Below are positions 1 to 64,000 of a stretch of 64,000 nucleotides of DNA, piece by piece. This DNA comes from Roseibacillus persicicus (GTDB taxonomy: Bacteria > Verrucomicrobiota > Verrucomicrobiia > Verrucomicrobiales > Akkermansiaceae), in the NCBI RefSeq assembly GCF_014651675.1, contig NZ_BMXI01000008.1, forward strand, positions 124,001 through 188,000. Direction: 5' to 3'. Numbering within the stretch: the stretch's first letter is position 1; each line of letters begins with the position of its first letter. Under the pieces are notes generated by a model, which saw only the letters and a program-made list of their open reading frames with translations, was not told the DNA's origin and ran no database searches. The translations under genes and the position numbers were made by a program.

Positions 1-494
1 TGGTGACCGACGGTGACGGGTTGACCGCGCTGAAGATGGGTGTAGCCGGGGATGGGGTCTTCGGCGTGTTTCTTCGCTTGGCTGAGAAGGGCTTTCTGAA
101 GCTGCACCACAAGGCGGGTGATCTCGTCGATTTCTTCGCGGCAATACAGGCGCGTATCTGTGGCAACCTGGTCATTGCGGGAGCGGGCAGTGTGGAGCTT
201 CGCTCCGGTGGGGCCGATGTCGGCGGTGAGGGCAGACTCGATGTTGAGGTGGATGTCCTCCAGCTCGGTGGAGAATTCGAACTCGCCCTTTTCGATGCGT
301 TCTTGAATGGCTTTGAGCCCAGCCTCGATTTTCTCGAACTCTTCCTGCGTCAGGATGCCCGCTTTCACCTGAGCGCGGGCATGAGCGATGGAGCCCCGGA
401 TGTCGTGTTTATAGAGGCGCCAATCGAAGGAGATGGATTCTCCGAATTGTTGAACGAGATCAGCGGTTTTTTGAGCGAAGCGGCCTTTCCACAT
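1..494 (-). CDS. argH: Argininosuccinate lyase (partial, N-terminal part)
   Basis: The enzyme splits argininosuccinate into arginine and fumarate, the last step of arginine synthesis, in the cytosol. The ATG is at 494 and about 164 codons are visible before the window ends; the C-terminal part with the fumarase/aspartase-superfamily signature lies outside. The visible part begins MWKGRF and contains HDIRGSIAHA, LEDIHLNIE, the diagnostic GAKLHTARSRNDQVATD stretch and, at the edge, PGYTHLQRGQPVTVGH. These are family-specific ArgH motifs in the right order, so the call is firm. The gene sits downstream of a small protein and an AraC-type regulator on the same strand, but no shared regulation can be shown. 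Confidence 0.95.
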   Translation of the reverse strand, partial: MWKGRFAQKTADLVQQFGESISFDWRLYKHDIRGSIAHARAQVKAGILTQEEFEKIEAGLKAIQERIEKGEFEFSTELEDIHLNIESALTADIGPTGAKLHTARSRNDQVATDTRLYCREEIDEITRLVVQLQKALLSQAKKHAEDPIPGYTHLQRGQPVTVGH

Positions 495-541
495 AAGTGG
501 GGAAGGATTAGCGCCTCGGACCGGAAAGGGAAATGGTATTC

Positions 542-775
542 TTACCCGCTTTGCGGTTCGTGGTAATAAACGGCGATAAAGACGGTAGCGGGCTCGGCGA
601 AAATTTGATGTCCGTTAAAAATAGAGACCACCTCTAGAGTGGGGTTGGCGTGTAACCACTCTTGCGACTGCCGATGGACGCTATCAACCTGCTCCGTGAC
701 CAAAAAGTGGGGCGCGAAGCGAATTCCGCCCGAGGAGCGAGCACAGAAGATTCGATGAGCTATCGGCCTTGGCAA
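542..775 (-). CDS. Small hypothetical protein (77 aa)
   Basis: A 77-codon frame, starting at a TTG at 775 and ending 47 bases before argH on the same strand. I do not recognise the family. The second half (EQVDSVHRQSQEWL, then LEVVSIFNGH, then TVFIAVYYHEP) looks like a compact alpha-beta protein ending in a beta strand, which reads like real protein rather than a shadow frame. The first 25 residues are less convincing and the true start may be internal. It lies between an AraC-type regulator and argH with short gaps, so it could be co-transcribed with either. No signal peptide or membrane segment is visible. Confidence 0.5.
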   Translation of the reverse strand: MPRPIAHRIFCARSSGGIRFAPHFLVTEQVDSVHRQSQEWLHANPTLEVVSIFNGHQIFAEPATVFIAVYYHEPQSG

Positions 776-808
776 CGGAGAACGAGCAGCCAGGAAGCGG
801 ACTCAGTC

Positions 809-1210
809 CTAGCCGAAGGAGAATCCGGGGTCCATGCAGCGGGCCTGCTCGGTTTTCGTCCATGCGGTGATAGTCATTCCGTAGAACAATTTCACTTCAC
901 GGGCGAGGTGGGTGTAGTGCGAAAACCCGAGGAGAGAGACAATTTGATCAGCCCCATAACCCATTCTTAGATAGCGTTGAGCTAAAATAATGCGATGTGT
1001 TCTGAAATATTCTTTCGGCCCAGAACCGGTAGCTTTTTTGATCGCATTCTCCAATTCTTGCACCTGCGCGCCGATCGCGGAGGCGACTGCAGCGACCTTA
1101 AATTGATTTTGTTCAGCTAAAGTCATGATGTCCTGACCGTCGTCAGTCAGCAAACGATGACCCTCGCGAACTAATTTGAGAGAAGCTCTTTTACCTTTTT
1201 TTTCCGCCAT
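809..1210 (-). CDS. AraC-type helix-turn-helix protein
   Basis: A 133-residue probable DNA-binding regulator. The C-terminal two thirds (about residues 30-125) follow the AraC/XylS fold: a first helix-turn-helix around AAVASAIGAQVQELENAIKK, then GSGPKEYFRTHRIILAQRYL linking to a second around QIVSLLGFSHYTHLAREVKLFYGMT. AraC proteins are usually about 280 residues with an N-terminal sensing domain; this one has only a short basic N-terminus, so any signal must come from elsewhere or the protein acts as a stand-alone DNA binder. It is divergent from the PhcB-like operon, and a 17-base palindrome lies between the two, which makes control of that operon or of itself plausible but unproven. Confidence 0.8.
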   Translation of the reverse strand: MAEKKGKRASLKLVREGHRLLTDDGQDIMTLAEQNQFKVAAVASAIGAQVQELENAIKKATGSGPKEYFRTHRIILAQRYLRMGYGADQIVSLLGFSHYTHLAREVKLFYGMTITAWTKTEQARCMDPGFSFG

Positions 1211-1285
1211 TTGAACTGAAAATGCCTTAAACCACGGGGTTTGTCTACTAAATAATAAGGAAAATCTTACTTCAAATATTACTAG

Positions 1286-1302
1286 AAATAAGTGACTTAT
1301 TT
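1286..1302. promoter_or_regulatory. 17-base perfect palindrome, candidate operator
   Basis: AAATAAGT and ACTTATTT are exact inverted arms around a single G. It lies in the 288-base AT-rich divergent region (1211-1498) between the AraC-type gene and the methyltransferase gene. This is the usual place for an operator. Apart from this palindrome the region holds only AT-rich sequence and no gene. Confidence 0.45.
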
Positions 1303-1498
1303 AAAATAAAAGCGCGGACAGGGTCCCAAAATCCGAAATATTTTGAACTTTTCAGCTCGTGGAGTTTCGAATCAAACATACGTGAGCATTCAGAGAAGTT
1401 GGAGTTTAAGGCCAAAATAATAGTCGAGAACCGAAACTTGTCAGATGTTCCGCCGTTTTTCTGAAATCCGGCAAAGTCCCACATATCCACATTTAGAC

Positions 1499-3031
1499 AT
1501 GTCCACAGACTCACTAGAAAAAAAGCTATCATCGGGTGTCATCAGTTTCCTCACCAGCCGGGGTCAAAGGGTTAAAGCACGAGTCCGGGACCTTCGGGCG
1601 GACTCGCTGGCCTTCGAGCTCTTGAGCGCGGAGAACATCCTGCAGATGTCCGAGGTTCTCCGAGAGGTTGAAATCAAGGTCGGAGAACGCCTGGCCTATC
1701 AGGGCGAGTTGACCGTGACCGGTATCGTGCCCCTTGGTGTAATGGTTGTTTGCGATGCTCGCTTGTCGGGCAACTGGCTCCTCGACAGCTTTGCCACCGA
1801 TGACTTCCTGGCCAATATTGAGGAGAACCTCGAGAATCACACCGTCGAGTGGGCCCGAGACCACGAGATTCGTCCGGTCTTCCGGGCCATGGTGGGCGAT
1901 TTGGAGACCTACCTCACGGGATTGGAAACTTGGTGCGAACAGGTCGAATGTGGAGGCTTGGCCAATCGCAGCGACCGGGAGGCCCGGGAAGAACAAATCC
2001 TGACGCGGGTCGGGCCAATTGTGAGCCGTGAGATTGCTTCCCACTTCGCCGACTACGAGCGGGTGGTGAAGAAACTGGACGCTGACCTGCGGGTTGCTCA
2101 TCGGGCCCACCTCATGAAAACCGTTCACCGCTTCATCCTGCAGTCTCCTTTCAGTTACCGCTGCTTCAAAAAGCCTCTTGGCTACGCGGGTGACTACGGA
2201 ATGGTCAATCTGATGCTGGGGAACCCCTATCAGGGAGCCACTTTGTTCGCCAAGCTGCTGAACAATGCGTTCTTGGAGACCGGGCCCGTTACCGCACACC
2301 AGAACCGAATTCACTACTTGGTGGATACTCTGCGCGAGGTGGCTACCGAGCGGGCGGCAAAAGGTCTGCGAACTCGCGTTCTGAATCTGGGCTGCGGTCC
2401 TGCGCAAGAAATCCGCCGCTTTATCGAAGAAGAAGCTGTTTCCGAGATGTGCGACTTCGAGTTGCTGGACTTCAGCGCCGAGACTCTCCGCCACACCAAG
2501 CGGGAGATTGGGGAAAGTCAGGAAAGAAGCGGTCGCCACATCAATTTCTCGCTCATTCAAGAATCGATCCAGGGCTTCCTGCGCCAGGCGAGTCGAGGAG
2601 AGGAATATGACAAAAACAGCTATGACTTAGTATACTGCGCAGGTCTATTTGATTACCTCCAGCAACGCTTCTGTGCGAAACTGACCAGCGTCCTTACCGA
2701 GCTGATCAAACAGGACGGATTGGTCGTAGTCACCAATGTCTCCAAGCATAACACCATCCCTTCGGTGATGGAGGACTTCTTGGATTGGAGCATTATTGAG
2801 CGAACTGAAGAGGAAATGTTGGCATTAGCGCCCACCGAAAATTTAAGCATACTTAAAGAATTGAAATCGGATGTGACTCGCATTAATCTGTTCCTTGAGC
2901 TGCGCAAGCCTGCCGCTCTGAGAAGTGATGTGGATGCGCCTGAAAAAACTGATGCAGCGACGAACGGTCGATCCAGCCTTTCTGGAACGGTTCGAAGCGG
3001 AGGAAGCCATCTCGCGGGTTCCGAATTATAG
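1499..3031 (+). CDS. PhcB-like SAM-dependent methyltransferase (3-hydroxy fatty acid methyl ester signal synthesis)
   Basis: This is probably a class I SAM-dependent methyltransferase of the family annotated as extracellular factor (3-hydroxypalmitate methyl ester) biosynthesis protein; in Ralstonia, PhcB makes the diffusible 3-OH PAME/MAME quorum signal. Residues 1-90 form a beta-rich PilZ-like domain, a helical middle follows, and the SAM motif VLNLGCGPAQE begins near residue 294, with FELLDFS and DLVYCAGLFDYL further on. I chose the ATG at 1499 because the family-like sequence starts there; an in-frame ATG at 1445 would add 18 residues. The C-terminal tail after LFLELRKP is low in pattern and overlaps the next gene in another frame by about 107 bases. 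Being first of three tightly packed genes for signalling proteins strongly supports a PhcB role, though the substrate is inferred. Confidence 0.8.
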   Translation: MSTDSLEKKLSSGVISFLTSRGQRVKARVRDLRADSLAFELLSAENILQMSEVLREVEIKVGERLAYQGELTVTGIVPLGVMVVCDARLSGNWLLDSFATDDFLANIEENLENHTVEWARDHEIRPVFRAMVGDLETYLTGLETWCEQVECGGLANRSDREAREEQILTRVGPIVSREIASHFADYERVVKKLDADLRVAHRAHLMKTVHRFILQSPFSYRCFKKPLGYAGDYGMVNLMLGNPYQGATLFAKLLNNAFLETGPVTAHQNRIHYLVDTLREVATERAAKGLRTRVLNLGCGPAQEIRRFIEEEAVSEMCDFELLDFSAETLRHTKREIGESQERSGRHINFSLIQESIQGFLRQASRGEEYDKNSYDLVYCAGLFDYLQQRFCAKLTSVLTELIKQDGLVVVTNVSKHNTIPSVMEDFLDWSIIERTEEEMLALAPTENLSILKELKSDVTRINLFLELRKPAALRSDVDAPEKTDAATNGRSSLSGTVRSGGSHLAGSEL

Positions 3032-5648
3032 AATTGCCAGTGGACTCGGGGCCATTTTCATCGCGGCCGGTTCCGTCATGGATCGGTTGGCGTTCCCCGA
3101 GATTTGGCACACTCTCGTCCTGCTACGCGGCGAGTGTGCCTTTACTCTTCTTTTACTCTACTGCCTGCTGGGTACGAAGTGGGGCGAGCGCCGCCACTTG
3201 ATCATCGGCCACTTCATCGAAGGCTCCCTCATTCTCAGCATCATGGCCATGGTGGGTCGCACCGGCGGTGCCTCCTCTCCTTATTATGCCGGCCTCTGTC
3301 TCGTGATGGTCGGGGCCAGTCTTCTGCTGCGGTGGTCCATCATGCATGGTGTGGTCAATGTGGTCTTCTGTTGTGGGGGTTACAGCCTCCTGATTGTTCT
3401 GTTCCCGGTCAATAATGCGATGGAGTCGGGCAGCCATCTGGCGGTCCATACCTTCTTTCTCTACGTCACGGGCTTTTTCACCGCTGCGGGAACCTACTTT
3501 CTCTATGAGCTCCGGCTGAACGAATTCCGCCTTCGGGAGGAACTGACAGCCGAGCGAAAACGCTTGGAAAAGAGCCACCAGAAGCTCAAGGAACTCGACG
3601 AGAGCAAGACCAATTTCTTTGCCAACGTCAGTCACGAGCTCCGGACCCCCCTCACTCTCATTCTCGGTCCTATCGAGCAACTCGCGTCCTACGCCCCAGT
3701 GCGCGACAATCCCAAGCTCAATACTTTGGTTCAATCGATGGAAGAAAATGGCTTCCGTCTTCTTCGCCTCATCAACGAGCTGCTAGACATCATTCGATTG
3801 GATGGAGGGCAATATGGAGTCCGGACCGAACTCACGCAGATCGATGATCTGATGGGTTCCATCTACCGATCACTTGTCCCCACCGCCGAGCAGAAAGGAC
3901 TGAATCTGGAACTCCATCTGGAAAATGCTCCAAAAGGGACCTTCCAGATCGATCGGATGAAGTTCGAGAAAGTCCTCATCAATCTGGCGACCAACGCTAT
4001 CAAATTCACCCAACCGGGAGGCACCGTCAAACTCATCGCCAGAGAGACCAAAGGCCGTGAGGTGGAGTTCGAAATCGCGGATACAGGCGCGGGAATGTCT
4101 GATGAGGAGAAAGAAAACGTCTTCCGCCGCTTCTGGCAGGCGGATGCCAGTTCCAAACGCAGACATCGGGGGGCTGGAATCGGTCTTTCTCTAGTGAAGG
4201 GACTCGTCGACCTGCTGGAGGGAACGATTCAGGTCAGCAGCGAAATGGATGAAGGGACGACCTTTACGGTGAAGCTTCCACTCGGTCCATCCACCCAAAC
4301 CAGCTCCATTGCCCTCGACGACGACGACCTCGACCCCATCGAGGAGCTGAACCGCAAGGCCCAGTTCGGCGGGCTCATCGTGGAGGCGAACGCCATGCCA
4401 GTGGTCGATCCTCTCTTCTTCGATGCTCCGGACAACAAGACCCCAGTCATTCTGGTGGCGGAGGACGAGCCCGATGTCCGCCAACTCATCGTCTCCCAGC
4501 TCTCGAGCTACAAGCTCCTCATCGCCACCAACGGCAATCAAGCCATCGAGTTGGCCACCCAGTATCTGCCGGACCTGCTCCTTCTCGACTGGATGATGCC
4601 GGAAAAGGACGGGCTGGAGGTTTGCCAAATCCTCCGCAAGACCACCGCGCTGGAGAGAGCGCCCATCATCATGCTGACCGCCCGGATCGACGAGCGCTCC
4701 AAAATCGAGGCACTCCAAGCGGGGGCAAACGACTTCCTGACCAAGCCCTTTGCCCCCACCGAACTGAAGCTCCGCATCAGCCACCTGCTCAATACGGGTC
4801 GGTTCGAAAAAGAAGTGGTGCAAAAGTCACAGGAGCTGGGAGCCGCCCTCGCCGAACTGAAGGAATCGGAGTCCATGCTGGTGCAGGCCGAAAAGCTCTC
4901 CTCCCTCGGACAGATGAGCGCCGGGATCATTCACGAGATCAACAACCCGCTCAATTACGCCAAGACCAATCTCTATTCCCTGCGCACCTTTGCAAAGCTC
5001 CTTCCGCCCGACGAGAAGGAGGACTTCAACGAAATCACCTCCGATGTGGAAGAGGGCCTCGAAAGAGTCGTTCAAATTGTCAAAGATTTGCGCAGCTTCG
5101 CCGTTAAAGACAAAACCCAATTCAATGACGTCAACCTCGCGGAAGTAGTCGCAGCGAGTTCACGCCTCCTAGGCAACCGCTTGTCCCACGTCCAATTCAA
5201 GTCCGAAGTTCCAGACCACATCCACATCAACGGAAACTCCAACCAGCTCTGCCAAGTTCTGGTCAACTTCATCCAAAACTCACTCGACGCACTCCAGGAG
5301 GCCGAACGCGAGAATGAACAGGGGATGATTCAGGTCGAGGTCACCCAGAGCAGTGAATGGATCTCATTGCACTTGAAAGACAACGGCTGTGGTATTTCTC
5401 TTGAAAATCAGCAGCAGATATTCGATCCCTTCTACAGTAGCAAAGATATTGGCCAAGGAATGGGGCTTGGACTCAGCATCTGCTACCGCATCCTCGATCA
5501 GCACGGAGTAAAAATCGAACTGAAAAGCGATGTCGGAGTGGGAACCCACTTTACCCTCAACTTTCCGATTATCCTGGATGACCGCGAATTTCAAGAGTCT
5601 CTGACTCAACCTCCAACAGAAGAACCGAATACGATCAATCATGAGTGA
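2925..5648 (+). CDS. Membrane hybrid histidine kinase with second kinase module (PhcS-PhcR-like fusion)
   Basis: A 907-residue inner-membrane sensor. Residues 35-215 hold about six hydrophobic spans including the SSPYYAGLCLVMVG motif. A coiled linker leads to the first kinase: H-box ANVSHELRTPLT with His237, N-box LINLATNAIKFT, then DTGAGMS and GAGIGLSLVKGL. A receiver domain follows with phospho-acceptor Asp555 in LLLLDWMMPEKDG and the TKPF lysine. The protein ends with a second kinase: H-box IIHEINNPL with His670, N-box LVNFIQNSLDAL, then DNGCGIS and GQGMGLGLSICYRI. In Ralstonia PhcS is the membrane kinase and PhcR is a receiver plus kinase, so this protein reads as PhcS and PhcR joined. 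It overlaps the methyltransferase gene upstream and the response regulator downstream. The start may be the ATG at 2952 rather than 2925. Confidence 0.88.
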   Translation: MMWMRLKKLMQRRTVDPAFLERFEAEEAISRVPNYRIASGLGAIFIAAGSVMDRLAFPEIWHTLVLLRGECAFTLLLLYCLLGTKWGERRHLIIGHFIEGSLILSIMAMVGRTGGASSPYYAGLCLVMVGASLLLRWSIMHGVVNVVFCCGGYSLLIVLFPVNNAMESGSHLAVHTFFLYVTGFFTAAGTYFLYELRLNEFRLREELTAERKRLEKSHQKLKELDESKTNFFANVSHELRTPLTLILGPIEQLASYAPVRDNPKLNTLVQSMEENGFRLLRLINELLDIIRLDGGQYGVRTELTQIDDLMGSIYRSLVPTAEQKGLNLELHLENAPKGTFQIDRMKFEKVLINLATNAIKFTQPGGTVKLIARETKGREVEFEIADTGAGMSDEEKENVFRRFWQADASSKRRHRGAGIGLSLVKGLVDLLEGTIQVSSEMDEGTTFTVKLPLGPSTQTSSIALDDDDLDPIEELNRKAQFGGLIVEANAMPVVDPLFFDAPDNKTPVILVAEDEPDVRQLIVSQLSSYKLLIATNGNQAIELATQYLPDLLLLDWMMPEKDGLEVCQILRKTTALERAPIIMLTARIDERSKIEALQAGANDFLTKPFAPTELKLRISHLLNTGRFEKEVVQKSQELGAALAELKESESMLVQAEKLSSLGQMSAGIIHEINNPLNYAKTNLYSLRTFAKLLPPDEKEDFNEITSDVEEGLERVVQIVKDLRSFAVKDKTQFNDVNLAEVVAASSRLLGNRLSHVQFKSEVPDHIHINGNSNQLCQVLVNFIQNSLDALQEAERENEQGMIQVEVTQSSEWISLHLKDNGCGISLENQQQIFDPFYSSKDIGQGMGLGLSICYRILDQHGVKIELKSDVGVGTHFTLNFPIILDDREFQESLTQPPTEEPNTINHE

Positions 5649-6786
5649 CACCAACGCACTGAACTCAAAGAGCTACTATGTGCTCTTTGTCGATGACGAG
5701 GAGAAGACCCGGAAGGCCTTTACCCGGCTTTTCCAAGACGAATTTAAAATCCTTCTGGCTGGCGATGGCGCGGAAGGCTTCGAGGTCTTTATGGAGAGGC
5801 AAGATGAGATCGGCGTCATCATCACGGACCAAAAGATGCCGCGGGAAACAGGGGTGCAGTTCTTGGCGAAGGTGGCGGCGGTTGACGAAGATGTCGTCCG
5901 TATTCTCTCCACAGCCTATGCGGAACTGGATGCAGCGGTCGCCGGGGTCAACGAAGGAGGCATCTACCGTTATGTCACCAAGCCTTGGGATGTTCCTGAA
6001 CTGGAGATCACCCTGCGCCGGGCAATGGAACTCTTTTCCCTCCGCAAGCAACAGGCCTCCCACGACAGTACCGGCAGCCTTGATGTCGATTCTGTTTTGC
6101 TCAATCAACGCGTCACCGGCTTGGCCTTTTCCCAAGCGGCTGCCTCCGAAACCGATCGCCCGCACGGGATCCGGGCTGGAGCCATCTTCCTGGCAATGCT
6201 GGGTTGGCAAGGCTTGGGTGAGGGCGGCGAAGTCGATTGGGTGGCCCGCTACCAAACCCAAAGCAACTTCTTCCGCACGGTCTTCCGCGAAAGTGCTGCC
6301 ACCTTGGAGACCCAGGGCACCCTCGATTGGTCGCGCCCCGCGCCTCCATCAGCTGCCATTCAGGCGGCTGCCATCGGGTGCGACGGCATCACTCTCAAGG
6401 CCGGCGGCAGCGATTCTACTGTTTGGCCGGGCCCGGCGCCCCTCCTCGCCGAAGCTCTGCGCCCTCTCATGGTAGCCTTTTCGAACATGCTTTCCCAGCT
6501 GCCTGGCGGAAGCTGTGAGATCAGAACCAACTTCAATACCGTCGATTTCCACTTCTCAGGATTCCCGTTGAAGAACGGTCAGTTGATCCTCGCCACCGAC
6601 CCCGATAGCACGCCCGTCCTCGCTTCGCTCTTGCAAGCTTGTCTCCAGGTTGAAGCCTCCGGCGGACATCTGAGCATTTTGCGTTCAGGGGAAGGGCTCG
6701 CAATCCGGCTCGGATTCGAAGAGAACTCTACCGAAGAAGAAGTGGGCTTGGCTGCCGTCAAGCAGTTGACCGCCATGGGGCAGTAA
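5641..6786 (+). CDS. Response regulator, PhcQ-like
   Basis: A 381-residue response regulator. Residues 10-130 are a receiver domain with the acidic pair in LFVDDEE, the acceptor Asp in VIITDQKMPRETG, and the conserved lysine in GIYRYVTKPWDVPEL. The 240-residue output part has no helix-turn-helix, GGDEF or HD-GYP motif that I can see; late segments such as GSCEIRTNFNTVDFHFSG and GLAIRLGF vaguely resemble a degenerate ATPase fold. This layout (receiver with YRYVTKPW and an unusual output) is that of PhcQ in the Ralstonia phc operon. The start codon overlaps the end of the kinase gene by 8 bases, so translation is probably coupled. Output and target are unknown; no LysR-type PhcA is in the window. 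Confidence 0.82.
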   Translation: MSDTNALNSKSYYVLFVDDEEKTRKAFTRLFQDEFKILLAGDGAEGFEVFMERQDEIGVIITDQKMPRETGVQFLAKVAAVDEDVVRILSTAYAELDAAVAGVNEGGIYRYVTKPWDVPELEITLRRAMELFSLRKQQASHDSTGSLDVDSVLLNQRVTGLAFSQAAASETDRPHGIRAGAIFLAMLGWQGLGEGGEVDWVARYQTQSNFFRTVFRESAATLETQGTLDWSRPAPPSAAIQAAAIGCDGITLKAGGSDSTVWPGPAPLLAEALRPLMVAFSNMLSQLPGGSCEIRTNFNTVDFHFSGFPLKNGQLILATDPDSTPVLASLLQACLQVEASGGHLSILRSGEGLAIRLGFEENSTEEEVGLAAVKQLTAMGQ

Positions 6787-6801
6787 CGATCCCTCGAAGC
6801 C

Positions 6802-7182
6802 ATGATCAAGTTCGTCTACTGCGTGCGCAAAAAGGAAGGCATCTCCGACGAGGAATTCTACCGTTACTGGAAGGAGAATCATGGCCCCTTGGTGCGCAGC
6901 TTCGCCGAGACCATGGGCTCTCTGAAGTATGTCCAAAGCCACACTATCGACACCGTCCTCAATGAGGTTGGCCGCGAGGTGCGGGGCATGCGACAAGCCT
7001 ATGACGGCATCACCGAAGTCTGGTTCGAGTCAGCGGAGGCACTCGCCAACATGCTGCTGACCGAGGAAGGCAAGAAGGCGAACAAAACTCTCATCGAGGA
7101 TGAAGCGACCTTCTGCGAACTGCGCGAGTGTTCGGTCTTTCTCACCGAGGAGCACGTCATCTTCGACCGCACGGAATCCTAG
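6802..7182 (+). CDS. EthD domain-containing protein
   Basis: A 126-residue cytosolic protein of the dimeric alpha-beta barrel (EthD) family. Diagnostic are the opening IKFVYCVRKKEGISDEEFYRYW, with the family's KENHGPLV motif just after, and the later YDGITEVWF segment. EthD proteins are small enzymes or accessory proteins, some acting on aromatic or ether substrates; the role here is unknown. It follows the PhcQ-like regulator by only 15 bases on the same strand and may be the last gene of that operon, or lead into recQ 68 bases further on. A link to signal turnover is conceivable, but nothing in the sequence proves it. Confidence 0.85.
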   Translation: MIKFVYCVRKKEGISDEEFYRYWKENHGPLVRSFAETMGSLKYVQSHTIDTVLNEVGREVRGMRQAYDGITEVWFESAEALANMLLTEEGKKANKTLIEDEATFCELRECSVFLTEEHVIFDRTES

Positions 7183-7250
7183 CGAACTACTGGCGTATCT
7201 TTGAACAGTTCGGGATTGCCTTGCGAGGCTGGCTTTCTTCTGATGGGGCC

Positions 7251-9320
<2,070 letters not shown>

Positions 9321-9372
9321 AAATCTCACAAACTACTGGAGCATCTCCCGAAGTCGGGCACAGTAGAGAACG

Positions 9373-9873
9373 ATGAAGGTCAACGTCCCTCCACCGCCGC
9401 AGAAGCTTTTTCGCCAATTCGAGGCGGGTGAAATCACTCGCGCCGAACTGCAAGCCACCTGCGCGCTCCATCAACGCGAGATGATTGCAGAGATCGAAGA
9501 AATGCGTCGCAACCCCGTCGCCGCCTACGTCGAGGACCTCCTCATCAAGCGCGAGGCCGGCAAAATCCGGCGTCAACACGGCGAAGGATTACCGCGCGAA
9601 ATTTTCGCCGCTCTCGCCGAGGTCCCCGACTTTCCGCCGGCGATTTTGCTATGGAATGCTGATCACCGCGACGTGCCTTTTCACTGCTTCTTCCGCTTCC
9701 GCCGCGAACCGGTCTTTCGCTTGCTCGCAATGCGCAACAATGGACTGAGTGTGACGGCGGAGGTCGAATACGGTTCCTCTGACCGCAAGCTCGCCACCCG
9801 CGAGACCTTCACCCTCCATCGCGGAATTGGGGACCGCTTCGTGGTGACCAAGCGCAAGATGGGCTCAGCCTAA
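9373..9873 (+). CDS. Conserved-looking hypothetical protein (166 aa)
   Basis: I do not recognise this family. The N-terminal half is helical and charged (QKLFRQFEAGEITRAELQ, then HQREMIAEIEEMRRNPVAAY). The C-terminal half is beta-rich (FHCFFRFRREPVFRLLAMRNN and the stretch after it), ending in a basic KRKMGSA tail. No signal peptide, membrane segment or obvious catalytic motif is present. It starts 52 bases after recQ on the same strand and could be co-transcribed. Its last codons overlap the convergent gene at 9865-10296 by 9 bases. Its balanced composition and codon use like the neighbours support a real gene. Confidence 0.7.
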   Translation: MKVNVPPPPQKLFRQFEAGEITRAELQATCALHQREMIAEIEEMRRNPVAAYVEDLLIKREAGKIRRQHGEGLPREIFAALAEVPDFPPAILLWNADHRDVPFHCFFRFRREPVFRLLAMRNNGLSVTAEVEYGSSDRKLATRETFTLHRGIGDRFVVTKRKMGSA

Positions 9874-10296
9874 CACGCGCCGCAATTGTGCCCGCGCCGT
9901 TCGCTCATCGATGCGACGCATCATGTAGGCGGTCAGGATGCGGCCGCACTCCCGCCCCGCGATATTGTCGCGAACTTCCGAAGCTGACTCGAGCCGCCCC
10001 GAGGACGCCTGTTTGATATCGGTCAACCCAATGAACCACGAGAGCAGCCATCCCAAGGGCCCCATGAGATAGCAAGCCATATGGAAGTAAAGGTGGCGAT
10101 ACATCTGCCCCTCCTGGCCATCTTTCCAAAGGTCATCGCGAAAGCCATCGGTCGGCAGATGACGGCTTTTGATGCGCTTCTTGATGTGCTGGAATTTGCG
10201 ATAAAGCAGTCCCACCCCCAAGCGATAACGGGCCACAATGGAACCGGGTTGCGCCAGTTTCACGACGACATTGATGAACCGATCAAGCGAGGTCAT
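9865..10296 (-). CDS. Hypothetical protein with one hydrophobic segment (143 aa)
   Basis: A 143-residue protein with a basic N-terminus (YRKFQHIKKRIKSRH), a hydrophobic stretch around residues 70-95 (ACYLMGPLGWLLSWFIGL) and a conserved-looking end. The pattern RHLYFHMA, then ASEVRDNIAGRECGRIL, recalls proteins of DUF6973 type, in which an RHA-W motif is followed by DxxNNxxGR; the resemblance is weak and no function should be drawn from it. The start ATG lies 6 bases after the stop of tmk on the same strand, so it is probably in one operon with tmk, and was presumably so with the older tmk whose start survives at 11137. Confidence 0.65.
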   Translation of the reverse strand: MTSLDRFINVVVKLAQPGSIVARYRLGVGLLYRKFQHIKKRIKSRHLPTDGFRDDLWKDGQEGQMYRHLYFHMACYLMGPLGWLLSWFIGLTDIKQASSGRLESASEVRDNIAGRECGRILTAYMMRRIDERTARAQLRRVLG

Positions 10297-10302
10297 TGTA
10301 AT

Positions 10303-10965
10303 TCAAGACCTCTTATCACAGCTTAAAGGTGCAAGAGCGCACACCTCTTTGAGCTTCTCGGAGACCTTGTTCCAAATTTGTGAGTCTACCTCAGGTACTG
10401 AAGTCTGCGAATTTATCCGAACCGTGAAATCATCAGTGATCGAGTCGAAAATCGACTTACAACTCTTCAAATTTTCGACGCTCTCAAACTCATTTCCTTG
10501 ACCGTCACGAATACCAATACGGTTTAAAGCCTCGTCGACAGTAATCTCTAAAATGAAGAGCATATCCGGCTTTGGAGCAAAAGCCTCGTTCAATGATCTA
10601 ATTTCAACCGGATCTAATCCTCGTGCTCCTTGGTAAGCGATCGTCGAGAAATAATAACGGTCGATGATCACAACCTTACCTTCAGCCAAACTAGGGCGGA
10701 TTTTGTTGGTAACGTGCTCCTGACGATCTTTAATGAAAAGCTCGAGTTCTTCTCCCGCATCCTTTCTGCCAGAAAACGCCGAATCACGAAGTAACTTTCC
10801 CCACGTTCCATCTGTCGGCTCTTTAGTCAAAACCACCTCAAACTCGTCGTCCTTAAGACGGCTTGCAAGGTTAGCGGCATGGGTTGTTTTCCCCGAGCCA
10901 TCGATTCCCTCAAATACAATCAAGAGCCCATTCGGAATTTTTCTGGAAGTATTAGCGATGGGCAT
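10303..10965 (-). CDS. tmk: Thymidylate kinase (dTMP kinase)
   Basis: Phosphorylates dTMP to dTDP, an essential step to dTTP, in the cytosol. The 220-residue protein carries the P-loop LLIVFEGIDGSGKTTHAANL, the LTKEPTDGTWGKLLR segment, the FIKDRQEHV lid-side motif, the VVIIDRYYFSTIAYQGARGL DRY motif and a DEALNRI helix. This length is normal for bacterial Tmk. The first 10 residues are extra compared with the usual start at the P-loop strand. The gene and the 75 bases before it look AT-richer than their surroundings, and just upstream lie the truncated start of another tmk and a tRNA-Arg fragment, so this copy probably arrived by horizontal transfer and replaced the resident gene. Confidence 0.93.
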   Translation of the reverse strand: MPIANTSRKIPNGLLIVFEGIDGSGKTTHAANLASRLKDDEFEVVLTKEPTDGTWGKLLRDSAFSGRKDAGEELELFIKDRQEHVTNKIRPSLAEGKVVIIDRYYFSTIAYQGARGLDPVEIRSLNEAFAPKPDMLFILEITVDEALNRIGIRDGQGNEFESVENLKSCKSIFDSITDDFTVRINSQTSVPEVDSQIWNKVSEKLKEVCALAPLSCDKRS

Positions 10966-11049
10966 TTCTAGGCTTCCTTTGACAAGACTGCCAATCGAAA
11001 AATTCTTGATTTGAACTCAAAATGCGCTTGCTCAAAGGGAATTAGCCCG

Positions 11050-11069
11050 ACGGATTAGAAGTCCGTTGC
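11050..11069 (-). repeat. 20-base copy of the tRNA-Arg(TCT) anticodon arm (possible attachment-site scar)
   Basis: These 20 bases are identical to 13443-13462 inside the intact tRNA-Arg gene and lie in the same orientation. They cover the whole 17-base anticodon stem-loop plus three bases. The match does not extend on either side. Anticodon arms of tRNA genes are common crossover sites for tyrosine integrases, so this may be an old att half-site. No integrase gene is visible between or near the copies. Confidence 0.7.
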
Positions 11070-11095
11070 CCCAACTATCCCTTCCGGATGCAACC

Positions 11096-11137
11096 AGACT
11101 TCCCCGTTCCATCGATTCCTTCAAAGACGATCAGCAT
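11096..11137 (-). pseudogene. Truncated 5' end of a second tmk gene
   Basis: Reading from the ATG at 11137 on the minus strand gives MLIVFEGIDGTGKS, the canonical start and P-loop of thymidylate kinase, preceded by GTAGGAG. After the serine the similarity stops and the frame closes within a few codons at a TAG. Only 14 codons survive. It lies 170 bases upstream of the intact tmk and in the same orientation, so it is best read as the remains of the resident tmk displaced by the present copy. Confidence 0.75.
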
Positions 11138-11266
11138 CTCCTACGAGTGCTAACCGAACCCCGCGCGAACCTCCCGCCAAAAAAGCGTAATTCGTATTTC
11201 GAAAGAAATGGAGACGGCGATGAAGTATACTCATCCCTCTCTTTTCCAACCCCTCGGCTCCTTCTC

Positions 11267-12649
11267 ATGAAACCACTTCTCCTTCTCCTCGTCAGTGTGC
11301 TGACTTCCTCCCTGGCCCTCGCGGAAAGCAAGCCCAACATCCTCTTCATCTTTGCCGACGACTGGGGATGGGGCGACCTGAGCTGCCACGGACATCCTTT
11401 TGTGAAGACGCCCAATATCGACCGGCTGGCGGAGGAGGGCACCGACTTCTATCGCTTCACCGTCGCCAGCGGCGTCTGTTCACCCAGCCGCGCGGCCGTG
11501 ATGACGGGGCACTTTCCCGCACGCTACAACATCGACGGACACTTCGCCTGGGTGCCCAGCAACGCCCGGCGCGGGATGCCGGATTGGCTGAGCCCGCAAG
11601 CCCCGCTCCTGCCGCGGTTTTTGCAAAAGGCCGGATACGCCACCGCGCATTATGGCAAGTGGCACCTCTCCAACGACATGATTCCCGATTCTCCGCTGCC
11701 CAGCGAATACGGTTACGATGCCTACGGCGCCTTCAACTGTGCCGGCGAGCAAATGCCAGTCCACGAGGACTCGCAGCACACCATCGACTTCATCGAAAAG
11801 AGCCAGCGCGAAGGAAAGCCCTTCTTCGTCAATCTCTGGATCCACGAGCCCCACACTCCCTTCCACGTCATTCCGAAATACCGCTACCGCTTTCCCGACC
11901 TCGAGGAGAAAGACAACATCTACGCCTCCGTCCTTTCCCACGCCGACGACCGCATCGGCGAAGTTCTCGATGCTCTGGACCGGCTCAAGCTCACCGAGAA
12001 CACCCTCGTGATCTTCAGCTCTGACAATGGTCCCGCCCGAGCCTCCGACGCAGCCGAGCTCGCCCTCAGCTACGACACCGCCACCGGAGCGGGTTACGGA
12101 ATCGCAGCCTCCCAAGGCATCACCGGCGGCCGCAAGGGATACAAAGCGAGCATCTACGAAGGGGGAGTGGGCGTGCCCTTCATCGCCCGCTGGCCTGGCA
12201 AAATTGCCGCAGGCAAGGTCGACAAAGACACCCTCATCTCAGCAGTCGATCTCTTGCCCAGTTTCTGCGAACTCGCGGGAGCGGACCTTCCGGGGGACTA
12301 CGTGCCCGATGGGATTAGCCACGCCTCCACCTTGCAGGGAAAAGCCGCTCCGCAACGGGAGAAACCTCTCTTCTGGAAAATCAATGGCACTTGGCCCCAG
12401 AACAAGAGAAAGCCAGAACACTGGGCATCCTTTGCCATCGTCGATCAAGATTGGAAACTGCTTTCTAACAAAGACGGCAGCTACGCCGAGCTCTACAACC
12501 TCGCCACCGACCCGCTCGAAAAAACCGACCTCAAAGACAAGCAGCCCGAAACCACCCAAGAGCTTCTCGCGAAATTAAAGGCCTGGAAAGAAACCCTTCC
12601 CACCCAGCCCGACCCGAGCTGTTTTTCAAAGGAACGTGCCAAGAAGTAA
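11267..12649 (+). CDS. Secreted sulfatase (arylsulfatase family)
   Basis: Hydrolyses sulfate esters, probably from sulfated polysaccharides, outside the cytoplasm. The chosen ATG at 11267 begins a clear signal peptide (MKPLLLLLVSVLTSSLALAE), directly followed by PNILFIFADDWGWGDLSC with the metal-binding aspartates. The formylglycine motif is CSPSR with Cys71, followed by GKWHLS and later SDNGPAR and GGRKGYKASIYEGGVGVPF motifs. At 460 residues it is a typical S1-family sulfatase and needs a formylglycine-generating enzyme, which is not in this window. It ends exactly where the convergent gene at 12650 ends. The upstream region also holds the tmk remnant. Confidence 0.93.
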   Translation: MKPLLLLLVSVLTSSLALAESKPNILFIFADDWGWGDLSCHGHPFVKTPNIDRLAEEGTDFYRFTVASGVCSPSRAAVMTGHFPARYNIDGHFAWVPSNARRGMPDWLSPQAPLLPRFLQKAGYATAHYGKWHLSNDMIPDSPLPSEYGYDAYGAFNCAGEQMPVHEDSQHTIDFIEKSQREGKPFFVNLWIHEPHTPFHVIPKYRYRFPDLEEKDNIYASVLSHADDRIGEVLDALDRLKLTENTLVIFSSDNGPARASDAAELALSYDTATGAGYGIAASQGITGGRKGYKASIYEGGVGVPFIARWPGKIAAGKVDKDTLISAVDLLPSFCELAGADLPGDYVPDGISHASTLQGKAAPQREKPLFWKINGTWPQNKRKPEHWASFAIVDQDWKLLSNKDGSYAELYNLATDPLEKTDLKDKQPETTQELLAKLKAWKETLPTQPDPSCFSKERAKK

Positions 12650-13396
12650 TTAGGAAGGCTCAGGCCGGTGCGCCTTTTTGGCAATCGTCCGCGTTTCCAC
12701 CAAGCGACCCGCCCCATCACAGACATAAAGGTCCTCGAAGTCCGCCGGAAAGGGGTGATGGGAGAGGAACGCTTGTAGGAGGGTGAAGTAGTCGCTTTCC
12801 ACATCCTCGCTAGATGTCACCGCCTCCAGGCAATGCTTCAGCTTCTTCCGATCCGAAGTTCCAAAAGCCACCGGCACCGGATCGAAGTCGTGCCACGTCC
12901 CGGGATGTCGCACCTCATCGCTAAAAGTCGAAACACAAGGCACCGCCAGACCCACCTTCCTCAGCGATTTGGGGAGGGTCAGGTATTTGATTCTTTTTAC
13001 CCCATAAAGATAGTCCTGCTTGCGGCCACCTCTGCTCAGGACTCCGATTTGAATCAGCGAAGGTTCGGAAACGCTCTCCACCATCGCCGCCGTGAGAAGA
13101 CCGTTCTTAAAGTTATCTCGCGAAACCCACGCAAAGATTCCCATCAATGTTCCCACCGCCAGACCCACAAGGCCAATCAAGGCACCCAGAATTCCCAAGA
13201 GCCAAGCCAGGATACCCGCCAGCAATATCGCCGCTCCAATTAAAAGACCTGCAATCAACAAGGACCAAAGAGTGAACTTGCACATCCAAGTCTCATTGAA
13301 CCAAACATAGCGGAAAAGATTGGGGTTAAAATTCGTCGCCGAGGAAGCTTGGCTCCAATTTCGCGAACTTCCTGCAGCTCCAATCTCTTTACTCAT
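12650..13396 (-). CDS. Membrane protein of unknown function (possibly DUF3239)
   Basis: A 248-residue protein with a basic/aromatic N-terminus (NPNLFRYVWFNETWM), two or three hydrophobic spans at about residues 40-90 (LLIAGLLIGAAILLAGILAW and LIGLVGLAVGTLMGIFAW), then a soluble C-terminal domain of 150 residues. The segment VSRDNFKNGLLTAAMVES followed later by YGVKRI resembles the DUF3239 family of unknown function, but I hold that loosely. It is convergent with the sulfatase gene with no gap, and its start lies 13 bases from the 3' end of tRNA-Arg. Confidence 0.7.
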   Translation of the reverse strand: MSKEIGAAGSSRNWSQASSATNFNPNLFRYVWFNETWMCKFTLWSLLIAGLLIGAAILLAGILAWLLGILGALIGLVGLAVGTLMGIFAWVSRDNFKNGLLTAAMVESVSEPSLIQIGVLSRGGRKQDYLYGVKRIKYLTLPKSLRKVGLAVPCVSTFSDEVRHPGTWHDFDPVPVAFGTSDRKKLKHCLEAVTSSEDVESDYFTLLQAFLSHHPFPADFEDLYVCDGAGRLVETRTIAKKAHRPEPS

Positions 13397-13409
13397 AATC
13401 AGAAAGAAA

Positions 13410-13486
<77 letters not shown>

Positions 13487-13603
13487 GTCTGCAGCCACTG
13501 CCTACACGATGGACTGGAGGCCGTCAATGACAGGAGGCCATGGGGAGGCCTGTTTTTCTTTCCTCTTGAAACACCCCAGCTCCTTGGCAAGTAGGTTCTT
13601 GTG

Positions 13604-15586
13604 ATGCGTTTTTTCACCCTTCTCTTATTCGCCGCGCAAGGGCTCACGGCGGCGCCCAACATCATTTTCATACTCTGTGATGATCTCGGGTATGGCGACT
13701 TGGGGGTCACTTGGCAGAACGAACGCTCCAGCAGCAAGAAACATCACACCCCCCACCTCGACCGCATGGCGGCGGAGGGAGTGCTGATGGACCGGCACTA
13801 CTGTCCCGCGCCCGTCTGTGCTCCTTCGCGCGGGTCGTTTCTAACAGGCTTTCATCAAGGGCACTGTGGGATTCGCAACAACCAGTTCGACAAAGCCTTG
13901 CCCAACGATCACACCGTGGCCAGCACCCTGAAGGCCGGTGGATATCGCACCGCCCTGGTGGGCAAGTATGGCCTGCAGGGTAAAGGCAAGAACGCCGCCG
14001 AGTGGCCGGCCTATCCTACCAAGCGCGGCTTCGACGACTTCTTTGGCTACGTGCGCCATGCCGATGGTCATGTGCACTATCCCGCGCACGAATGGCCGCT
14101 GGGAAACAGTGCCGGCCACCGCTCCAAGAAGCAGGTGTGGTGGAACAACCTGGAAGTCTCGGCCACCCTCGACAAGTGCTTCACGGGTGATCTTTTCACA
14201 GCCTTTGCCAAGAAATGGATCGTGGAAGGCTTGGAGGAAAAACCAGATCAGCCCTTCTTTCTCTATCTCGCCTACGACACTCCCCATGCCGCCTTGCAAC
14301 TGCCCACCGGCCCCTATCCCGAGGGTGGAGGACTGAAGGGTGGCCTGCAGTGGACTGGAAAACCCGGTGCCATGATCAATACCGCCCAAGGCCAGATCGA
14401 CTCGTGGGTTCACCCCGATCACAAACAACCCGGTTGGACCAAAACTGAGAAACGGCAGGCGGGTATGATTCGGCGCCTCGACGACTCGGTGGGTGACTTG
14501 CTGCAGCTCTTGAAAGACCTCGAGATTGACGACAACACCCTGGTCATCTTCACCAGCGACAACGGGCCGCACGACGTCCATTACCTCGCCGAAGCCAAAT
14601 ACGATGCCACCCGCTTCCAGTCCTATGGCCCCCTCAACGGCATCAAACGCGATGTGTTGGAAGGAGGAATCCGGACCCCAACCCTCGTTCGCTGGCCTGA
14701 GAAGATTCCTGCCGGTAAAGTCAATGACACGCCCTCGCAGTTCCATGACTGGATGACCACCTTTCTCGCCGCCGCTGGATTGCCTTTGCCTGCGCAGGCG
14801 GATGGGGTCTCTCTTTTAGCTACATTGACTGGTCAGGGAGAACAGGAAGACTCGACGGTCTATGTGGAATATGCCGTGGTAGGTCGCACTCCGAACTATC
14901 CCGACTTCGAAGAGAACCATCGCAATGCGCCTCGCAAAGAGATGCAGGTCGTTCTGGTCGATCACTATAAAGGAATTCGCACCCATATCTCCCAGCCCGA
15001 CCAACCCTTTCGCATCTATGATCTGACAACCGATCAAAGGGAAAAGGACAACCTCGCCGGCAGCTCAACCCGATTCGAAAAACTCCAGGAAACCATGCAA
15101 AAGCGGGTCCTCCAGATCCGACGACCCGACTCCAGCGCCCGCCGCCCTTATGATTCATTGCCCATCCCTTCCATCTCTCCCATCGAGACTGAACAGGGTC
15201 TCAGGGTGAAATTCCAAGCCGGTTCCTTTCCCTGGGTTCCCAGGCTGAACGAACTGAATGAAACGGAGGTTGAGACCTTGAATTTCCAAGCTCCCGTGGC
15301 AGGGGCTGTTGAGTATTCCGGATTGTTAGAAATTTCCGAAGAAGGGGAATATACTTTCGAACTGTCGGGTTCGATTCAAGCGGTGCTCCGCCTCCATCAG
15401 GCCATCATGATTGATACTGATTCTCCCTCGACCAAACCAGTGGACTCTGCCAAGGGCACAGTCAGACTGGAAAAGGGTCTGCATCCCTTCCGATTGTCCT
15501 ATCTAACGAATGGACCTTCCCCTCAATTGATAATCCGCAGAAAGGGAAATCAAAATTTCAAGTTCACTTTCCATCGGTCGTTGTAG
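13604..15586 (+). CDS. Secreted sulfatase with C-terminal beta-sandwich domain
   Basis: A 660-residue exported sulfatase. A signal peptide (MRFFTLLLFAAQGLTA) leads into PNIIFILCDDLGYGDLG; the formylglycine motif is CAPSR with Cys72; GKYGLQGKGK, TSDNGPHD and GIRTPTLVRWP are further conserved blocks. After the catalytic part ends near residue 510, about 145 residues (roughly FQAPVAGAVEYSGLLEISEE, then YTFELSGSIQAVLRL, then KGLHPFRLSYL) form a PA14-like or similar beta-sandwich, which in related enzymes often binds carbohydrate. A GTG directly before the ATG is an alternative start. The substrate is not readable from sequence. Confidence 0.92.
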   Translation: MRFFTLLLFAAQGLTAAPNIIFILCDDLGYGDLGVTWQNERSSSKKHHTPHLDRMAAEGVLMDRHYCPAPVCAPSRGSFLTGFHQGHCGIRNNQFDKALPNDHTVASTLKAGGYRTALVGKYGLQGKGKNAAEWPAYPTKRGFDDFFGYVRHADGHVHYPAHEWPLGNSAGHRSKKQVWWNNLEVSATLDKCFTGDLFTAFAKKWIVEGLEEKPDQPFFLYLAYDTPHAALQLPTGPYPEGGGLKGGLQWTGKPGAMINTAQGQIDSWVHPDHKQPGWTKTEKRQAGMIRRLDDSVGDLLQLLKDLEIDDNTLVIFTSDNGPHDVHYLAEAKYDATRFQSYGPLNGIKRDVLEGGIRTPTLVRWPEKIPAGKVNDTPSQFHDWMTTFLAAAGLPLPAQADGVSLLATLTGQGEQEDSTVYVEYAVVGRTPNYPDFEENHRNAPRKEMQVVLVDHYKGIRTHISQPDQPFRIYDLTTDQREKDNLAGSSTRFEKLQETMQKRVLQIRRPDSSARRPYDSLPIPSISPIETEQGLRVKFQAGSFPWVPRLNELNETEVETLNFQAPVAGAVEYSGLLEISEEGEYTFELSGSIQAVLRLHQAIMIDTDSPSTKPVDSAKGTVRLEKGLHPFRLSYLTNGPSPQLIIRRKGNQNFKFTFHRSL

Positions 15587-15677
15587 CCGATTGGCGACTC
15601 GGCATAAACTATCATTCTCCGTGCATTGATTGGGTCACTCTTGCTTAGTTGAAGAAGAACAGTAGATTGGTACTGCT

Positions 15678-16112
15678 ATGAAAACAGTTATCGCCGCAAT
15701 CGACTTCTCCGACGTCAGCGCCAAAGTCCTCAAGCAAGCGAGCGAACTCGCCAAAGCCACTGGAGCAAAGGTTACTCTGGTCCATGGAATTGAGCAGCTT
15801 GCCGCCTTCTACGACATCTATGGATATACCATCCCCGATGCCGCCAACTTCGAGACCCACGCCCGGGAGCGGGCGGAGGACTCTCTCGCGGAACGAGCAA
15901 AGACTCTGCAACTTCCTGCGGAACAGGTTGACTACAAAGTCTTGGAAGGCCCGTTCCTCGAAACTCTGCTCGACTACGCCAAGGAAGCAAACGCCGATCT
16001 CTTGATCCTCGGTAGTCATGGTCATGGGGTCGTGGCCCGCATGCTTCTCGGTTCTACCGCCCAGCGTGTGATCAGCCACACCTCCATTCCGACCCTGATT
16101 GTTCCCGCGTAG
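15678..16112 (+). CDS. Universal stress protein UspA family
   Basis: A 144-residue single-domain universal stress protein. It starts MKTVIAAIDFSDVSAKVLKQ and ends with the ATP-binding signature LILGSHGHGVVARMLLGSTA followed by HTSIPTLIVPA, so it belongs to the ATP-binding subgroup. These cytosolic proteins help survival under starvation and redox stress. It stands alone between a sulfatase and the DUF58 gene, with about 75 to 90 bases of intergenic sequence on each side, and has no visible operon partner. Confidence 0.93.
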   Translation: MKTVIAAIDFSDVSAKVLKQASELAKATGAKVTLVHGIEQLAAFYDIYGYTIPDAANFETHARERAEDSLAERAKTLQLPAEQVDYKVLEGPFLETLLDYAKEANADLLILGSHGHGVVARMLLGSTAQRVISHTSIPTLIVPA

Positions 16113-16187
16113 GAACTTCTCCTCAAATCAGGGCCAACCTTCGATTCCGGATTGGAGATAGTCGTAAATTGGGGTTAGCTTGCAGCA

Positions 16188-17558
16188 GTGAGCGAAGCCC
16201 GACTGCGATTTCTCCACCGGTCCTACAGCCGCACCGGACGGTGGGGTTGGCGCATCGCGCGCCGAATCAGGTCCTTCGGATGGGGCTTGGCCATGCTGGC
16301 CACCATCACGGCAGTGCTCGGGACCGATGTCGAGAAGTCAGCGATCTACATGATCTTTTGCTTCACCGTTTGCGCCATCGCCATGGGGTTGATATGGGCC
16401 ATCGGCCGCAAGGCAAAGCTAACGGGAAAGCGTCACCTGCCAGAGTTCGGGAGTGTGGGGCAGGAGATGCAATACACCGTGGAGGTCAAAAATGAAGGCC
16501 GTCGCACTCTCAAGGCCATGCTCTTCGAAGAGTGGCCCCCGGATCCCAGGCCTGACTTCGAGACCTTCGCCAACACCCCCGAGCCCGGAGAAGAGAAACG
16601 CAATATTGTCGACCGCAAGATGCTTTTCTATCGCTGGACCTGGCTGCAGGAGAGGGAACGGGGATACAACCTGTTGGAAGCCTCGCAATCCCCTCGCACC
16701 ATCGAAGCGGGAAAGACAGGCAAGCTCACTTTCCACCTCACTCCCCAACACCGGGGCATCCTCAAGCTTGCCGAACTCCGGGTTTTGCTACCCGATCCAT
16801 TCGGTTTGTTCCAACGTTGTCGCAAGGTGGACACGGAAGAAGACCACATCATCGTTTTGCCCAAGCGCTATCCACTCGGCCACTTCTCCATTCCTGGACG
16901 AGCTCACCTTCACCTGGGAGGAGAAGCCGCTTCGAACAGCGTGGGACAAACGGGCGATTTTCTCCACTTGCGCGACTACCGTTCCGGAGATGCCATGCGT
17001 TCGGTCGATTGGAAATCCTGGGCTCGCACTGGCATTCCTGTCGTGCGGGAATACGAAGACAACTTCTTTCCCCACTACGGCGTAGTTCTCGATACCTCGG
17101 GGCCTCCGGGCGAACGATTCGAGGAGGCTATCTCGGTCGCTTCGTCCTTCGTTGCCAGCATGGATACCCAGGAATGCCTCTTGGACCTCATCTTTATCGG
17201 GGAAAAAAGCTATCGCGTGACCGCCGGGCAAGGGGTCGCCCGTCGGGGTAAGCTTCTGGAGGTCTTGGCAGGAGTCCAGCCGCATTTGACTGCTGATTTC
17301 ACCGCCCTGGAAGCACTCGTTTGTCGCGAGAGCGAGCACCTCACCGGCATACTCATTATCTTCCCCGACTGGTCGGACGAACGACGCGAGTTTCTCAATC
17401 AACTGCGATCCCGCGGATTGGATACCACTGCTTTTGTGATCGTCAATGACGCTTCGCAAAAGACCTTTCAAGACCACCCCGTCCCGGACGTCCATCCTTT
17501 GCACGTCAACCAGGTCGCCCGGGACCTCACGTTAGCCGCCTCCAAGTTCTCGTCATGA
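16188..17558 (+). CDS. DUF58 domain protein (membrane anchored)
   Basis: A 456-residue inner-membrane protein starting at a GTG. Two hydrophobic spans lie at about residues 30-75 (GWGLAMLATITAVLG and YMIFCFTVCAIAMGLIWAIG), followed by an immunoglobulin-like domain and the DUF58 signature HLRDYRSGDAMRSVDWKSWA around residue 270. A von Willebrand A-like region follows, beginning VVLDTSGPPGERFEEAIS. DUF58 proteins usually sit beside a MoxR ATPase and a transglutaminase membrane protein; here the transglutaminase is next (4-base ATGA overlap) but no MoxR is adjacent. The pair probably acts on envelope assembly, but function is not known for the family. Confidence 0.88.
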   Translation: MSEARLRFLHRSYSRTGRWGWRIARRIRSFGWGLAMLATITAVLGTDVEKSAIYMIFCFTVCAIAMGLIWAIGRKAKLTGKRHLPEFGSVGQEMQYTVEVKNEGRRTLKAMLFEEWPPDPRPDFETFANTPEPGEEKRNIVDRKMLFYRWTWLQERERGYNLLEASQSPRTIEAGKTGKLTFHLTPQHRGILKLAELRVLLPDPFGLFQRCRKVDTEEDHIIVLPKRYPLGHFSIPGRAHLHLGGEAASNSVGQTGDFLHLRDYRSGDAMRSVDWKSWARTGIPVVREYEDNFFPHYGVVLDTSGPPGERFEEAISVASSFVASMDTQECLLDLIFIGEKSYRVTAGQGVARRGKLLEVLAGVQPHLTADFTALEALVCRESEHLTGILIIFPDWSDERREFLNQLRSRGLDTTAFVIVNDASQKTFQDHPVPDVHPLHVNQVARDLTLAASKFSS

Positions 17559-19783
17559 ACCTCTATCAGCCCACTCACTTTCCCAGCCCGCCCCGACTTC
17601 TGTTAGGGGTTTCGTTGTTGGTGTGGGGAGGTCTAACAGACCATCCCCTTTTCGCCTTGGGCGCGGCCTTTCTGGTGGAGGGTTGCCATTGGCTCAACTG
17701 GCGCTGGAAATTCGACCTCCGGGGTTATTCGCGGGCCTGGATCCTCTCCCTCATGGCCCTAGCCGGAACGGTAGGCTTTCACTCCCTCAATCTCTCTGGC
17801 CCCACTGCAATCCTCGCCTTCATCGAGTGGCTTCCCCTCATCTTTCTCCCCCTGATGTTGGCCCAACAATATGGTGAAGAAGTTGCCGTCCCCACCTCGG
17901 TTTTCTCCGTTATCGCCAGACAGCGGCTCAAGAGAGAACGGAAGTTGGGAAAGGTCATTGCTGAGTCCCGGATTCATCTGGGATATCCCTATTTCTCACT
18001 CGTCCTCATCGCCTCGGCCTTTCCCATCTCCGGCAACCTTGAGCACATGAAGCAGCAATGGATCTATTTCAGTCTCATGGTCGTCTTGGCAGGAATTGGC
18101 TTCTACTATAGCCATCGGAGTTCACAGCGGAGACTCTTTCCCTGGTTATTCATGCTCACCATGATTGGACTGAGCTCCATGGCTAGCAGCAGCGGTCTGG
18201 TCCAACTTTCCAGGTGGGTGCAGGAGGGAGGATTCCTCGGTTCAAAGGGATCCCGGCCACCGATTGAACACAACACTGCCATCGGGCGTCTCGGCGAATT
18301 GAAGCTCAGCCGCCGAATCCAGTGGCGGGTCAAAGTCCCCGAGGGCCAATCCCCGCCCAAGCGCCTGATGACACTGGCTTACAACAACTATCGCTCCAAC
18401 AGTTGGCAAACTTATGACCCTGACTTTGGGGACTACGAGCGCTCCTACACCGACCTCCTGACCATTGCCGATCAGAAGGACAAGGGGGAATTCGCATTCA
18501 ATACCGAAGACTTCGAGGTCAATGACCAACCAGCCCGAAACCAGGTTCCAATCCGCCTGTTAGGCGCCGTCGACAACAACCGCAAGGCATTGCCCTGTCC
18601 CTCCTCACCCGTTCTTTTCGCCCAGGCCAATGAGATCGACAGCATTGAGCAAAGCCAAATCGGCACCATTCTCGCCATCAACGCTGCCAACGTCATTGAT
18701 GTGGAGATCTGGACTGGCGACGATCCTTCTTTGCGCGAAGCCCCTCCCATCCAACGAATCCGCAATGCGCAAAAGTTGGAAGTGACCGCGCTTTCCCTTC
18801 CCAGTGGGTCCTACCACTCCACCAAGGAGCGTGTCCTTTTGGAGGACTTGATTCAGAAGTTGGGTCTCAAGAAGCTGAGCGACGAAGAGAAGGTCAAGGT
18901 TCTCGCGAAATACTTCCAAGAGAACTATCGCTATACCACCCACCTCAAAATAGCCGACACCCAGGCCAAAAGTGCCCTTCTTCAATTCCTCGATACCAAG
19001 CATGAAGGACACTGCGAGTATTTTGCCACCGCAACTACTCTTCTCCTTCGTGCGGCAGGGGTGCCGGCTCATTACGCGGTCGGCTTTGCGGTGCAGGAAA
19101 AGTCGAACCGACCGGGAGAATATGTCCTGCGCGGAACCCACGCCCACGCCTGGTGCCGGGCTTATCTCGGTGGGCGTAAGGAAACGGTGGTCGAAGAGCG
19201 CACCGTGAATGTGAACGGAGAAGAAAAGACTATCTCCATGTCACGCGAAGTCTGGACTGGTGGTCGCTGGACCGACGTCGACCTCACTCCTGCGGTGTGG
19301 CTCGCAATGGATTCCCCCAAGCCCAACTTGAAGGAACGAATTGCCGACAGCTTCCAGCGGATGCGGGAAGACTTCCAGCTTTGGCGGGCCAATGAAAAAA
19401 ACCGGGGCTGGGTCAACCTCACCCTCGTGATAATTGCGCTGGCGTTGGCAGCGTTCGTCATTTGGCGTTTGAGTGGCTCCCGAGTGCGGAGGGAGAATGC
19501 CATTGAGGACGACTCCAGCCGACCTGAAGGAGCCCCAACACCTCTGACCCTCTCATTACCCCAATTGGAGAAGACGCTCGGCCAGCGGCCTCCTGGGCAG
19601 GTGCTTTCAGATTGGTTGCAAAAGACTCTCCCTGACTTTCCGAAGCAATCCTATCGGCAGCTCTTTCAATTCCATGATCGGGAACGTTTCAGCAAGAGGC
19701 CTCTCAAGGGAGATGAAAGTCGTGAGTTTGAGTCCCTGGTACAGGCTCTGGTCGAGACTTGTGCCCAAAGGAAGGATCAGTAA
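17555..19783 (+). CDS. Transglutaminase-like membrane protein (TgpA type)
   Basis: A 742-residue membrane protein. Six or so N-terminal spans occupy residues 12-215, then a large periplasmic region with a transglutaminase core: catalytic Cys in GHCEYFATATTLLLRAAG, His in THAHAWCRAY and Asp in WTDVDLTPAVW, followed by one more membrane span (WVNLTLVIIALALAAFVIW) and a cytosolic C-terminal domain. This is the DUF3488/TgpA layout. The catalytic triad is complete, so a periplasmic cysteine protease or acyl-transfer activity is likely. The start codon overlaps the stop of the DUF58 gene (ATGA), so the two are translationally coupled. Confidence 0.9.
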   Translation: MNLYQPTHFPSPPRLLLGVSLLVWGGLTDHPLFALGAAFLVEGCHWLNWRWKFDLRGYSRAWILSLMALAGTVGFHSLNLSGPTAILAFIEWLPLIFLPLMLAQQYGEEVAVPTSVFSVIARQRLKRERKLGKVIAESRIHLGYPYFSLVLIASAFPISGNLEHMKQQWIYFSLMVVLAGIGFYYSHRSSQRRLFPWLFMLTMIGLSSMASSSGLVQLSRWVQEGGFLGSKGSRPPIEHNTAIGRLGELKLSRRIQWRVKVPEGQSPPKRLMTLAYNNYRSNSWQTYDPDFGDYERSYTDLLTIADQKDKGEFAFNTEDFEVNDQPARNQVPIRLLGAVDNNRKALPCPSSPVLFAQANEIDSIEQSQIGTILAINAANVIDVEIWTGDDPSLREAPPIQRIRNAQKLEVTALSLPSGSYHSTKERVLLEDLIQKLGLKKLSDEEKVKVLAKYFQENYRYTTHLKIADTQAKSALLQFLDTKHEGHCEYFATATTLLLRAAGVPAHYAVGFAVQEKSNRPGEYVLRGTHAHAWCRAYLGGRKETVVEERTVNVNGEEKTISMSREVWTGGRWTDVDLTPAVWLAMDSPKPNLKERIADSFQRMREDFQLWRANEKNRGWVNLTLVIIALALAAFVIWRLSGSRVRRENAIEDDSSRPEGAPTPLTLSLPQLEKTLGQRPPGQVLSDWLQKTLPDFPKQSYRQLFQFHDRERFSKRPLKGDESREFESLVQALVETCAQRKDQ

Positions 19784-19988
19784 TTTTTATTTTTATCATC
19801 AAAACCTTCTTCTTCTCTTTGCGAATAACTGCCCGAAACCTGTGTTCCCCATTGCAACCGTCAGTGTTCCCCGCCAGCAACAACCTCACAAACAAGTGCG
19901 AGCCCAGCCTTGAAAACCCCTCTTTTGGAGGACCGGTAAAGTTGTCGTTTTTTTACCCACGAGTTATTCACAGTCTTTTGCCCACCCC

Positions 19989-21023
19989 ATGATGAGCTCA
20001 ACGGACGAACATTTCATGGAGCTGGCCCTGCGGGAAGGAGAGAAGGGCCAGGGGCAAACGGCACCCAATCCCAGCGTGGGAGCGGTGGTGGTCCGTGGGG
20101 GTGAAATATTAGGAAAAGGTTATCATCCTGGAGCCGGGCTCCCTCATGCCGAGGTGCATGCGATTGCGAATGCGAGGTCGCAGGGACATGACTTGGCAGG
20201 CAGCGAGATTTTCGTCACGTTGGAACCTTGCTCCACCACGGGCCGCACTCCTCCTTGTACGAGCGCTATTCTGCAAGCTGGCATCAAGCGGGTGGTTTGG
20301 GCTGCCGATGATCCCAATCCTGCCCATTGTGGCGCGGCGCGGCAGATTCTGGAGGCAGCGGGGATCGAGGTTGCTACTAGCGTTCTAGTAGATGAGGCGG
20401 AGTATCTTCACCGGGGATTTTTCAAAGTGCAAAGAACGGGACTGCCTTGGGTCATTGTAAAGACTGCGATGAGTCTGGATGGGAGAATCACCCGCCCATC
20501 AGGGGAGGGACAGTGGCTGACTGGTTCCGAGGCCCGGGCTGATGTCCAGATCCTGCGGGGTGAGGTGGATGCGATTCTAACTAGTGGAGAAACCGCTCGC
20601 AGAGACAACCCCCGCCTGGACTACCGGGGAGAGCGCCCGGGGAAGAAACAGCCAGTGCGAGTGGTTGCTACCGAATACCCGTTGGCTGGTCTTCCAGCTG
20701 AAGCCCATCTCTTGCAGCCAAACGAAAGTGGAGCCACTCGATTTGTGAGCGGGGACCTGCGTGAAATAATGGCGAGCCTGGCAGCCGATGGATTGCAGAC
20801 CGTATTGGTAGAAGCCGGTGGCAAGCTGGTGGGCCAGTTGTTAGACGCGGGTCTCGTCGATGAGTGGGTGACTTATCTGGCTCCTTTGGTAGCCGGGGGT
20901 GATGTCGTGGCAGTGGGCGGGGAAGGCTGCTCCGTTTTGGATGAGCGCCCGCGATTGAAGAATGTGAGCTACCAACAATTTGGTGCTGATATTCGGGTGA
21001 GGGGGCTACTCCGGCGAGACTAG
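19989..21023 (+). CDS. ribD: Bifunctional riboflavin deaminase-reductase RibD
   Basis: Catalyses the deamination and sugar-reduction steps of riboflavin synthesis in the cytosol. The N-terminal deaminase domain (residues 1-145) has the zinc site in PHAEVHAIANA and PCSTTGRTPPC. The C-terminal reductase domain starts at WVIVKTAMSLDGRITRPSGE, with SEARADVQILR, DAILTSGETARRDNPRL and LVEAGGKLVGQLL motifs. At 344 residues it is full length. Two consecutive ATG codons open the gene; I use the first. The 205 bases upstream show no FMN riboswitch, so control by FMN is not supported here. Confidence 0.95.
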   Translation: MMSSTDEHFMELALREGEKGQGQTAPNPSVGAVVVRGGEILGKGYHPGAGLPHAEVHAIANARSQGHDLAGSEIFVTLEPCSTTGRTPPCTSAILQAGIKRVVWAADDPNPAHCGAARQILEAAGIEVATSVLVDEAEYLHRGFFKVQRTGLPWVIVKTAMSLDGRITRPSGEGQWLTGSEARADVQILRGEVDAILTSGETARRDNPRLDYRGERPGKKQPVRVVATEYPLAGLPAEAHLLQPNESGATRFVSGDLREIMASLAADGLQTVLVEAGGKLVGQLLDAGLVDEWVTYLAPLVAGGDVVAVGGEGCSVLDERPRLKNVSYQQFGADIRVRGLLRRD

Positions 21024-21062
21024 GCCCGTCTTTAGGTTCAGCTATTTGTTTTATTGCAGAAA

Positions 21063-21131
21063 GCAGCCATACCGTCGGGGCTTTCAAGGCTCAGTGAGTT
21101 CCTCAAAATGGCTGCCCCTCGGTATGGCTGC
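21063..21131. repeat. Imperfect inverted repeat (18-19 base arms) between convergent genes
   Basis: The left arm 21063-21081 begins GCAGCCATACCG and the right arm 21114-21131 ends CGGTATGGCTGC; the pairing continues through a GGGGC/GCCCC block with one small mismatch. The spacer is about 32 bases. It lies between ribD and the convergent secreted-protein gene. There is no clear T-run directly after either arm, so it may act as a transcription-blocking hairpin or be a mobile palindromic element. Confidence 0.6.
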
Positions 21132-21160
21132 CTTCGCAAAAAATAGCCTTCTTTCGCGTC

Positions 21161-22735
21161 TTAGTCTTCTGCCACGAGAACGTCGTCGATATACCATCCC
21201 AAGAAGTTTCCTGGGTTGGTCCCTACGAAACGGAATTCCAATCGAACCGCTTGACCGTAGGCCGAGGCCGGAAGCGAAATCGGTTCCACCATGGTCCAGC
21301 TGGCGTTGGTGAGACGCGTGTCGGTAGAGATATAAATGGGAGTGGATTCTATCAAGGCATCGGTTTCATCATCGATGAGGTAGACCTCCGCAGTGTCTGC
21401 TGGCAAGAAGTCGGCAGCCTCGGCGAAGCTCAGACTAGCTGCTGTTACATTGGTCAAATCTATGACTGGAGAACGTAAAAAAGTGTCGGTTCCCACAGAA
21501 TAGTAGCTTGTTAGAGCGGTTCCCCAAGCTCCTGCAGAACCGCCGTTGCCCGAAGTCACCGATCCTCCGATGCCACCACCGGAAGGAAGTCCGTGTTCCC
21601 AAATGGATTCCGTGGAATTGTTGATCGCAGTAAAGCCTCCGTTGTCATTCTCGAAAGAAGCATAGAACAGAGGCTCGGTTTCTTGAACCACGTAGAAGGT
21701 CTTGGGGTCGGCAGGAAGCGCGGTGGTGAAGGTGTTGATGCCTGAACCGTCGGCGCTTAAACCTTTCGCAACCGGAGTCCAGGCCTCGAGCGCGAGACCA
21801 AGGTCGGTGGTAGAAAGCAAGTCGTAGAAGGTTCCAGTCGAATTGCTCCAGGCAAAATCGAGCTCGGAGCCATCGGAGCTCCGTGCGATTTCAAGCTCAA
21901 GTTCGGTTTCGCTCTGGGTCGCTTCGACGGTCAAGGAGACGATCTGAAAGGCGCTTTCATCATTTTGCCCATAGGCATAGAAATGATAGTCACGGGTGAG
22001 ATCAAAGGTGACACCGGCCTCGGAGAAATTGCCGGCGGTCGCCTCGGCACCATCGATGCTATAGGACCAATTGCCTTCCATATCGGCCTCCAAAACCAAG
22101 GTGTGAACTCCAACGGTGAAGGGCTGTCCGTTGCTAATTGGAACGACGATTCCATCTCCTCCGATAAAGTTGAGTCCCACTGGGGGCGAGGTGGCGGTCG
22201 GTGAGGACGCGCTGTCCGTCAGATTGAAGCCGAGGCCGTAGTGGTTCGAGGGGGAAACGCCGAAGACATCGCGAGTGGTGGTTTCGTCTTCCTCGTTTTT
22301 GATCAGCTCATCGACCAAGCCGAAATTCACCCGGTTGGAAAGAGTGGTGTGACCCGTTTCTTTCACAACCGTCAGACTGGCGACGTTGTAGGTCACCTCC
22401 AGGCGAAAGCCCTGTGACAGGTCGAACTGCCCGGTGGTGGCAATTCCCGCGCGGGACCCACCGGATGTGGTGGCGATGAATTCCAAGTTCTCATTGTTGT
22501 CCGTCCAGTTGCCGGAAGTTCCCGAGAAGACAACCTCCATACCGGCCCCGGTTCCCAAATTAAGCTCCACGCCATCTCCATCAAAGTCATCCTGGTAAAC
22601 GAGGTCCAGTGCGCTCAAAGAAAGAGAAGCTCCTGCGAAGAGGAGGCTGGAGAGAATTCCGCTGCGGCGAGCGTTGAATCGAGTGTTCGTCCGGAGGGTA
22701 GAGGTGGGCCAATGCCTTTTGTTTCGAGTAATCAT
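21161..22735 (-). CDS. Secreted protein with LamG/lectin-like and MAM-like (choice-of-anchor J) domains
   Basis: A 524-residue exported protein. A long, arginine-rich N-terminus ends in a hydrophobic signal (GILSSLLFAGASLSLSA). Residues 45-260 look like a concanavalin/LamG-like jelly roll (VYQDDFDGDGVELNLG, later FRLEVTYNVASL and HFYAYGQND). The last 170 residues follow the cleaved-adhesin or MAM-like pattern, with FYASFENDNGGF, then FLRSPVIDLTN, and the ending GNFLGWYIDDVLV. It lacks the PEP-CTERM tail of its neighbours. A role in carbohydrate or surface binding is inferred from the fold only. It is divergent from the third sulfatase, with a long AT-rich region between. Confidence 0.75.
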   Translation of the reverse strand: MITRNKRHWPTSTLRTNTRFNARRSGILSSLLFAGASLSLSALDLVYQDDFDGDGVELNLGTGAGMEVVFSGTSGNWTDNNENLEFIATTSGGSRAGIATTGQFDLSQGFRLEVTYNVASLTVVKETGHTTLSNRVNFGLVDELIKNEEDETTTRDVFGVSPSNHYGLGFNLTDSASSPTATSPPVGLNFIGGDGIVVPISNGQPFTVGVHTLVLEADMEGNWSYSIDGAEATAGNFSEAGVTFDLTRDYHFYAYGQNDESAFQIVSLTVEATQSETELELEIARSSDGSELDFAWSNSTGTFYDLLSTTDLGLALEAWTPVAKGLSADGSGINTFTTALPADPKTFYVVQETEPLFYASFENDNGGFTAINNSTESIWEHGLPSGGGIGGSVTSGNGGSAGAWGTALTSYYSVGTDTFLRSPVIDLTNVTAASLSFAEAADFLPADTAEVYLIDDETDALIESTPIYISTDTRLTNASWTMVEPISLPASAYGQAVRLEFRFVGTNPGNFLGWYIDDVLVAED

Positions 22736-23056
22736 GGTGTGCAGATGCTCATTTGAGCGCGGAAACCAATCGCCCCGTTTGAACCATCTTCAATCAAAAT
22801 GTCAGTCAGAATCGTAATTAATTACAATTTTAGCGCTAATACGATGTAATATTGATTGGGAGTGACGCTATTCGTCTCCAATTCACACCCCGGGTCGCTT
22901 TTCGCAGCGTCCAAGGAACCTCTGCATTTGCTTCCTGAGGATTATTTTTGGAAGCGGGCTTGTGAAATCAGAATCATAACCTCATTGTTTTAATGAAATC
23001 ACCCAAAAACGATGCTCCGAACGTGTCGTATCCGGTGTCAGCCATCATCAGACCTC
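22736..23056. promoter_or_regulatory. Divergent promoter region with 20-base near-palindrome
   Basis: This 321-base stretch separates two divergent secreted-protein genes and is AT-rich in its middle. It contains GTAATTAATTAC, a perfect 12-base palindrome, at 22814-22825; with flanking bases it extends to a 20-base palindrome at 22810-22829 with a single mismatched pair. This is a plausible operator for one or both genes. No gene is seen in the stretch. Confidence 0.4.
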
Positions 23057-24772
23057 ATGAAACTTTCCATTCTCCTGCTCACCCTTTCCGGTGCTTTGTT
23101 CTCATCTTTTGCGCAAGCGGAAGAGAAAAAGCCCAACGTCCTCTTCATCGCCCTCGATGATCTCAACGATTGGATTGGTTGCTTGGGTGGGCATCCGCAG
23201 ACCATCACGCCAAACTTGGATCGACTGGCGGAGAGCGGACTGCTTTTCACCAATGCTCACTGTGCCGCTCCGGCTTGCAATGCCTCCCGCACCGCGATCT
23301 TCACTGGCCGCTCGCCTCATCGCAGTGGAGTTTACACCAATGCCCAAAAGCTGCGGGATGTCCTGCCCGATGATGTTCTGCTCTCCAAACATTTTTCGAA
23401 CAATGGCTATTGGTCCACGGGCTCAGGCAAGATGTTGCACTACTTCATCGATGCCCAGTCCTGGGATGATTACTACCCCAAACGGGAAACCGAGATGCCC
23501 ATCCCGGACACCTTGTATCCGGAAACCCGCCCCCTCAATTTGCCCAAAGCCGGGCCTTGGCAATACATCGAGACCGATTGGGGCCCTTTGGAAACCAGCG
23601 ATGAAAAGTTCGGGGGCGATTACACCGTCAGTCAGTATGTCGGTGACTATCTTTCAAAGGAGCATGAAAAGCCCTTCTTCCTCGCCTGTGGGATCTATCG
23701 CCCCCATGAACCCTGGTTCGTGCCCGCGAAGTATTTCGAGAAGTTTCCCCTCGAGTCCATCCAGCTCCCCCCCGGCTATCGTTCCGACGACTTGGAGGAC
23801 GTTCCGGCCTTGGGCCAGAAGGTTGCCCACAATCGCTACTTTCCTCACATCCAGAAGCATGACCAATGGAAGCAGGGGGTTCAGTCCTATTTGGCCTCCA
23901 TTCATTTCGCGGATGCGATGCTGGGGCGCGTCTTGGATGCCTTGGAAAAAGGACCGAACAGCGACAATACCATTGTCGTTCTCTGGTCGGACCACGGCTG
24001 GCATTTGGGTGAAAAAGAGCATTGGCAGAAGTATACCGGTTGGCGTCAGTGCACCCGCGTGCCATTGATGATGAAAGTGCCCGCCTCTCTGTCGGCAGCT
24101 CTCCCCGAAGGCACTCCGGTGGGGGTCAAGTGCAACCAGCCTGCCAGCCTGCTCAGTCTCTATCCGACCTTGGTCGAGCTCTGTGGCTTGCCGGCCATGG
24201 ACCAATGTGATGGCGAATCGCTCCTGCCTTTGCTCAAGGATGCCACCCTTCCCACCCCACCGGCGGCCACCTATCTCGATGATGCCAAGAGCCTTTCCCT
24301 CAGTGGAGAAAACTGGCGCTACATCCGCTACGGGGACGGCACCGAAGAGCTCTATGACATCGTCAATGATCCCTATGAATGGAAAAACCTCGCCCAGTCC
24401 GCTGAGCACCGCGATGAACTGGAAACCCTGAAGTCTTTCCTCCCCAAGACCATGGTTCCCAAGCCTCCGGTGAAGGTGAAGGATCTGCCCTCGCTCCGTT
24501 GGGTGCAAGTGACCGAAGCCTCTGACGTGCCGCCCTCAAAGCCTGACGGAAATCTGATGCGGTTGGTCTTCGTCAACGAGCGGTCGATGGAACTCATCAT
24601 CAATCGCGTCGGTGAAGATGGGACACTCGAGACCAAAGGAAAAGTGGAAGGAAATGCCGAGCAGGAGCTCAAAGGGCGCCCGGGTTCAGTCTGGGTCATC
24701 ACCACACTCGACAAGAAACTTGTCGGATACTTCCGGGCCGGTGACCGCGCTGCCAAAGGAGTGATCAAGTGA
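23057..24772 (+). CDS. Secreted sulfatase (iduronate-2-sulfatase-like)
   Basis: A 571-residue exported sulfatase. The ATG at 23057 begins a signal peptide (MKLSILLLTLSGALFSSFAQ), then NVLFIALDDLNDWIGCLGGH, the iduronate-2-sulfatase-like variant of the N-terminal metal-binding block. The formylglycine motif is CNASR (Cys74, a C-x-A-S-R form). Later blocks include GSGKMLHYF, FLACGIYRPHEPWFVP, and WSDHGWHLGEKEHWQKYT. An extra 80-residue C-terminal extension with no known domain ends AAKGVIK. The substrate is probably a sulfated uronic-acid or fucose-containing glycan, inferred from the subfamily-like motifs only. Confidence 0.92.
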   Translation: MKLSILLLTLSGALFSSFAQAEEKKPNVLFIALDDLNDWIGCLGGHPQTITPNLDRLAESGLLFTNAHCAAPACNASRTAIFTGRSPHRSGVYTNAQKLRDVLPDDVLLSKHFSNNGYWSTGSGKMLHYFIDAQSWDDYYPKRETEMPIPDTLYPETRPLNLPKAGPWQYIETDWGPLETSDEKFGGDYTVSQYVGDYLSKEHEKPFFLACGIYRPHEPWFVPAKYFEKFPLESIQLPPGYRSDDLEDVPALGQKVAHNRYFPHIQKHDQWKQGVQSYLASIHFADAMLGRVLDALEKGPNSDNTIVVLWSDHGWHLGEKEHWQKYTGWRQCTRVPLMMKVPASLSAALPEGTPVGVKCNQPASLLSLYPTLVELCGLPAMDQCDGESLLPLLKDATLPTPPAATYLDDAKSLSLSGENWRYIRYGDGTEELYDIVNDPYEWKNLAQSAEHRDELETLKSFLPKTMVPKPPVKVKDLPSLRWVQVTEASDVPPSKPDGNLMRLVFVNERSMELIINRVGEDGTLETKGKVEGNAEQELKGRPGSVWVITTLDKKLVGYFRAGDRAAKGVIK

Positions 24773-24861
24773 AGTGCCGGGGAGTCGAGAGCGGGAAAAA
24801 GGACCCACAAAATTGTCATAAAAGGGGAGACAGCGTCTGATCCGACCGTAGAGTTTTGCAC

Positions 24862-26982
24862 ATGATCCGAACGCTCCTCGCCTTCGCCCCGCTGACCCTT
24901 CTGGCAGAATCTGAAATGACTTTAACTTATCCTGACTCCCGGCCGGGCGATACGGTGGAGACTCTCCACGGTGTCGAGGTCGCCGATCCTTATCGCTGGC
25001 TCGAAGATCTCAATTCTTCAGAAACTGCTTCGTGGGTTGAAACCCAGAATGAGCTCACCGAAGACTATCTTTCGGAGATTCCGGGCGCGGAGACGATTAA
25101 CAAACATCTCACCGAGCTCTGGAATTATGAACGCTTCGGGATGCCTTTCCATGAAGGGGACCGTTACTTCTATTCGAAAAACGACGGGCTGCAGAATCAG
25201 TCCGTTCTCTATACAACCTTGAGCCTGGAGGAAGAAGGGTCGGTTCTGATGGACCCCAACACTTTGTCTGAGGACGGGACGGTTGCTTTGGATGATTATT
25301 CAATCTCCGACGACGGCAAGCTGATGGCTTACTCCATTTCGCGTTCCGGTTCCGATTGGGTGGAGTGGAAGGTGCGGGACATTGCGACCGGCAAGGACCT
25401 GTCGGATCATCTCTTGTGGTCGAAGTTTTCGGGTGCCAATTGGTCGAAGGATGGCAAAGGTTTTTACTACGGCCGCTATGCCCCGCCAAAGGAGGGTGAC
25501 GAGTTCACGGCCAAGAATACCGACAAGAAGATCTACTATCACCGCATCGGCGACGATCAGGAAGATGATGTCCTCGTCTACGAGCGTCCCGACCAACCTC
25601 TCTGGGGTCTCTCCGCTGGTGTCACCGATGACGGGCGCTATCTGATCTATTACATTTCGCAAGGCACCGATACCAAGAACGGCCTTTTCTATCAGGATCT
25701 CTCCCAACCGGATTCGCCGGTGGTCGAGCTCTTGGCCGATTTTGATGCATCGTATGGTTATGTGACGAATCTGGGGAGCACCTTTCTGGTGCGCACCGAC
25801 CTCGACGCCCCCAAGCAACGCTTGGTCGCCATCGATTTGGAGAACCCCGCGCGTGAAAACTGGAAGACCGTCATTCCCGAAAGTGAAGCCACCCTGCGCT
25901 CGGTTTCGCACGTGGGCGGAATCTTGGTCGCGAGTTACATGAAGGACGCCCATAGCCAGATTCTGCGCTATGAGGAGGATGGAACCCTCCTTGGTGAAGT
26001 CGCTCTGCCAGGCTTGGGTAGCGCGGGCGGATTTCGCGGAAAGAAGGAGGCGAAGGAGACCTTCTACGCCTATTCTTCCTTCACCGATCCTGGCACCATC
26101 TTTCGCTACGATATTTCTAGTAATACCTCGACCATCTTCAAACGGCCCGAGTCCAAATTCGATCCGGCAAACTACGAGACCAGGCAGATTTTCTATTCAT
26201 CAAAGGATGGCACCAAGGTCCCCATGTTCATTGTCCACAAGAAGGGGATTGAGCTCAATGGCCAGAACCCTACTTATCTCTATGCTTACGGTGGATTTAA
26301 CATTTCGCTAACTCCCAGTTACTCGCCGGTAGTGATGACTTGGCTGGATATGGGCGGAGTCTATGCTTTGCCCAATCTACGGGGTGGCGGAGAGTATGGT
26401 GAGGACTGGCACCAGGGCGGGATGAAGCTTCGCAAGCAAAACGTCTTCGACGATTTCATCGCGGCTGCGGAATACCTCATCGAGGAAAACTACACCTCTT
26501 CCCCCAAGCTTGCGATTGCCGGAGGCTCCAATGGGGGTCTCCTCGTCGGTGCTTGTATGGTCCAAAGGCCTGATCTCTATGGCGCCTGTTTGCCTGCGGT
26601 GGGGGTGATGGATATGCTGCGCTTTCACAAGTTCACCATCGGTTGGGCCTGGCAGGCGGAATATGGCTCGCCCGACAACAAGGAGGAGTTCCTCGCGCTG
26701 AAGGCTTATTCGCCCTACCACAATTTGAAAAAAGGAGAGAACTATCCCGCGACCATGGTCACCACCTCCGACCACGATGATCGGGTGGTGCCTTCGCATT
26801 CTTTTAAATTCGCGGCCGCCCTGCAGGCAGCCAACGAAGGGCCCGATCCGATGTTGATTCGCATTGAGACCAAGTCTGGTCATGGCGCGGGCACGCCAAC
26901 CTCCAAACGCATCGAGCAAGCCACCGACAAGTTTACTTTCCTGAGCAAGGAGCTGAACTTTGAGGTGAATCTGGACGAGTAA
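24862..26982 (+). CDS. Prolyl oligopeptidase (S9A family), probably exported
   Basis: A 706-residue serine peptidase that cuts short peptides after proline. The start at 24862 gives a short signal-like leader (MIRTLLAFAPLTLLAE), suggesting a periplasmic location. The N-terminal part (DPYRWLEDLNSSETASWVE) and the seven-bladed propeller are followed by the alpha/beta-hydrolase domain. The catalytic Ser556 lies in AGGSNGGLLVGA, Asp639 in SDHDDRVVPSHSF and His674 in GHGAGTPTSK, a complete and correctly spaced triad. Upstream (24808-24820) lies a TTGTCATAA motif also seen before the gene at 28346. Peptide scavenging is the likely role. Confidence 0.93.
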   Translation: MIRTLLAFAPLTLLAESEMTLTYPDSRPGDTVETLHGVEVADPYRWLEDLNSSETASWVETQNELTEDYLSEIPGAETINKHLTELWNYERFGMPFHEGDRYFYSKNDGLQNQSVLYTTLSLEEEGSVLMDPNTLSEDGTVALDDYSISDDGKLMAYSISRSGSDWVEWKVRDIATGKDLSDHLLWSKFSGANWSKDGKGFYYGRYAPPKEGDEFTAKNTDKKIYYHRIGDDQEDDVLVYERPDQPLWGLSAGVTDDGRYLIYYISQGTDTKNGLFYQDLSQPDSPVVELLADFDASYGYVTNLGSTFLVRTDLDAPKQRLVAIDLENPARENWKTVIPESEATLRSVSHVGGILVASYMKDAHSQILRYEEDGTLLGEVALPGLGSAGGFRGKKEAKETFYAYSSFTDPGTIFRYDISSNTSTIFKRPESKFDPANYETRQIFYSSKDGTKVPMFIVHKKGIELNGQNPTYLYAYGGFNISLTPSYSPVVMTWLDMGGVYALPNLRGGGEYGEDWHQGGMKLRKQNVFDDFIAAAEYLIEENYTSSPKLAIAGGSNGGLLVGACMVQRPDLYGACLPAVGVMDMLRFHKFTIGWAWQAEYGSPDNKEEFLALKAYSPYHNLKKGENYPATMVTTSDHDDRVVPSHSFKFAAALQAANEGPDPMLIRIETKSGHGAGTPTSKRIEQATDKFTFLSKELNFEVNLDE

Positions 26983-27052
26983 GCCCGGGGATTTCCAAAA
27001 ACCTGCTGGAAAAGTAAAAACCGGATGCCATGCTCTCCGGTTGGTGCAGGTG

Positions 27053-28288
27053 ATGGTTTGTTCTAGCTCAGCTTTTCTTCGTGGTGGCATCGTCTTGATG
27101 GCTGCCATCGCTACCGGGGAAGGGCAGACTCCTCTGTGCCCCAATATGCCGAGCGGACCAACCATCGTGGATCCCACGATGGCGAGTTGTATCTATGACG
27201 CCGCGAACGATGCGGCAGTCATCACCCTCAATGGCAATGCTGTTCTGGACTGGCGGCGGGTGCGTCTCACTCCGGAAAGTTCCCTGACCTTTAACTTCTC
27301 CTCCGACACCAATGGAGGAACGGTTCTCAACCGCTTGGCTCCTCTCAATCTTGGGCGGACCCATCAGTTCAATGGCACCCTGACTTCCAACGGACGAGTG
27401 GTGATTCTGAGTCCCAGTTCGGCCGTCAGCTTGTCGGGGGTTATTACGGCTGATGAACTCGTAGCAGTCGTTCACGAGGTGAACCCGGCGGGGGAGGCTG
27501 CTCTCTTGCAGGGCAATCAAGCGGTCGACTTTGCAATCGATTCGACTGCATCATCGACTAGCCGGTTGCTCACGGTTTCGAACGCTCAAATCACCTCCAC
27601 AGGCGGAGATGTGGTGCTGGGAGCCGCGCGGGGAGTGACCATTGCCAATACCAGTTCCCGGCCGACGACGATCACCTCGGCGGAAGCAACCCGGGTCTTT
27701 GGCGGAAGTCGTATCAACTACGATCCTTCTAAAACAACTGGGGAAAAGATCACTCCCTTGCCGGGGAATGAGAACAGCTTCGTGAGCCATTCCGGCACCA
27801 TCACGGCGGGTAGCGATGTCGAAATTCGTGCCAGTGAGAGCAGCCAGCTGCTGATTACCGGTCCCATCTCCGCCAACCATGGTCAGGGTCGAATCTTTCT
27901 TCGGGTCGATGACGGTCGCATCGACCTCAATCCCAATGCGAATCTAGCGGGGACCCTGGAGACCACGGGCACCTTCGCCTCCGCTCTCTTCGAAACCAAC
28001 GAGGGCGATACCCCTGGCACTAGCAGTCCTTCCGTGGGACTCTTTCCTTCCCTGAGAAAGGAAAATGCGACCGACCGAAAGAGCAAACGGAGTGAACCCG
28101 TGAAAGTTTTTCAAGGAGCTCCGGTGACCGCCAGTGCCGAAGCCTCCCGCAAGTCGAAGCCGCCCAGCCAAGCCAACTCCCGCTCCGAACTGGCCAAGCA
28201 GAACCAGGGAAACAAGCGGGCGCTGGTCCAGCGGTCCGGCTTCTTTGGCCTGCGAAGCTCCCAAGCGCAGGAAAAGAAGTCGCGCTAG
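27053..28288 (+). CDS. Secreted filamentous-haemagglutinin-like protein
   Basis: A protein of about 411 residues. The hydrophobic leader (FLRGGIVLMAAIATGEG) looks like a signal peptide. Residues 30-160 follow the TPS/filamentous-haemagglutinin N-terminal pattern (NGNAVLDWRRVRLTPESS, then NRLAPLNLGRTHQFNGTL and VVILSPSSAVSLSGVI), which starts a right-handed beta-helix. The last 80 residues are rich in Lys, Arg, Ser and Gln and look disordered. It is short for a TPS exoprotein and no TpsB-type pore gene is adjacent, so export beyond the outer membrane is uncertain. I use the ATG at 27053; a TTG at 27041 is in frame. Confidence 0.7.
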   Translation: MVCSSSAFLRGGIVLMAAIATGEGQTPLCPNMPSGPTIVDPTMASCIYDAANDAAVITLNGNAVLDWRRVRLTPESSLTFNFSSDTNGGTVLNRLAPLNLGRTHQFNGTLTSNGRVVILSPSSAVSLSGVITADELVAVVHEVNPAGEAALLQGNQAVDFAIDSTASSTSRLLTVSNAQITSTGGDVVLGAARGVTIANTSSRPTTITSAEATRVFGGSRINYDPSKTTGEKITPLPGNENSFVSHSGTITAGSDVEIRASESSQLLITGPISANHGQGRIFLRVDDGRIDLNPNANLAGTLETTGTFASALFETNEGDTPGTSSPSVGLFPSLRKENATDRKSKRSEPVKVFQGAPVTASAEASRKSKPPSQANSRSELAKQNQGNKRALVQRSGFFGLRSSQAQEKKSR

Positions 28289-28345
28289 CAGACAAAATTG
28301 CGTTCATGACAAAATCCGATTGATTAATTTGTCATAATAATTAAG

Positions 28346-29170
28346 ATGTCTTTAGTGATGAACTTTGGTCAATCCTCCTTCCCGCTCCGCCGTCTTTGGA
28401 TTGCGGCCGTGGCGGCTTTCACTTTTGAGAAAGCCCACTCGCAGATTCAAGTGGATACCGAGATGGTGATTCTAGTCGATGCGCAGACCTATTCGCAATC
28501 CGACTTCAACCTCATTTTAGAAGGAGTCGCCCAATCCTTCGAAAGCCAGAACTTCATCAACGCGGTCGCCGCCGGACAGTATGGAAAGATTGCCGCGAGT
28601 GTGGTCCTCTTCAATTCGAATGGGGGAGAGACTGTCGGAGTACCTTGGATGGAACTCTCTTCCGCCAATGACTTGCAGGGCTTTGCCAGCACCGTGCGCG
28701 GTATGTCCAATCCCACTCCATGGGGGAATGCGAGCTACGCGAGTGCCATCACGACAGGCGCTGCTCAAATTGCCTCTTCCGCCTTCGCTGGCACTGTACG
28801 TCAGTTGTCGATCATCGACGATGGGACTGGCTTTTGGGCGGTCCAACCAGCTAACACCCAGACCGCGCGGGATACCGCTCTGGCTTCTTCCGTCGACGTC
28901 ATTAATGCTCTCGTCTTTGACGTTCAGTATCAGGTCGCTACGGTGGAAAATTACTACAATAACAACGTCGTCAGTGGTGGCCCAAATGGAACTGTCACTG
29001 CAGTTGCAAGCCCCCAGGGAGGGGCCAAGCCCGCCTCGGATACCCAATCCATCCTGCTTGGGATTTCCAATACTCTCGCCGGCCCCACCGTCACCGCTGT
29101 TCCCGAGCCCAGCTCTGCTGCCCTTGCAATTTTGGCACTATCGTGGGGCATGCTCCGCCGTCGTCGCTAG
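28346..29170 (+). CDS. DUF1194 (VWA-like) protein with PEP-CTERM sorting signal
   Basis: A 274-residue exported protein. After a signal peptide (LWIAAVAAFTFEKAHSQ) a von Willebrand A-type fold follows: EMVILVDAQTYSQSDF with the first metal-site position, VVLFNSNGG, then VRQLSIIDDGTGFW. This order is that of DUF1194, although the classical DxSxS metal site is altered to DAQTYS. The protein ends VPEPSSAALAILALSWGMLR-RRR, a verrucomicrobial PEP-CTERM tail recognised by an exosortase that is not encoded here. Its last 4 bases overlap the convergent CHAT gene. An inverted repeat of ATGACAAA lies just upstream (28306-28335). Confidence 0.85.
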   Translation: MSLVMNFGQSSFPLRRLWIAAVAAFTFEKAHSQIQVDTEMVILVDAQTYSQSDFNLILEGVAQSFESQNFINAVAAGQYGKIAASVVLFNSNGGETVGVPWMELSSANDLQGFASTVRGMSNPTPWGNASYASAITTGAAQIASSAFAGTVRQLSIIDDGTGFWAVQPANTQTARDTALASSVDVINALVFDVQYQVATVENYYNNNVVSGGPNGTVTAVASPQGGAKPASDTQSILLGISNTLAGPTVTAVPEPSSAALAILALSWGMLRRRR

Positions 29171-31857
29171 TCCGAGGCCAGCAGTCGACGACGATTTCGG
29201 CGTCCGGCGATCCAAGTGAGAACCAGAGTCGTGAGGGCGAATACTGCAATCCACAGAAGGTAGCGCCACCAAAATACCTGGGAAGAGGTCTTGGCGGCAG
29301 CCGGTTTCGGTTGCACCTCCCGAATTGGGCCCCGATGGGTGATCAGGAAAGGGCCGTAGCGCAAAACAGCTTCTTCCAAGGCCGCATCATCACCCGGCAA
29401 GCCGCCATCCCGCCGCAACAGCTGGCTCTGCAGGCTCCAGAGAGTTTGACTGGGGCATTCTGTTCGCAAAGCCTCTTGATAAAAAGAAAACATGAAGTCG
29501 GCGGTCGATTCATCGGGAACTTGCCAAAGTGTGAGGAGAAGACTCTGTGCGCCGGCGAGTGCGAAGGCGCGTCGCAATCCAAGCACTCCCTCTCCAGCCA
29601 AAGGAGTTCCCAATCCGGTGTGGCAGGCCGACAAAGTCACGAGTCGAGTTTGCTCCAAAGGCAATTGCGCGATCTCGTAGGGATAGAGAATTCCATCGTC
29701 CCCGTCCTGAGGATGGGAGAGGGCGAGCCCTGACCGAAGCAGAATCTCGGGGTGCGCATCCAAGTCCGTCCACGCCGCTTCTTCACCGTCGGGATCGCGG
29801 AAAAATGCGTGGCTGGCCAAGTGGAGCACCGCTGCCCCGGGTTCCATGTTCCGGAGAAGTTCCTCCGGATGGGTGGGGTCGAGAAACTCGCGACTGCCTT
29901 CGGGAGCTATTGCCTTCAGGCTTTTCAACTCGTCAGGAACGAAGGGCAGGTCTCCTAAATCCTCGATGAACCAGGGAACATCTGGGTTCTGATCTCTCGT
30001 CTCGAATCGACTGATGCCCACCAGGTCCCAGCGTCCGCCTTGCAAGGTCTTGTAGGCCTTGCCGTCAAAGAGGTCGCGCCGTGATGAGACGAAGAGCACA
30101 TTGCGAAACCGATCGCTGAAGAATTTTCCCTCGTCATCAAGAAGAACAGCGAAGGGGAGAAAGTGCAGGGAACCGTCCGGGGAGAAAACGAGTGTCTGGG
30201 TTTCGGCTGGCAACGCGGCGAGGACGGGCGCGAGAAAGAGTTCGTGGAGCTTGCGAAGGGTCGCTTCCATTCGAATCACAGGAGGCTCAACCTCTTGACC
30301 TCCAATGACGAGAGAGCGATAGCTCAATCTCTCGGACAGAGCCGTTAGCCAGCGCAGAAGAACACGTTCCTCTCCCAACGGAACGAAGCTGACTTCCCCG
30401 TTGGCCAACTCCACAACCGCTCCGTAGGCGGCAGTCCAACTGCCTGAGCTCGGCTTTCGATAGCGCACAAAGTCGACGAAAACCAGATTGCGACCCAAGT
30501 TTCCTTGATGAAAAGGGAATTCGCCCGTCTCCTGCTTGCTTGATATCAAGTTATCAAGCAGCCTTCCCTTGTTGTTGGCAAGTAGGCGGTGAAGAACATC
30601 CACTTCACCGGCGCAGGCCGGCAGGGAATAGAGATCGAAATGGGCGAGGAAGTTGAGTCTTTCACGTTCAGTACCTTCTGCAAGAAGATGCTGCAGCGTG
30701 GCTTCGGCTTCCAGACAGGCTGCGCGGGTTTCTTCCGATGCGAGGGAGGCGTTTCCAGAGAGAAGAGCGTTCCAGGCGAGATTCTGCTTCCACTCCGCCT
30801 GACGTTGGTGCCCCAGCTGCAGCCCGTCGATTTGGTTTGAAATCAGATTCAAGGCATGCCGTATTTCTCTTTCCGCCAAGACATAATCACCGTTTTTCAT
30901 GGCCGCGAGCCCGATGTTGTTGTGGTAAGTCGCTAGCGAGGGATGGTCTGCTGGCAGCCATTGCTTGAGACGCTGCAAAGCCTCCTGAAAGGCTTCCAAT
31001 GCCATCGCGGGTTCGGTGGAGAGAGCAAATTCACCCACTTTATTAAGAATCTCGGCCTCTCCGCGCGCCCGATGGAGGCTATCGGGCTGTTGCCGCAGGT
31101 GTTCGAGACTTTCCAAGAGGGAAGCCTCCGCTCCTGCCTGGTCTCCGGAGCGGAATTGGGCGAGTGCGAGAACATCGAGGTAGGAAGCCACGTCCAAACC
31201 CTCGACGGTGCGAGCGATTTCCAGCGAAGTGCGCCCATGCACAATGGCACGATGATAATTGCGAATAGTGAGAAGGTAGCGGGCGAGGTAGTGATGCCTC
31301 TGGGCCAGTAACTTGGGCTCGTTTTCAGGGGTGGCCTCGAGGGATGCGTTAAGGATTCTTCCACTTTCCTGATAGCTCCCCGCCGCAAGTAGGAGGAGGG
31401 CCAGATGATCCCGGGTGACCCCCAACCAGTAGGCGGAATCCGGTCCCTCGGCCTTTTCCCTCCAACTCAGGGCTTCCCGGAAGGCGGCTTCTGCCTTGGT
31501 CAACTGGCCGCTCTGTTGCTGGGCTCGGGCGAGCAGATCGAGAGCATTGGCCCGCACGCTTGGATCGACATCAAGAGAACTCAGGCCCCTTTCGGCGGCA
31601 GTGAGACTCTCAAGCGCTGCGGATTCCTCTCCAAGTGCAAGGTAGCACATTCCGAGGGCGAGCCGGGTGTTGGCAAGTTCCAGCGAGTCGTCGGACTCGG
31701 GTTGGGGCTCTGAATTCAATGCCTTTTCCCGCGATTGCAGCTCCATCACAGCCTCTTGGTATTCTCCTGCCTGATAGAGCTCGGCAGGACTTCTAGCTGT
31801 CACCAGAGAGACTGGCCACAGAAGTAGTGAAGCTGAAATGGCAGCGATTAGGCGCAC
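29167..31857 (-). CDS. Exported TPR-CHAT protein with C-terminal membrane anchor
   Basis: An 896-residue protein. It starts with a signal peptide (MRLIAAISASLLLWPVSLVT), followed by some eight TPR-like helical repeats to about residue 440, then a CHAT (caspase-like) peptidase domain. The catalytic dyad is visible as His683 in VLHLASHAF and Cys745 in LSACHTGLGTPLAGEG. The C-terminus has one hydrophobic span (YLLWIAVFALTTLVLTWIAG) and an Arg-rich tail. The protease domain would therefore lie on the periplasmic side, held at the membrane. CHAT proteases elsewhere activate gasdermins or act in signalling; no gasdermin-like gene is adjacent. The target is unknown. Confidence 0.88.
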   Translation of the reverse strand: MRLIAAISASLLLWPVSLVTARSPAELYQAGEYQEAVMELQSREKALNSEPQPESDDSLELANTRLALGMCYLALGEESAALESLTAAERGLSSLDVDPSVRANALDLLARAQQQSGQLTKAEAAFREALSWREKAEGPDSAYWLGVTRDHLALLLLAAGSYQESGRILNASLEATPENEPKLLAQRHHYLARYLLTIRNYHRAIVHGRTSLEIARTVEGLDVASYLDVLALAQFRSGDQAGAEASLLESLEHLRQQPDSLHRARGEAEILNKVGEFALSTEPAMALEAFQEALQRLKQWLPADHPSLATYHNNIGLAAMKNGDYVLAEREIRHALNLISNQIDGLQLGHQRQAEWKQNLAWNALLSGNASLASEETRAACLEAEATLQHLLAEGTERERLNFLAHFDLYSLPACAGEVDVLHRLLANNKGRLLDNLISSKQETGEFPFHQGNLGRNLVFVDFVRYRKPSSGSWTAAYGAVVELANGEVSFVPLGEERVLLRWLTALSERLSYRSLVIGGQEVEPPVIRMEATLRKLHELFLAPVLAALPAETQTLVFSPDGSLHFLPFAVLLDDEGKFFSDRFRNVLFVSSRRDLFDGKAYKTLQGGRWDLVGISRFETRDQNPDVPWFIEDLGDLPFVPDELKSLKAIAPEGSREFLDPTHPEELLRNMEPGAAVLHLASHAFFRDPDGEEAAWTDLDAHPEILLRSGLALSHPQDGDDGILYPYEIAQLPLEQTRLVTLSACHTGLGTPLAGEGVLGLRRAFALAGAQSLLLTLWQVPDESTADFMFSFYQEALRTECPSQTLWSLQSQLLRRDGGLPGDDAALEEAVLRYGPFLITHRGPIREVQPKPAAAKTSSQVFWWRYLLWIAVFALTTLVLTWIAGRRNRRRLLASD

Positions 31858-31915
31858 GGAGGACCATGCTAGCCAGCAGGAAGGCGAAGTCGAGAGCGGC
31901 GCAGGTCGGAAGAGC

Positions 31916-33826
31916 CTAGTTCACGATAGTGACGGGGTCACCCAGGGAAAGCAGTTCCCAGAGCTTGCGCACATTACCGCCAGGGACGCGAATACATCCA
32001 TGCGAGGCGGCATAGCCCGGGACATATCCTTGATGGAAACCGAAGTCGGAGCAGCTGAAGCGCTGGAAGTAGGGCATGGATGAGCCATAGATGGTCGAGT
32101 TCCAGTTGCGATAGCGGTTGGTTATCACGAATTCTCCCGTGCGCGTGCGGTGACCGGACTTTCCGGTGGAAACCCGCGTGGTATAAATCTGTTCGTCGCC
32201 CTCATAGACCCAAGCACGTTGCTTGGAGAGGTCCACCACTGCCCGGCGTCGGATCTGTGACGGTTCCCGGCCCAACAGAATTTGCATCATTGGCACATCC
32301 GAGCGTCGCGCGGCCCAGCTAATGGGCGCCCAGTAGTTGTAACGTCCCCCACGGGTGTAGACGTTGGGGTCGGCTCCATGGGCGAGCAACAATCGGGCTA
32401 GCTCGATGTCACCACTGTCGGCGGCCATTGCAATCGGAGTAAAGTTGCGGGTATGCCCGAGAGTGGATCGGGAGATGTTCTTGCTGGCGACATGCTGAAG
32501 AAAGTCGTCGGAGGGATAATTGTAGAATGGGCGATTCGGATCCGCCCCTTTCTCCAACATTAGCGCAACCAGGGGCCGGTCGAGCTTGGCTACCGCGAGA
32601 TGGAAGGCTGTCTGACGTTCCCGAATGAGGGCATCAGGTAGAGCGCCTGCCTTCAACAAACGAAAGGCCGCCCAGCGATCGTCCTTACGAAGAGCCAGGC
32701 CCAGGGGAGTGTCATCCGAGAGGCGGCAAAGCGCGTTCGGGTCAGCTCCATTGGAAAGGAGAAAATCAACCAGATTCCGGTCGCCGTCCTCGATCGCGGT
32801 ATACAGCAAGGTGGAGGGAGTAATGGAACCGTACTGAATCAGGAGAGTTGCGAACTCATAGTCCCGCATTTCCAAGGCATATTCGATGGGCAACTTGCCT
32901 TCGGGGCCAGGTGAATTCGGATTGGCACCCAGGCTGAGAAGCTCCCGCAGACTGAGAGGGTCGCGGTGCATCACCGCGAGGTGAATAGGGCGGGCGCCAC
33001 TGTCATCAGCGGCATCGAGGGAAACTCCTTGCTGAAAAAGCGGCTTGAGCACGTCGAAGGAACCGCTGCCGATTGCAATGTGGACGGGGCTTTCTCCGTA
33101 TTGGTTGGTGGCGGATAGATCCGCTCCGCGATTGGCCAGAATCTCGATCAGTTCGGGCTCTCCGGCTTCAGCCGCTACGTGGGAAAGATGGATTTGCTCG
33201 TCGTCCTCCAGGTGTTCGGCTCCGCCAAAGGAAGCGCCGCGATCAATGAGGTCCTTCACCAACCAAACCAATCCCTGGCGTGCCGCGATTTCAACGAGGC
33301 GGTTGCCTTCGGAATCCTCGGAATTGATTTGGGCGCCATTCTCCAACAGAAGTTGGGTTGCCGCGCTTCGACCCTCGGCCGCGCATTCCGCAATCAAGGT
33401 GCCGCCGCCAGGAAGAAAGACATTCGGGGAAGCCCCTCGCTTGAGAAGTTCTCCCACCAGCCAGATTTCGTCCGCGCGCGCGGCGTGAACCAAGGCATTG
33501 AGGCCGGTCTCGTCCTTAGGAAGAGAGGTGGCTTTCTCAGGCAAAAGTTCCCAGGCAACCCGGGTGCTGTTGGTTCGGGCCGCAACCATCAGGGGAGTAC
33601 GGCCCGCCTCGTCCAAGCTTCTTTGGCCGGACTTCACCCGTAAGATCCCAAGCGCAAGCTCTTCGTTTTGGCTCTCTAGAGCACTAAAGAGGGCAAGTGG
33701 GGACTTGGCCGCAGCTTCCTTGGCCTGAAGCGAAGCCTCGTGATCTGGATCGGAGACACAGCCGGTCAGCAGGGTCAGCCCTGCCGCCAGAGACAGAAAA
33801 AGAGGGGGTTTTCTGTTTTGTTTCAT
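31916..33826 (-). CDS. Ankyrin-repeat L,D-transpeptidase lipoprotein
   Basis: A 636-residue envelope protein. The ATG at 33826 gives a lipoprotein signal with lipobox LTGC near residue 21. Residues 60-510 are about 13 ankyrin repeats (GRTPLMVAARTN, YGESPVHIAIGSGSFDVL and similar). The last 110 residues are a YkuD domain, beginning VVDLSKQRAWVYEGDEQ, with the catalytic motif FHQGYVPGYAASHGCIR in which the nucleophile is Cys611. L,D-transpeptidases cross-link peptidoglycan or attach proteins to it. The large ankyrin part probably acts as a protein-binding scaffold in the periplasm. A second ATG 39 bases upstream is unlikely because it would spoil the lipoprotein signal. Confidence 0.9.
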   Translation of the reverse strand: MKQNRKPPLFLSLAAGLTLLTGCVSDPDHEASLQAKEAAAKSPLALFSALESQNEELALGILRVKSGQRSLDEAGRTPLMVAARTNSTRVAWELLPEKATSLPKDETGLNALVHAARADEIWLVGELLKRGASPNVFLPGGGTLIAECAAEGRSAATQLLLENGAQINSEDSEGNRLVEIAARQGLVWLVKDLIDRGASFGGAEHLEDDEQIHLSHVAAEAGEPELIEILANRGADLSATNQYGESPVHIAIGSGSFDVLKPLFQQGVSLDAADDSGARPIHLAVMHRDPLSLRELLSLGANPNSPGPEGKLPIEYALEMRDYEFATLLIQYGSITPSTLLYTAIEDGDRNLVDFLLSNGADPNALCRLSDDTPLGLALRKDDRWAAFRLLKAGALPDALIRERQTAFHLAVAKLDRPLVALMLEKGADPNRPFYNYPSDDFLQHVASKNISRSTLGHTRNFTPIAMAADSGDIELARLLLAHGADPNVYTRGGRYNYWAPISWAARRSDVPMMQILLGREPSQIRRRAVVDLSKQRAWVYEGDEQIYTTRVSTGKSGHRTRTGEFVITNRYRNWNSTIYGSSMPYFQRFSCSDFGFHQGYVPGYAASHGCIRVPGGNVRKLWELLSLGDPVTIVN

Positions 33827-33899
33827 ATCCCGTGCCTGCTTAGCGACTATTTTGACAAAATTCAATCACAGTCGTTCAAAAGCGCGGGAATTTTTATAA

Positions 33900-35132
33900 T
33901 TATCCCAAATTCTTCTTAATCCGTTCGCAAACTTCGATTGCATTTTCGCGGGAGTTGAAGGCCGAGATGCGGAAGTAACCCGCACCCGCGGCACCGAATC
34001 CGGAACCGGGTGTGATCACCACTTGGGCCTCGTCCAACATGCGGTCGAACATTTCCCAGCTGCTCACGCCCTCGGGACAGGCGACCCAGACATAGGGAGC
34101 ATTTTCGCCGCCGTAGACGGAGAGGCCGATGCTTTCGCAGGCTTCGCGCAGGAGGCGCGCGTTTTCCATGTAGTGGGTGATCAATTCGCTGACCTGCGCC
34201 TTGCCTTCCTCGCTGTAAAGAGCTTCCGCGCCCCGCTGGACGGGATAGCTGGCGCCATTGAACTTGGTGGAGGTGCGACGGGACCAGAGGTCGCGCACGG
34301 AGATTTTCTTTCCGGTTTCGGTCGTTCCAAAGACAGTCTTGGGAGCGACTACCCAACCGCAACGGACGCCAGTGAAGCCGCCGTTCTTGGAGAAAGAGCG
34401 GAACTCGAGAGCGCATTCGTGGGCTCCTTCGATCTCGTAGATCGAGCGGGGGACCTCAGGGTCCTGGATGAAGGCCTCGTAGGCGGCGTCGAAGAGAATG
34501 ATGGCGTCGTGCTTGCGCGCATACTCGACCCAAGCGGTCAGCTGCTCGCGAGTGGCGGAAGCACCGGTGGGGTTGTTGGGGTAGCAGAGGTAGATCAGGT
34601 CGACGGGCTCCTCGGGAATGGCGGGGACGAAGTTGTTTTCCGCATTGCAGGGGAGATAGACGAGCCCCTCGTAACGACCGTCTTCATCGGCTTCGCCGGT
34701 GTTGCCAATCATCACATTGGTGTCGACATAGACGGGGTAAACGGGGTCGGTGATCGCGATGCGGTTGTTTGGTCCCAGGATATCGAGGATGTTGCCCGAG
34801 TCGCACTTGGAGCCATCGGAGACAAAGATTTCGTCCGCGCCGATTCCGACTTTGGAGTAATTATTCTCCACAATGGACTCCCGCAAAAAGTCGTAACCTT
34901 GCTCGGGACCGTAGCCGCGGAAAGTGTCGCGGGAGCCGAGCTCGTCGACTGCCGCCTTCATCGCATTGCGCGCCGCTTCGGGGAGGGGCTCGGTGACGTC
35001 GCCGATACCGCAACGGATCAGACGGGCTGCCTTTTCAGGATTGGCCTCGTTGAAGGCCTTCACCCGGCGGGCGATTTCAGGGAAAAGGTAACCAGCTTTC
35101 AGCTTCAGGAAGTTTTCGTTAATGCGAGCCAT
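33900..35132 (-). CDS. dapL: LL-diaminopimelate aminotransferase
   Basis: A PLP enzyme that converts tetrahydrodipicolinate directly to LL-diaminopimelate for lysine and peptidoglycan synthesis. The 410-residue protein opens with [20 protein letters not shown] and has [53 protein letters not shown], and the PLP-lysine site [16 protein letters not shown], all diagnostic of DapL. The DapL route is used by Verrucomicrobiota, Chlamydiae and plants, in keeping with the taxonomic guess. It is the upstream neighbour of the ankyrin-L,D-transpeptidase on the same strand, with 73 bases between. Confidence 0.96.
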
Positions 35133-35290
35133 GATGGCGATGGCATAGCGGGAAGTGGCCGTCTCGCCAAAGAAAAATCGAACGGAGTGAAGGCAACTTT
35201 ACAAACTCTTAACCAGAAAGGGCCCCCACTGACATCAAATCCAAATCTAGCGCAGGCACTTTGTCGTCGTAATCCAACCAAACGAAAAAT

Positions 35291-35800
35291 ATGAAAGCGA
35301 CAATCCTGATTCTGATGGCCGGCAGCGGCATCCTTCTCGCACAAGACCAACCAGGTCAAGGGCCCCCACCGCGACCCAAGTCTCCGGTTTTCGAGGCCCT
35401 CGATGTCGATAAGGACGGCGCGCTCTCTGCGGAAGAAATCACCAATGCCTCCGAGATTCTGGCCTCACTCGATACCGATGACAACGGGCGGCTTTCCGAG
35501 GAAGAGACGGCCCCGCCTAAGCCCGAGGGCGATGATAAGGAAAAAGAAAAACCCCGTCGCGGCGGTCCTCCTCCGGTCGATCCGGTCATGGCTTCCTTAG
35601 ACCAGAATGGTGATGGGACTCTTTCCAAACGAGAGATCGCAAGGGCGACCAAGTCCTTGCTCGAACTGGACGAAGACGAAAGTGGCAAGCTCGAGGAAGA
35701 GGAGATGAAGCCTGACGAGTCCACTGGCGGCCCTGGTGGTGAAGAAGGAGGTCCCGGAGGGGGAGGACGTCCTCCCCATCCTCCTCGTGGCGGCCGTTAG
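35291..35800 (+). CDS. Secreted EF-hand protein
   Basis: A 169-residue exported acidic protein. A signal peptide (MKATILILMAGSGILLAQ) is followed by EF-hand calcium loops: DVDKDGALSAEE, DTDDNGRLSEEE, DQNGDGTLSKRE and DEDESGKLEEEE, in two pairs separated by a charged Pro/Lys linker. The end is Gly/Pro-rich (GGPGGGGRPPHPPRGGR). Such proteins bind calcium outside the cytoplasm and are frequent in Verrucomicrobiota and Planctomycetota; a specific role is not known. A strong terminator follows at 35860-35889. Confidence 0.88.
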   Translation: MKATILILMAGSGILLAQDQPGQGPPPRPKSPVFEALDVDKDGALSAEEITNASEILASLDTDDNGRLSEEETAPPKPEGDDKEKEKPRRGGPPPVDPVMASLDQNGDGTLSKREIARATKSLLELDEDESGKLEEEEMKPDESTGGPGGEEGGPGGGGRPPHPPRGGR

Positions 35801-35859
35801 TCGAAACGATTCTGGAATTTGTTATTCATCCCGTAACCCACATAGCAAAAAAGACCCCG

Positions 35860-35889
35860 AAACCGCACTCCGGGAGGAGTGCGGTTTTT
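35860..35889 (+). terminator. Rho-independent terminator
   Basis: Perfect 12-base arms (AAACCGCACTCC and its complement) around a GGGA loop are followed by TTTTT. It ends the EF-hand gene. An A-run on the left side (35847-35852) could let it serve the convergent copper-protein gene less efficiently. Confidence 0.9.
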
Positions 35890-35923
35890 CAATTTGGGAG
35901 GGAAAGCGGTTTCCGCTTTCGGA

Positions 35924-38821
35924 TCACTCGCTGACGGTCATCACTCCCTGCATGACCTGCCAGTGGCCGGGGAAAGTGCAGATGTAGCGATAGTCGCCGG
36001 GCTCGCTTGGCGCCTCGAAGTAGATGGTCTGCTCGGAGCTGGGATCGATGACGGAGGTGTGGGCCACCACGTTCTTTTGCTGTTCGTCCTCCAGATAGGA
36101 TTTCGCCTGGGCTTCGGGATCGTTGAGCATCTTGAACGAGGCTTCTCCCACCAACTTCTCGGTACCGACCTGGGTGAGCACCCAGTTGTGAGGCATGACG
36201 TCGGGGTTGCGCAGCGTCACCGCCAGCTTTTCTCCCGGGCGAGCTCGAAAAGCATTGGGCGTGAATTGCAGCCCCTCCTTGGTCTCGATCAAAATGCGAG
36301 TGGCGTCACCCCAGGTTTCGTCCGGTGGTGTCAAAGAGCCTTTCGTCCGGGGAGGCTTCGCACCCTTGATGCGCGCGACGAGGCGAGTGGTCTCTTTGAA
36401 TGGAACTTCCTGCATTCCTTCGAACCGGGTGGCTTCGTCAAACTCGATGATGGTGGGGAAGAGGTCGCTTTTGAACTCCTGACCTGCTGCTGTCTTCAGC
36501 TTCATATAAACATGCATCTGCATCACTGGAGCGAGCTCGGGGATTTCGAGAAACACAGTGCGTCCATCTTCTAACAAGCGGGCGGAGGCAACTTCGACCC
36601 GATCGTGACCAAGCTTTCCAGGCTCCTTGACCGAGAACTCGGGCGACCCATAGCGGGAGGCATATTCGTAGTTCCATTGTTGCACGAAGTAGTTCGAGAG
36701 CTCCTCCACACTCGTCGCATCCAGGGTCTCATTGAAGCGGATGTGGAGTCCATTGGCCACAGCTTGGAAGGAGTCGGGCAAAACCATCGCCTTGCCCGTG
36801 TAGCGAATCCGTCCGAAGCATCCCGACTGCATCGCGTAGTCTCCCCAACCATCGGTGCCGACGGTGTAGACCTGCCCATCGGTGGGGGAGGTAACAGCTC
36901 GCACCAGCCCTGCGGGAAAGTCTCCGGGCAGGGGAACTGTGGCGGCCTGACCGTGGAGGCCGGAATCGAACAACACGCGATAGTGGTTGCCGCTCCCGTA
37001 GCTCAATCCAATGACCGAATCGCTCAAGGGTCCCCACCGCTCATCTTTGATGGTGAGAAAACCACCCGTCGAGTTATCCACTCCCCGGGGGATGTAGCAG
37101 AGAGGCAGCGAGACCGAATCGACCTTTTTGCGACCGGGCTCGAAGCCATAGAAGCCGCCCTGTTGGGGTCGGATAATCATGGAGGCCGGGGTCCAGTCCC
37201 CCTCTTGGGGAGCAGCCAAGATGGTGAACTCGTCATCCAGGGTGGTCGACCCGAAGCCCATGCAATTGCGAACTCCAGTGGCGATCACTTCCACCTCGCG
37301 GGTGTCTTTGTCGATGCGGGCAATCGCGTATTCGTAGATGAGGTAGAAGTTGCCCTCGTCGTCTTTTTCCAGTCCATAGATGTGCGGGTGACCGTGGTCG
37401 TCGAGGTACTTGTTGCTCCAGTTTTCATGAAAATCCGCTTCGCCATTTCCATCTAGGTCGTGGAGGCGGGTGATCTGTTGTTTGCCGCAGACGAAAAGCT
37501 CGTTGTCGATGATCTGCAGGCCAAAGGGAATGGCGATGCCGGTGGCGAAGCGCTTCCACTTCACCTCGGAGAGGTCGGCGTCCAATCCCGAGACCGTCCA
37601 GATGTCACCCATCAGCGTGGAGACCGCAGCGGTTCCGTCATCGTAGAAAGCCACTCCCGAAAACATCATCAGGGAGCGGTAAGGATTTTCGAAAGGGACG
37701 GGAATGGTATCGATGGCGTAAGCTCCACTCTCGTCCCCGAGCTCGCCATTCAAGGTGATGGTCTCCGGCCATTGCGGCTTTTCCTCCAAAGCCTTGTTCG
37801 GGATGCGAAGGGGAGTCTCCGTGATTGTCTGCTTGGCGAGATCGAGGTCCGCGTTGGCGCCGCTCCAGATGGAAATTCGGATGAGACCCGCGTCCTTTTG
37901 CTCGCCTAGTTGCAGCGAGACAAGGCCGCTCTCATCGCGCGTCAGGGCCGTGTCCGCGATCTCTCCGCTGATTGTCACCAGAGTGGTCTGCGTTCCCTTC
38001 TGGTAGACGCCGTCCTCTAACACCTCGCAGTCAGCTGGCGTCTGAACAAGTGGAAAGACCGAAACTGGCACCCCTTGCGGAAAGCTCATCGTGCGGGTGA
38101 AGACCGAACCGGCTTCGTCGCCGAGCACGATGGTGCCTGGACGATCGAGAACCGGCTTCTCTTCATAATCGTAGTCAAAGACCACCTCGCTCCCAGCGCG
38201 ATAGTAGCCTCGATAGACGGGGAGGTTCGTGTCGCCGGGATAGGCCGCAGGCTTGTAGTGGAAAAGAGTCCGGCCCCCCGCCTGCGTGCCCCGAGCCAGG
38301 CCCCAGCGGAAAGGATTGATTTTGAGAAACTGCTTGGAGCTGTCCCAAATCACCGGATAGCTCAGCGTGACGGGATCGAAGCAGGCCGCGATGAGACCCT
38401 CCTCACCCAGACGCACATTGACTCCCTTCAGAGCGCCCACTCCGGAGGCATGGAGGGGGGCTCCAACAACGGTGCCGACCTCCATCCGGTTCCAATCATC
38501 ATTCTTATAATTGTTCTGGTTATACTTTCCCCAATGCCCGAACTCTCCCCGGTCCAGACCGGGAAAGGCAGGCAAGAGATCGGGCACCTCTTCGGGAGCC
38601 ATCGCGAGGTAATACTCCGCCTGTCGACGATAGAAATCATAGACGCGCTCCGAGTTCACGGCAGCGTCGGAGTAGCGATGTTCAGCCCGCGAGCCCTCCG
38701 AACGCACGTAGGGATGAACGTCCTTGCGGGCGATATTGAGCTCGGCCGCGGGAAGCGAAACCAGCAGCGCGGGAAGGGCCAACCCGAAGGCAGCCGCACG
38801 AAAAGGGGAAGCATTTATCAC
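35924..38821 (-). CDS. Large secreted propeller protein with C-terminal azurin-type copper domain
   Basis: A protein of about 965 residues. I choose the GTG at 38821 because a signal peptide (FRAAAFGLALPALLVSLPAAE) follows at once; the frame stays open upstream to 39100 but that part has no protein character. Residues 30-420 resemble the DUF6797-type N-terminal domain of verrucomicrobial dehydrogenase-like proteins (PAFPGLDRGEFGHWGKYNQN). Residues 420-760 form a propeller of the L-sorbosone-dehydrogenase type (GVAFYDDGTAAVSTLMGDIW). The C-terminal 110 residues are a cupredoxin with ligands His878 (MPHNW), Cys948, His953 and Met957 in CTFPGHWQVM, exactly the azurin spacing. A periplasmic redox role with built-in electron carrier is inferred. 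No haem-binding CxxCH was noticed. Confidence 0.83.
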   Translation of the reverse strand: MINASPFRAAAFGLALPALLVSLPAAELNIARKDVHPYVRSEGSRAEHRYSDAAVNSERVYDFYRRQAEYYLAMAPEEVPDLLPAFPGLDRGEFGHWGKYNQNNYKNDDWNRMEVGTVVGAPLHASGVGALKGVNVRLGEEGLIAACFDPVTLSYPVIWDSSKQFLKINPFRWGLARGTQAGGRTLFHYKPAAYPGDTNLPVYRGYYRAGSEVVFDYDYEEKPVLDRPGTIVLGDEAGSVFTRTMSFPQGVPVSVFPLVQTPADCEVLEDGVYQKGTQTTLVTISGEIADTALTRDESGLVSLQLGEQKDAGLIRISIWSGANADLDLAKQTITETPLRIPNKALEEKPQWPETITLNGELGDESGAYAIDTIPVPFENPYRSLMMFSGVAFYDDGTAAVSTLMGDIWTVSGLDADLSEVKWKRFATGIAIPFGLQIIDNELFVCGKQQITRLHDLDGNGEADFHENWSNKYLDDHGHPHIYGLEKDDEGNFYLIYEYAIARIDKDTREVEVIATGVRNCMGFGSTTLDDEFTILAAPQEGDWTPASMIIRPQQGGFYGFEPGRKKVDSVSLPLCYIPRGVDNSTGGFLTIKDERWGPLSDSVIGLSYGSGNHYRVLFDSGLHGQAATVPLPGDFPAGLVRAVTSPTDGQVYTVGTDGWGDYAMQSGCFGRIRYTGKAMVLPDSFQAVANGLHIRFNETLDATSVEELSNYFVQQWNYEYASRYGSPEFSVKEPGKLGHDRVEVASARLLEDGRTVFLEIPELAPVMQMHVYMKLKTAAGQEFKSDLFPTIIEFDEATRFEGMQEVPFKETTRLVARIKGAKPPRTKGSLTPPDETWGDATRILIETKEGLQFTPNAFRARPGEKLAVTLRNPDVMPHNWVLTQVGTEKLVGEASFKMLNDPEAQAKSYLEDEQQKNVVAHTSVIDPSSEQTIYFEAPSEPGDYRYICTFPGHWQVMQGVMTVSE

Positions 38822-39126
38822 ACAACCGAACTGCCCAACTCCCAGAAACCTGACCCGAAATTTCCCTGAATCTATCGAAAAAAGCGAGCGAAGAGATGTC
38901 CCTGAGCGCCTGGTCACTTTCCCCACGCTTAGTCGCATTTCTCCCTTCCGCGAAGACCTCAACTTCGTATCATAGCCGGTTTCGTTGCCGGAGATTTCAG
39001 TCCATTTCAGGTCCAGTGCCCATCGGCAAGAGAGCGCTTCGCAAAAGTTTTTTCGAAAAAATGCGTAGAAAGTGACACCGTTGCCTCTCGCGGTGGACAA
39101 GAGATGATAGGCACCACCGATCTCCC
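38822..39126. promoter_or_regulatory. Divergent intergenic region with T6-CG-A6 palindrome
   Basis: These 305 bases separate the copper-protein gene from the sigma-factor gene. They hold a perfect 14-base palindrome (six T, CG, six A) at 39048-39061, about 65 bases before the sigma-factor start. It could be a regulator site or simply part of an AT-rich promoter. No gene is supported in this stretch. Confidence 0.35.
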
Positions 39127-39666
39127 TTGACCAAACGACCTCCAGAACCAGACGAAGCCTTCGTGACCCTGCTCACTGGCAACCAGTCCCAGCTCTTGGG
39201 ATACATCATGGCGTCGGTGGCGAACTCGAATGACAGCCAGGATATTCTCCAAAAGACCAACATTCAGCTGTGGAGAAATCATGAGTCCTACGACTCCTCG
39301 CGGCCCTTCTTGCCTTGGGCCCTCACCCTGGCGCGCTTTCAGATTTTGTCTTTCTATCGGGATCGGCAAAGAGACCGTCTCATCTTCGACGCCGACGTTC
39401 TGGAAAGTCTCCAAACCGTGACCGAAGAACGGATCCAAAGTGTCCCCCGCCGGCAGGAAGCTCTCCGCTCTTGTCTGGTCAAGCTCAAGGATGAGCAGCG
39501 CACCATTCTGTCTCTCTACTACGCGCATCGTAAGTCCATCGAGCAGATTTCCCTTAGCTGCAATCGCTCTATTGATGGAGTGAAAAGCCTCCTCCTCCGA
39601 ATTCGCAAGAACCTGAAGGAGTGCATCGATACCCGCATGAATACCTCGCCGGAGTCCCAATCATGA
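39127..39666 (+). CDS. ECF-type RNA polymerase sigma factor
   Basis: A 179-residue sigma-70-like factor of the kind numerous in Verrucomicrobiota and Planctomycetota. Region 2 spans LLGYIMASVANSNDSQDILQ and WRNHESYDSSRPFLPWALTL, with ARFQILSFYRDRQRDRLIF completing it; region 4 is EALRSCLVKLKDEQRTILSL and SIEQISLSCNRSIDGVKSLL. It seems to start at a TTG at 39127. Its stop overlaps the start of the FecR-like gene (ATGA), so the two are coupled. The factor is probably controlled by the membrane FecR-like protein, by analogy with the common sigma/FecR pairs of this phylum. Confidence 0.88.
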   Translation: MTKRPPEPDEAFVTLLTGNQSQLLGYIMASVANSNDSQDILQKTNIQLWRNHESYDSSRPFLPWALTLARFQILSFYRDRQRDRLIFDADVLESLQTVTEERIQSVPRRQEALRSCLVKLKDEQRTILSLYYAHRKSIEQISLSCNRSIDGVKSLLLRIRKNLKECIDTRMNTSPESQS

Positions 39667-41255
39667 GCAACGACCATCCTGAGTTTGACGAGCTTGACCG
39701 CCTCTTGGCCTTGGCTGATGAAGAGGAGTTGTCCGTGGAGCAGCGCGACCGCCTCAATCAAATCCTTCGGGAAAGTGTGACCGCAGTCGAGTATGCTTCG
39801 GACAAACTGGTGACCGAGGCCTTGTTGCGCAACGAGCTTCTCTCCGATGCAACGGGCGATCTGCTGGGGATGCCGCAGAGCTTTCTACCTCCCGAAGGCG
39901 CTGAAAATCTTGTCTCGCCTCGATTTGGAAAAAGACGCGCTCTCCTCGCCGTCGCGGCAGCGGTGGTCTTCGCAAGTCTCCTTGGCTTTCTTCTGCAAAA
40001 GAAATCATCGCCCGTTCAAGTGGCGGATAGCGCGAAGCCGGCCACCCAGGCTCTCGCCAGAATGATTAACCAGCTCGACACTCGCTTCGCCCCCAACCTC
40101 GCCCCGGAAGGAGACGAGTTCGAAGTGGGTCGCTACGAGTTGCAGGAAGGCATCGCCGAGCTGGAGTTTCGCACCGGAGCCAAGTTCGTGGTGGAGGGGC
40201 CCGCCGATTTCACCATCAAGAACGATATGCATGTCTTTCTCACCGAGGGGCGGATTCGCGCCCGCATTTCCGACCGCGCGACCGGCTTCCGCATCGATGC
40301 CCCTGAGGTTGACGTGGTCGACCTCGGCACCGAGTTTGGGATCGCGGTCAACCCGGACCAGAAGACGGAGGTTCATGTCTTCTCGGGGGAAGTGGAATTG
40401 CACGAAGAGGGTTCCAAGGAAGCGCGGCTCGTTCGGGAAGGGTATGCCGCGGGCTGGGAAGAAGGCTCGGCAGCGGTGGTTTTGACTCAACCTCGCGAGG
40501 AGGAATTCCGGACCGCTAAGGACATCTCGCAAACTCTCGGCCGTCAGCTCACTGACAGGCTACTCGCCGATGGGGAAATGGTCGCGTTCTACGACTTCCA
40601 ACCTGACGAGTCATCCAGCGGAAGACTGGTGAATCGCGCGAATCCGCAAGCGGTCAATGGTCGCATTCATGGCGCCACCTGGGTGCGGGGCAGGCAGCCG
40701 AACAGCAGTGCTCTCCTTTTTGAGAATGTGGGCGACCGGGTCTTTCTCGAGATTGATGGTGAGTTCCCGGAGTTTACCCTCTCGACCTGGTTGAAGGTGG
40801 AACGGTTCGATAGTTATATCACCGCCATTTTCAATACCGATAACTATGAACGACACGAACATCACTGGCAGTTGCTGGATGATGGTGCGGTTCAGGGGTC
40901 TCAGTTGGGAAAGAATCCCAGTTTGAATTCACCGGAAATATATCGAATCAAAAGTGAAGAAGATACGGTTCCAATCGGTAGATGGACCCATCTCGCGGCT
41001 ACCTTTAGTATCTCCTCAGGAGATGTCAGATATTATGTAGATGGCCGTTTGGTGGCAGAGACCGTGATCGACCCGGATTGTCCGGTCCGTTTTGGGAAAT
41101 GTAACATCGGTCATTGGGGTTCGCCAGCAGGACCGAGCTGGCCCAAGCAGCGAAATTTCTGCGGTCGAATCGACGAATTCTTCTTGCTCCGGCGGGCGAT
41201 GAGTAGTGAGGAGATTGCTGAAATTCATCAACTGGGAAGGCCGGCCAAGTGGTAG
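39663..41255 (+). CDS. FecR-domain protein with C-terminal LamG domain (sigma-factor partner)
   Basis: A 530-residue single-pass membrane protein. Residues 1-85 are cytosolic and likely contact the sigma factor; one span lies at about residues 92-113 (ALLAVAAAVVFASLLGFLL). The periplasmic FecR domain contains LEFRTGAKFVVEGPADFTIK, DAPEVDVVDLGTEFGIAV and EVHVFSGEVELHEEGS. Residues 300-530 form a LamG/concanavalin-like jelly roll (FTLSTWLKVERFDSYITAIF, then YYVDGRLV and GRIDEFFLLRRAMS). The pair suggests that ligand binding outside could signal to the sigma factor. The start overlaps the sigma gene by 4 bases, and the end overlaps the AraC gene by 7. Confidence 0.88.
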   Translation: MSNDHPEFDELDRLLALADEEELSVEQRDRLNQILRESVTAVEYASDKLVTEALLRNELLSDATGDLLGMPQSFLPPEGAENLVSPRFGKRRALLAVAAAVVFASLLGFLLQKKSSPVQVADSAKPATQALARMINQLDTRFAPNLAPEGDEFEVGRYELQEGIAELEFRTGAKFVVEGPADFTIKNDMHVFLTEGRIRARISDRATGFRIDAPEVDVVDLGTEFGIAVNPDQKTEVHVFSGEVELHEEGSKEARLVREGYAAGWEEGSAAVVLTQPREEEFRTAKDISQTLGRQLTDRLLADGEMVAFYDFQPDESSSGRLVNRANPQAVNGRIHGATWVRGRQPNSSALLFENVGDRVFLEIDGEFPEFTLSTWLKVERFDSYITAIFNTDNYERHEHHWQLLDDGAVQGSQLGKNPSLNSPEIYRIKSEEDTVPIGRWTHLAATFSISSGDVRYYVDGRLVAETVIDPDCPVRFGKCNIGHWGSPAGPSWPKQRNFCGRIDEFFLLRRAMSSEEIAEIHQLGRPAKW

Positions 41256-41629
41256 AAAATCCCCAGAAAGAAAGGGAAAGAGTGGCTTTCTCTCTCCTGA
41301 CCCGCCGGGCTTTGGTCGTTATCCGCAACAACCATCCCTGCGAATCATTTAGTGTGGAAAGCCTGGCTCGCAGCTGTGGAGTTTCGCGTCGGGTTCTTGA
41401 ACGACAGTTTCGCAAAGACCTGAGGGAATCGCCTCTCGGAATCATCAACCAGTTCCGCATCAATCGGGCGAAGCACCTGCTGATTACGACCTCATCTGCA
41501 ATTACTGAAATTGCAGAAGATATTGGTTTTGCGGATGTGAAAAGCTTGAGGCATCACTTTCGAAAGATAGTTGGAACGACGCCCGGAATCTGGCGGAGAG
41601 AGCAAAAGTCGCAAATCTCCCTTACATAA
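41249..41629 (+). CDS. AraC-family helix-turn-helix regulator (DNA-binding domain only)
   Basis: A 126-residue protein that is almost entirely an AraC DNA-binding domain: SVESLARSCGVSRRVLERQF is the first helix-turn-helix, NQFRINRAKHLLITTSSAIT the linker, and EIAEDIGFADVKSLRHHFRK followed by GTTPGIWRRE the second. It resembles the C-terminal part of the long XylR-type regulators common in this phylum, with the sensing domain missing. A GTG start at 41249 overlaps the end of the FecR/LamG gene, so it is probably co-translated, forming a sigma, FecR and AraC three-gene cassette. Its targets may include the secreted-protein genes that follow. Confidence 0.85.
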   Translation: MVENPQKERERVAFSLLTRRALVVIRNNHPCESFSVESLARSCGVSRRVLERQFRKDLRESPLGIINQFRINRAKHLLITTSSAITEIAEDIGFADVKSLRHHFRKIVGTTPGIWRREQKSQISLT

Positions 41630-41715
41630 CTTTTCCTGCGTATCCTAGGATACTGGCGAATGGTGAAGAAGGTAGAATCCCTTCCGAACCATGAACTTAA
41701 ATCCTAAGAAAACGC

Positions 41716-42534
41716 ATGAAAAACTCTAGCCTACTTACCCTAACTGCAATCGGGACATATACTTCTATTTCGAGTGCAGCAACCACCACCCTCATTAGTC
41801 CAACCCTCAATAACGGAGGGTTCGAGGTCGCCCTCGGCGGCACGGTTCTCTCTGGAGGGTCCAGTGGTGATGGCAATTCCAATGCCGCTACTGATCGCTT
41901 CGCCGCTAATAATGGCACCATTAAAGTCCCTGGTTGGACCATTTCCACCGGAGGATTTTCAGGATTGGATGGCTCTCAAATCAACGACTTCACCACCCCT
42001 GCGCCAGCTAACGGACAAGACGCCGCACCCAATCGGGGTCGGGGCGAATCACGCCGGGTCTTCCTCATCAATGACCGGGTGGAATCGACCGCCTTGTCGG
42101 ACGACTTGACCAGTGGTTTGGGGGGAGATCTTTTTCAGCTGAGTCTCTGGACCGGGTCCAACGACCTTGGGGCGACGCACTTCACTCTCGATGCCTCCAT
42201 TGTCTTCGACGCTGGCCTTCCTTCCGAACAAACCGTTGGATTCCAAAGTATCTCTCACACGATTTCCGATGCTCCCAACGGGCAGTTGGCTGATAACGTC
42301 ACCAATGGCTTTATCGAGCGAGACAATGCCGCGTTCGGTTCGGTTGCTGCGCCCGCTGACTATTCAACAGCCCAGCTTGTTCTCGATGTGGACAACAACA
42401 ATTCCAACGGTGCGAATCAGTCGGATCAAGTCTACATCGATGATGTGACCCTGACCGTCACCAGCATTCCCGAGCCCTCCTCGGCCCTACTGAGTCTCTT
42501 GGCTCTTCCTTTCGTTCTCCGCCGTCGCCGATAG
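41716..42534 (+). CDS. PEP-CTERM secreted protein
   Basis: A 272-residue exported protein. After a signal peptide (SLLTLTAIGTYTSISSA) a single beta-sandwich domain follows, starting SPTLNNGGFE and ending SDQVYIDDVTLTVT, which matches the N-terminal domain of the next gene along its whole length. The C-terminus is IPEPSSALLSLLALPFVL plus RRRR, the PEP-CTERM sorting signal. Such proteins are anchored or released by an exosortase and probably belong to the extracellular matrix. It lies 86 bases after the AraC-type gene and may be under its control. Confidence 0.85.
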   Translation: MKNSSLLTLTAIGTYTSISSAATTTLISPTLNNGGFEVALGGTVLSGGSSGDGNSNAATDRFAANNGTIKVPGWTISTGGFSGLDGSQINDFTTPAPANGQDAAPNRGRGESRRVFLINDRVESTALSDDLTSGLGGDLFQLSLWTGSNDLGATHFTLDASIVFDAGLPSEQTVGFQSISHTISDAPNGQLADNVTNGFIERDNAAFGSVAAPADYSTAQLVLDVDNNNSNGANQSDQVYIDDVTLTVTSIPEPSSALLSLLALPFVLRRRR

Positions 42535-42645
42535 CGCCGAGGGGAAAAAATTCTTTCCGTTGAGCAACCGGCCCCCAAAGAAGCCCCCCAAGTGATTGAT
42601 GGGCCTCTTGGTGGGAATTGGCACTCACAACATTTTATATTCAGT

Positions 42646-44874
42646 ATGAAAAACCATCTATTTACGATTCCTGCCCTAATGTGTTCGGGCATCACCGTGG
42701 CTTTGGCCCAAGTTCCAGTAATCAGCCCTACCCTGAACAATGGGGGATTTGAAAGCGAGCTTCTGGACGGAAACCTTGGCATGCGGACCGGCTCTACGAG
42801 CGGGAATGGCACCACCGACGACCGCTTTGCGGTTAGCAATGGCACCATCACTATCGATGGCTGGACTCTCGACTCGACCGGTTTCGGAGGCTTGGATGGC
42901 TCCCAGGTTAATGACTTTACCGACCCGCCCCCGGCCAACGGTCAGGATAGCTCTCCCAACCGGGGGCTTCTCGATAGCCGGCGCGTTCTTCTGGTGAACA
43001 ATGCGGTGGAGGTAGAAGCACTCTCGGAAGACGTCGGTAGCGGATTTCGGGGAGATGTCTTTCGACTGAGTCTCTGGACCGGAGCGAACAAGACAAGCGA
43101 CAATCACTTTTCCGTAGCTCCTGCGATTCTCTTTGATGCTGGTTTGGCGAGCGAAGAGCTGGTGCCCTTTACCATCGTCAATCACACCGAAAACGATGCT
43201 CCCGAGGGGACCCTTGCGGACAACGTGACCACTGGGTTCATCTTGAGGGACGAGTCGGCTTTCGGGTCCGTCCTGGCTCCTGCCGCTTATACCACGGCTC
43301 AACTGAGTATTCTCGTCGATAACAATGGTTCGGACGGTGCCAACGAGGGGGACCAGGTCTATCTCGATGATGTCACCTTGACTCTGACCCAACCCATTCT
43401 CGATCCCAATGCGGATGAAGACTCGGACAACCTGACCAATGAAGAAGAAATCAATGGCTTGCTGAATCCCTACGATAGTGAAGGGAACTTCGTTGGGGTC
43501 GGCAATGGCGGGGCTCCAACCGACCCCTTGACGGCGGACTCCGATGGGGACGGAATCGAAGATGGAGATGAGGTGTCTCCCTCCTTGGGAGGTGGTTATG
43601 TCACCGATCCGAACCGGAAGGATACCGACGATGATACCATTGAGGATGGGGATGAGGTTGACGCCGCAATCGGCAGTGCCAATCTCACCGACCCGACAAA
43701 GGAAGATACCGATGATGATGATCTCCCTGACTGGTGGGAGAATGACAACGGGTTGGACCCCACTTCGAGCATCGGGGTCGATGGCGCGGATGGGGATCGC
43801 GAGCCCGATGGTCTCGACAATCTGTTCGAGTTTGATGAAGGAACTGATCCCAACAATCCGGATACCGACGGAGATGGAGTGACCGACGGGGTCGAACTGA
43901 ATGACGACGGGACCGATCCGCTCGATCCCGATGCGGATCACGATCGCCTGAACGATGGCGCGGAAAAGGCGGCTGGATCCGATCCTTTTGAGCAAGATAC
44001 GGACCGGGATGAGTTTTCGGATTCGATCGAGGTCAACGTCTTCGGCACCGACCCCAATGATGAGAACGATGTTCCCACGCCGACGATCCTGATGGATTTC
44101 TCCATCTCCAACGGTTCGTTCGAGGACACCACGGGTGGCACCAATCCCTCCAATCCCGCGTCCGCGACTACTCGCTTCGCAGCGGGTCAGGCGGGGCAAG
44201 TCGCAACCCTCCCCGGGTGGTCAGCGCGCAGCGTGGACGGCTTCATCGGATTCGATAGCTCCTCGGTTGCCTACGATGGTTCTTTCTATGGATTCGTGAA
44301 TGATGATTCCGTGGGCGAATTCCAATCCGCCCCCATCGCCCATGGGGTGACTCCTGGCGAGGTCTTCCATCTCCAACTGAATACCACAAACAATCAGTCG
44401 AATGGGTCCTCGCAATACACCGTCTCCCTCATTTTCGACAATGGCACCCCGATCGAGATTGGCGCCTTCGAGCATGCGGAAGAAGAGTTGAACGAATACT
44501 ATGAACGTTATTTGAGCTATCAGGCCACCACCACTGCTTCGGAGGTTGCGGTGCTGATTGAAAGTGACAACTCCGATGGTGGGGACGACCAACCTCGTTT
44601 CGACTTGGTCCGTCTCTACGCGGAGCCTGGAGTTCTTGCCGCTGATCTCGAAATTACTGGGATTTCGGTATCGGGTGGAACCGTTGCGTTGACCTTTTCG
44701 GGCGAGCCCTCGACGACCTATACTTTGAAGTCGAGCCAAGACCTGACCGGGTTCGTGACCACCGTCGTGCCAACCGGAGGCTCGCTCACCACCGATGCCA
44801 GCGGGCAAGGTTCGGTCGAATTCGATTATGAGCCGGGCAGACTCTTTGTCCGCCTCGAAGAATTGTCAGAGTAG
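42646..44874 (+). CDS. Secreted calcium-binding protein with thrombospondin type 3 repeats
   Basis: A 742-residue exported protein. The ATG at 42646 starts a signal peptide (LFTIPALMCSGITVALAQ). Residues 25-245 are a beta-sandwich homologous to the preceding gene's protein. Residues 250-480 carry acidic thrombospondin type 3-like calcium repeats (DADSDGDGIEDGDE-type: TADSDGDGIEDGDEV, RKDTDDDTIEDGDE, NPDTDGDGVTDGVE). A second beta-sandwich follows (ISNGSFEDTTGGTNPSN to FDLVRLYAEP), then a short beta domain beginning ITGISVSGGTVALTFSGEPS. It has no PEP-CTERM tail, unlike its neighbour. A strong terminator follows at 44904. Confidence 0.85.
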   Translation: MKNHLFTIPALMCSGITVALAQVPVISPTLNNGGFESELLDGNLGMRTGSTSGNGTTDDRFAVSNGTITIDGWTLDSTGFGGLDGSQVNDFTDPPPANGQDSSPNRGLLDSRRVLLVNNAVEVEALSEDVGSGFRGDVFRLSLWTGANKTSDNHFSVAPAILFDAGLASEELVPFTIVNHTENDAPEGTLADNVTTGFILRDESAFGSVLAPAAYTTAQLSILVDNNGSDGANEGDQVYLDDVTLTLTQPILDPNADEDSDNLTNEEEINGLLNPYDSEGNFVGVGNGGAPTDPLTADSDGDGIEDGDEVSPSLGGGYVTDPNRKDTDDDTIEDGDEVDAAIGSANLTDPTKEDTDDDDLPDWWENDNGLDPTSSIGVDGADGDREPDGLDNLFEFDEGTDPNNPDTDGDGVTDGVELNDDGTDPLDPDADHDRLNDGAEKAAGSDPFEQDTDRDEFSDSIEVNVFGTDPNDENDVPTPTILMDFSISNGSFEDTTGGTNPSNPASATTRFAAGQAGQVATLPGWSARSVDGFIGFDSSSVAYDGSFYGFVNDDSVGEFQSAPIAHGVTPGEVFHLQLNTTNNQSNGSSQYTVSLIFDNGTPIEIGAFEHAEEELNEYYERYLSYQATTTASEVAVLIESDNSDGGDDQPRFDLVRLYAEPGVLAADLEITGISVSGGTVALTFSGEPSTTYTLKSSQDLTGFVTTVVPTGGSLTTDASGQGSVEFDYEPGRLFVRLEELSE

Positions 44875-44903
44875 CTTACGTCTTGTGGTAGGACCGTGTA
44901 GGG

Positions 44904-44938
44904 AAGGCGGCTTCGTGGAGACGAAGCCGCCTTTTTTC
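44904..44938 (+). terminator. Rho-independent terminator
   Basis: Perfect 13-base arms (AAGGCGGCTTCGT and its complement) enclose a 4-base loop and run into TTTTTT. It ends the transcript of the thrombospondin-repeat gene 30 bases upstream. Confidence 0.92.
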
Positions 44939-45133
44939 TTTCGACCCTCAGACGGAGAAGAAGGAGCGCACGCCATCGGGAGAACTTCCTAGACCGTAGG
45001 GGATTCGTCACCTTTTCTCGCTAGTTGAAGCTCTGCCCCTCGCTGTAGTTGACCGGAGAGGGATACGTGATAGATCCATCAAAAGCACGCTGAGTCGTAC
45101 GGATTGGGTGTTGTTGAACGTTAGTCGGAAACT

Positions 45134-45709
45134 ATGAGATCATTGCTCCTAATCATCGCGCTTGCGACATCAATGCTCGCCAATGAAAGCGAGGTAACGG
45201 TTGCTCCGCATTCCTACTCGGTTAAGGACAATTTGAAGGACAAGCTATCGTGGAAGCTAAAAGGAACAACGTTTACTTTTGTTCAGGAGGATGACCGCTG
45301 TAAAATCGTAGATTCAGACGGGTCTGGTATCTTTGGTTGGAAGGCTCCCTACGAAGTTGCCGATGTGGTGACTAGTGAGGATAAGACGGTAATGCTGGTG
45401 AAGATCATGACCGCTAAGGGATTCTATTCGGGGATCACGCGTTTTCGTCTAACAGACAATGGATGGGAGAAAGATGTGGTGATGTTGGGTAAGCATCCAG
45501 ACATGAAGATCCGGGATCGATGGGTGAGTGACTTGGGAGCTGTGGCCAATGATGGTAAAACTGCTCTTCTGGAGGTCGGGGCATCCGACACTGATAGGTC
45601 TCCCGAACGCACCAGCTACAGAATGTTCTACTACTGGGAAACTTGGGATTTGGAGGAGACCAGAAAGATTGGAACAGGACTTACCATGGCCAATTCCAAG
45701 AAAGATTAA
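45134..45709 (+). CDS. Secreted hypothetical protein (191 aa)
   Basis: I do not recognise the family. A signal peptide (SLLLIIALATSMLAN) is followed by a beta-rich domain with a repeating pattern of short strands (KLSWKLKGTTFTFVQEDDRC, YEVADVVTSEDKTVMLVK, GFYSGITRFRLTDNGWEK), which could be a small propeller fragment or a lipocalin-like barrel. It ends SKKD with no anchor, so it is probably periplasmic or released. It stands alone between a terminator and a perfect inverted repeat at 45731-45756, followed by transposase remains. Confidence 0.75.
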   Translation: MRSLLLIIALATSMLANESEVTVAPHSYSVKDNLKDKLSWKLKGTTFTFVQEDDRCKIVDSDGSGIFGWKAPYEVADVVTSEDKTVMLVKIMTAKGFYSGITRFRLTDNGWEKDVVMLGKHPDMKIRDRWVSDLGAVANDGKTALLEVGASDTDRSPERTSYRMFYYWETWDLEETRKIGTGLTMANSKKD

Positions 45710-45730
45710 CGAGGAGCAGACTTAAAAATA

Positions 45731-45756
45731 CTTAACCCAAATGGAGTTGGGTTAAG
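45731..45756. repeat. Perfect 10-base inverted repeat with 6-base loop
   Basis: CTTAACCCAA and TTGGGTTAAG are exact complements around ATGGAG, 22 bases after the preceding gene. There is no T-run after the right arm, though an A/T-rich stretch precedes the left arm. It could be a weak terminator or an end of the decayed insertion sequence beside it. Confidence 0.55.
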
Positions 45757-45776
45757 CCGCATTTCGTTAAAATCTA

Positions 45777-46437
45777 TTGAACGGAAAGCCGGCCAAGAAA
45801 CGCATTGAAAGCGTGATCAAACAACCGCTTCTGACCGACTTTCCGACTATCATTCTTTCCGCTGCCAAGTGTCGTTGCCAAGCCCGGCTTCGAGCAACTC
45901 GTGAGTATTTTTTCGCGAATATCTCGAAGGTTTCAGTGAGTTCTTTGATGATATTCTTTTCTCGGATTCCGTCGTGAAAATCAAGCCACCCTCGTCGTCC
46001 ACCGGCTCCTATTGCGAGGCTCGCCGCGCTCTTCCCGGGGATTTTCTGCAAGCCATCGCTCACAAGACTGCGCGGCACCTTTCCGAACGGGTGTCGCGGC
46101 GAGACCTTTGGCGCGGACTGACACTCAAAGCGTTCGACGGAAGCTCGGTTCAACTTTGCGGAGGGCTATGAGACCTGCGGTTGGCAAAAGCCATCTTCGC
46201 GGCCAAGCTCCTGTGAGCTATCCCAAGAGGATTGGAAGGCGCTGCCCAAGACCCTGACTCTCCGCTACATTAAGATGGGATACGAAAGCCGAAGTGGAGA
46301 GAAGAAGGTTTTGGTAGTTGTTGCCGACCTCCTCGATCCGATTCGACATCCCAACAAGGAACTCATCGATCTCTACGCCAAGCTCTGGGAAATTGAGGTC
46401 CGACTGCGTGATGTCAAAACAAACTTCACTATCTAAC
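45777..46437 (+). pseudogene. Decayed IS4-family transposase
   Basis: Pieces of an IS4-type transposase can be read on the plus strand in more than one frame. One piece (near 45990-46130) contains SSSTGSYCEARRALPGDFLQ, then LWRGLTLKAFDGSSVQL, the DDE-type core start around the first Asp. After a frameshift and small deletions, a second piece (46228-46437) reads LPKTLTLRYIKMGYESRSGE, VLVVVADLLDPIRHPNKELI and DLYAKLWEIEVRLRDVKT, the YREK-region end with the catalytic Glu, and then stops. Much of the middle is missing and stops interrupt the rest, so it is not functional. The sequence from 46438 to about 46675 holds only further unrecognisable debris. Confidence 0.8.
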
Positions 46438-46675
46438 CAGAAGGAACTTACGAGAACGTTATTTAGAAGTCCGGGCAACCAAGGTTTTGGATATTCGACC
46501 AGATCGACGAGAACCCCGAGTTGTCAAAAGAAGAGCCAAAAGCTCCCGAATGCTCACCAAACTCCGGCACCTTTTCGAAGAAATCCCGCACCGCTCGACC
46601 TATCGAAAGCCCGCTTGACCAAGCGCTATTCGGGTCAGGCATTTTTCATTCTGCAAAACCAACCCAGTCTTCCCA

Positions 46676-46711
46676 GACAAAAAAACCGGAAGTCATCGAA
46701 ACGACTTCCGG
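46676..46711 (-). terminator. Rho-independent terminator for the beta-strand PEP-CTERM gene
   Basis: On the minus strand the stem CCGGAAGTC/GACTTCCGG with an 8-base loop is followed by seven T. It lies 62 bases beyond the stop codon of the gene at 46773-48689. Confidence 0.88.
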
Positions 46712-46772
46712 CTATCAAAAATGTGACCGAGCCCAAATAAATCGTCCCTCAAGGCGGAGAGACAATTCGGTT

Positions 46773-48689
46773 CTAAGAACGACGGCGGCGGATGAGTGCG
46801 AACATTCCCAATCCAGCCAGCAAAGATACCCCAGGCTCAGGAATAGCAACGACGGAGTAGACCAGGCTGCCCTCGCCGAAGTAGACCTTGTAGCCATCCC
46901 CCCGGTCCAATGCGTTGGCGGCACCAAAGTTTTGCAATCCAGTAGAATCAAGGGTGAATTCACCATCGATAAGGGTGTAGGTTCCTTCGCCATCGGTCAT
47001 CCAAGAGCTATTCACGAGGTCATCGAATCCAAAGTCAGCAAATGAGAGAGTCGCTGCGCTGCCGAGGGTCAAGACACCACCAAAGACGTCAAGCAAAGCG
47101 CCATCGTCAAAGAAGACATTCCCCAAGTCACCTGAGCCACCGAGGGCTGCTCCTCCTGCTATTGTGAAGGATGAACTTGAGTAGTCACCGTCAACAAAGA
47201 ATGTGCCGGTGCTGATTGTAGTGGAACCTGTATGGGAGCTTGTTCCGGTCACAGTCTGGATGCCTGAACCGGTATATTCGAAAGTTCCTTCTCCGCTGAC
47301 GACACCACTGTAGGTTCCTCCCCCAAGTGAGCCCACAGCGATTCTTGACGTACCCGCATCCAATACGATATTGCCAGAGAAAGTATTAGCATTGTTGGTA
47401 AGTCGATTGACTCCGGAATCCCCTTCGATGGTGAGTTGACCCGAACCAGATACCACACCGGTGATGATGAGGTCGGAATTCCAACCAGCTTTCAGGCGAC
47501 CACCGTTTGCAGAGACGAGCATGTCGTTGTCCAAAGTCGCTTCTTGTTCAAAGTTTTGGAGTTGACCGCGGCCGCCAGCAACATCGTTCAAAACAATTTC
47601 TCCTGTCCCTAATCCACCAGAGCGAGTATTCACGAATCCTTGGATCTCGGTGCCACCAGTATACGAGTTATTCGAAAGAATCCTTAAAAAACTGCTATCA
47701 TTGCTAACTAGAAGTGGTCCAGCTCCAGACACTTCGCCATTGAGCCTAATATTTCTATTACTCCAACCGACCTCGAATCCGCCGCCGCCATCGCCGATGA
47801 TTATGTCATTCTCTAATGTCACGTTATTATTATTGTTCTTAATAATAGCACCGTTTGTTAGGGTGATCGCGCCAGTTCCATAAGCGCTATTGTTGCTTGT
47901 TCGGAATCTTACGTTATCGAGTGTAACGCCACCCGAATGACCTGACCCGTCAGCTGTTATCGTTTTATCTGAAGTTATACTTGAGCCTACAATCGTCAAA
48001 GCGCCATTGCCAGTGTAGGTGCCGTTCATATTACCATTGAAGTTCAATGTGCCTCCCCCCGCATTAACAACGACATCATTATTCCAGTGATAGCCTACAT
48101 TATTATCCTCCACCGTGCCGTTATCTAAAGTAACGGTTCCAGACCCGAGGCCTGTGCTTCCTTTAAGGCTGGCTCTTGCGCCCCCAGTGACCGTTGTTCC
48201 ACCAGTCCTAGTACTCGCCCCAACATCAAAGTAAGCAATATTTCCACCAGTGATCGTCACATTGCCTGATCCGGAAAGGTTACTGGTCCCGCGAAACGAG
48301 ATACGCTGGTTCGATAGTGTGATGATAGAGTCGGCTGCAAATATCACATCGGTGTAAATATCGCCAGCACCACCGCCAGTGACGTCAATGCCACCGCCAC
48401 CAAGAGTCAGCGTATTGTCATCGCCAGCGTCGTTTAATTGAGCACCACCGGTAAAGTCGAGACCATGAACAGACCGATTTACATCCAACTCAATGCCACC
48501 GTTCCACTGGGCAATGTCCGTGGTGATATCATTGGCAGGAGCGGTCCCACCGACCCAGTTGGCGCCGTCGGTCCAGTTCGTGCCATCGCCAGCTCCATTC
48601 CAGACAATTTGGGCGGAAAGACCACCCGAAAGACTAACCATAGCCGAAGCTGCTAGCGGCATGCTCACTCGAATAAATTTGGGTTTCAT
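46773..48689 (-). CDS. Autotransporter-type beta-strand repeat protein with PEP-CTERM tail
   Basis: A 638-residue exported protein. The ATG at 48689 starts a signal peptide (FIRVSMPLAASAMVSLSGGL). The mature part is a long Gly/Asn/Thr-rich right-handed beta-helix of the autotransporter-associated beta-strand type, opening WNGAGDGTNWTDGANW and repeating patterns like SGSGNVTITGGN, GTGAITLTNGAIIKNN and NSYTGGTEI. No outer-membrane barrel follows; instead the protein ends IPEPGVSLLAGLGMFALI-RRRRS, a PEP-CTERM signal. It probably forms part of the cell surface or matrix. Its base composition looks AT-richer than the surroundings, as is common in such repeat genes. Confidence 0.88.
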   Translation of the reverse strand: MKPKFIRVSMPLAASAMVSLSGGLSAQIVWNGAGDGTNWTDGANWVGGTAPANDITTDIAQWNGGIELDVNRSVHGLDFTGGAQLNDAGDDNTLTLGGGGIDVTGGGAGDIYTDVIFAADSIITLSNQRISFRGTSNLSGSGNVTITGGNIAYFDVGASTRTGGTTVTGGARASLKGSTGLGSGTVTLDNGTVEDNNVGYHWNNDVVVNAGGGTLNFNGNMNGTYTGNGALTIVGSSITSDKTITADGSGHSGGVTLDNVRFRTSNNSAYGTGAITLTNGAIIKNNNNNVTLENDIIIGDGGGGFEVGWSNRNIRLNGEVSGAGPLLVSNDSSFLRILSNNSYTGGTEIQGFVNTRSGGLGTGEIVLNDVAGGRGQLQNFEQEATLDNDMLVSANGGRLKAGWNSDLIITGVVSGSGQLTIEGDSGVNRLTNNANTFSGNIVLDAGTSRIAVGSLGGGTYSGVVSGEGTFEYTGSGIQTVTGTSSHTGSTTISTGTFFVDGDYSSSSFTIAGGAALGGSGDLGNVFFDDGALLDVFGGVLTLGSAATLSFADFGFDDLVNSSWMTDGEGTYTLIDGEFTLDSTGLQNFGAANALDRGDGYKVYFGEGSLVYSVVAIPEPGVSLLAGLGMFALIRRRRS

Positions 48690-49144
48690 ATTAGGTTTTT
48701 TGGTTAACGAAGGAAGTCGAGCCACCAATTTGGAGGCAACGACTATTTCATCTCAGTCAGAAAAGTTACCTAGTGTCTTCTGTCGACCAAGCCTCATTTC
48801 AGCAAGACGCGGGATTGAGACTTGGTCTAGAACGCTCGTAAATTGTTTATAATTAGATTCCTATGAGGTAATTCTATCGGAAAGCGCGCCGCAAATTGCA
48901 AAATAGTCAGCGGTTTAGAGCAAAGATTTAAATTCAATTTTCCCGAAATTTTGTAGTGATGTCCCATGGTTCGTTAAAGCAGCAATGGTTGGCTGAGGGT
49001 CATTGCCAATGACAAGTGTCCGGCAATCAGCGGGGTCCAAGAATCTGGCTCAAAGAGTGGCGTTAACGTGTTGCAGGGAGTCCAGAGTCCTCGGCCCGGA
49101 GGTCGGGTTTCTCAGCTGCGACTGTATTCAACGCCAATACTTTA

Positions 49145-49190
49145 CGGAGTGAATAAAATGCCGGAGTGAATAAAAGGGGAATAAAATGCC
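49145..49190 (+). repeat. Short direct repeats upstream of the REP-associated transposase
   Basis: CGGAGTGAATAAAATGC at 49145 is repeated as CGGAGTGAATAAAA at 49162, and GAATAAAATGCC recurs at 49179, followed by TGACCCCTTCC. These repeats lie just before the transposase gene, in an otherwise empty 555-base stretch (48690-49244) where I see no gene. They may be the recognition sequences or remains of earlier copies of the element. Confidence 0.55.
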
Positions 49191-49244
49191 TGACCCCTTC
49201 CAAAGGAAATTGACGCGGAGGGCGAGATTTGGCAGTTTTTCGAA

Positions 49245-50363
49245 ATGAGACGACCCCGCGTCAAAGTTCCCCCCGGCCATGCCCAAGCCTATTATCATTG
49301 CGTTTCCCGAGTGGTGGGGCGGGAGTTTTTGCTGGGGGAGACGGAGAAGGAGCAGTTCGTTCGCTACATGCGTCTTTACGAAAAGCTCTACGGACTGCGC
49401 GTGATTTCCTATGCGGTGATGTCGAATCACTTTCACATTCTCGTGGAGGTGCCGCAGCGTCCGGATGACTCGGAATTACCCGATGATGCGGGCTTGGTGG
49501 CCCATGTTCGCAGTTGTCTGGGGGATGAGGCGGCCACCGAGTTGGAGTGGGAACTGTCCCATTATCGAGGCCAGGGCAATGACAAATCCGCCGAGGAATT
49601 GCGCGAAAAGTGGTTCAGCCGGATGTGGGATATCAGCCGCTATATGAAGGTTCTCAAGCAGCGCTTCACCCAATGGTTCAACGGCCGCCACAACCGCCGC
49701 GGCACTCTCTGGGAAGACCGCTTTCGCTCTGTTTTAGTGGAAGGAAAAGGGGCCGCCATCAAGACCATGGCTGCCTATATCGACCTCAATCCGGTGCGGG
49801 CGGGAATTTGCCAGGATTCCAAGGACTATCGCTGGTGCAGCTATGGCGAGGCCGTGGCGGGAGGCAAGCTGGCGCAAAAGGCCTTGCAGTGGCTGCAAAG
49901 TTTTCGCGTCGATAGCCTCGGAGGAGTCGAACGCTCTTCGAACTCAGATGTCACTGCTGTTTCGCCAGTTGTTTCTAACAAAGAAGCCCTCGAGAGATGG
50001 CGATGCTATTTGTTCGGGGTTCCCTTCTCTGAAAGAGCCCGCAATGAAGAGCTGCAAAAAGAGGGACTAGGCGGAAAAGCTCATGTCTTCCGGGCCCGAA
50101 TCTCGCGCGAGAGGGCTCTTGAAGTCATGAAGGAAGGAGGGCGGCTCAAGCAGAGTGACTATCTCCGCTGCCGAGTTCGTTACTTCAGCGACGGAGCCGC
50201 CTTGGGCACTAAATCCTTTATCGAAGAAGTCTTCCAATCCGCCCGGGAACACTTTTCGCCCAACCGCAAGGACGGTTCGCGCCCCCTAAAGGGGCTCGAG
50301 CTGGTCCCAAAGCCGCAACGAATCTATAACTTGAGACAACTCCAGAAGAACGTTGTGAGTTGA
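49245..50363 (+). CDS. REP-associated tyrosine transposase (Y1/IS200-like, RAYT)
   Basis: A 372-residue single-strand transposase relative. The HUH motif is NHFHILVEVP, preceded by YHCVSRVVGREFLLGETEKE near the N-terminus and followed by YMKVLKQRFTQWFNGRHNRR, GTLWEDRFRSVLVE and the family motif MAAYIDLNPVRAGI. RAYT proteins are single-copy domesticated transposases that mobilise REP palindromes rather than themselves. The extra C-terminal region with AHVFRARISRERALEV and YLRCRVRYFSDG is typical of the longer verrucomicrobial and planctomycete forms. The gene looks intact. Short repeats lie upstream at 49145-49190, and a small hairpin (AGACCT/AGGTCT, 50443-50460) downstream. Confidence 0.9.
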   Translation: MRRPRVKVPPGHAQAYYHCVSRVVGREFLLGETEKEQFVRYMRLYEKLYGLRVISYAVMSNHFHILVEVPQRPDDSELPDDAGLVAHVRSCLGDEAATELEWELSHYRGQGNDKSAEELREKWFSRMWDISRYMKVLKQRFTQWFNGRHNRRGTLWEDRFRSVLVEGKGAAIKTMAAYIDLNPVRAGICQDSKDYRWCSYGEAVAGGKLAQKALQWLQSFRVDSLGGVERSSNSDVTAVSPVVSNKEALERWRCYLFGVPFSERARNEELQKEGLGGKAHVFRARISRERALEVMKEGGRLKQSDYLRCRVRYFSDGAALGTKSFIEEVFQSAREHFSPNRKDGSRPLKGLELVPKPQRIYNLRQLQKNVVS

Positions 50364-50484
50364 AGCCGGTAGGAAAAACTTGAATCGAAAAGTCGCAGAA
50401 CCTTTCTTCTGCTCTGCATTTTCGCTCGGAGTCGGATTTCAGAGACCTGCAAAGAGGTCTACGTAGACAGGAGACCGTCTTCAT

Positions 50485-51201
50485 CTAAGCACGTTGAGCA
50501 GAGGAGCGTAGTTGAATGTCGCCGATGTTGACGTGGTCGGGGGCGCTGAGGATGGTGAGTGCGGCTTGGGCGATGTCTTCGGGTTGGAGCATGGGCATGG
50601 TTTCGCGCATGTCCGCCAGCTTTTCGGAACGGCCTTCGAAATAGGTGTCCAGGATCGGGGTGTCGACATATCCGGGCGAGACCATGGCCACTTGATGGGG
50701 GGAACCATCGCCCGCGAATTCACAGCGCAGGGACTCGGTGATGGCCCGGACCGCGAACTTGGTGGGGGAATAGAATCCTCCCGTGGGCGGAACCCGATGG
50801 CCGCTCATGCTGGAGATATTGACGATGCGACCGCCGCTTGCGGGGAAGAGCTTGAGGGCTTCTTGGGTGGCCACCACGAGCCCGTGCACGTTGACTTGCC
50901 ACATCTCGGCAAAGCGGGCGGGGTCGCCGTCGGTCACTCTTTCCAACCAAGCCAAGCCCGCGTTGTTGACGATGGCATCCAATCCGCCGGCCGCTTGTTC
51001 GATGATCTCGAAGGCGTGGCCAATTCGATCAGGGTTGCGCAGGTCGCAGGAGATGGGGGTGGCGCCTGTTGGAATCTTGCCAATCTTGCGGCACATGCCG
51101 AAGACCTCCGCTCCTTCAGCGACGAGGGCCTGCGTAATGGCGGCTCCAATTCCGCTGGAAGCTCCCGTGACTGCGATGCGTTTCCCTGATAGCTTGCTCA
51201 T
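50485..51201 (-). CDS. SDR-family oxidoreductase
   Basis: A 238-residue short-chain dehydrogenase/reductase. The ATG at 51201 starts MSKLSGKRIAVTGASSGIGA with the TGxxxGxG NAD(P) site; NNAGLAW, the catalytic Ser in IVNISSMSGH and YSPTK (Tyr and Lys) follow, then SPGYVDTPI. The family is classical SDR with a complete catalytic triad. The substrate cannot be read; relatives are often annotated as NADP-dependent 3-hydroxy acid dehydrogenases of the YdfG type. It lies 56 bases downstream of the spermidine-synthase-like gene on the same strand, so they may be co-transcribed. Confidence 0.9.
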   Translation of the reverse strand: MSKLSGKRIAVTGASSGIGAAITQALVAEGAEVFGMCRKIGKIPTGATPISCDLRNPDRIGHAFEIIEQAAGGLDAIVNNAGLAWLERVTDGDPARFAEMWQVNVHGLVVATQEALKLFPASGGRIVNISSMSGHRVPPTGGFYSPTKFAVRAITESLRCEFAGDGSPHQVAMVSPGYVDTPILDTYFEGRSEKLADMRETMPMLQPEDIAQAALTILSAPDHVNIGDIQLRSSAQRA

Positions 51202-51257
51202 AGTGATGGGGCCGAATTGAAACCCTTCGCCCTTCAATTGCAATCGCGAAGAACTCT

Positions 51258-51941
51258 TCAGCGTCTCACCGCCAGATAGATCGCATGCTCTTTGCGCTTG
51301 GCGCGTTCGTGCTTGGCGACGGGATATTCTTCCACCCAGAACTTGGCTTTCTTGAGGGAACGAAAGAGCCGGGGATCTTTCTCCACTGCCCAAAAGGCAA
51401 TGCGGCCATTGGGTGCAAGCGCTTGTTTGAGCAAGGAAAGACCCTTGCTCTGATAGAGTTGCGAGTTCTGCGGCTGCAGTAGGGAAGAGGGGCCGTCATC
51501 GACATCCAGGAGAATGGCATCGTAGGGCGGAATGTCGCCATTGGCAGCCTTGCGAATGCAGTGAAAGACGTCGTCGATGGTGACCACGGTGCGCGGGTCG
51601 TTGAGGATGTCGTCGTTGTAGCCCTTGAGGAGCTCACGGTTCCAGCGGGCGACCTCGGGCAAGAGTTCCGCGACCTCGCAGCGGGAATCCGGGCCCGTGA
51701 GTTCCAGTGCCCGGCGCAGGCTGAAGCCTAGCCCCAAGCCACCCACCAGGATGCGGGCCTCCTTGCGGGGACCGGAGAAGTCGCAGCCGATGTCCGCCAA
51801 CATGCGCTCGGAGTAGGTCATCTTGGTGCTCATGACCTGCCGATCGTTCATGTAGAGGTAGTAGTCCCCGTCGTGCTCGATGAGACGAAAGTGCGCGCCA
51901 TCGGGAGCGTGGGTTTCGGCGACATTGGTGGTGGGCTTCAT
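51258..51941 (-). CDS. Spermidine-synthase-like protein
   Basis: A 227-residue protein with the aminopropyltransferase Rossmann fold: MTYSERMLADIGCDF, then ARILVGGLGLGFSLRRAL for nucleotide binding, CEVAELLPEVARWN, and YDAILLDVDDGPSSLL with the catalytic-type aspartates. True spermidine synthases are near 280 residues and have a GGG(D/E)G motif; here it is GGLGLG without the acidic residue, so the enzyme may act on another substrate or be a methyltransferase-like relative. It sits between the Lgt-like and SDR genes on the same strand. Confidence 0.82.
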   Translation of the reverse strand: MKPTTNVAETHAPDGAHFRLIEHDGDYYLYMNDRQVMSTKMTYSERMLADIGCDFSGPRKEARILVGGLGLGFSLRRALELTGPDSRCEVAELLPEVARWNRELLKGYNDDILNDPRTVVTIDDVFHCIRKAANGDIPPYDAILLDVDDGPSSLLQPQNSQLYQSKGLSLLKQALAPNGRIAFWAVEKDPRLFRSLKKAKFWVEEYPVAKHERAKRKEHAIYLAVRR

Positions 51942-52001
51942 AAAAGGAAAAGAAGGCCATAACAGACCGCCGCAGGTCGGGCAAGGAAGGTCCCGCTGGC
52001 A

Positions 52002-52691
52002 CTAGGCGAACTCGCTCGGGGGATTGCGTTGGCGACGGCGGAAGGCCACCAGTCCGGTGATGGCGAGGGCGAGCGCGAAGAGCTGGTAGCCCGACAACCC
52101 CAGAAAGGGCTTGGGCGTGGCGCGGAGAAACTCATGGCCGAACCGGAAGAGTCCGTAGGAGATGAGATAGAGGTGAAAGTGCTGCCCGCGCAGGAAGCCA
52201 AAGCGACGGAAGTTGAAAAAGGTGAGAAAGATGAGGAGGTTGAAGGCGATCTCGACCTCGACGGAGGGCCAGTGATCGAGGGGTCCGATTTCGCAGGCGA
52301 TTCCTTTGCAACAACCATGTGACAGACAGCCCAAGCGCCCCACGATGATGGCCAGCGGAACCACGGCCGCGAAACCGTCGCCGGTCGCCTTGCGATAGCC
52401 CGCCAACTTCTTGGCCATCTCCACTCCGATGAAGCCACCGAGCAAAGCACCGGTCACCGACTTGCCGGTCAACCAATGCAACAGGCGATTGTCTGAAGCA
52501 GCCACCAACCATCCTTCGGAAAGCAGATAGGCCAGCTTGGCCCCAATGAAGGCACAGGCCAGAGCGGCCCCGTAGATGAGGGGAATCATCGGATCGGATT
52601 TGCCCCGACGGATCCAATAAATGGCCGAACCGACAATGCCGATGAGCAGAGTGAGCGAGTAGAGGGAAGCTGGATTTGAGAACAGGTCCAC
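52002..52691 (-). CDS. Lgt-like prolipoprotein diacylglyceryl transferase family protein
   Basis: A 229-residue integral membrane protein with about six spans. It carries VVPLAIIVGRLGCLSHGCCK, which matches the Lgt-type GRxGNFxNGE region in position but differs in sequence, and GLFRFGHEFLRA, matching the Lgt end motif. Lgt transfers a diacylglyceryl group to lipobox cysteines. The Gly-Cys-rich GRLGCLSHGCCKG form is typical of Lgt-family paralogues annotated as diacylglyceryl transferases in this phylum; whether it is the housekeeping enzyme is unclear. The 197 bases before it hold no supported gene. Confidence 0.8.
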   Translation of the reverse strand: MDLFSNPASLYSLTLLIGIVGSAIYWIRRGKSDPMIPLIYGAALACAFIGAKLAYLLSEGWLVAASDNRLLHWLTGKSVTGALLGGFIGVEMAKKLAGYRKATGDGFAAVVPLAIIVGRLGCLSHGCCKGIACEIGPLDHWPSVEVEIAFNLLIFLTFFNFRRFGFLRGQHFHLYLISYGLFRFGHEFLRATPKPFLGLSGYQLFALALAITGLVAFRRRQRNPPSEFA

Positions 52692-52888
52692 TGCTTGATT
52701 AGATGATTGAGAAAAGCGAAGAGAAAATCACCGCCAAGGGCAGATAGAGCAGAGGTGAAGCGAGGCCACCTTTGCAATAAGGATGGAAACGCAGCCCGTC
52801 GATGTGACGGAAACGGGAAAGGGGACCAGCCAGAGGAGGACTCGAAAGATGGGGAGTGGAAGAGGAGTGCTCTGCCTGGGAAATGATT

Positions 52889-53440
52889 TCATGGCTCAAC
52901 AACCTCTTCGTTGGGAACAGGTCTGGAAATCGGTTCTCCTGCAGGTTGGAAATCTCGCGGTGTTCCGAGGAATTCGTTCTCTACCTCCTCTCGCTCAAGG
53001 TGCTCCTCCAATTCTTGCTTTGCCTCTTCGAGCGCGAAGGGATCGATGGCATTTTCTCTCGCCAGTCGTTCTTGTTCTTCGACCCAACTGTCCGGAGCTC
53101 TATGGCCCCAATTGCCACCTAAACTGGCCAGGCATCCGAAGAAGAAAATGGCGAAGCAAATCGCGGCCTGCGCAAGAGGATAACCGATGAGGCAGAGCAC
53201 CAGTCCTCCTCCTCGAAACCTTTTTGAAAGAACGACTCCAAAAACGATCCAACCGATCAAAATAGCTAAAACGGTGAGAGATGGAGCGATGTTCATGAAA
53301 TCAAATTCGATTTCGGAAAAGGCCATAATGGTGAAAATGCCGATTAGGCCGATGGGTCCCAGAATGGTCAGCCAGAGCAGCGTCGCATTGAGCTTGGGCG
53401 GTGGTGAGGGGACGCTGGGGGGAGTGGGTTGTTCGTTCAC
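52889..53440 (-). CDS. Membrane protein with Pro-rich N-terminus and acidic C-terminal tail
   Basis: A 183-residue protein of unknown family. A proline-rich start (PTPPSVPSPPPK) is followed by three or four hydrophobic spans (LLWLTILGPIGLIGIFTIMA, LTVLAILIGWIVFGVVL, YPLAQAAICFAIFFFGCLA) and a charged coiled tail beginning EEAKQELEEHLEREEVENE. The Pro-rich start and the last span (LCLIGYPLAQAAICFAIFF) recall the three tandem small membrane proteins at 57.4-58.6 kb, so it may be a distant member of the same group. Its function is unknown. Confidence 0.7.
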   Translation of the reverse strand: MNEQPTPPSVPSPPPKLNATLLWLTILGPIGLIGIFTIMAFSEIEFDFMNIAPSLTVLAILIGWIVFGVVLSKRFRGGGLVLCLIGYPLAQAAICFAIFFFGCLASLGGNWGHRAPDSWVEEQERLARENAIDPFALEEAKQELEEHLEREEVENEFLGTPRDFQPAGEPISRPVPNEEVVEP

Positions 53441-53649
53441 AGGGAGAGGACGATAGGGAAAAACTCGGAAAAGGCGAGTAGGAGAATGCCGTCCGGGAGA
53501 GAGCTAACAGACGGGATGGTCCGGGCCTTGGCTCCACCAACGAGGTGGCGGCCACGGGTCTTCCGCGTGGGTGAACGGGCCTGCGATCGCCACCTTGTCA
53601 CTTTAACCTTCTTGAGGTTTCACTAGGGAAAATATAGATCTTGGTTTGT

Positions 53650-55983
53650 ATGAGAACCCTCTTCTTTGTTCTGTTGGTTTTAGGCTGGAGCCACGGGGCG
53701 GAACACCCTCTTTCGCATTGGACCGCTCGTGGTCCGCTGCCGACCTACCAGACTCTTGAGCACTTGGCGGAAGGGGAAGGGATGCTGGTGGCCCTCTTTG
53801 GAGACCCGAACGGACAAGGGTTGGTGAGTGACGATGGTGAGACCTTTCAGCTTGAAGACCTTGGGTTACCAGAAGGCGTGTTCGCCACCCAGCTCGTCCA
53901 CCGGCCAGGGCTTTGGGTTGCACTCGCTTCGGGACAGCTTTGGACCAAAGTTTCCTGGACCGACGAGTGGGAAGGCCACGAGATGCCGGTGCCTCTGGAG
54001 CAGCTCATCTGGGAGGGCGGCTTCTTTTGGGCTTGGAGTGCGGGGGCCTACTCCAATGACGGCATCAGTGGGCGCCAGTGGGTCAATGCGCAGCTCTTCC
54101 GATCGGCAGATGCCCAAGTGTGGACGGAGAGCCCCATCGGGGACCAAGAGAATTTCCTCACCATTTCCCAACTGATCGAAAAAGACGGACTCTATATGTT
54201 AGCCAATGGCGCCTCCAACGGCACCGCTGGCTTGTGGAGCTCGTCCGATGGCGAAAACTGGTCGGCGGTCCCCTCCGTCCCCGCCGGTCAGACGGCCCTC
54301 GCGGTTGGCGAGACCGGGTGGGTCGCCAGCGGTTCCAATGGTCGTCTGTCCCTGTCCCCGGATGGGCTGCAATGGACCAGCGAGCAGTTTCCCTATGTGG
54401 TCTACTACCTGACAAGCGGGCAGCTCGGGAGCGTGCAGCCGGTCTATTCTTCACCCCGCGATCTCACGTGGCACGACGGCCAGTTCTATGCCCTGGCGGA
54501 AGGATACGGCGGGGCCCCCATCCTGGTGAGCTCCGCGAGCGGGGTGACTTGGGAGGTCAGCAGCGGATTGGCCGGCGATTCGTCTTCCGACTTTTCGCGG
54601 GCGAAAGCCACTCACCTCACGTCGGCAAACGGTCAGCTCTACATTTTGGGGGAAAATGGAAATCTGTGGAAGGGGGCCAATTGGGAAACGGAGCGCGAAC
54701 AGCTCCTGCCCCAACAAGCGTGGAACTGGACGACGATCGCTGCCAGGGATGACCGTCTTGTCATTGCCGGGGAAGGAGGGCACCTCCTCTGGAGTGATGA
54801 TGCGGTCACCTTCTCTCCGGTGCAATTACCCGAACCAGCCGACGTGGCCCGGGTGATTCATGCTCCCGAATTGAATCTTTTTCTCGCGGTTGGAGGAACG
54901 GAGGCTGAGGCCAAGTGCTGGCTCTCCAGCGACGGAATCACCTGGACCGCAACGGCCCCTGTCCATTTTTCGAACAGCTCCCTCAAGGGTGCGGTCTGGG
55001 ATGGGCAATATTTTTGGGCCTGTGGCCAGGCGGGAGCCTTGGCCCGCTCGAGCGATGGCGTTGCTTGGACTCCCATCTCGCTGGGCACTGCTGTGGACCT
55101 AACTTCTGTGAACTACGGGGGAGGGACTTATCTCATAACGGCAAGCGAGGGCTTGATTTTTTATTCCACAGACGGGCTCAGTTGGGACTCCGTTCAACTG
55201 GGACCCGAGACCGTTACCTATCAGAACGCTAGTTTCGGCAACGGCCTCTGGCTCGTCCCTGATTCCTATCAGGCTCATTTCACCGAAGACTTTGAAGTGT
55301 GGTGGAAACGGGATGCCCAGGCGGTGGATTCCGATATTCTCTTTGCCTTCGGGACCTTCATCGCCTGTGACCAACGCTATCTCTCCAGTTCGCCCGATGG
55401 CTCCGCGTGGGACATTCACTACGAGGGGCTCTTTGGCGCTGACTTTCCCTACCCCGCACAGGGCGGGTTCAAGCATGGGGCGCGCTTTCAGGATCGGGTC
55501 GTCTTTGTCGGAGATGGAGGGCTCATTGGGGTGAGCGCCGCTTGGCGCGATTTCTTCGCGGAATGGCAGGCAGAACAGTTTTCACCTGCTCAACTCGCCG
55601 ATGAAGCCATCTCCGGACCACTGGCCGATCCTGATGGTGATGGCTGGGCCAATGCCTTCGAATACCGTTTCGATCTCAACCCCTTACTCAGAGAGGCTGT
55701 CGGCGAGGCCTCTCTTCTGCATCACTGGGTTGATAATGTGAGGTTCGATTGGGTTGGTTACACGGGTTTGCAAGGTCAGTATACCTTCCCGTGGTCCCTC
55801 GACCGTCCCGGGGCGATCTGTTGGGTAGAACGATTTGAAAGCGAGCGAGGTTGGGTCCGCGATGGCCTGGAACCTGACTTTCCTTCTTCTTCCCAAGGAC
55901 GGTATCGCAAGTCGGTGCGGGTGAAGATCGAAGGAAGTGATCCCGTGCTGCTTCGTCTCCGTACTGAAGTGGTTCGCCCGTGA
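53650..55983 (+). CDS. Secreted BNR/propeller-like protein
   Basis: A 777-residue exported protein. The ATG at 53650 starts a signal peptide (MRTLFFVLLVLGWSHGAE). The mature part is built from repeats of about 45 residues in which an S-x-D-G-x-x-W element recurs (VSDDGETFQ, SSSDGENWSAVP, LSPDGLQWTSE, LSSDGITWTA, RSSDGVAWTPI, YSTDGLSWDSV), the Asp-box pattern of sialidase-type beta-propellers. Near residue 655 an EF-hand-like DPDGDGWANAFEYRFDLNPL dockerin-like segment appears, a common C-terminal feature in this phylum. No catalytic sialidase residues were recognised, so it is probably a binding or structural protein. Confidence 0.8.
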   Translation: MRTLFFVLLVLGWSHGAEHPLSHWTARGPLPTYQTLEHLAEGEGMLVALFGDPNGQGLVSDDGETFQLEDLGLPEGVFATQLVHRPGLWVALASGQLWTKVSWTDEWEGHEMPVPLEQLIWEGGFFWAWSAGAYSNDGISGRQWVNAQLFRSADAQVWTESPIGDQENFLTISQLIEKDGLYMLANGASNGTAGLWSSSDGENWSAVPSVPAGQTALAVGETGWVASGSNGRLSLSPDGLQWTSEQFPYVVYYLTSGQLGSVQPVYSSPRDLTWHDGQFYALAEGYGGAPILVSSASGVTWEVSSGLAGDSSSDFSRAKATHLTSANGQLYILGENGNLWKGANWETEREQLLPQQAWNWTTIAARDDRLVIAGEGGHLLWSDDAVTFSPVQLPEPADVARVIHAPELNLFLAVGGTEAEAKCWLSSDGITWTATAPVHFSNSSLKGAVWDGQYFWACGQAGALARSSDGVAWTPISLGTAVDLTSVNYGGGTYLITASEGLIFYSTDGLSWDSVQLGPETVTYQNASFGNGLWLVPDSYQAHFTEDFEVWWKRDAQAVDSDILFAFGTFIACDQRYLSSSPDGSAWDIHYEGLFGADFPYPAQGGFKHGARFQDRVVFVGDGGLIGVSAAWRDFFAEWQAEQFSPAQLADEAISGPLADPDGDGWANAFEYRFDLNPLLREAVGEASLLHHWVDNVRFDWVGYTGLQGQYTFPWSLDRPGAICWVERFESERGWVRDGLEPDFPSSSQGRYRKSVRVKIEGSDPVLLRLRTEVVRP

Positions 55984-56049
55984 GATTTTATTGTGGGTGG
56001 TCTCTTCGCAAGTCGCGAAGCGGGGGTAGCTCGGCTGGAAAATTCCGCC

Positions 56050-57405
56050 TCACTCCAATCCATAGTAGCGGCAGAAGGAGTCCAACTTGCCATCGGGTCG
56101 AATGACGTGGGTGCAGCAACGGTCGATGCGATCGTCGTCCCAGGTGCTGGCGTCCATGAAGGGTTTGATGAAGAGGCGGTAGGTGTCCTTTTCGCGCAGC
56201 TCGAACTGCTTCAGGATTTCCCCCAGTTCCGTATTGTCGCAGCCGCACTGCACGAGGTCGGAGAGGTTGTAGCGAATCTTGTCCTGCAAGAAGCCCTGCA
56301 CTTTGGCAAAGTCGATGAAGTGCGAAACACTGCGCGTGCCGAGGGGAGTCTTGAGCAAGTAGCCAATCGTCGCGCAGTTCGGGTCGCCGCAGGGCAGGGG
56401 GGTGAAGTCATCGGGCCAGAGCTCCTCGCCCGACTGCTCCATCAATCCCAAGATAACGTCCGCGGTATTCAGGCGGCGCTCTTGGGCGTGGGTGCGGCCG
56501 GAGTGGAACATGGGCTGGAAGGAGACGCCCCGACAGCTTTCGAATTCCAGCCCGAAGCGCACCGTCTCCCAGAGATGGGGCAGGTTCTCCGGCGTCACCG
56601 TCATCGCGAGGGTGACGGGCAGGGCGATGGATTCGCAATTGGCGAGAGCCATCTTTTTCATCGCCCGCAGGTCGGCCCCCCGCAATTCGACTTGGCCAGC
56701 CTCTTGGGGACCATCGAATTGTAAGTAGAGTTGGATGTGACCCCGGGAAGTGCGTTTGCCCAGCTCGGCGACAAAGTCTTTATCGCCCGCCAGCTTCACC
56801 CCATTGGTATTGATGAGGGCGTAGTCGATACGCGGTTCCTCATGGATCCAATCCAGCAGGGCAAAGAATTCGGGATGCAAAGTCGGTTCTCCGCCGGAAA
56901 GCTGCAGCAGCTCGATGTGGCCCTTGCGGTCCAGCACCCCGGTGATGCGTTGCTGCAGTGCGGCGAGGGAGTGATACTTCAGGCGTTCCCCCGTTCCCGA
57001 GGGCGAGTCAGCAAAACAAGTCGGACAAGCTAGATTGCACGAGTCCACAATCTCGATGAGGGCCAGGCAGGTGGAGAGCTTTTCGATGGTATCGGGTTGG
57101 CCGGCATTCTTTCCCAAGGTTCCTGGCAGTCCCGCCGAGTCCGCGGGCGAACAGGCGCAGCCCGGTCCACAGCGATTGTCCTCCGACCCCTGGGCCAGCC
57201 AATAGAAGCGGGCATCAGAGGAGATGAGGGAGGTGGAGGTGCCATGTTCCGGACAAGTCCGCCGCAGATGCACTTCGGACTTCCCGTCCTCATTGTTCAC
57301 CTTGAGAACCTCGCCCGGGACCCGGAGATGGCATTCGGGACAGCGGGAGGTGGTGCGCTTAATCTCCCGTGGATCACGGGAGAGGATGGGAGGAAGAGTG
57401 GTCAT
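56050..57405 (-). CDS. Radical SAM protein of the tetraether/membrane-spanning-lipid synthase (Tes/MJ0619) type
   Basis: A 451-residue radical SAM enzyme. The order of motifs follows archaeal MJ0619/Tes proteins: an N-terminal rubredoxin-like part (TTSRCPECHLRVPGEVLK, then RRTCPEHGTS and ISSDARFYW), a second Cys group (CGPGCACSP), and the radical SAM cluster Cys123-x3-Cys127-x2-Cys130 in CNLACPTC. Then come LLQLSGGEPTLHPEFFALL and ALINTNGVKLA, and a C-terminal Cys region (LPCGDPNCATIGYLLKTPLG, VQCGCDN, RCCTHV) for auxiliary clusters. Tes joins lipid chains through carbon-carbon bonds, and bacterial relatives (Mss) make membrane-spanning lipids. The same activity is inferred, not shown. The gene begins 2 bases after a small membrane-protein gene and is last in a four-gene operon. 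Confidence 0.78.
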   Translation of the reverse strand: MTTLPPILSRDPREIKRTTSRCPECHLRVPGEVLKVNNEDGKSEVHLRRTCPEHGTSTSLISSDARFYWLAQGSEDNRCGPGCACSPADSAGLPGTLGKNAGQPDTIEKLSTCLALIEIVDSCNLACPTCFADSPSGTGERLKYHSLAALQQRITGVLDRKGHIELLQLSGGEPTLHPEFFALLDWIHEEPRIDYALINTNGVKLAGDKDFVAELGKRTSRGHIQLYLQFDGPQEAGQVELRGADLRAMKKMALANCESIALPVTLAMTVTPENLPHLWETVRFGLEFESCRGVSFQPMFHSGRTHAQERRLNTADVILGLMEQSGEELWPDDFTPLPCGDPNCATIGYLLKTPLGTRSVSHFIDFAKVQGFLQDKIRYNLSDLVQCGCDNTELGEILKQFELREKDTYRLFIKPFMDASTWDDDRIDRCCTHVIRPDGKLDSFCRYYGLE

Positions 57406-57407
57406 GA

Positions 57408-57767
57408 TTAGAGAGAAATAAAGAGAAGGCAGCCGCCAAACGCAATGGTCACAAACACCAACGGAGTGACGAGGCATTGAATCAGGCAGAAGACGGTGGT
57501 CTCGAAGGCTAGGGCTTTGCCATGAATTCCTTCGCGGCCATCCCTATCGGTAATCTTGAGGATGGAGGCAAAGACACCAGCACAAATTGAGATCAGCAGA
57601 AGGAGGAATAGCAGCGCAAGGACGAGCTGTTGTTCAGTGAGAAAGCCAGTCGAACCGAAAGCGGCCCCGAGGAAGACGAGTCCGATTGATGAAATCCCCG
57701 GCAATACCCAACAGAGAAAGCTCAGCCACCCATGGAGGGGAGGTCGCGATGCCTTGGGTGGTGGAAT
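57408..57767 (-). CDS. Small membrane protein, paralogue 1 (start codon non-standard)
   Basis: By alignment with its two upstream neighbours the protein begins near an IPPPK motif and continues GWLSFLCWVLPGISSIGL, followed by spans LALLFLLLLISICAGVFASI and CLIQCLVTPLVFVTIAFGGC, giving three membrane segments in about 120 residues. No ATG, GTG or TTG exists between the upstream in-frame TAG (57789-57791) and the TTG at 57704, which lies inside the first span. Initiation at ATT (57767), ATC (57779) or CTG (57725) would be needed for a full protein; otherwise the gene is damaged. The radical SAM gene follows 2 bases after its stop. Function unknown. Confidence 0.6.
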   Translation of the reverse strand: MPPPKASRPPLHGWLSFLCWVLPGISSIGLVFLGAAFGSTGFLTEQQLVLALLFLLLLISICAGVFASILKITDRDGREGIHGKALAFETTVFCLIQCLVTPLVFVTIAFGGCLLFISL

Positions 57768-57859
57768 TTCACTGGAGATAGCCTGACGCTAGCAGTTTGC
57801 CACCCGCGCCCGAAATTGATTTCGCTGATAGAAAGATTGTTTATATCAATGTCAGCCTA

Positions 57860-58228
57860 TCAATTGCCCAGAAGAAGGTTGGCACCCACTAGGAAAGGGA
57901 TGGCCGAAATGGGGGCGGTGATGATTTGCCACAAACAGAAGGAAAAAGTCTCTCGCGCGAGAACCCGGACTTTCGTTTCTTCACTGCCATCGCGAAGAGA
58001 AACGACCTGCAGGGATGCAAACAAACCGCTGCCCCCAAGGACCAACAACCAAAAGGCAATTGCGCCCAGGAGAGTGGTTCGAGCTTCCACATGATAGCTG
58101 GATTGATTCCAATAGAGAACGGAATAGAGAACCCCCAAGACTGCCCCGGGAAGGATCCAGCAGAGGAAGGTCAGCCAGCGGTGGACGGCAGAAACGATCT
58201 TTTCTGCGGGAGGACGGCTGGGTTTCAT
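57860..58228 (-). CDS. Small membrane protein, paralogue 2
   Basis: A 122-residue protein with three hydrophobic spans: WLTFLCWILPGAVLGVLYSV, LLGAIAFWLLVLGGSGLFAS and FCLWQIITAPISAIPFLVGA. It shares with its two neighbours the pattern Pro-rich start, GWL/RWL plus F-C-W, GIFASI/GLFASL, an R-rich short cytosolic loop, and FCLxQ in the last span. I do not recognise a named family. It begins 18 bases after the stop of paralogue 3 on the same strand, and the operon leads to the radical SAM gene. Confidence 0.72.
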   Translation of the reverse strand: MKPSRPPAEKIVSAVHRWLTFLCWILPGAVLGVLYSVLYWNQSSYHVEARTTLLGAIAFWLLVLGGSGLFASLQVVSLRDGSEETKVRVLARETFSFCLWQIITAPISAIPFLVGANLLLGN

Positions 58229-58246
58229 CGAGGAGATTCGAACCTG

Positions 58247-58624
58247 TTAGGAAAAGATCGAAGAGACGGCTCCACAGCCCATCATAAAGGAAAAGGCGAC
58301 GACGGGAGTCACAAAGATTTGTGCCAGGCAGAAGAGGAAAGTTTGCCCGGCCACCGTGCGGGGAGTGACCCCGGAACTGCCCTCCAGGCGCGTGATTCGT
58401 AAGATTGAGGCGAAGATGCCCGAGCCAATCAGGAGGGCGAGCAGAACGAGAAGCAGAAGCTCATCGAGAATTTCGAGAAAGGGACTGCTGCTCCGGCGGG
58501 AGTAGGACAGAACGAAACTCAAGGTCACCGCCCCCAGCGCGGATAGGCCGGGAACAAGCCAGCAAAAAACCATCAGCCAGCCTTGCACCGCAGAGGGCTT
58601 CGGTGGCGGGATGTTTGGTTCCAT
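58247..58624 (-). CDS. Small membrane protein, paralogue 3
   Basis: A 125-residue protein, the first gene of the minus-strand operon. It starts MEPNIPPPKPSAVQGWLMVF and has spans VPGLSALGAVTLSFVL, LLLLVLLALLIGSGIFASIL and FLFCLAQIFVTPVVAFSFMM. The match to paralogues 1 and 2 is clear in IPPPK, GWL-x3-CW, GIFASIL and FCLAQ. A tandem triplication of one small membrane-protein gene is the simplest reading. Nothing indicates a catalytic role; a structural or partner role for the downstream radical SAM enzyme is conceivable. Confidence 0.74.
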   Translation of the reverse strand: MEPNIPPPKPSAVQGWLMVFCWLVPGLSALGAVTLSFVLSYSRRSSSPFLEILDELLLLVLLALLIGSGIFASILRITRLEGSSGVTPRTVAGQTFLFCLAQIFVTPVVAFSFMMGCGAVSSIFS

Positions 58625-58686
58625 GCGGGGATCCTAACAAGAGCGGGACTCGGGCAAAACCAGATTATCCTCAGCCTAAAAATAAG

Positions 58687-58721
58687 AACCCCGCCTTCCT
58701 GTGGGGGGGGAAGGCGGGGTT
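58687..58721 (-). terminator. Rho-independent terminator
   Basis: Perfect 13-base arms (AACCCCGCCTTCC and its complement) flank a 9-base loop; read on the minus strand the stem is followed by a T-rich run. It lies about 70 bases after the stop of the PEP-CTERM gene at 58793-59518 and separates that gene from the membrane-protein operon. Confidence 0.88.
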
Positions 58722-58792
58722 TTGTGGGTTTTTAGGGGTTTTCTTTGGGCTGTATGGGTTTTTGGTTTGGGTTTTTTTGTAGGGGAAATGTT

Positions 58793-59518
58793 TTAGCTGC
58801 GGCGTCGCACAGTTAGAAAGCCAAGGCCGATGAGACCAAGAATGGCAGTGCTGGGTTCAGGGATTGAGGTCTGGGAGAACGAGACGTTATCATAATCCAC
58901 CGCTGAGTTGTTATAGTTTGTTGCCTGATTACTAAAGCCGAATTGAACGAATCCTCCGACCATGCCGGCATCGATCGTCACTTCCAGCTCTTCGCTGATA
59001 GGCCCAGCCAAGGTCGAAGTATCGGCAGTGGGGAAGGCGAGAAGAGTGCTGAAGTCATTGGGAAAAACTTTAATGAAGGCGATGGCGGTCGATGGCGGTA
59101 GCAATGCATTGGTTGCGGCGGGCGCAGCGTCGAACGAGAAATACCAAGTGGAGCCCACATCGTCGATGGTGATGGCTTGCTGCTGGTAAACGTTCATCTC
59201 GATTATGTTTCCCGCACCCTGATCCCCAGCGTTACCGTAGTCGCTGTAGACGACCATCTGCTGATCCCCGGGAGTGCCAGAGAGACCTGCGGCAGAAGCT
59301 CCTCCAAAGTTGGTACCACCAAAATATCCCCCCAAATAGTTTGCTCCGGTAGGGTCGAAGACATTGGCAAACCATTGCCATCCTTCACCACCAAGTGACG
59401 CGGCGGAATCTGAGGCGTCAAGAGAGTCGAAGTTGGATGCGAAGCCGACAATGGCGCCGTTTGACATTCCAGCTGCAAGATTTATTGAGACGGCCACGCC
59501 TATCAGTTTGTTCTTCAT
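58793..59518 (-). CDS. PEP-CTERM secreted protein
   Basis: A 241-residue exported protein with a signal peptide (KLIGVAVSINLAAGMSNG), one beta-sandwich domain (GFASNFDSLDASDSAASLGG to VQFGFSNQATNYNN) and the C-terminal IPEPSTAILGLIGLGFLTV-RRRS sorting tail. The region DYDNVSFSQTSIPEPS just before the tail is the usual end of such domains. It is monocistronic between a terminator and a 364-base intergenic region (59519-59882), in which I see AT-rich sequence and one short hairpin (CGGT/ACCG) but no gene. Confidence 0.87.
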   Translation of the reverse strand: MKNKLIGVAVSINLAAGMSNGAIVGFASNFDSLDASDSAASLGGEGWQWFANVFDPTGANYLGGYFGGTNFGGASAAGLSGTPGDQQMVVYSDYGNAGDQGAGNIIEMNVYQQQAITIDDVGSTWYFSFDAAPAATNALLPPSTAIAFIKVFPNDFSTLLAFPTADTSTLAGPISEELEVTIDAGMVGGFVQFGFSNQATNYNNSAVDYDNVSFSQTSIPEPSTAILGLIGLGFLTVRRRS

Positions 59519-59882
59519 GGGTCTTTCAGCAAAGCAAAGTCGGGGACTAAATCAACACAAAAATTGCATGAAGTTACATATTCTCCAGAAGGCAAAGAAC
59601 CGGAGGTCCCTAAAGCGAAATTGCTGGGTGGATTTTCTCAGCGCCTCGGTTTAACCGGGGAAAAATTTTACTCTTTGTTTCCGTCGGAATGTTATTTTTT
59701 CTTCGGAATTAGTCGAAAGCTTCACCAGTTCCTCATCTCTTCGTGCTTTGGCTTTAAGAAGCAACTGAGGTCAGTACCTCTCGTCTAAGGTTGAACTTTC
59801 AGTTCGGATTGTATATCGAAGTCGTCATTATCGAACTTCTATTTTTGAAGTTTGGTAATGAAGCAAACAACAACAATGCAGC

Positions 59883-62393
59883 ATGATTAGGACAACGCTT
59901 TTTCTAACGGTTCTGTTTGTTTTCGCGAATCATCTCGCGGCAAATAGTCAGGTCGTCACTACCCATTCGGACCAGGATGATAATCCCGTCGGTTCCGAGC
60001 TCTCACTGCGCGAGGCGATTCGCGAGGCGGGTGACGAGCTTTCCACCATTACCTTTGATCCCAGTGTGGGCGCCCAGCGCTTTTTTATAACCGGAGAGTC
60101 GCTTTTGATTTCAGATCCTGAGCCCTCCAATGAAGTGAACGGAGCCTTGATCATCGATGCCTCTGCTTTGGAGGAACCCATCGTAATTTCTGCGATTGGT
60201 CTGCCCGCCGATACGGACGCGTTCAATGTCACCAATCGGAGCCTCATCTTGAAAAATGTGATCATCGAGGATGCTCCCCGCTATGGCATCCTGGCTGCAT
60301 ATGGGGATGCCAGTGATATCACTTTGGAGGATGTGATCATTCGTTACTGTGGGAACAGTGGGATTAATTTTGCTTCGGGAGACCTTGTGATGAGTCGCTG
60401 CGAAGTGCATGGCAATGGTTTGAAAAAGAAGACCAATGATTCTGCTGGATACGGTTTGCGCTTCTATTTCGGTCGCACAGTGGAGATTCGGGAGAGCTGC
60501 TTCTATCACAATTTTGGGGGAGGGGTTGCCATTTCGGGGCTCCCGGACAATCGATTCGAAAAGGGCTTTCTATCCAACTGCACCATTGCGGAAAATGGGT
60601 TGTCGAAAAGCAAGTCGGACGCGGGCGGGGTTCATACCGAGGGCTCATTGCCTATCATCATGGCCGATTGCACCATCGTCGACAATTTGGGTGGTGGGGT
60701 CGCGGGTGGAAGCAATTTGGCTCTCTATAGTTGTATCGTGGCCCGAAACCGGGAGGAAAATAGTGGTGAACTTCTCAACTTGATTGACCACGCGTCTTCG
60801 CGAATCGACTCAATGGGATACAATCTTTGCGATACCACTCCGGCCGCACTGGCTCACTCCGGTGATGTGCTTGGGGTGGACCCCAAGTTGTCTCGATTGG
60901 GATACTTCGGAGGGGTAGTGCCGACTTGCTTCCCAGAGCCTGGTTCGCCTGCGCTTGGGGCCGGAAATCCCGGGCACGCGAATGCGTTCTTTGAAGGTCT
61001 TTACGATGGACGCGGGTTTGCGCGCAATGCCAGTCGATCCGGGGCTCCAGCCTCGAACATTCGGGATATCGGGGCGGTGGAAGCCGCGACCCACGTGGCC
61101 TACTATGTGACCTCTGCCGGGACCGATGGCCCGGGCACCCTGGATACGATGATCAACGCGCCGGGTCCCGCCAATCGCCGCATCATCTTCAGCCCCGCAA
61201 TGAGCGGAGCAACGATTTCGGTGGGCTCTCTGGAATTGGGGAGTGGGGCCCATATCGACTTCGACGCCAGCAGCCTGGCGGTGCCGCTGACCTTGCAGAC
61301 AACGAACAGCCAGCGGGGTTTCTGGTTGCGGGAAGGAGCCAGCGCGTCCTTTCAGAATATTCGCTTTCGATCATCGGGAAGTTCCTCCAGTGAACCGTTT
61401 TTCGCAGTGGCCAGAGGTTCCCGGTTGGGAGCGAATCGATGCGAATACAGTGGCAATGCCCGCCGCTTCATCTCGTTGGATATCACGGCCGGTCTCGCTT
61501 CCCGCGTACTTCTCAACGAATGCAACTTTGAGGATAATGTGATGTCGGCAGGGGCTATTATTTCAGCCAGTCAACAAGCTCCTTCGATTCAGATCTGGAA
61601 TTCGACCTTTGATGGCAATGAAAGCACTGGAGCCAGCGTGAGTGCGGCGATGATTGCCTATTCGGGAACGGACCGGAGTGTGTTGGAGGTGCGAAATTGC
61701 ACCTTTGACGGCACTGTTGGAGCGGCGGTGTATAGCAACAATTCGCGTCTCTGGGTCAACTATTCAACCTTCTCCCAAAGCCATGGGCCCGGGGCGCTGG
61801 TTATCCAGAATGGAAGCTACAATCGGGTGAGCAACAGTCTTTTCTACGAGAATACGAGTAGTTTGGATGTGCTCGGAAAGGCTGACCTGAATGTGGTGGT
61901 CAATGCGGGCAACTTCCGATGGGATGGGAATTGGAGCACTATTGCGGGCACCTCGTTCGCTAGTCAGAACGACTTCGTTCTCGCTCCGTTGGGTGAGTAT
62001 GGGGGCTTTTGGAGAACCCGCCCCTTGTTAGAGGAAAGCATCTTGATCGGGAGCAATGAAGATGCCGCCCGGCGGGTCTTTGACGCTCACTACGACCATG
62101 TGACCCTGGCAGTCCTCCCGACTCCGGGAGCGGTGGCAACATTCGCGGATTATGAATCGACCGATGGAGCTATCGATCTGACTTTGGTCAATGTCGCTTC
62201 TGGCCAAGCCGAGGTCGAGGTCACTGCCCCGCCGGCTATTCTCCTGCAATTCTATGGTGGAGAAGACTTGTCCTCGCTGGTGCCCATCGATTCCGCGTTC
62301 TCGACCAACAGTATGGCCCCGGAGGCTCATACCGTTACCCTACCGGCGGTTCTGCCAGAGAAGTATTTTCTACAGATTCGCTCAGTGCTCTGA
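59883..62393 (+). CDS. Secreted right-handed beta-helix repeat protein
   Basis: An 836-residue exported protein. The signal peptide (TLFLTVLFVFANHLAANS) is followed by HSDQDDNPVGSELSLREAIR, the CSLREAI-like start typical of these beta-helix proteins, here without the Cys. Two helix blocks follow: residues 85-280 (LILKNVIIEDAPRYGILAAY, LVMSRCEVHGNG, FLSNCTIAENGLS, ADCTIVDNLGGGV) and residues 500-660 (VLLNECNFEDN, IWNSTFDGNES, VRNCTFDGTVGA), each after a YYVTSAGTDGPGT-type linker. Related proteins bind or cut polysaccharides, but no lyase residues are evident. It has no PEP-CTERM tail. It ends one base before the convergent uvrA stop. Confidence 0.83.
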   Translation: MIRTTLFLTVLFVFANHLAANSQVVTTHSDQDDNPVGSELSLREAIREAGDELSTITFDPSVGAQRFFITGESLLISDPEPSNEVNGALIIDASALEEPIVISAIGLPADTDAFNVTNRSLILKNVIIEDAPRYGILAAYGDASDITLEDVIIRYCGNSGINFASGDLVMSRCEVHGNGLKKKTNDSAGYGLRFYFGRTVEIRESCFYHNFGGGVAISGLPDNRFEKGFLSNCTIAENGLSKSKSDAGGVHTEGSLPIIMADCTIVDNLGGGVAGGSNLALYSCIVARNREENSGELLNLIDHASSRIDSMGYNLCDTTPAALAHSGDVLGVDPKLSRLGYFGGVVPTCFPEPGSPALGAGNPGHANAFFEGLYDGRGFARNASRSGAPASNIRDIGAVEAATHVAYYVTSAGTDGPGTLDTMINAPGPANRRIIFSPAMSGATISVGSLELGSGAHIDFDASSLAVPLTLQTTNSQRGFWLREGASASFQNIRFRSSGSSSSEPFFAVARGSRLGANRCEYSGNARRFISLDITAGLASRVLLNECNFEDNVMSAGAIISASQQAPSIQIWNSTFDGNESTGASVSAAMIAYSGTDRSVLEVRNCTFDGTVGAAVYSNNSRLWVNYSTFSQSHGPGALVIQNGSYNRVSNSLFYENTSSLDVLGKADLNVVVNAGNFRWDGNWSTIAGTSFASQNDFVLAPLGEYGGFWRTRPLLEESILIGSNEDAARRVFDAHYDHVTLAVLPTPGAVATFADYESTDGAIDLTLVNVASGQAEVEVTAPPAILLQFYGGEDLSSLVPIDSAFSTNSMAPEAHTVTLPAVLPEKYFLQIRSVL

Positions 62394-62394
62394 T

Positions 62395-64000
62395 TCACAG
62401 AGCGCTTTTCAGGAAAGGCGCGGTCTGAGATTTTTTAGAGTTAGCGACTTGTTCGGGAGTGCCTTGGGCGACGATCGTTCCACCATCAGATCCGGCTTCG
62501 GGGCCGATGTCGATGATGTAGTCCGCTTGCGCCGCGAGGTCCATGTGGTGCTCGATGACGATGACGGTGTGACCTTCCTCGACCAGGCGATGGAGAACGT
62601 CGATGAGCTTGGCCACGTCGCTGGCGTGCAGTCCGATGCTGGGTTCTTCGATGAGATAGAGGTTCGCGATCTTCATGCCCGAGAGCGCGGCTTTGGGGGA
62701 GCGCCCTTTGATCAGTTGCGAGACCAGTTTGATGCGCTGGGCCTCTCCGCCACTGAGGGTGGGGCTGGGTTGGCCGAGCTGCAGATAGCCCAGTCCAGTG
62801 TCCGCGAGGAGGGAAAGGGTTTTGCTGAGCTTGGGCACCGCCGAAAAGAATTCCGCGCTTTCCGCGATGGTCATGTGCAGGACCTCGCCGATGTTGCGGC
62901 CATTGTAGGTGACCTCCAGGGTGGCGGGATTGTAGCGGTCGCCCTCGCAGGCTTCGCAGTCAATCCAGGTGGCGGGCAGGAAGTCCATCTCCAGCTTGAT
63001 GCGTCCATTGCCTTTGCAGTCCGGGCATTGGCCTTCTTTATTATTGAAGGAAAAGCGCCCGGCATCGAAGCCCCGCATGCGGGCCTCGGGCAGGAGGGCG
63101 AAGAGCTTGCGGATTTCGTCGAAGAGTTTGACGTAGGTCGCGGGGCAGGAGCGCGAGGTCTTTCCGATGGGGGTTTGGTCGACCTCGTAGCAGGCTTTGA
63201 GATTTTGAAAGCCGCTGATCGACTTCCAGGTCTTCTCGACGGACTTTTTGGAAAGAGAGTCGAAGGCCGGCTTGATGGTGCCGCGCATCAGGGAAGACTT
63301 CCCGCAACCCGAGACTCCGGTGAGAACGGTGAGCCGTTCCAAGGGAATGGCCGCGTCAATGTTCTTGAGGTTGTTGTGGGTGCAGCCCTTCAACTTGAGC
63401 CAACCCTTGGAAGAGTTCTTGGCAGGAATCCTGCGCCGCGGTGGTTTGAGGAAAGGCTGATGCTCGTGACCGGTGGCCGCGATGAGTGCTCCGCCCAGTC
63501 GTCCCGCGCCGGGTCCGAGGTGAATCTGGGTGTCCGCGCGGTCCATGGTTTCTTCATCGTGTTCGACGATGAGGAGGCTGTTGCCCTTTTGCTGGAGAGC
63601 GCGCAGGGTGTCTAACAACTTCACGTTGTCGCGGGGATGCAGCCCGATGGTGGGCTCGTCGAGAACGTAGAGCACGCCCCGCAAGTTTGAGCCCAGCTGG
63701 GCAGCGAGTCGGATTCGCTGGGCCTCACCACCCGACAGGGTATTGGCTGAACGGTCGAGAGAGAGATAGCCCAGCCCAACCTCGGCGAGAAAGTGGAGGC
63801 GCTGGGTGAGCTCGGGCAAGATGTCGCGGGCGATCAGTTTGTCGCGACCAGTGAACTCCAGGGCCTCGATGGTGTCCTTGGCTTGCAAGACCGATTGGTT
63901 GGCAAGTGCGGGCAAGGAGAGGTGCATCTCCTCGGAGATGTAGACGTGACGTGCATCCTCATTGAGACGGGTGCCGTAGCAATCGGGGCAGATGATGAGC
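62395..64000 (-). CDS. uvrA: Excinuclease ABC subunit UvrA (C-terminal part)
   Basis: The damage-recognition ATPase of nucleotide excision repair. The reading frame is open to the window end, so the N-terminal half is missing. Visible are CPDCYGTRLNEDARHVYI of the first zinc finger, the first ABC signature NTLSGGEAQRIRLAAQLGSN and Walker B YVLDEPTIGLHPRDN, the second P-loop LTGVSGCGKSSLMRGTI, the second zinc finger (CPDCKGNGRIKLEM then CEAC), and the second signature PTLSGGEAQRIKL. The last Walker B reads LYLIEEPSIGLH rather than the usual LDEPT, a variant I know from UvrA proteins of the PVC group. Sequence ends LKSAL. Confidence 0.95.
   Translation of the reverse strand, partial: LIICPDCYGTRLNEDARHVYISEEMHLSLPALANQSVLQAKDTIEALEFTGRDKLIARDILPELTQRLHFLAEVGLGYLSLDRSANTLSGGEAQRIRLAAQLGSNLRGVLYVLDEPTIGLHPRDNVKLLDTLRALQQKGNSLLIVEHDEETMDRADTQIHLGPGAGRLGGALIAATGHEHQPFLKPPRRRIPAKNSSKGWLKLKGCTHNNLKNIDAAIPLERLTVLTGVSGCGKSSLMRGTIKPAFDSLSKKSVEKTWKSISGFQNLKACYEVDQTPIGKTSRSCPATYVKLFDEIRKLFALLPEARMRGFDAGRFSFNNKEGQCPDCKGNGRIKLEMDFLPATWIDCEACEGDRYNPATLEVTYNGRNIGEVLHMTIAESAEFFSAVPKLSKTLSLLADTGLGYLQLGQPSPTLSGGEAQRIKLVSQLIKGRSPKAALSGMKIANLYLIEEPSIGLHASDVAKLIDVLHRLVEEGHTVIVIEHHMDLAAQADYIIDIGPEAGSDGGTIVAQGTPEQVANSKKSQTAPFLKSAL

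What the first reader, a model, noticed from the sequence alone, without database searches (positions are those of the whole stretch)
1499..6786. A PhcBSRQ-like lipid-ester quorum-sensing operon outside Proteobacteria, with PhcS and PhcR fused
Three overlapping genes encode, in phc order, a PhcB-type methyltransferase, a six-span kinase joined to receiver and second kinase, and a PhcQ-like response regulator. In Ralstonia the phcB-phcS-phcR-phcQ operon makes and senses 3-hydroxy fatty acid methyl esters. Finding the same set in a verrucomicrobial window, with the sensor kinase and the receiver-kinase as one chain, would extend this kind of signalling to another phylum. The genes and domains are seen; the signal molecule and function are inferred.
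Basis: partly seen in the sequence, partly recalled or inferred. Interest (0 to 1): 0.78.

Follow-up and report, generated by a model that had tools for sequence, protein, structure and literature searches.

The report
Ralstonia-type lipid signalling operon in Verrucomicrobia
A verrucomicrobial genome carries a relative of the operon with which the plant pathogen Ralstonia makes and senses a fatty-acid methyl ester to gauge its own numbers, and the comparison suggests that the Ralstonia version is a trimmed branch of a wider bacterial signalling family.

Summary
The three genes are there and are homologous to Ralstonia phc genes. The methyltransferase matches a Ralstonia-type PhcB over 453 aa (33%, E 2e-90), and PhcB nests inside its tree. 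The sensor profile finds one place in each of five genomes; in three Burkholderiaceae-type genomes that place is phcS. In 78 of 78 named-genome loci with room the sensor kinase follows the methyltransferase; in 61 of 61 a PhcR/PhcQ-type receiver gene follows. One of 16 other loci (L049) has the methyltransferase alone.

The 'PhcS+PhcR fusion' is not supported. PhcS matches the membrane part and the SECOND kinase of P0002; PhcR's receiver resembles the separate receiver genes, not the one inside P0002. P0002 is PhcS with an extra kinase-receiver cassette, laid out like Leptospira LvrA. Three Verrucomicrobia loci also lack the cassette, so Ralstonia PhcS looks trimmed. P0003 is PhcQ-like; no PhcR lies beside the operon, so this is not a PhcBSRQ operon proper. 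An AraC-type HTH gene sits within 1.5 kb in 43 of 121 loci, a candidate output. Signal chemistry and quorum function are inferred. New variant of a known kind.

The parts
1499..3031 (+). PhcB-type SAM methyltransferase (P0001, 510 aa): N-terminal beta-rich domain (about residues 13-90), helical region, Rossmann methyltransferase
2925..5648 (+). PhcS-type membrane sensor kinase with an internal kinase-receiver cassette (P0002, 907 aa)
2985..3578 (+). PhcS-type membrane sensor region (motif SPYYAGL)
3570..4310 (+). first kinase HK1 (H237), part of the cassette that Ralstonia PhcS lacks
4449..4778 (+). receiver inside the kinase (D555), part of the cassette
4830..5588 (+). second kinase HK2 (H670), the counterpart of the Ralstonia PhcS kinase
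5641..6786 (+). PhcQ-like response regulator (P0003, 381 aa): receiver (D63) plus a decayed kinase-like tail; no DNA-binding domain matched in Pfam
809..1210 (-). divergent AraC-type HTH-only protein (133 aa), linked to the operon in relatives; candidate output regulator
6802..7182 (+). EthD-domain protein, found in the fetched stretch of 21 of 98 loci; role unknown

Best explanation
A cell-cell signalling operon of the wider family to which Ralstonia PhcBSRQ belongs, with a longer receptor. P0001 methylates an acyl substrate, most likely a 3-hydroxy fatty acid, to a diffusible methyl ester (inferred from orthology). The six-span region of P0002 senses it (inferred). HK1 (H237) phosphorylates the internal receiver (D555), which controls HK2 (H670), and HK2 and/or HK1 phosphorylates P0003 at D63 (inferred from Leptospira LvrA/LvrB biochemistry). 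P0003, a PhcQ-type receiver with a decayed kinase tail, acts through protein contacts as PhcQ does on PhcA (inferred). The linked AraC-type HTH protein is a candidate for the DNA-binding output in place of PhcA (inferred from linkage). Shown here: homology of synthase, sensor, second kinase and PhcQ-like regulator to the Phc proteins; the internal cassette; no PhcR-type gene beside the operon; the wide spread of the operon.
For: Methyltransferase: 33% over 453 aa to L190 PhcB, E 2e-90; 35 positions invariant in 45 sequences, 10 Pseudomonadota PhcB included; PhcB nests with Salinisphaera (89) inside clades of 99*. Reference operons L190 and L197 carry the four published Ralstonia anchors exactly (PhcB R22, PhcS L161 and H230, PhcQ R154; positions from passages of PMC6989110, and PMC11960443). 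Profiles built from verrucomicrobial rows only give L190 PhcB 547 bits, PhcS sensor 131, PhcS kinase 247 as HK2 against 61 as HK1, PhcQ receiver 153 against 26. HK2's best match is phcS in 3 of 3 Burkholderiaceae-type genomes, E 1.5e-38, 4.0e-37 and 2.0e-32, the next kinase in each 7.4e-30, 1.5e-29 and 2.3e-29. P0003's best match is phcQ in 2 of 3, second in the third. Sensor profile: 1 place in each of 5 genomes. Synteny 78 of 78 and 61 of 61. The methyltransferase and HK2 trees agree broadly on where PhcB and PhcS attach. P0003's model has LvrB, a receiver-kinase, as first Foldseek match, E 5e-10, 394 alignment columns.
Against: No chemical or functional evidence. PhcR, a part of the Ralstonia operon, is missing beside this one. 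PhcB residue R22, which matters in Ralstonia, is K26 here and H in L034 (read from the alignment). The P0003-LvrB match is poor as a rigid superposition (TM 0.3, rmsd 23); the second look by VIA-align tested the receiver only. The tails of P0003 and PhcQ share no clear sequence similarity. The NCBIfam LvrA model covers P0002 201-881 but scores 284 bits against a cut-off of 1200. The AraC-type gene is near the operon in only 43 of 121 loci. With other receiver-gene kinases left out, support for the HK1/HK2 split fell to 82 and holding PhcS with HK1 was not rejected (p-AU 0.27); with outlying receivers left out, PhcR's receiver fell between the kinase receivers and the PhcQ side (72). L049 has the synthase without the operon.
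Confidence: 0.68

Rival explanations
1. One reading: P0002 is PhcS fused to PhcR (sensor-HK1 = PhcS, receiver-HK2 = PhcR).
For: The order of parts fits, and PhcR aligns collinearly with residues 502-881 of P0002 at 22-23% (E 3e-13 to 8e-13). L044 shows an in-frame stop at the joint. PhcS also aligns with the sensor-HK1 half (P0002 15-452, 23%, E 3e-23). Tests on reduced trees do not reject it.
Against: The PhcS kinase matches residues 626-881 (HK2) at E 9e-45; HK1 and HK2 scores do not overlap for 10 PhcS, nor receiver scores for 10 PhcR. Salinisphaera has the long kinase plus separate PhcR-like and PhcQ-like genes. L057 and L069 have sensor-HK2 with no cassette.
Confidence: 0.06
2. Same family, but the methylated molecule is not a 3-hydroxy fatty acid methyl ester: another lipid, acyl or secondary metabolite, used as a self-signal.
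For: Orthology does not fix the substrate; identity to PhcB is only 33-34%. No solved relative is close: best structural match 3ocj, an uncharacterised Bordetella protein (Z 20.1, 259 aligned, 16% identity). Even within the Ralstonia complex the chain length differs (PMC8578825, introduction).
Against: 35 invariant positions shared with PhcB, and a sensor region kept with the synthase in 78 of 78 loci, suggest a conserved ligand class.
Confidence: 0.25
3. Not cell-cell signalling: the methyltransferase modifies a protein or membrane lipid and the kinase reports on the cell's own envelope state.
For: There are no secretion or density data; a short relative of the methyltransferase on a Pseudanabaena plasmid lies beside an ordinary kinase and receiver; the N-terminal beta-rich domain is unexplained.
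Against: Linkage to a PhcS-type sensor (78 of 78) that is found once per genome in the five genomes tested.
Confidence: 0.15

Closest known systems
PhcBSRQ quorum-sensing operon of Ralstonia and Cupriavidus
   Same: Homologous synthase, PhcS-type sensor region, PhcS-type kinase (HK2), PhcQ-type receiver; same gene order
   Different: Extra HK1-receiver cassette inside PhcS; no PhcR gene beside the operon; linked AraC-type gene; PhcA not identified (6 LysR genes in the genome, none tested for orthology)
LvrA/LvrB relay of Leptospira (PMC5863495 passages; PMC13269768 passages)
   Same: Sensor - kinase - receiver - kinase chain followed by a receiver-kinase partner; LvrB aligns with P0002 residues 519-883 (104 bits) and is the top Foldseek match of P0003
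   Different: LvrA has a PAS sensor and no membrane spans; the word methyltransferase does not occur in the main text of PMC5863495; P0003's kinase tail has decayed; P0002 is far under the NCBIfam LvrA cut-off
Salinisphaera hydrothermalis C41B8 locus (L129/L151)
   Same: Methyltransferase, long kinase with cassette, PhcQ-like gene
   Different: Also keeps a PhcR-like receiver-kinase gene

Membership tests
PhcBSRQ system | PhcB-type methyltransferase, full length | tested here: met
   33% over 453 aa, E 2e-90; tree
PhcBSRQ system | PhcS-type multi-span sensor region | tested here: met
   131 bits on L190 PhcS; one place per genome, phcS in 3 of 3 Burkholderiaceae-type genomes
PhcBSRQ system | PhcS kinase domain | tested here: met
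   HK2:
PhcBSRQ system | PhcR (receiver plus kinase) encoded in the operon | tested here: not met
   no such gene beside the operon and not fused in P0002; the rest of the genome was not tested for one. It is therefore filed as a relative with other gene content, not as a PhcBSRQ operon
PhcBSRQ system | PhcQ-type receiver protein | tested here: met
   receiver only; placing the g2 receivers with PhcR without PhcQ has p-AU 0.041, a test named after seeing the tree; the tails could not be compared
PhcBSRQ system | LysR regulator PhcA | tested here: inconclusive
PhcBSRQ system | makes a 3-hydroxy fatty acid methyl ester that acts as a density signal | not testable with these tools
   needs chemistry
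PhcS-PhcR fusion | HK1 is PhcS-type and the internal receiver is PhcR-type | tested here: not met
   scores and architecture; tests on reduced trees inconclusive
LvrA-type kinase | kinase-receiver-kinase chain | tested here: met
   NCBIfam LvrA 284 bits, under its cut-off of 1200
LvrA-type kinase | PAS sensor, cytoplasmic | tested here: not met
   six hydrophobic stretches, no PAS match at E up to 1

The most novel reading that the evidence does not exclude
Phc quorum sensing is not a Ralstonia invention but a trimmed branch of an old lipid-ester signalling family centred on Verrucomicrobiota and reaching records titled Omnitrophota, Deltaproteobacteria, Pyrinomonadaceae and FCPU426; the original receptor is a two-kinase relay whose inner cassette was lost at least three times, and in the window's family the output is an AraC-type regulator coded beside it. 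It would give Verrucomicrobiota a quorum-sensing system assigned by synthase and receptor together, for which the paper searches listed no precedent.
Probability: 0.5. Interest if true: 0.86.

Novelty: new variant of a known kind. Interest (0 to 1): 0.74.

Why it matters
The Phc system is described as genus-specific to Ralstonia (PMC8578825, introduction), with orthologues in Cupriavidus (PMC2842291, passages) and Paraburkholderia (PMC6989110, passages). Finding the synthase and its receptor together in Verrucomicrobiota and other phyla makes lipid-ester quorum sensing there directly testable in harmless organisms. It gives the Ralstonia receptor an evolutionary history (loss of a kinase-receiver cassette), and it offers an AraC-type candidate for an output that in Ralstonia is coded outside the operon (phcA).

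Tried and rejected
Fusion of PhcS and PhcR: rejected, see rivals. An ancestral split of the kinase in L044: rejected as evidence, since the two halves are in one frame with a single stop between them and I saw no usual start for the second half before it enters the receiver. PilZ identity of the N-terminal domain: it looked PilZ-like to me, but no PilZ match in 42 members (E up to 0.01), and the structure searches did not test that part; left open. Solved relatives of the methyltransferase by sequence: none convincing. PhcA: not found because no sequence was at hand. Tests on reduced domain trees: not decisive, because an unrooted split cannot tell 'with HK1' from 'first branch of HK2'. Exact identity of the reference: start-to-start distances that I worked out from the GMI1000 table in PMC6989110 (1417 and 2523 bases) are not met by L190 (1433 and 2525), so L190 is a Ralstonia-type operon, not GMI1000's own; of the seven loci printed two match all four anchors, the others differ in residue 161 or in the PhcQ numbering, and L198 and L200 also in the PhcS numbering. 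Papers: eight searches; among the rows listed (20, 20, 4, 4, 15, 15, 15 and 10, several of them the top of longer lists) I saw, by title and start of abstract, no paper on a phc operon outside Burkholderiales. Most subscription papers are not held; the Phc review by Kai 2023, seen only in a reference list, was not looked up.
Full report
OBSERVATION. The window (G000:C8:124001-188000) has three overlapping + strand genes at 1499-3031, 2925-5648 and 5641-6786. Pfam sees a bare methyltransferase domain in P0001, kinase-receiver-kinase in P0002 and a receiver in P0003. P0001 has one match in its own genome (itself). Hydropathy shows six hydrophobic stretches at the start of P0002, two of them weak. 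Phospho-residues H237, D555, H670 (P0002) and D63 (P0003) are in place.

REFERENCE OPERONS. No named Ralstonia genome was at hand, so I recognised one by published positions. PMC6989110 (passages) gives mutations in PhcB R22, PhcS L161 and PhcQ R154; PMC11960443 (passages) gives PhcS H230. L190 encodes PhcB 470, PhcS 442, PhcR 368 and PhcQ 335 aa. The Paraburkholderia graminis plasmid L029 has the same order, with PhcR cut to a receiver. In the family of G622 55 of 249 genomes carry the synthase (E up to 1e-60); in a sample of the Salinisphaera genome's phylum 8 of 398 (E up to 1e-30), seven of them with a full-length match; in the window's phylum 17 of 288 (E up to 1e-10). The 10 Pseudomonadota 'Phc' rows used below are L029, L145-L150, L190, L198 and L203; L148-L150 come from genomes whose family is not known.

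THE SYNTHASE. P0001 aligns with L190 PhcB at 33% over 453 aa (E 2e-90); 35 positions are invariant in 45 full-length sequences. Among 54 methyltransferases the 10 Pseudomonadota PhcB form one clade (100*) next to Salinisphaera (89) and then verrucomicrobial sequences (99*, 99*). The 8 short outgroup rows are very divergent and not one clade: one, L028, falls beside L049 on a very long branch. Most of the 80 are titled Verrucomicrobiota or a group of it; others are titled Omnitrophota (L082), Pyrinomonadaceae (L091), Deltaproteobacteria (L102, L115), FCPU426 (L112, L120), plain 'bacterium' (L080) and Salinisphaera (L129). All but Salinisphaera are titled MAG, so labels may err. AlphaFold gives a confident model (pLDDT 85.9); the best solved match is 3ocj, an uncharacterised Bordetella protein (Z 20.1, 259 aligned, rmsd 3.7).

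THE RECEPTOR. Profiles were built from the window and 15 verrucomicrobial loci (15 or 16 rows each) and run on 121 loci (a few are the same contig fetched twice, such as L034/L051, L036/L100 and L129/L151). L190 PhcS reads as sensor (131 bits) plus HK2 (247 bits; 61 as HK1). Pairwise, 10 PhcS kinases score 113-215 bits against 26 HK2 and 32-82 against 26 HK1, without overlap. HK2's best match in each of three Burkholderiaceae-type genomes is phcS. The sensor profile finds a single place in each of five genomes (own, Salinisphaera, three Burkholderiaceae-type), in each the kinase of this operon. So the window's receptor is PhcS with an internal HK1-receiver cassette. Of 62 named-genome loci with 3.5 kb downstream, 58 have the whole chain in one frame (L123 with the sensor match in two pieces), 2 have it interrupted (L076, L080), and 2 (L057, L069) lack the cassette; L073 also shows sensor then HK2 on a cut contig. 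On the methyltransferase tree the cassette's presence needs three changes in 42 scored rows (four rows, L049, L065, L091 and L112, were left out because the chain was absent or cut). Changes cannot tell gain from loss, but the Phc rows and the two Akkermansiaceae-side cases each sit inside groups that have it, which favours loss.

WHY NOT A FUSION. PhcR's receiver scores 62-113 bits against 26 separate receiver genes and 0-53 against 26 kinase-internal receivers (10 PhcR). The full receiver tree (86 rows, several very long branches) puts P0003, PhcQ and PhcR together (100*) apart from the internal receivers, with P0003 on the PhcQ side (84). The full kinase tree puts PhcS inside the HK2 clade (98*). 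Salinisphaera has the long kinase and separate PhcR-like and PhcQ-like genes. Against this: P0002 502-881 does align with PhcR (22-23%, E 3e-13 to 8e-13), and 15-452 with PhcS (23%, E 3e-23); a reduced kinase tree held PhcS with HK2 at 82 only and did not reject PhcS with HK1 (p 0.27); a reduced receiver tree put PhcR between the two receiver groups (72). These unrooted tests cannot separate 'with HK1' from 'first branch of HK2'; the scores can.

THE REGULATOR. As a group the 26 second genes of the non-Pseudomonadota operons score a median of 115 bits to PhcQ and 88 to PhcR, and grouping them with PhcR without PhcQ has p-AU 0.041, a test chosen after seeing the tree. P0003's best match is phcQ in 2 of 3 genomes and second in the third. 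Relatives with longer tails keep kinase-like motifs that P0003 has lost. The model (pLDDT 83.7) has Leptospira LvrB, a receiver-kinase, as first Foldseek match (E 5e-10, 394 alignment columns, but TM 0.3). PhcQ in Ralstonia binds and stabilises PhcA (PMC13320629, abstract), so a non-enzymatic role is plausible here.

OUTPUT. An AraC-type HTH-only gene (809-1210, -; HTH_18 1.2e-12) diverges from the operon. Relatives of it lie within 1.5 kb of the operon in 43 of 121 loci: 30 divergent upstream, 12 downstream on the same strand, 1 downstream opposite (some of the 121 are duplicates, cut contigs or Pseudomonadota). Of these 43, 36 are named-genome loci, all titled Verrucomicrobiota or a group of it and 23 of them Roseibacillus or Akkermansiaceae (titles). 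The genome has six LysR genes; whether one is PhcA is not known. An EthD-domain gene is in the fetched stretch of 21 of 98 loci.

MECHANISM. Likely steps: ester made by P0001 (inferred), sensed by the membrane part (inferred), HK1 to D555, HK2 and D63 of P0003 by analogy with LvrA/LvrB, for which transfer from the first kinase to its own receiver and to LvrB is reported (PMC5863495, passages), then gene control, perhaps through the AraC-type protein (inferred from linkage).

LITERATURE. Phc is called genus-specific in PMC8578825 (abstract and introduction seen); orthologues are reported in Cupriavidus (PMC2842291, passages) and homologues in Paraburkholderia (PMC6989110, abstract and passages). 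A 2026 review (PMC13220807, passages) treats it under Ralstonia. PMC13269768 (passages) calls PhcR a prototypical Rec-HK. Eight searches listed no paper placing a phc operon in Verrucomicrobiota, as far as titles and abstract starts show; PMC12503165 (passages) lists PhcB among synthases surveyed in gut genomes, and its results for PhcB were not in the passages seen. PMC12950752 (passages) only mentions both words.

VERDICT. A real, well-conserved operon of the wider Phc family with a longer receptor and no PhcR; new variant of a known kind; the signal and its role remain to be shown. The odds of the rivals are not exclusive: the first concerns ancestry only, the second shares all but the molecule.

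Noticed in passing
L188, L190, L192 versus L198 and L200: Ralstonia-type operons differ strongly in the second half of PhcB and the sensor half of PhcS while the PhcS kinase, PhcR and PhcQ stay very similar, as if a synthase-plus-sensor block had been exchanged.
   Followed up: partly
L029:7866-12349: A plasmid of Paraburkholderia graminis typed as conjugative carries the phc-type operon with PhcR reduced to a receiver alone.
   Followed up: no
L099, L109: Contigs titled Akkermansia muciniphila carry the methyltransferase (L109 the operon), while none of the 20 small genomes of genus g2 that one search lists has a match (g2 as Akkermansia is my guess); L109 groups with Prosthecobacter. The titles may be wrong.
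   Followed up: no
L044:9044-9046: One in-frame stop separates sensor-HK1 from receiver-HK2, and no PhcQ-type gene was found after it; a broken or unusually split copy.
   Followed up: partly
L077, L080, L082, L084, L113, L120 and others, downstream of the kinase: 18 of 61 loci were counted with two or more receiver genes after the first kinase ORF (in L076 one of them is only the second half of an interrupted kinase), so the regulator part expands in some lineages.
   Followed up: no
L048:2089-4146: In this locus the methyltransferase ORF begins with a receiver domain, a receiver-synthase fusion.
   Followed up: no
L049: A verrucomicrobial relative of the synthase (362 bits) stands without the kinase and receiver genes.
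   Followed up: no
Enterobacter ludwigii plasmids, hits H11 and H12: A stretch annotated as type I polyketide synthase matches the methyltransferase at 29%.
   Followed up: no
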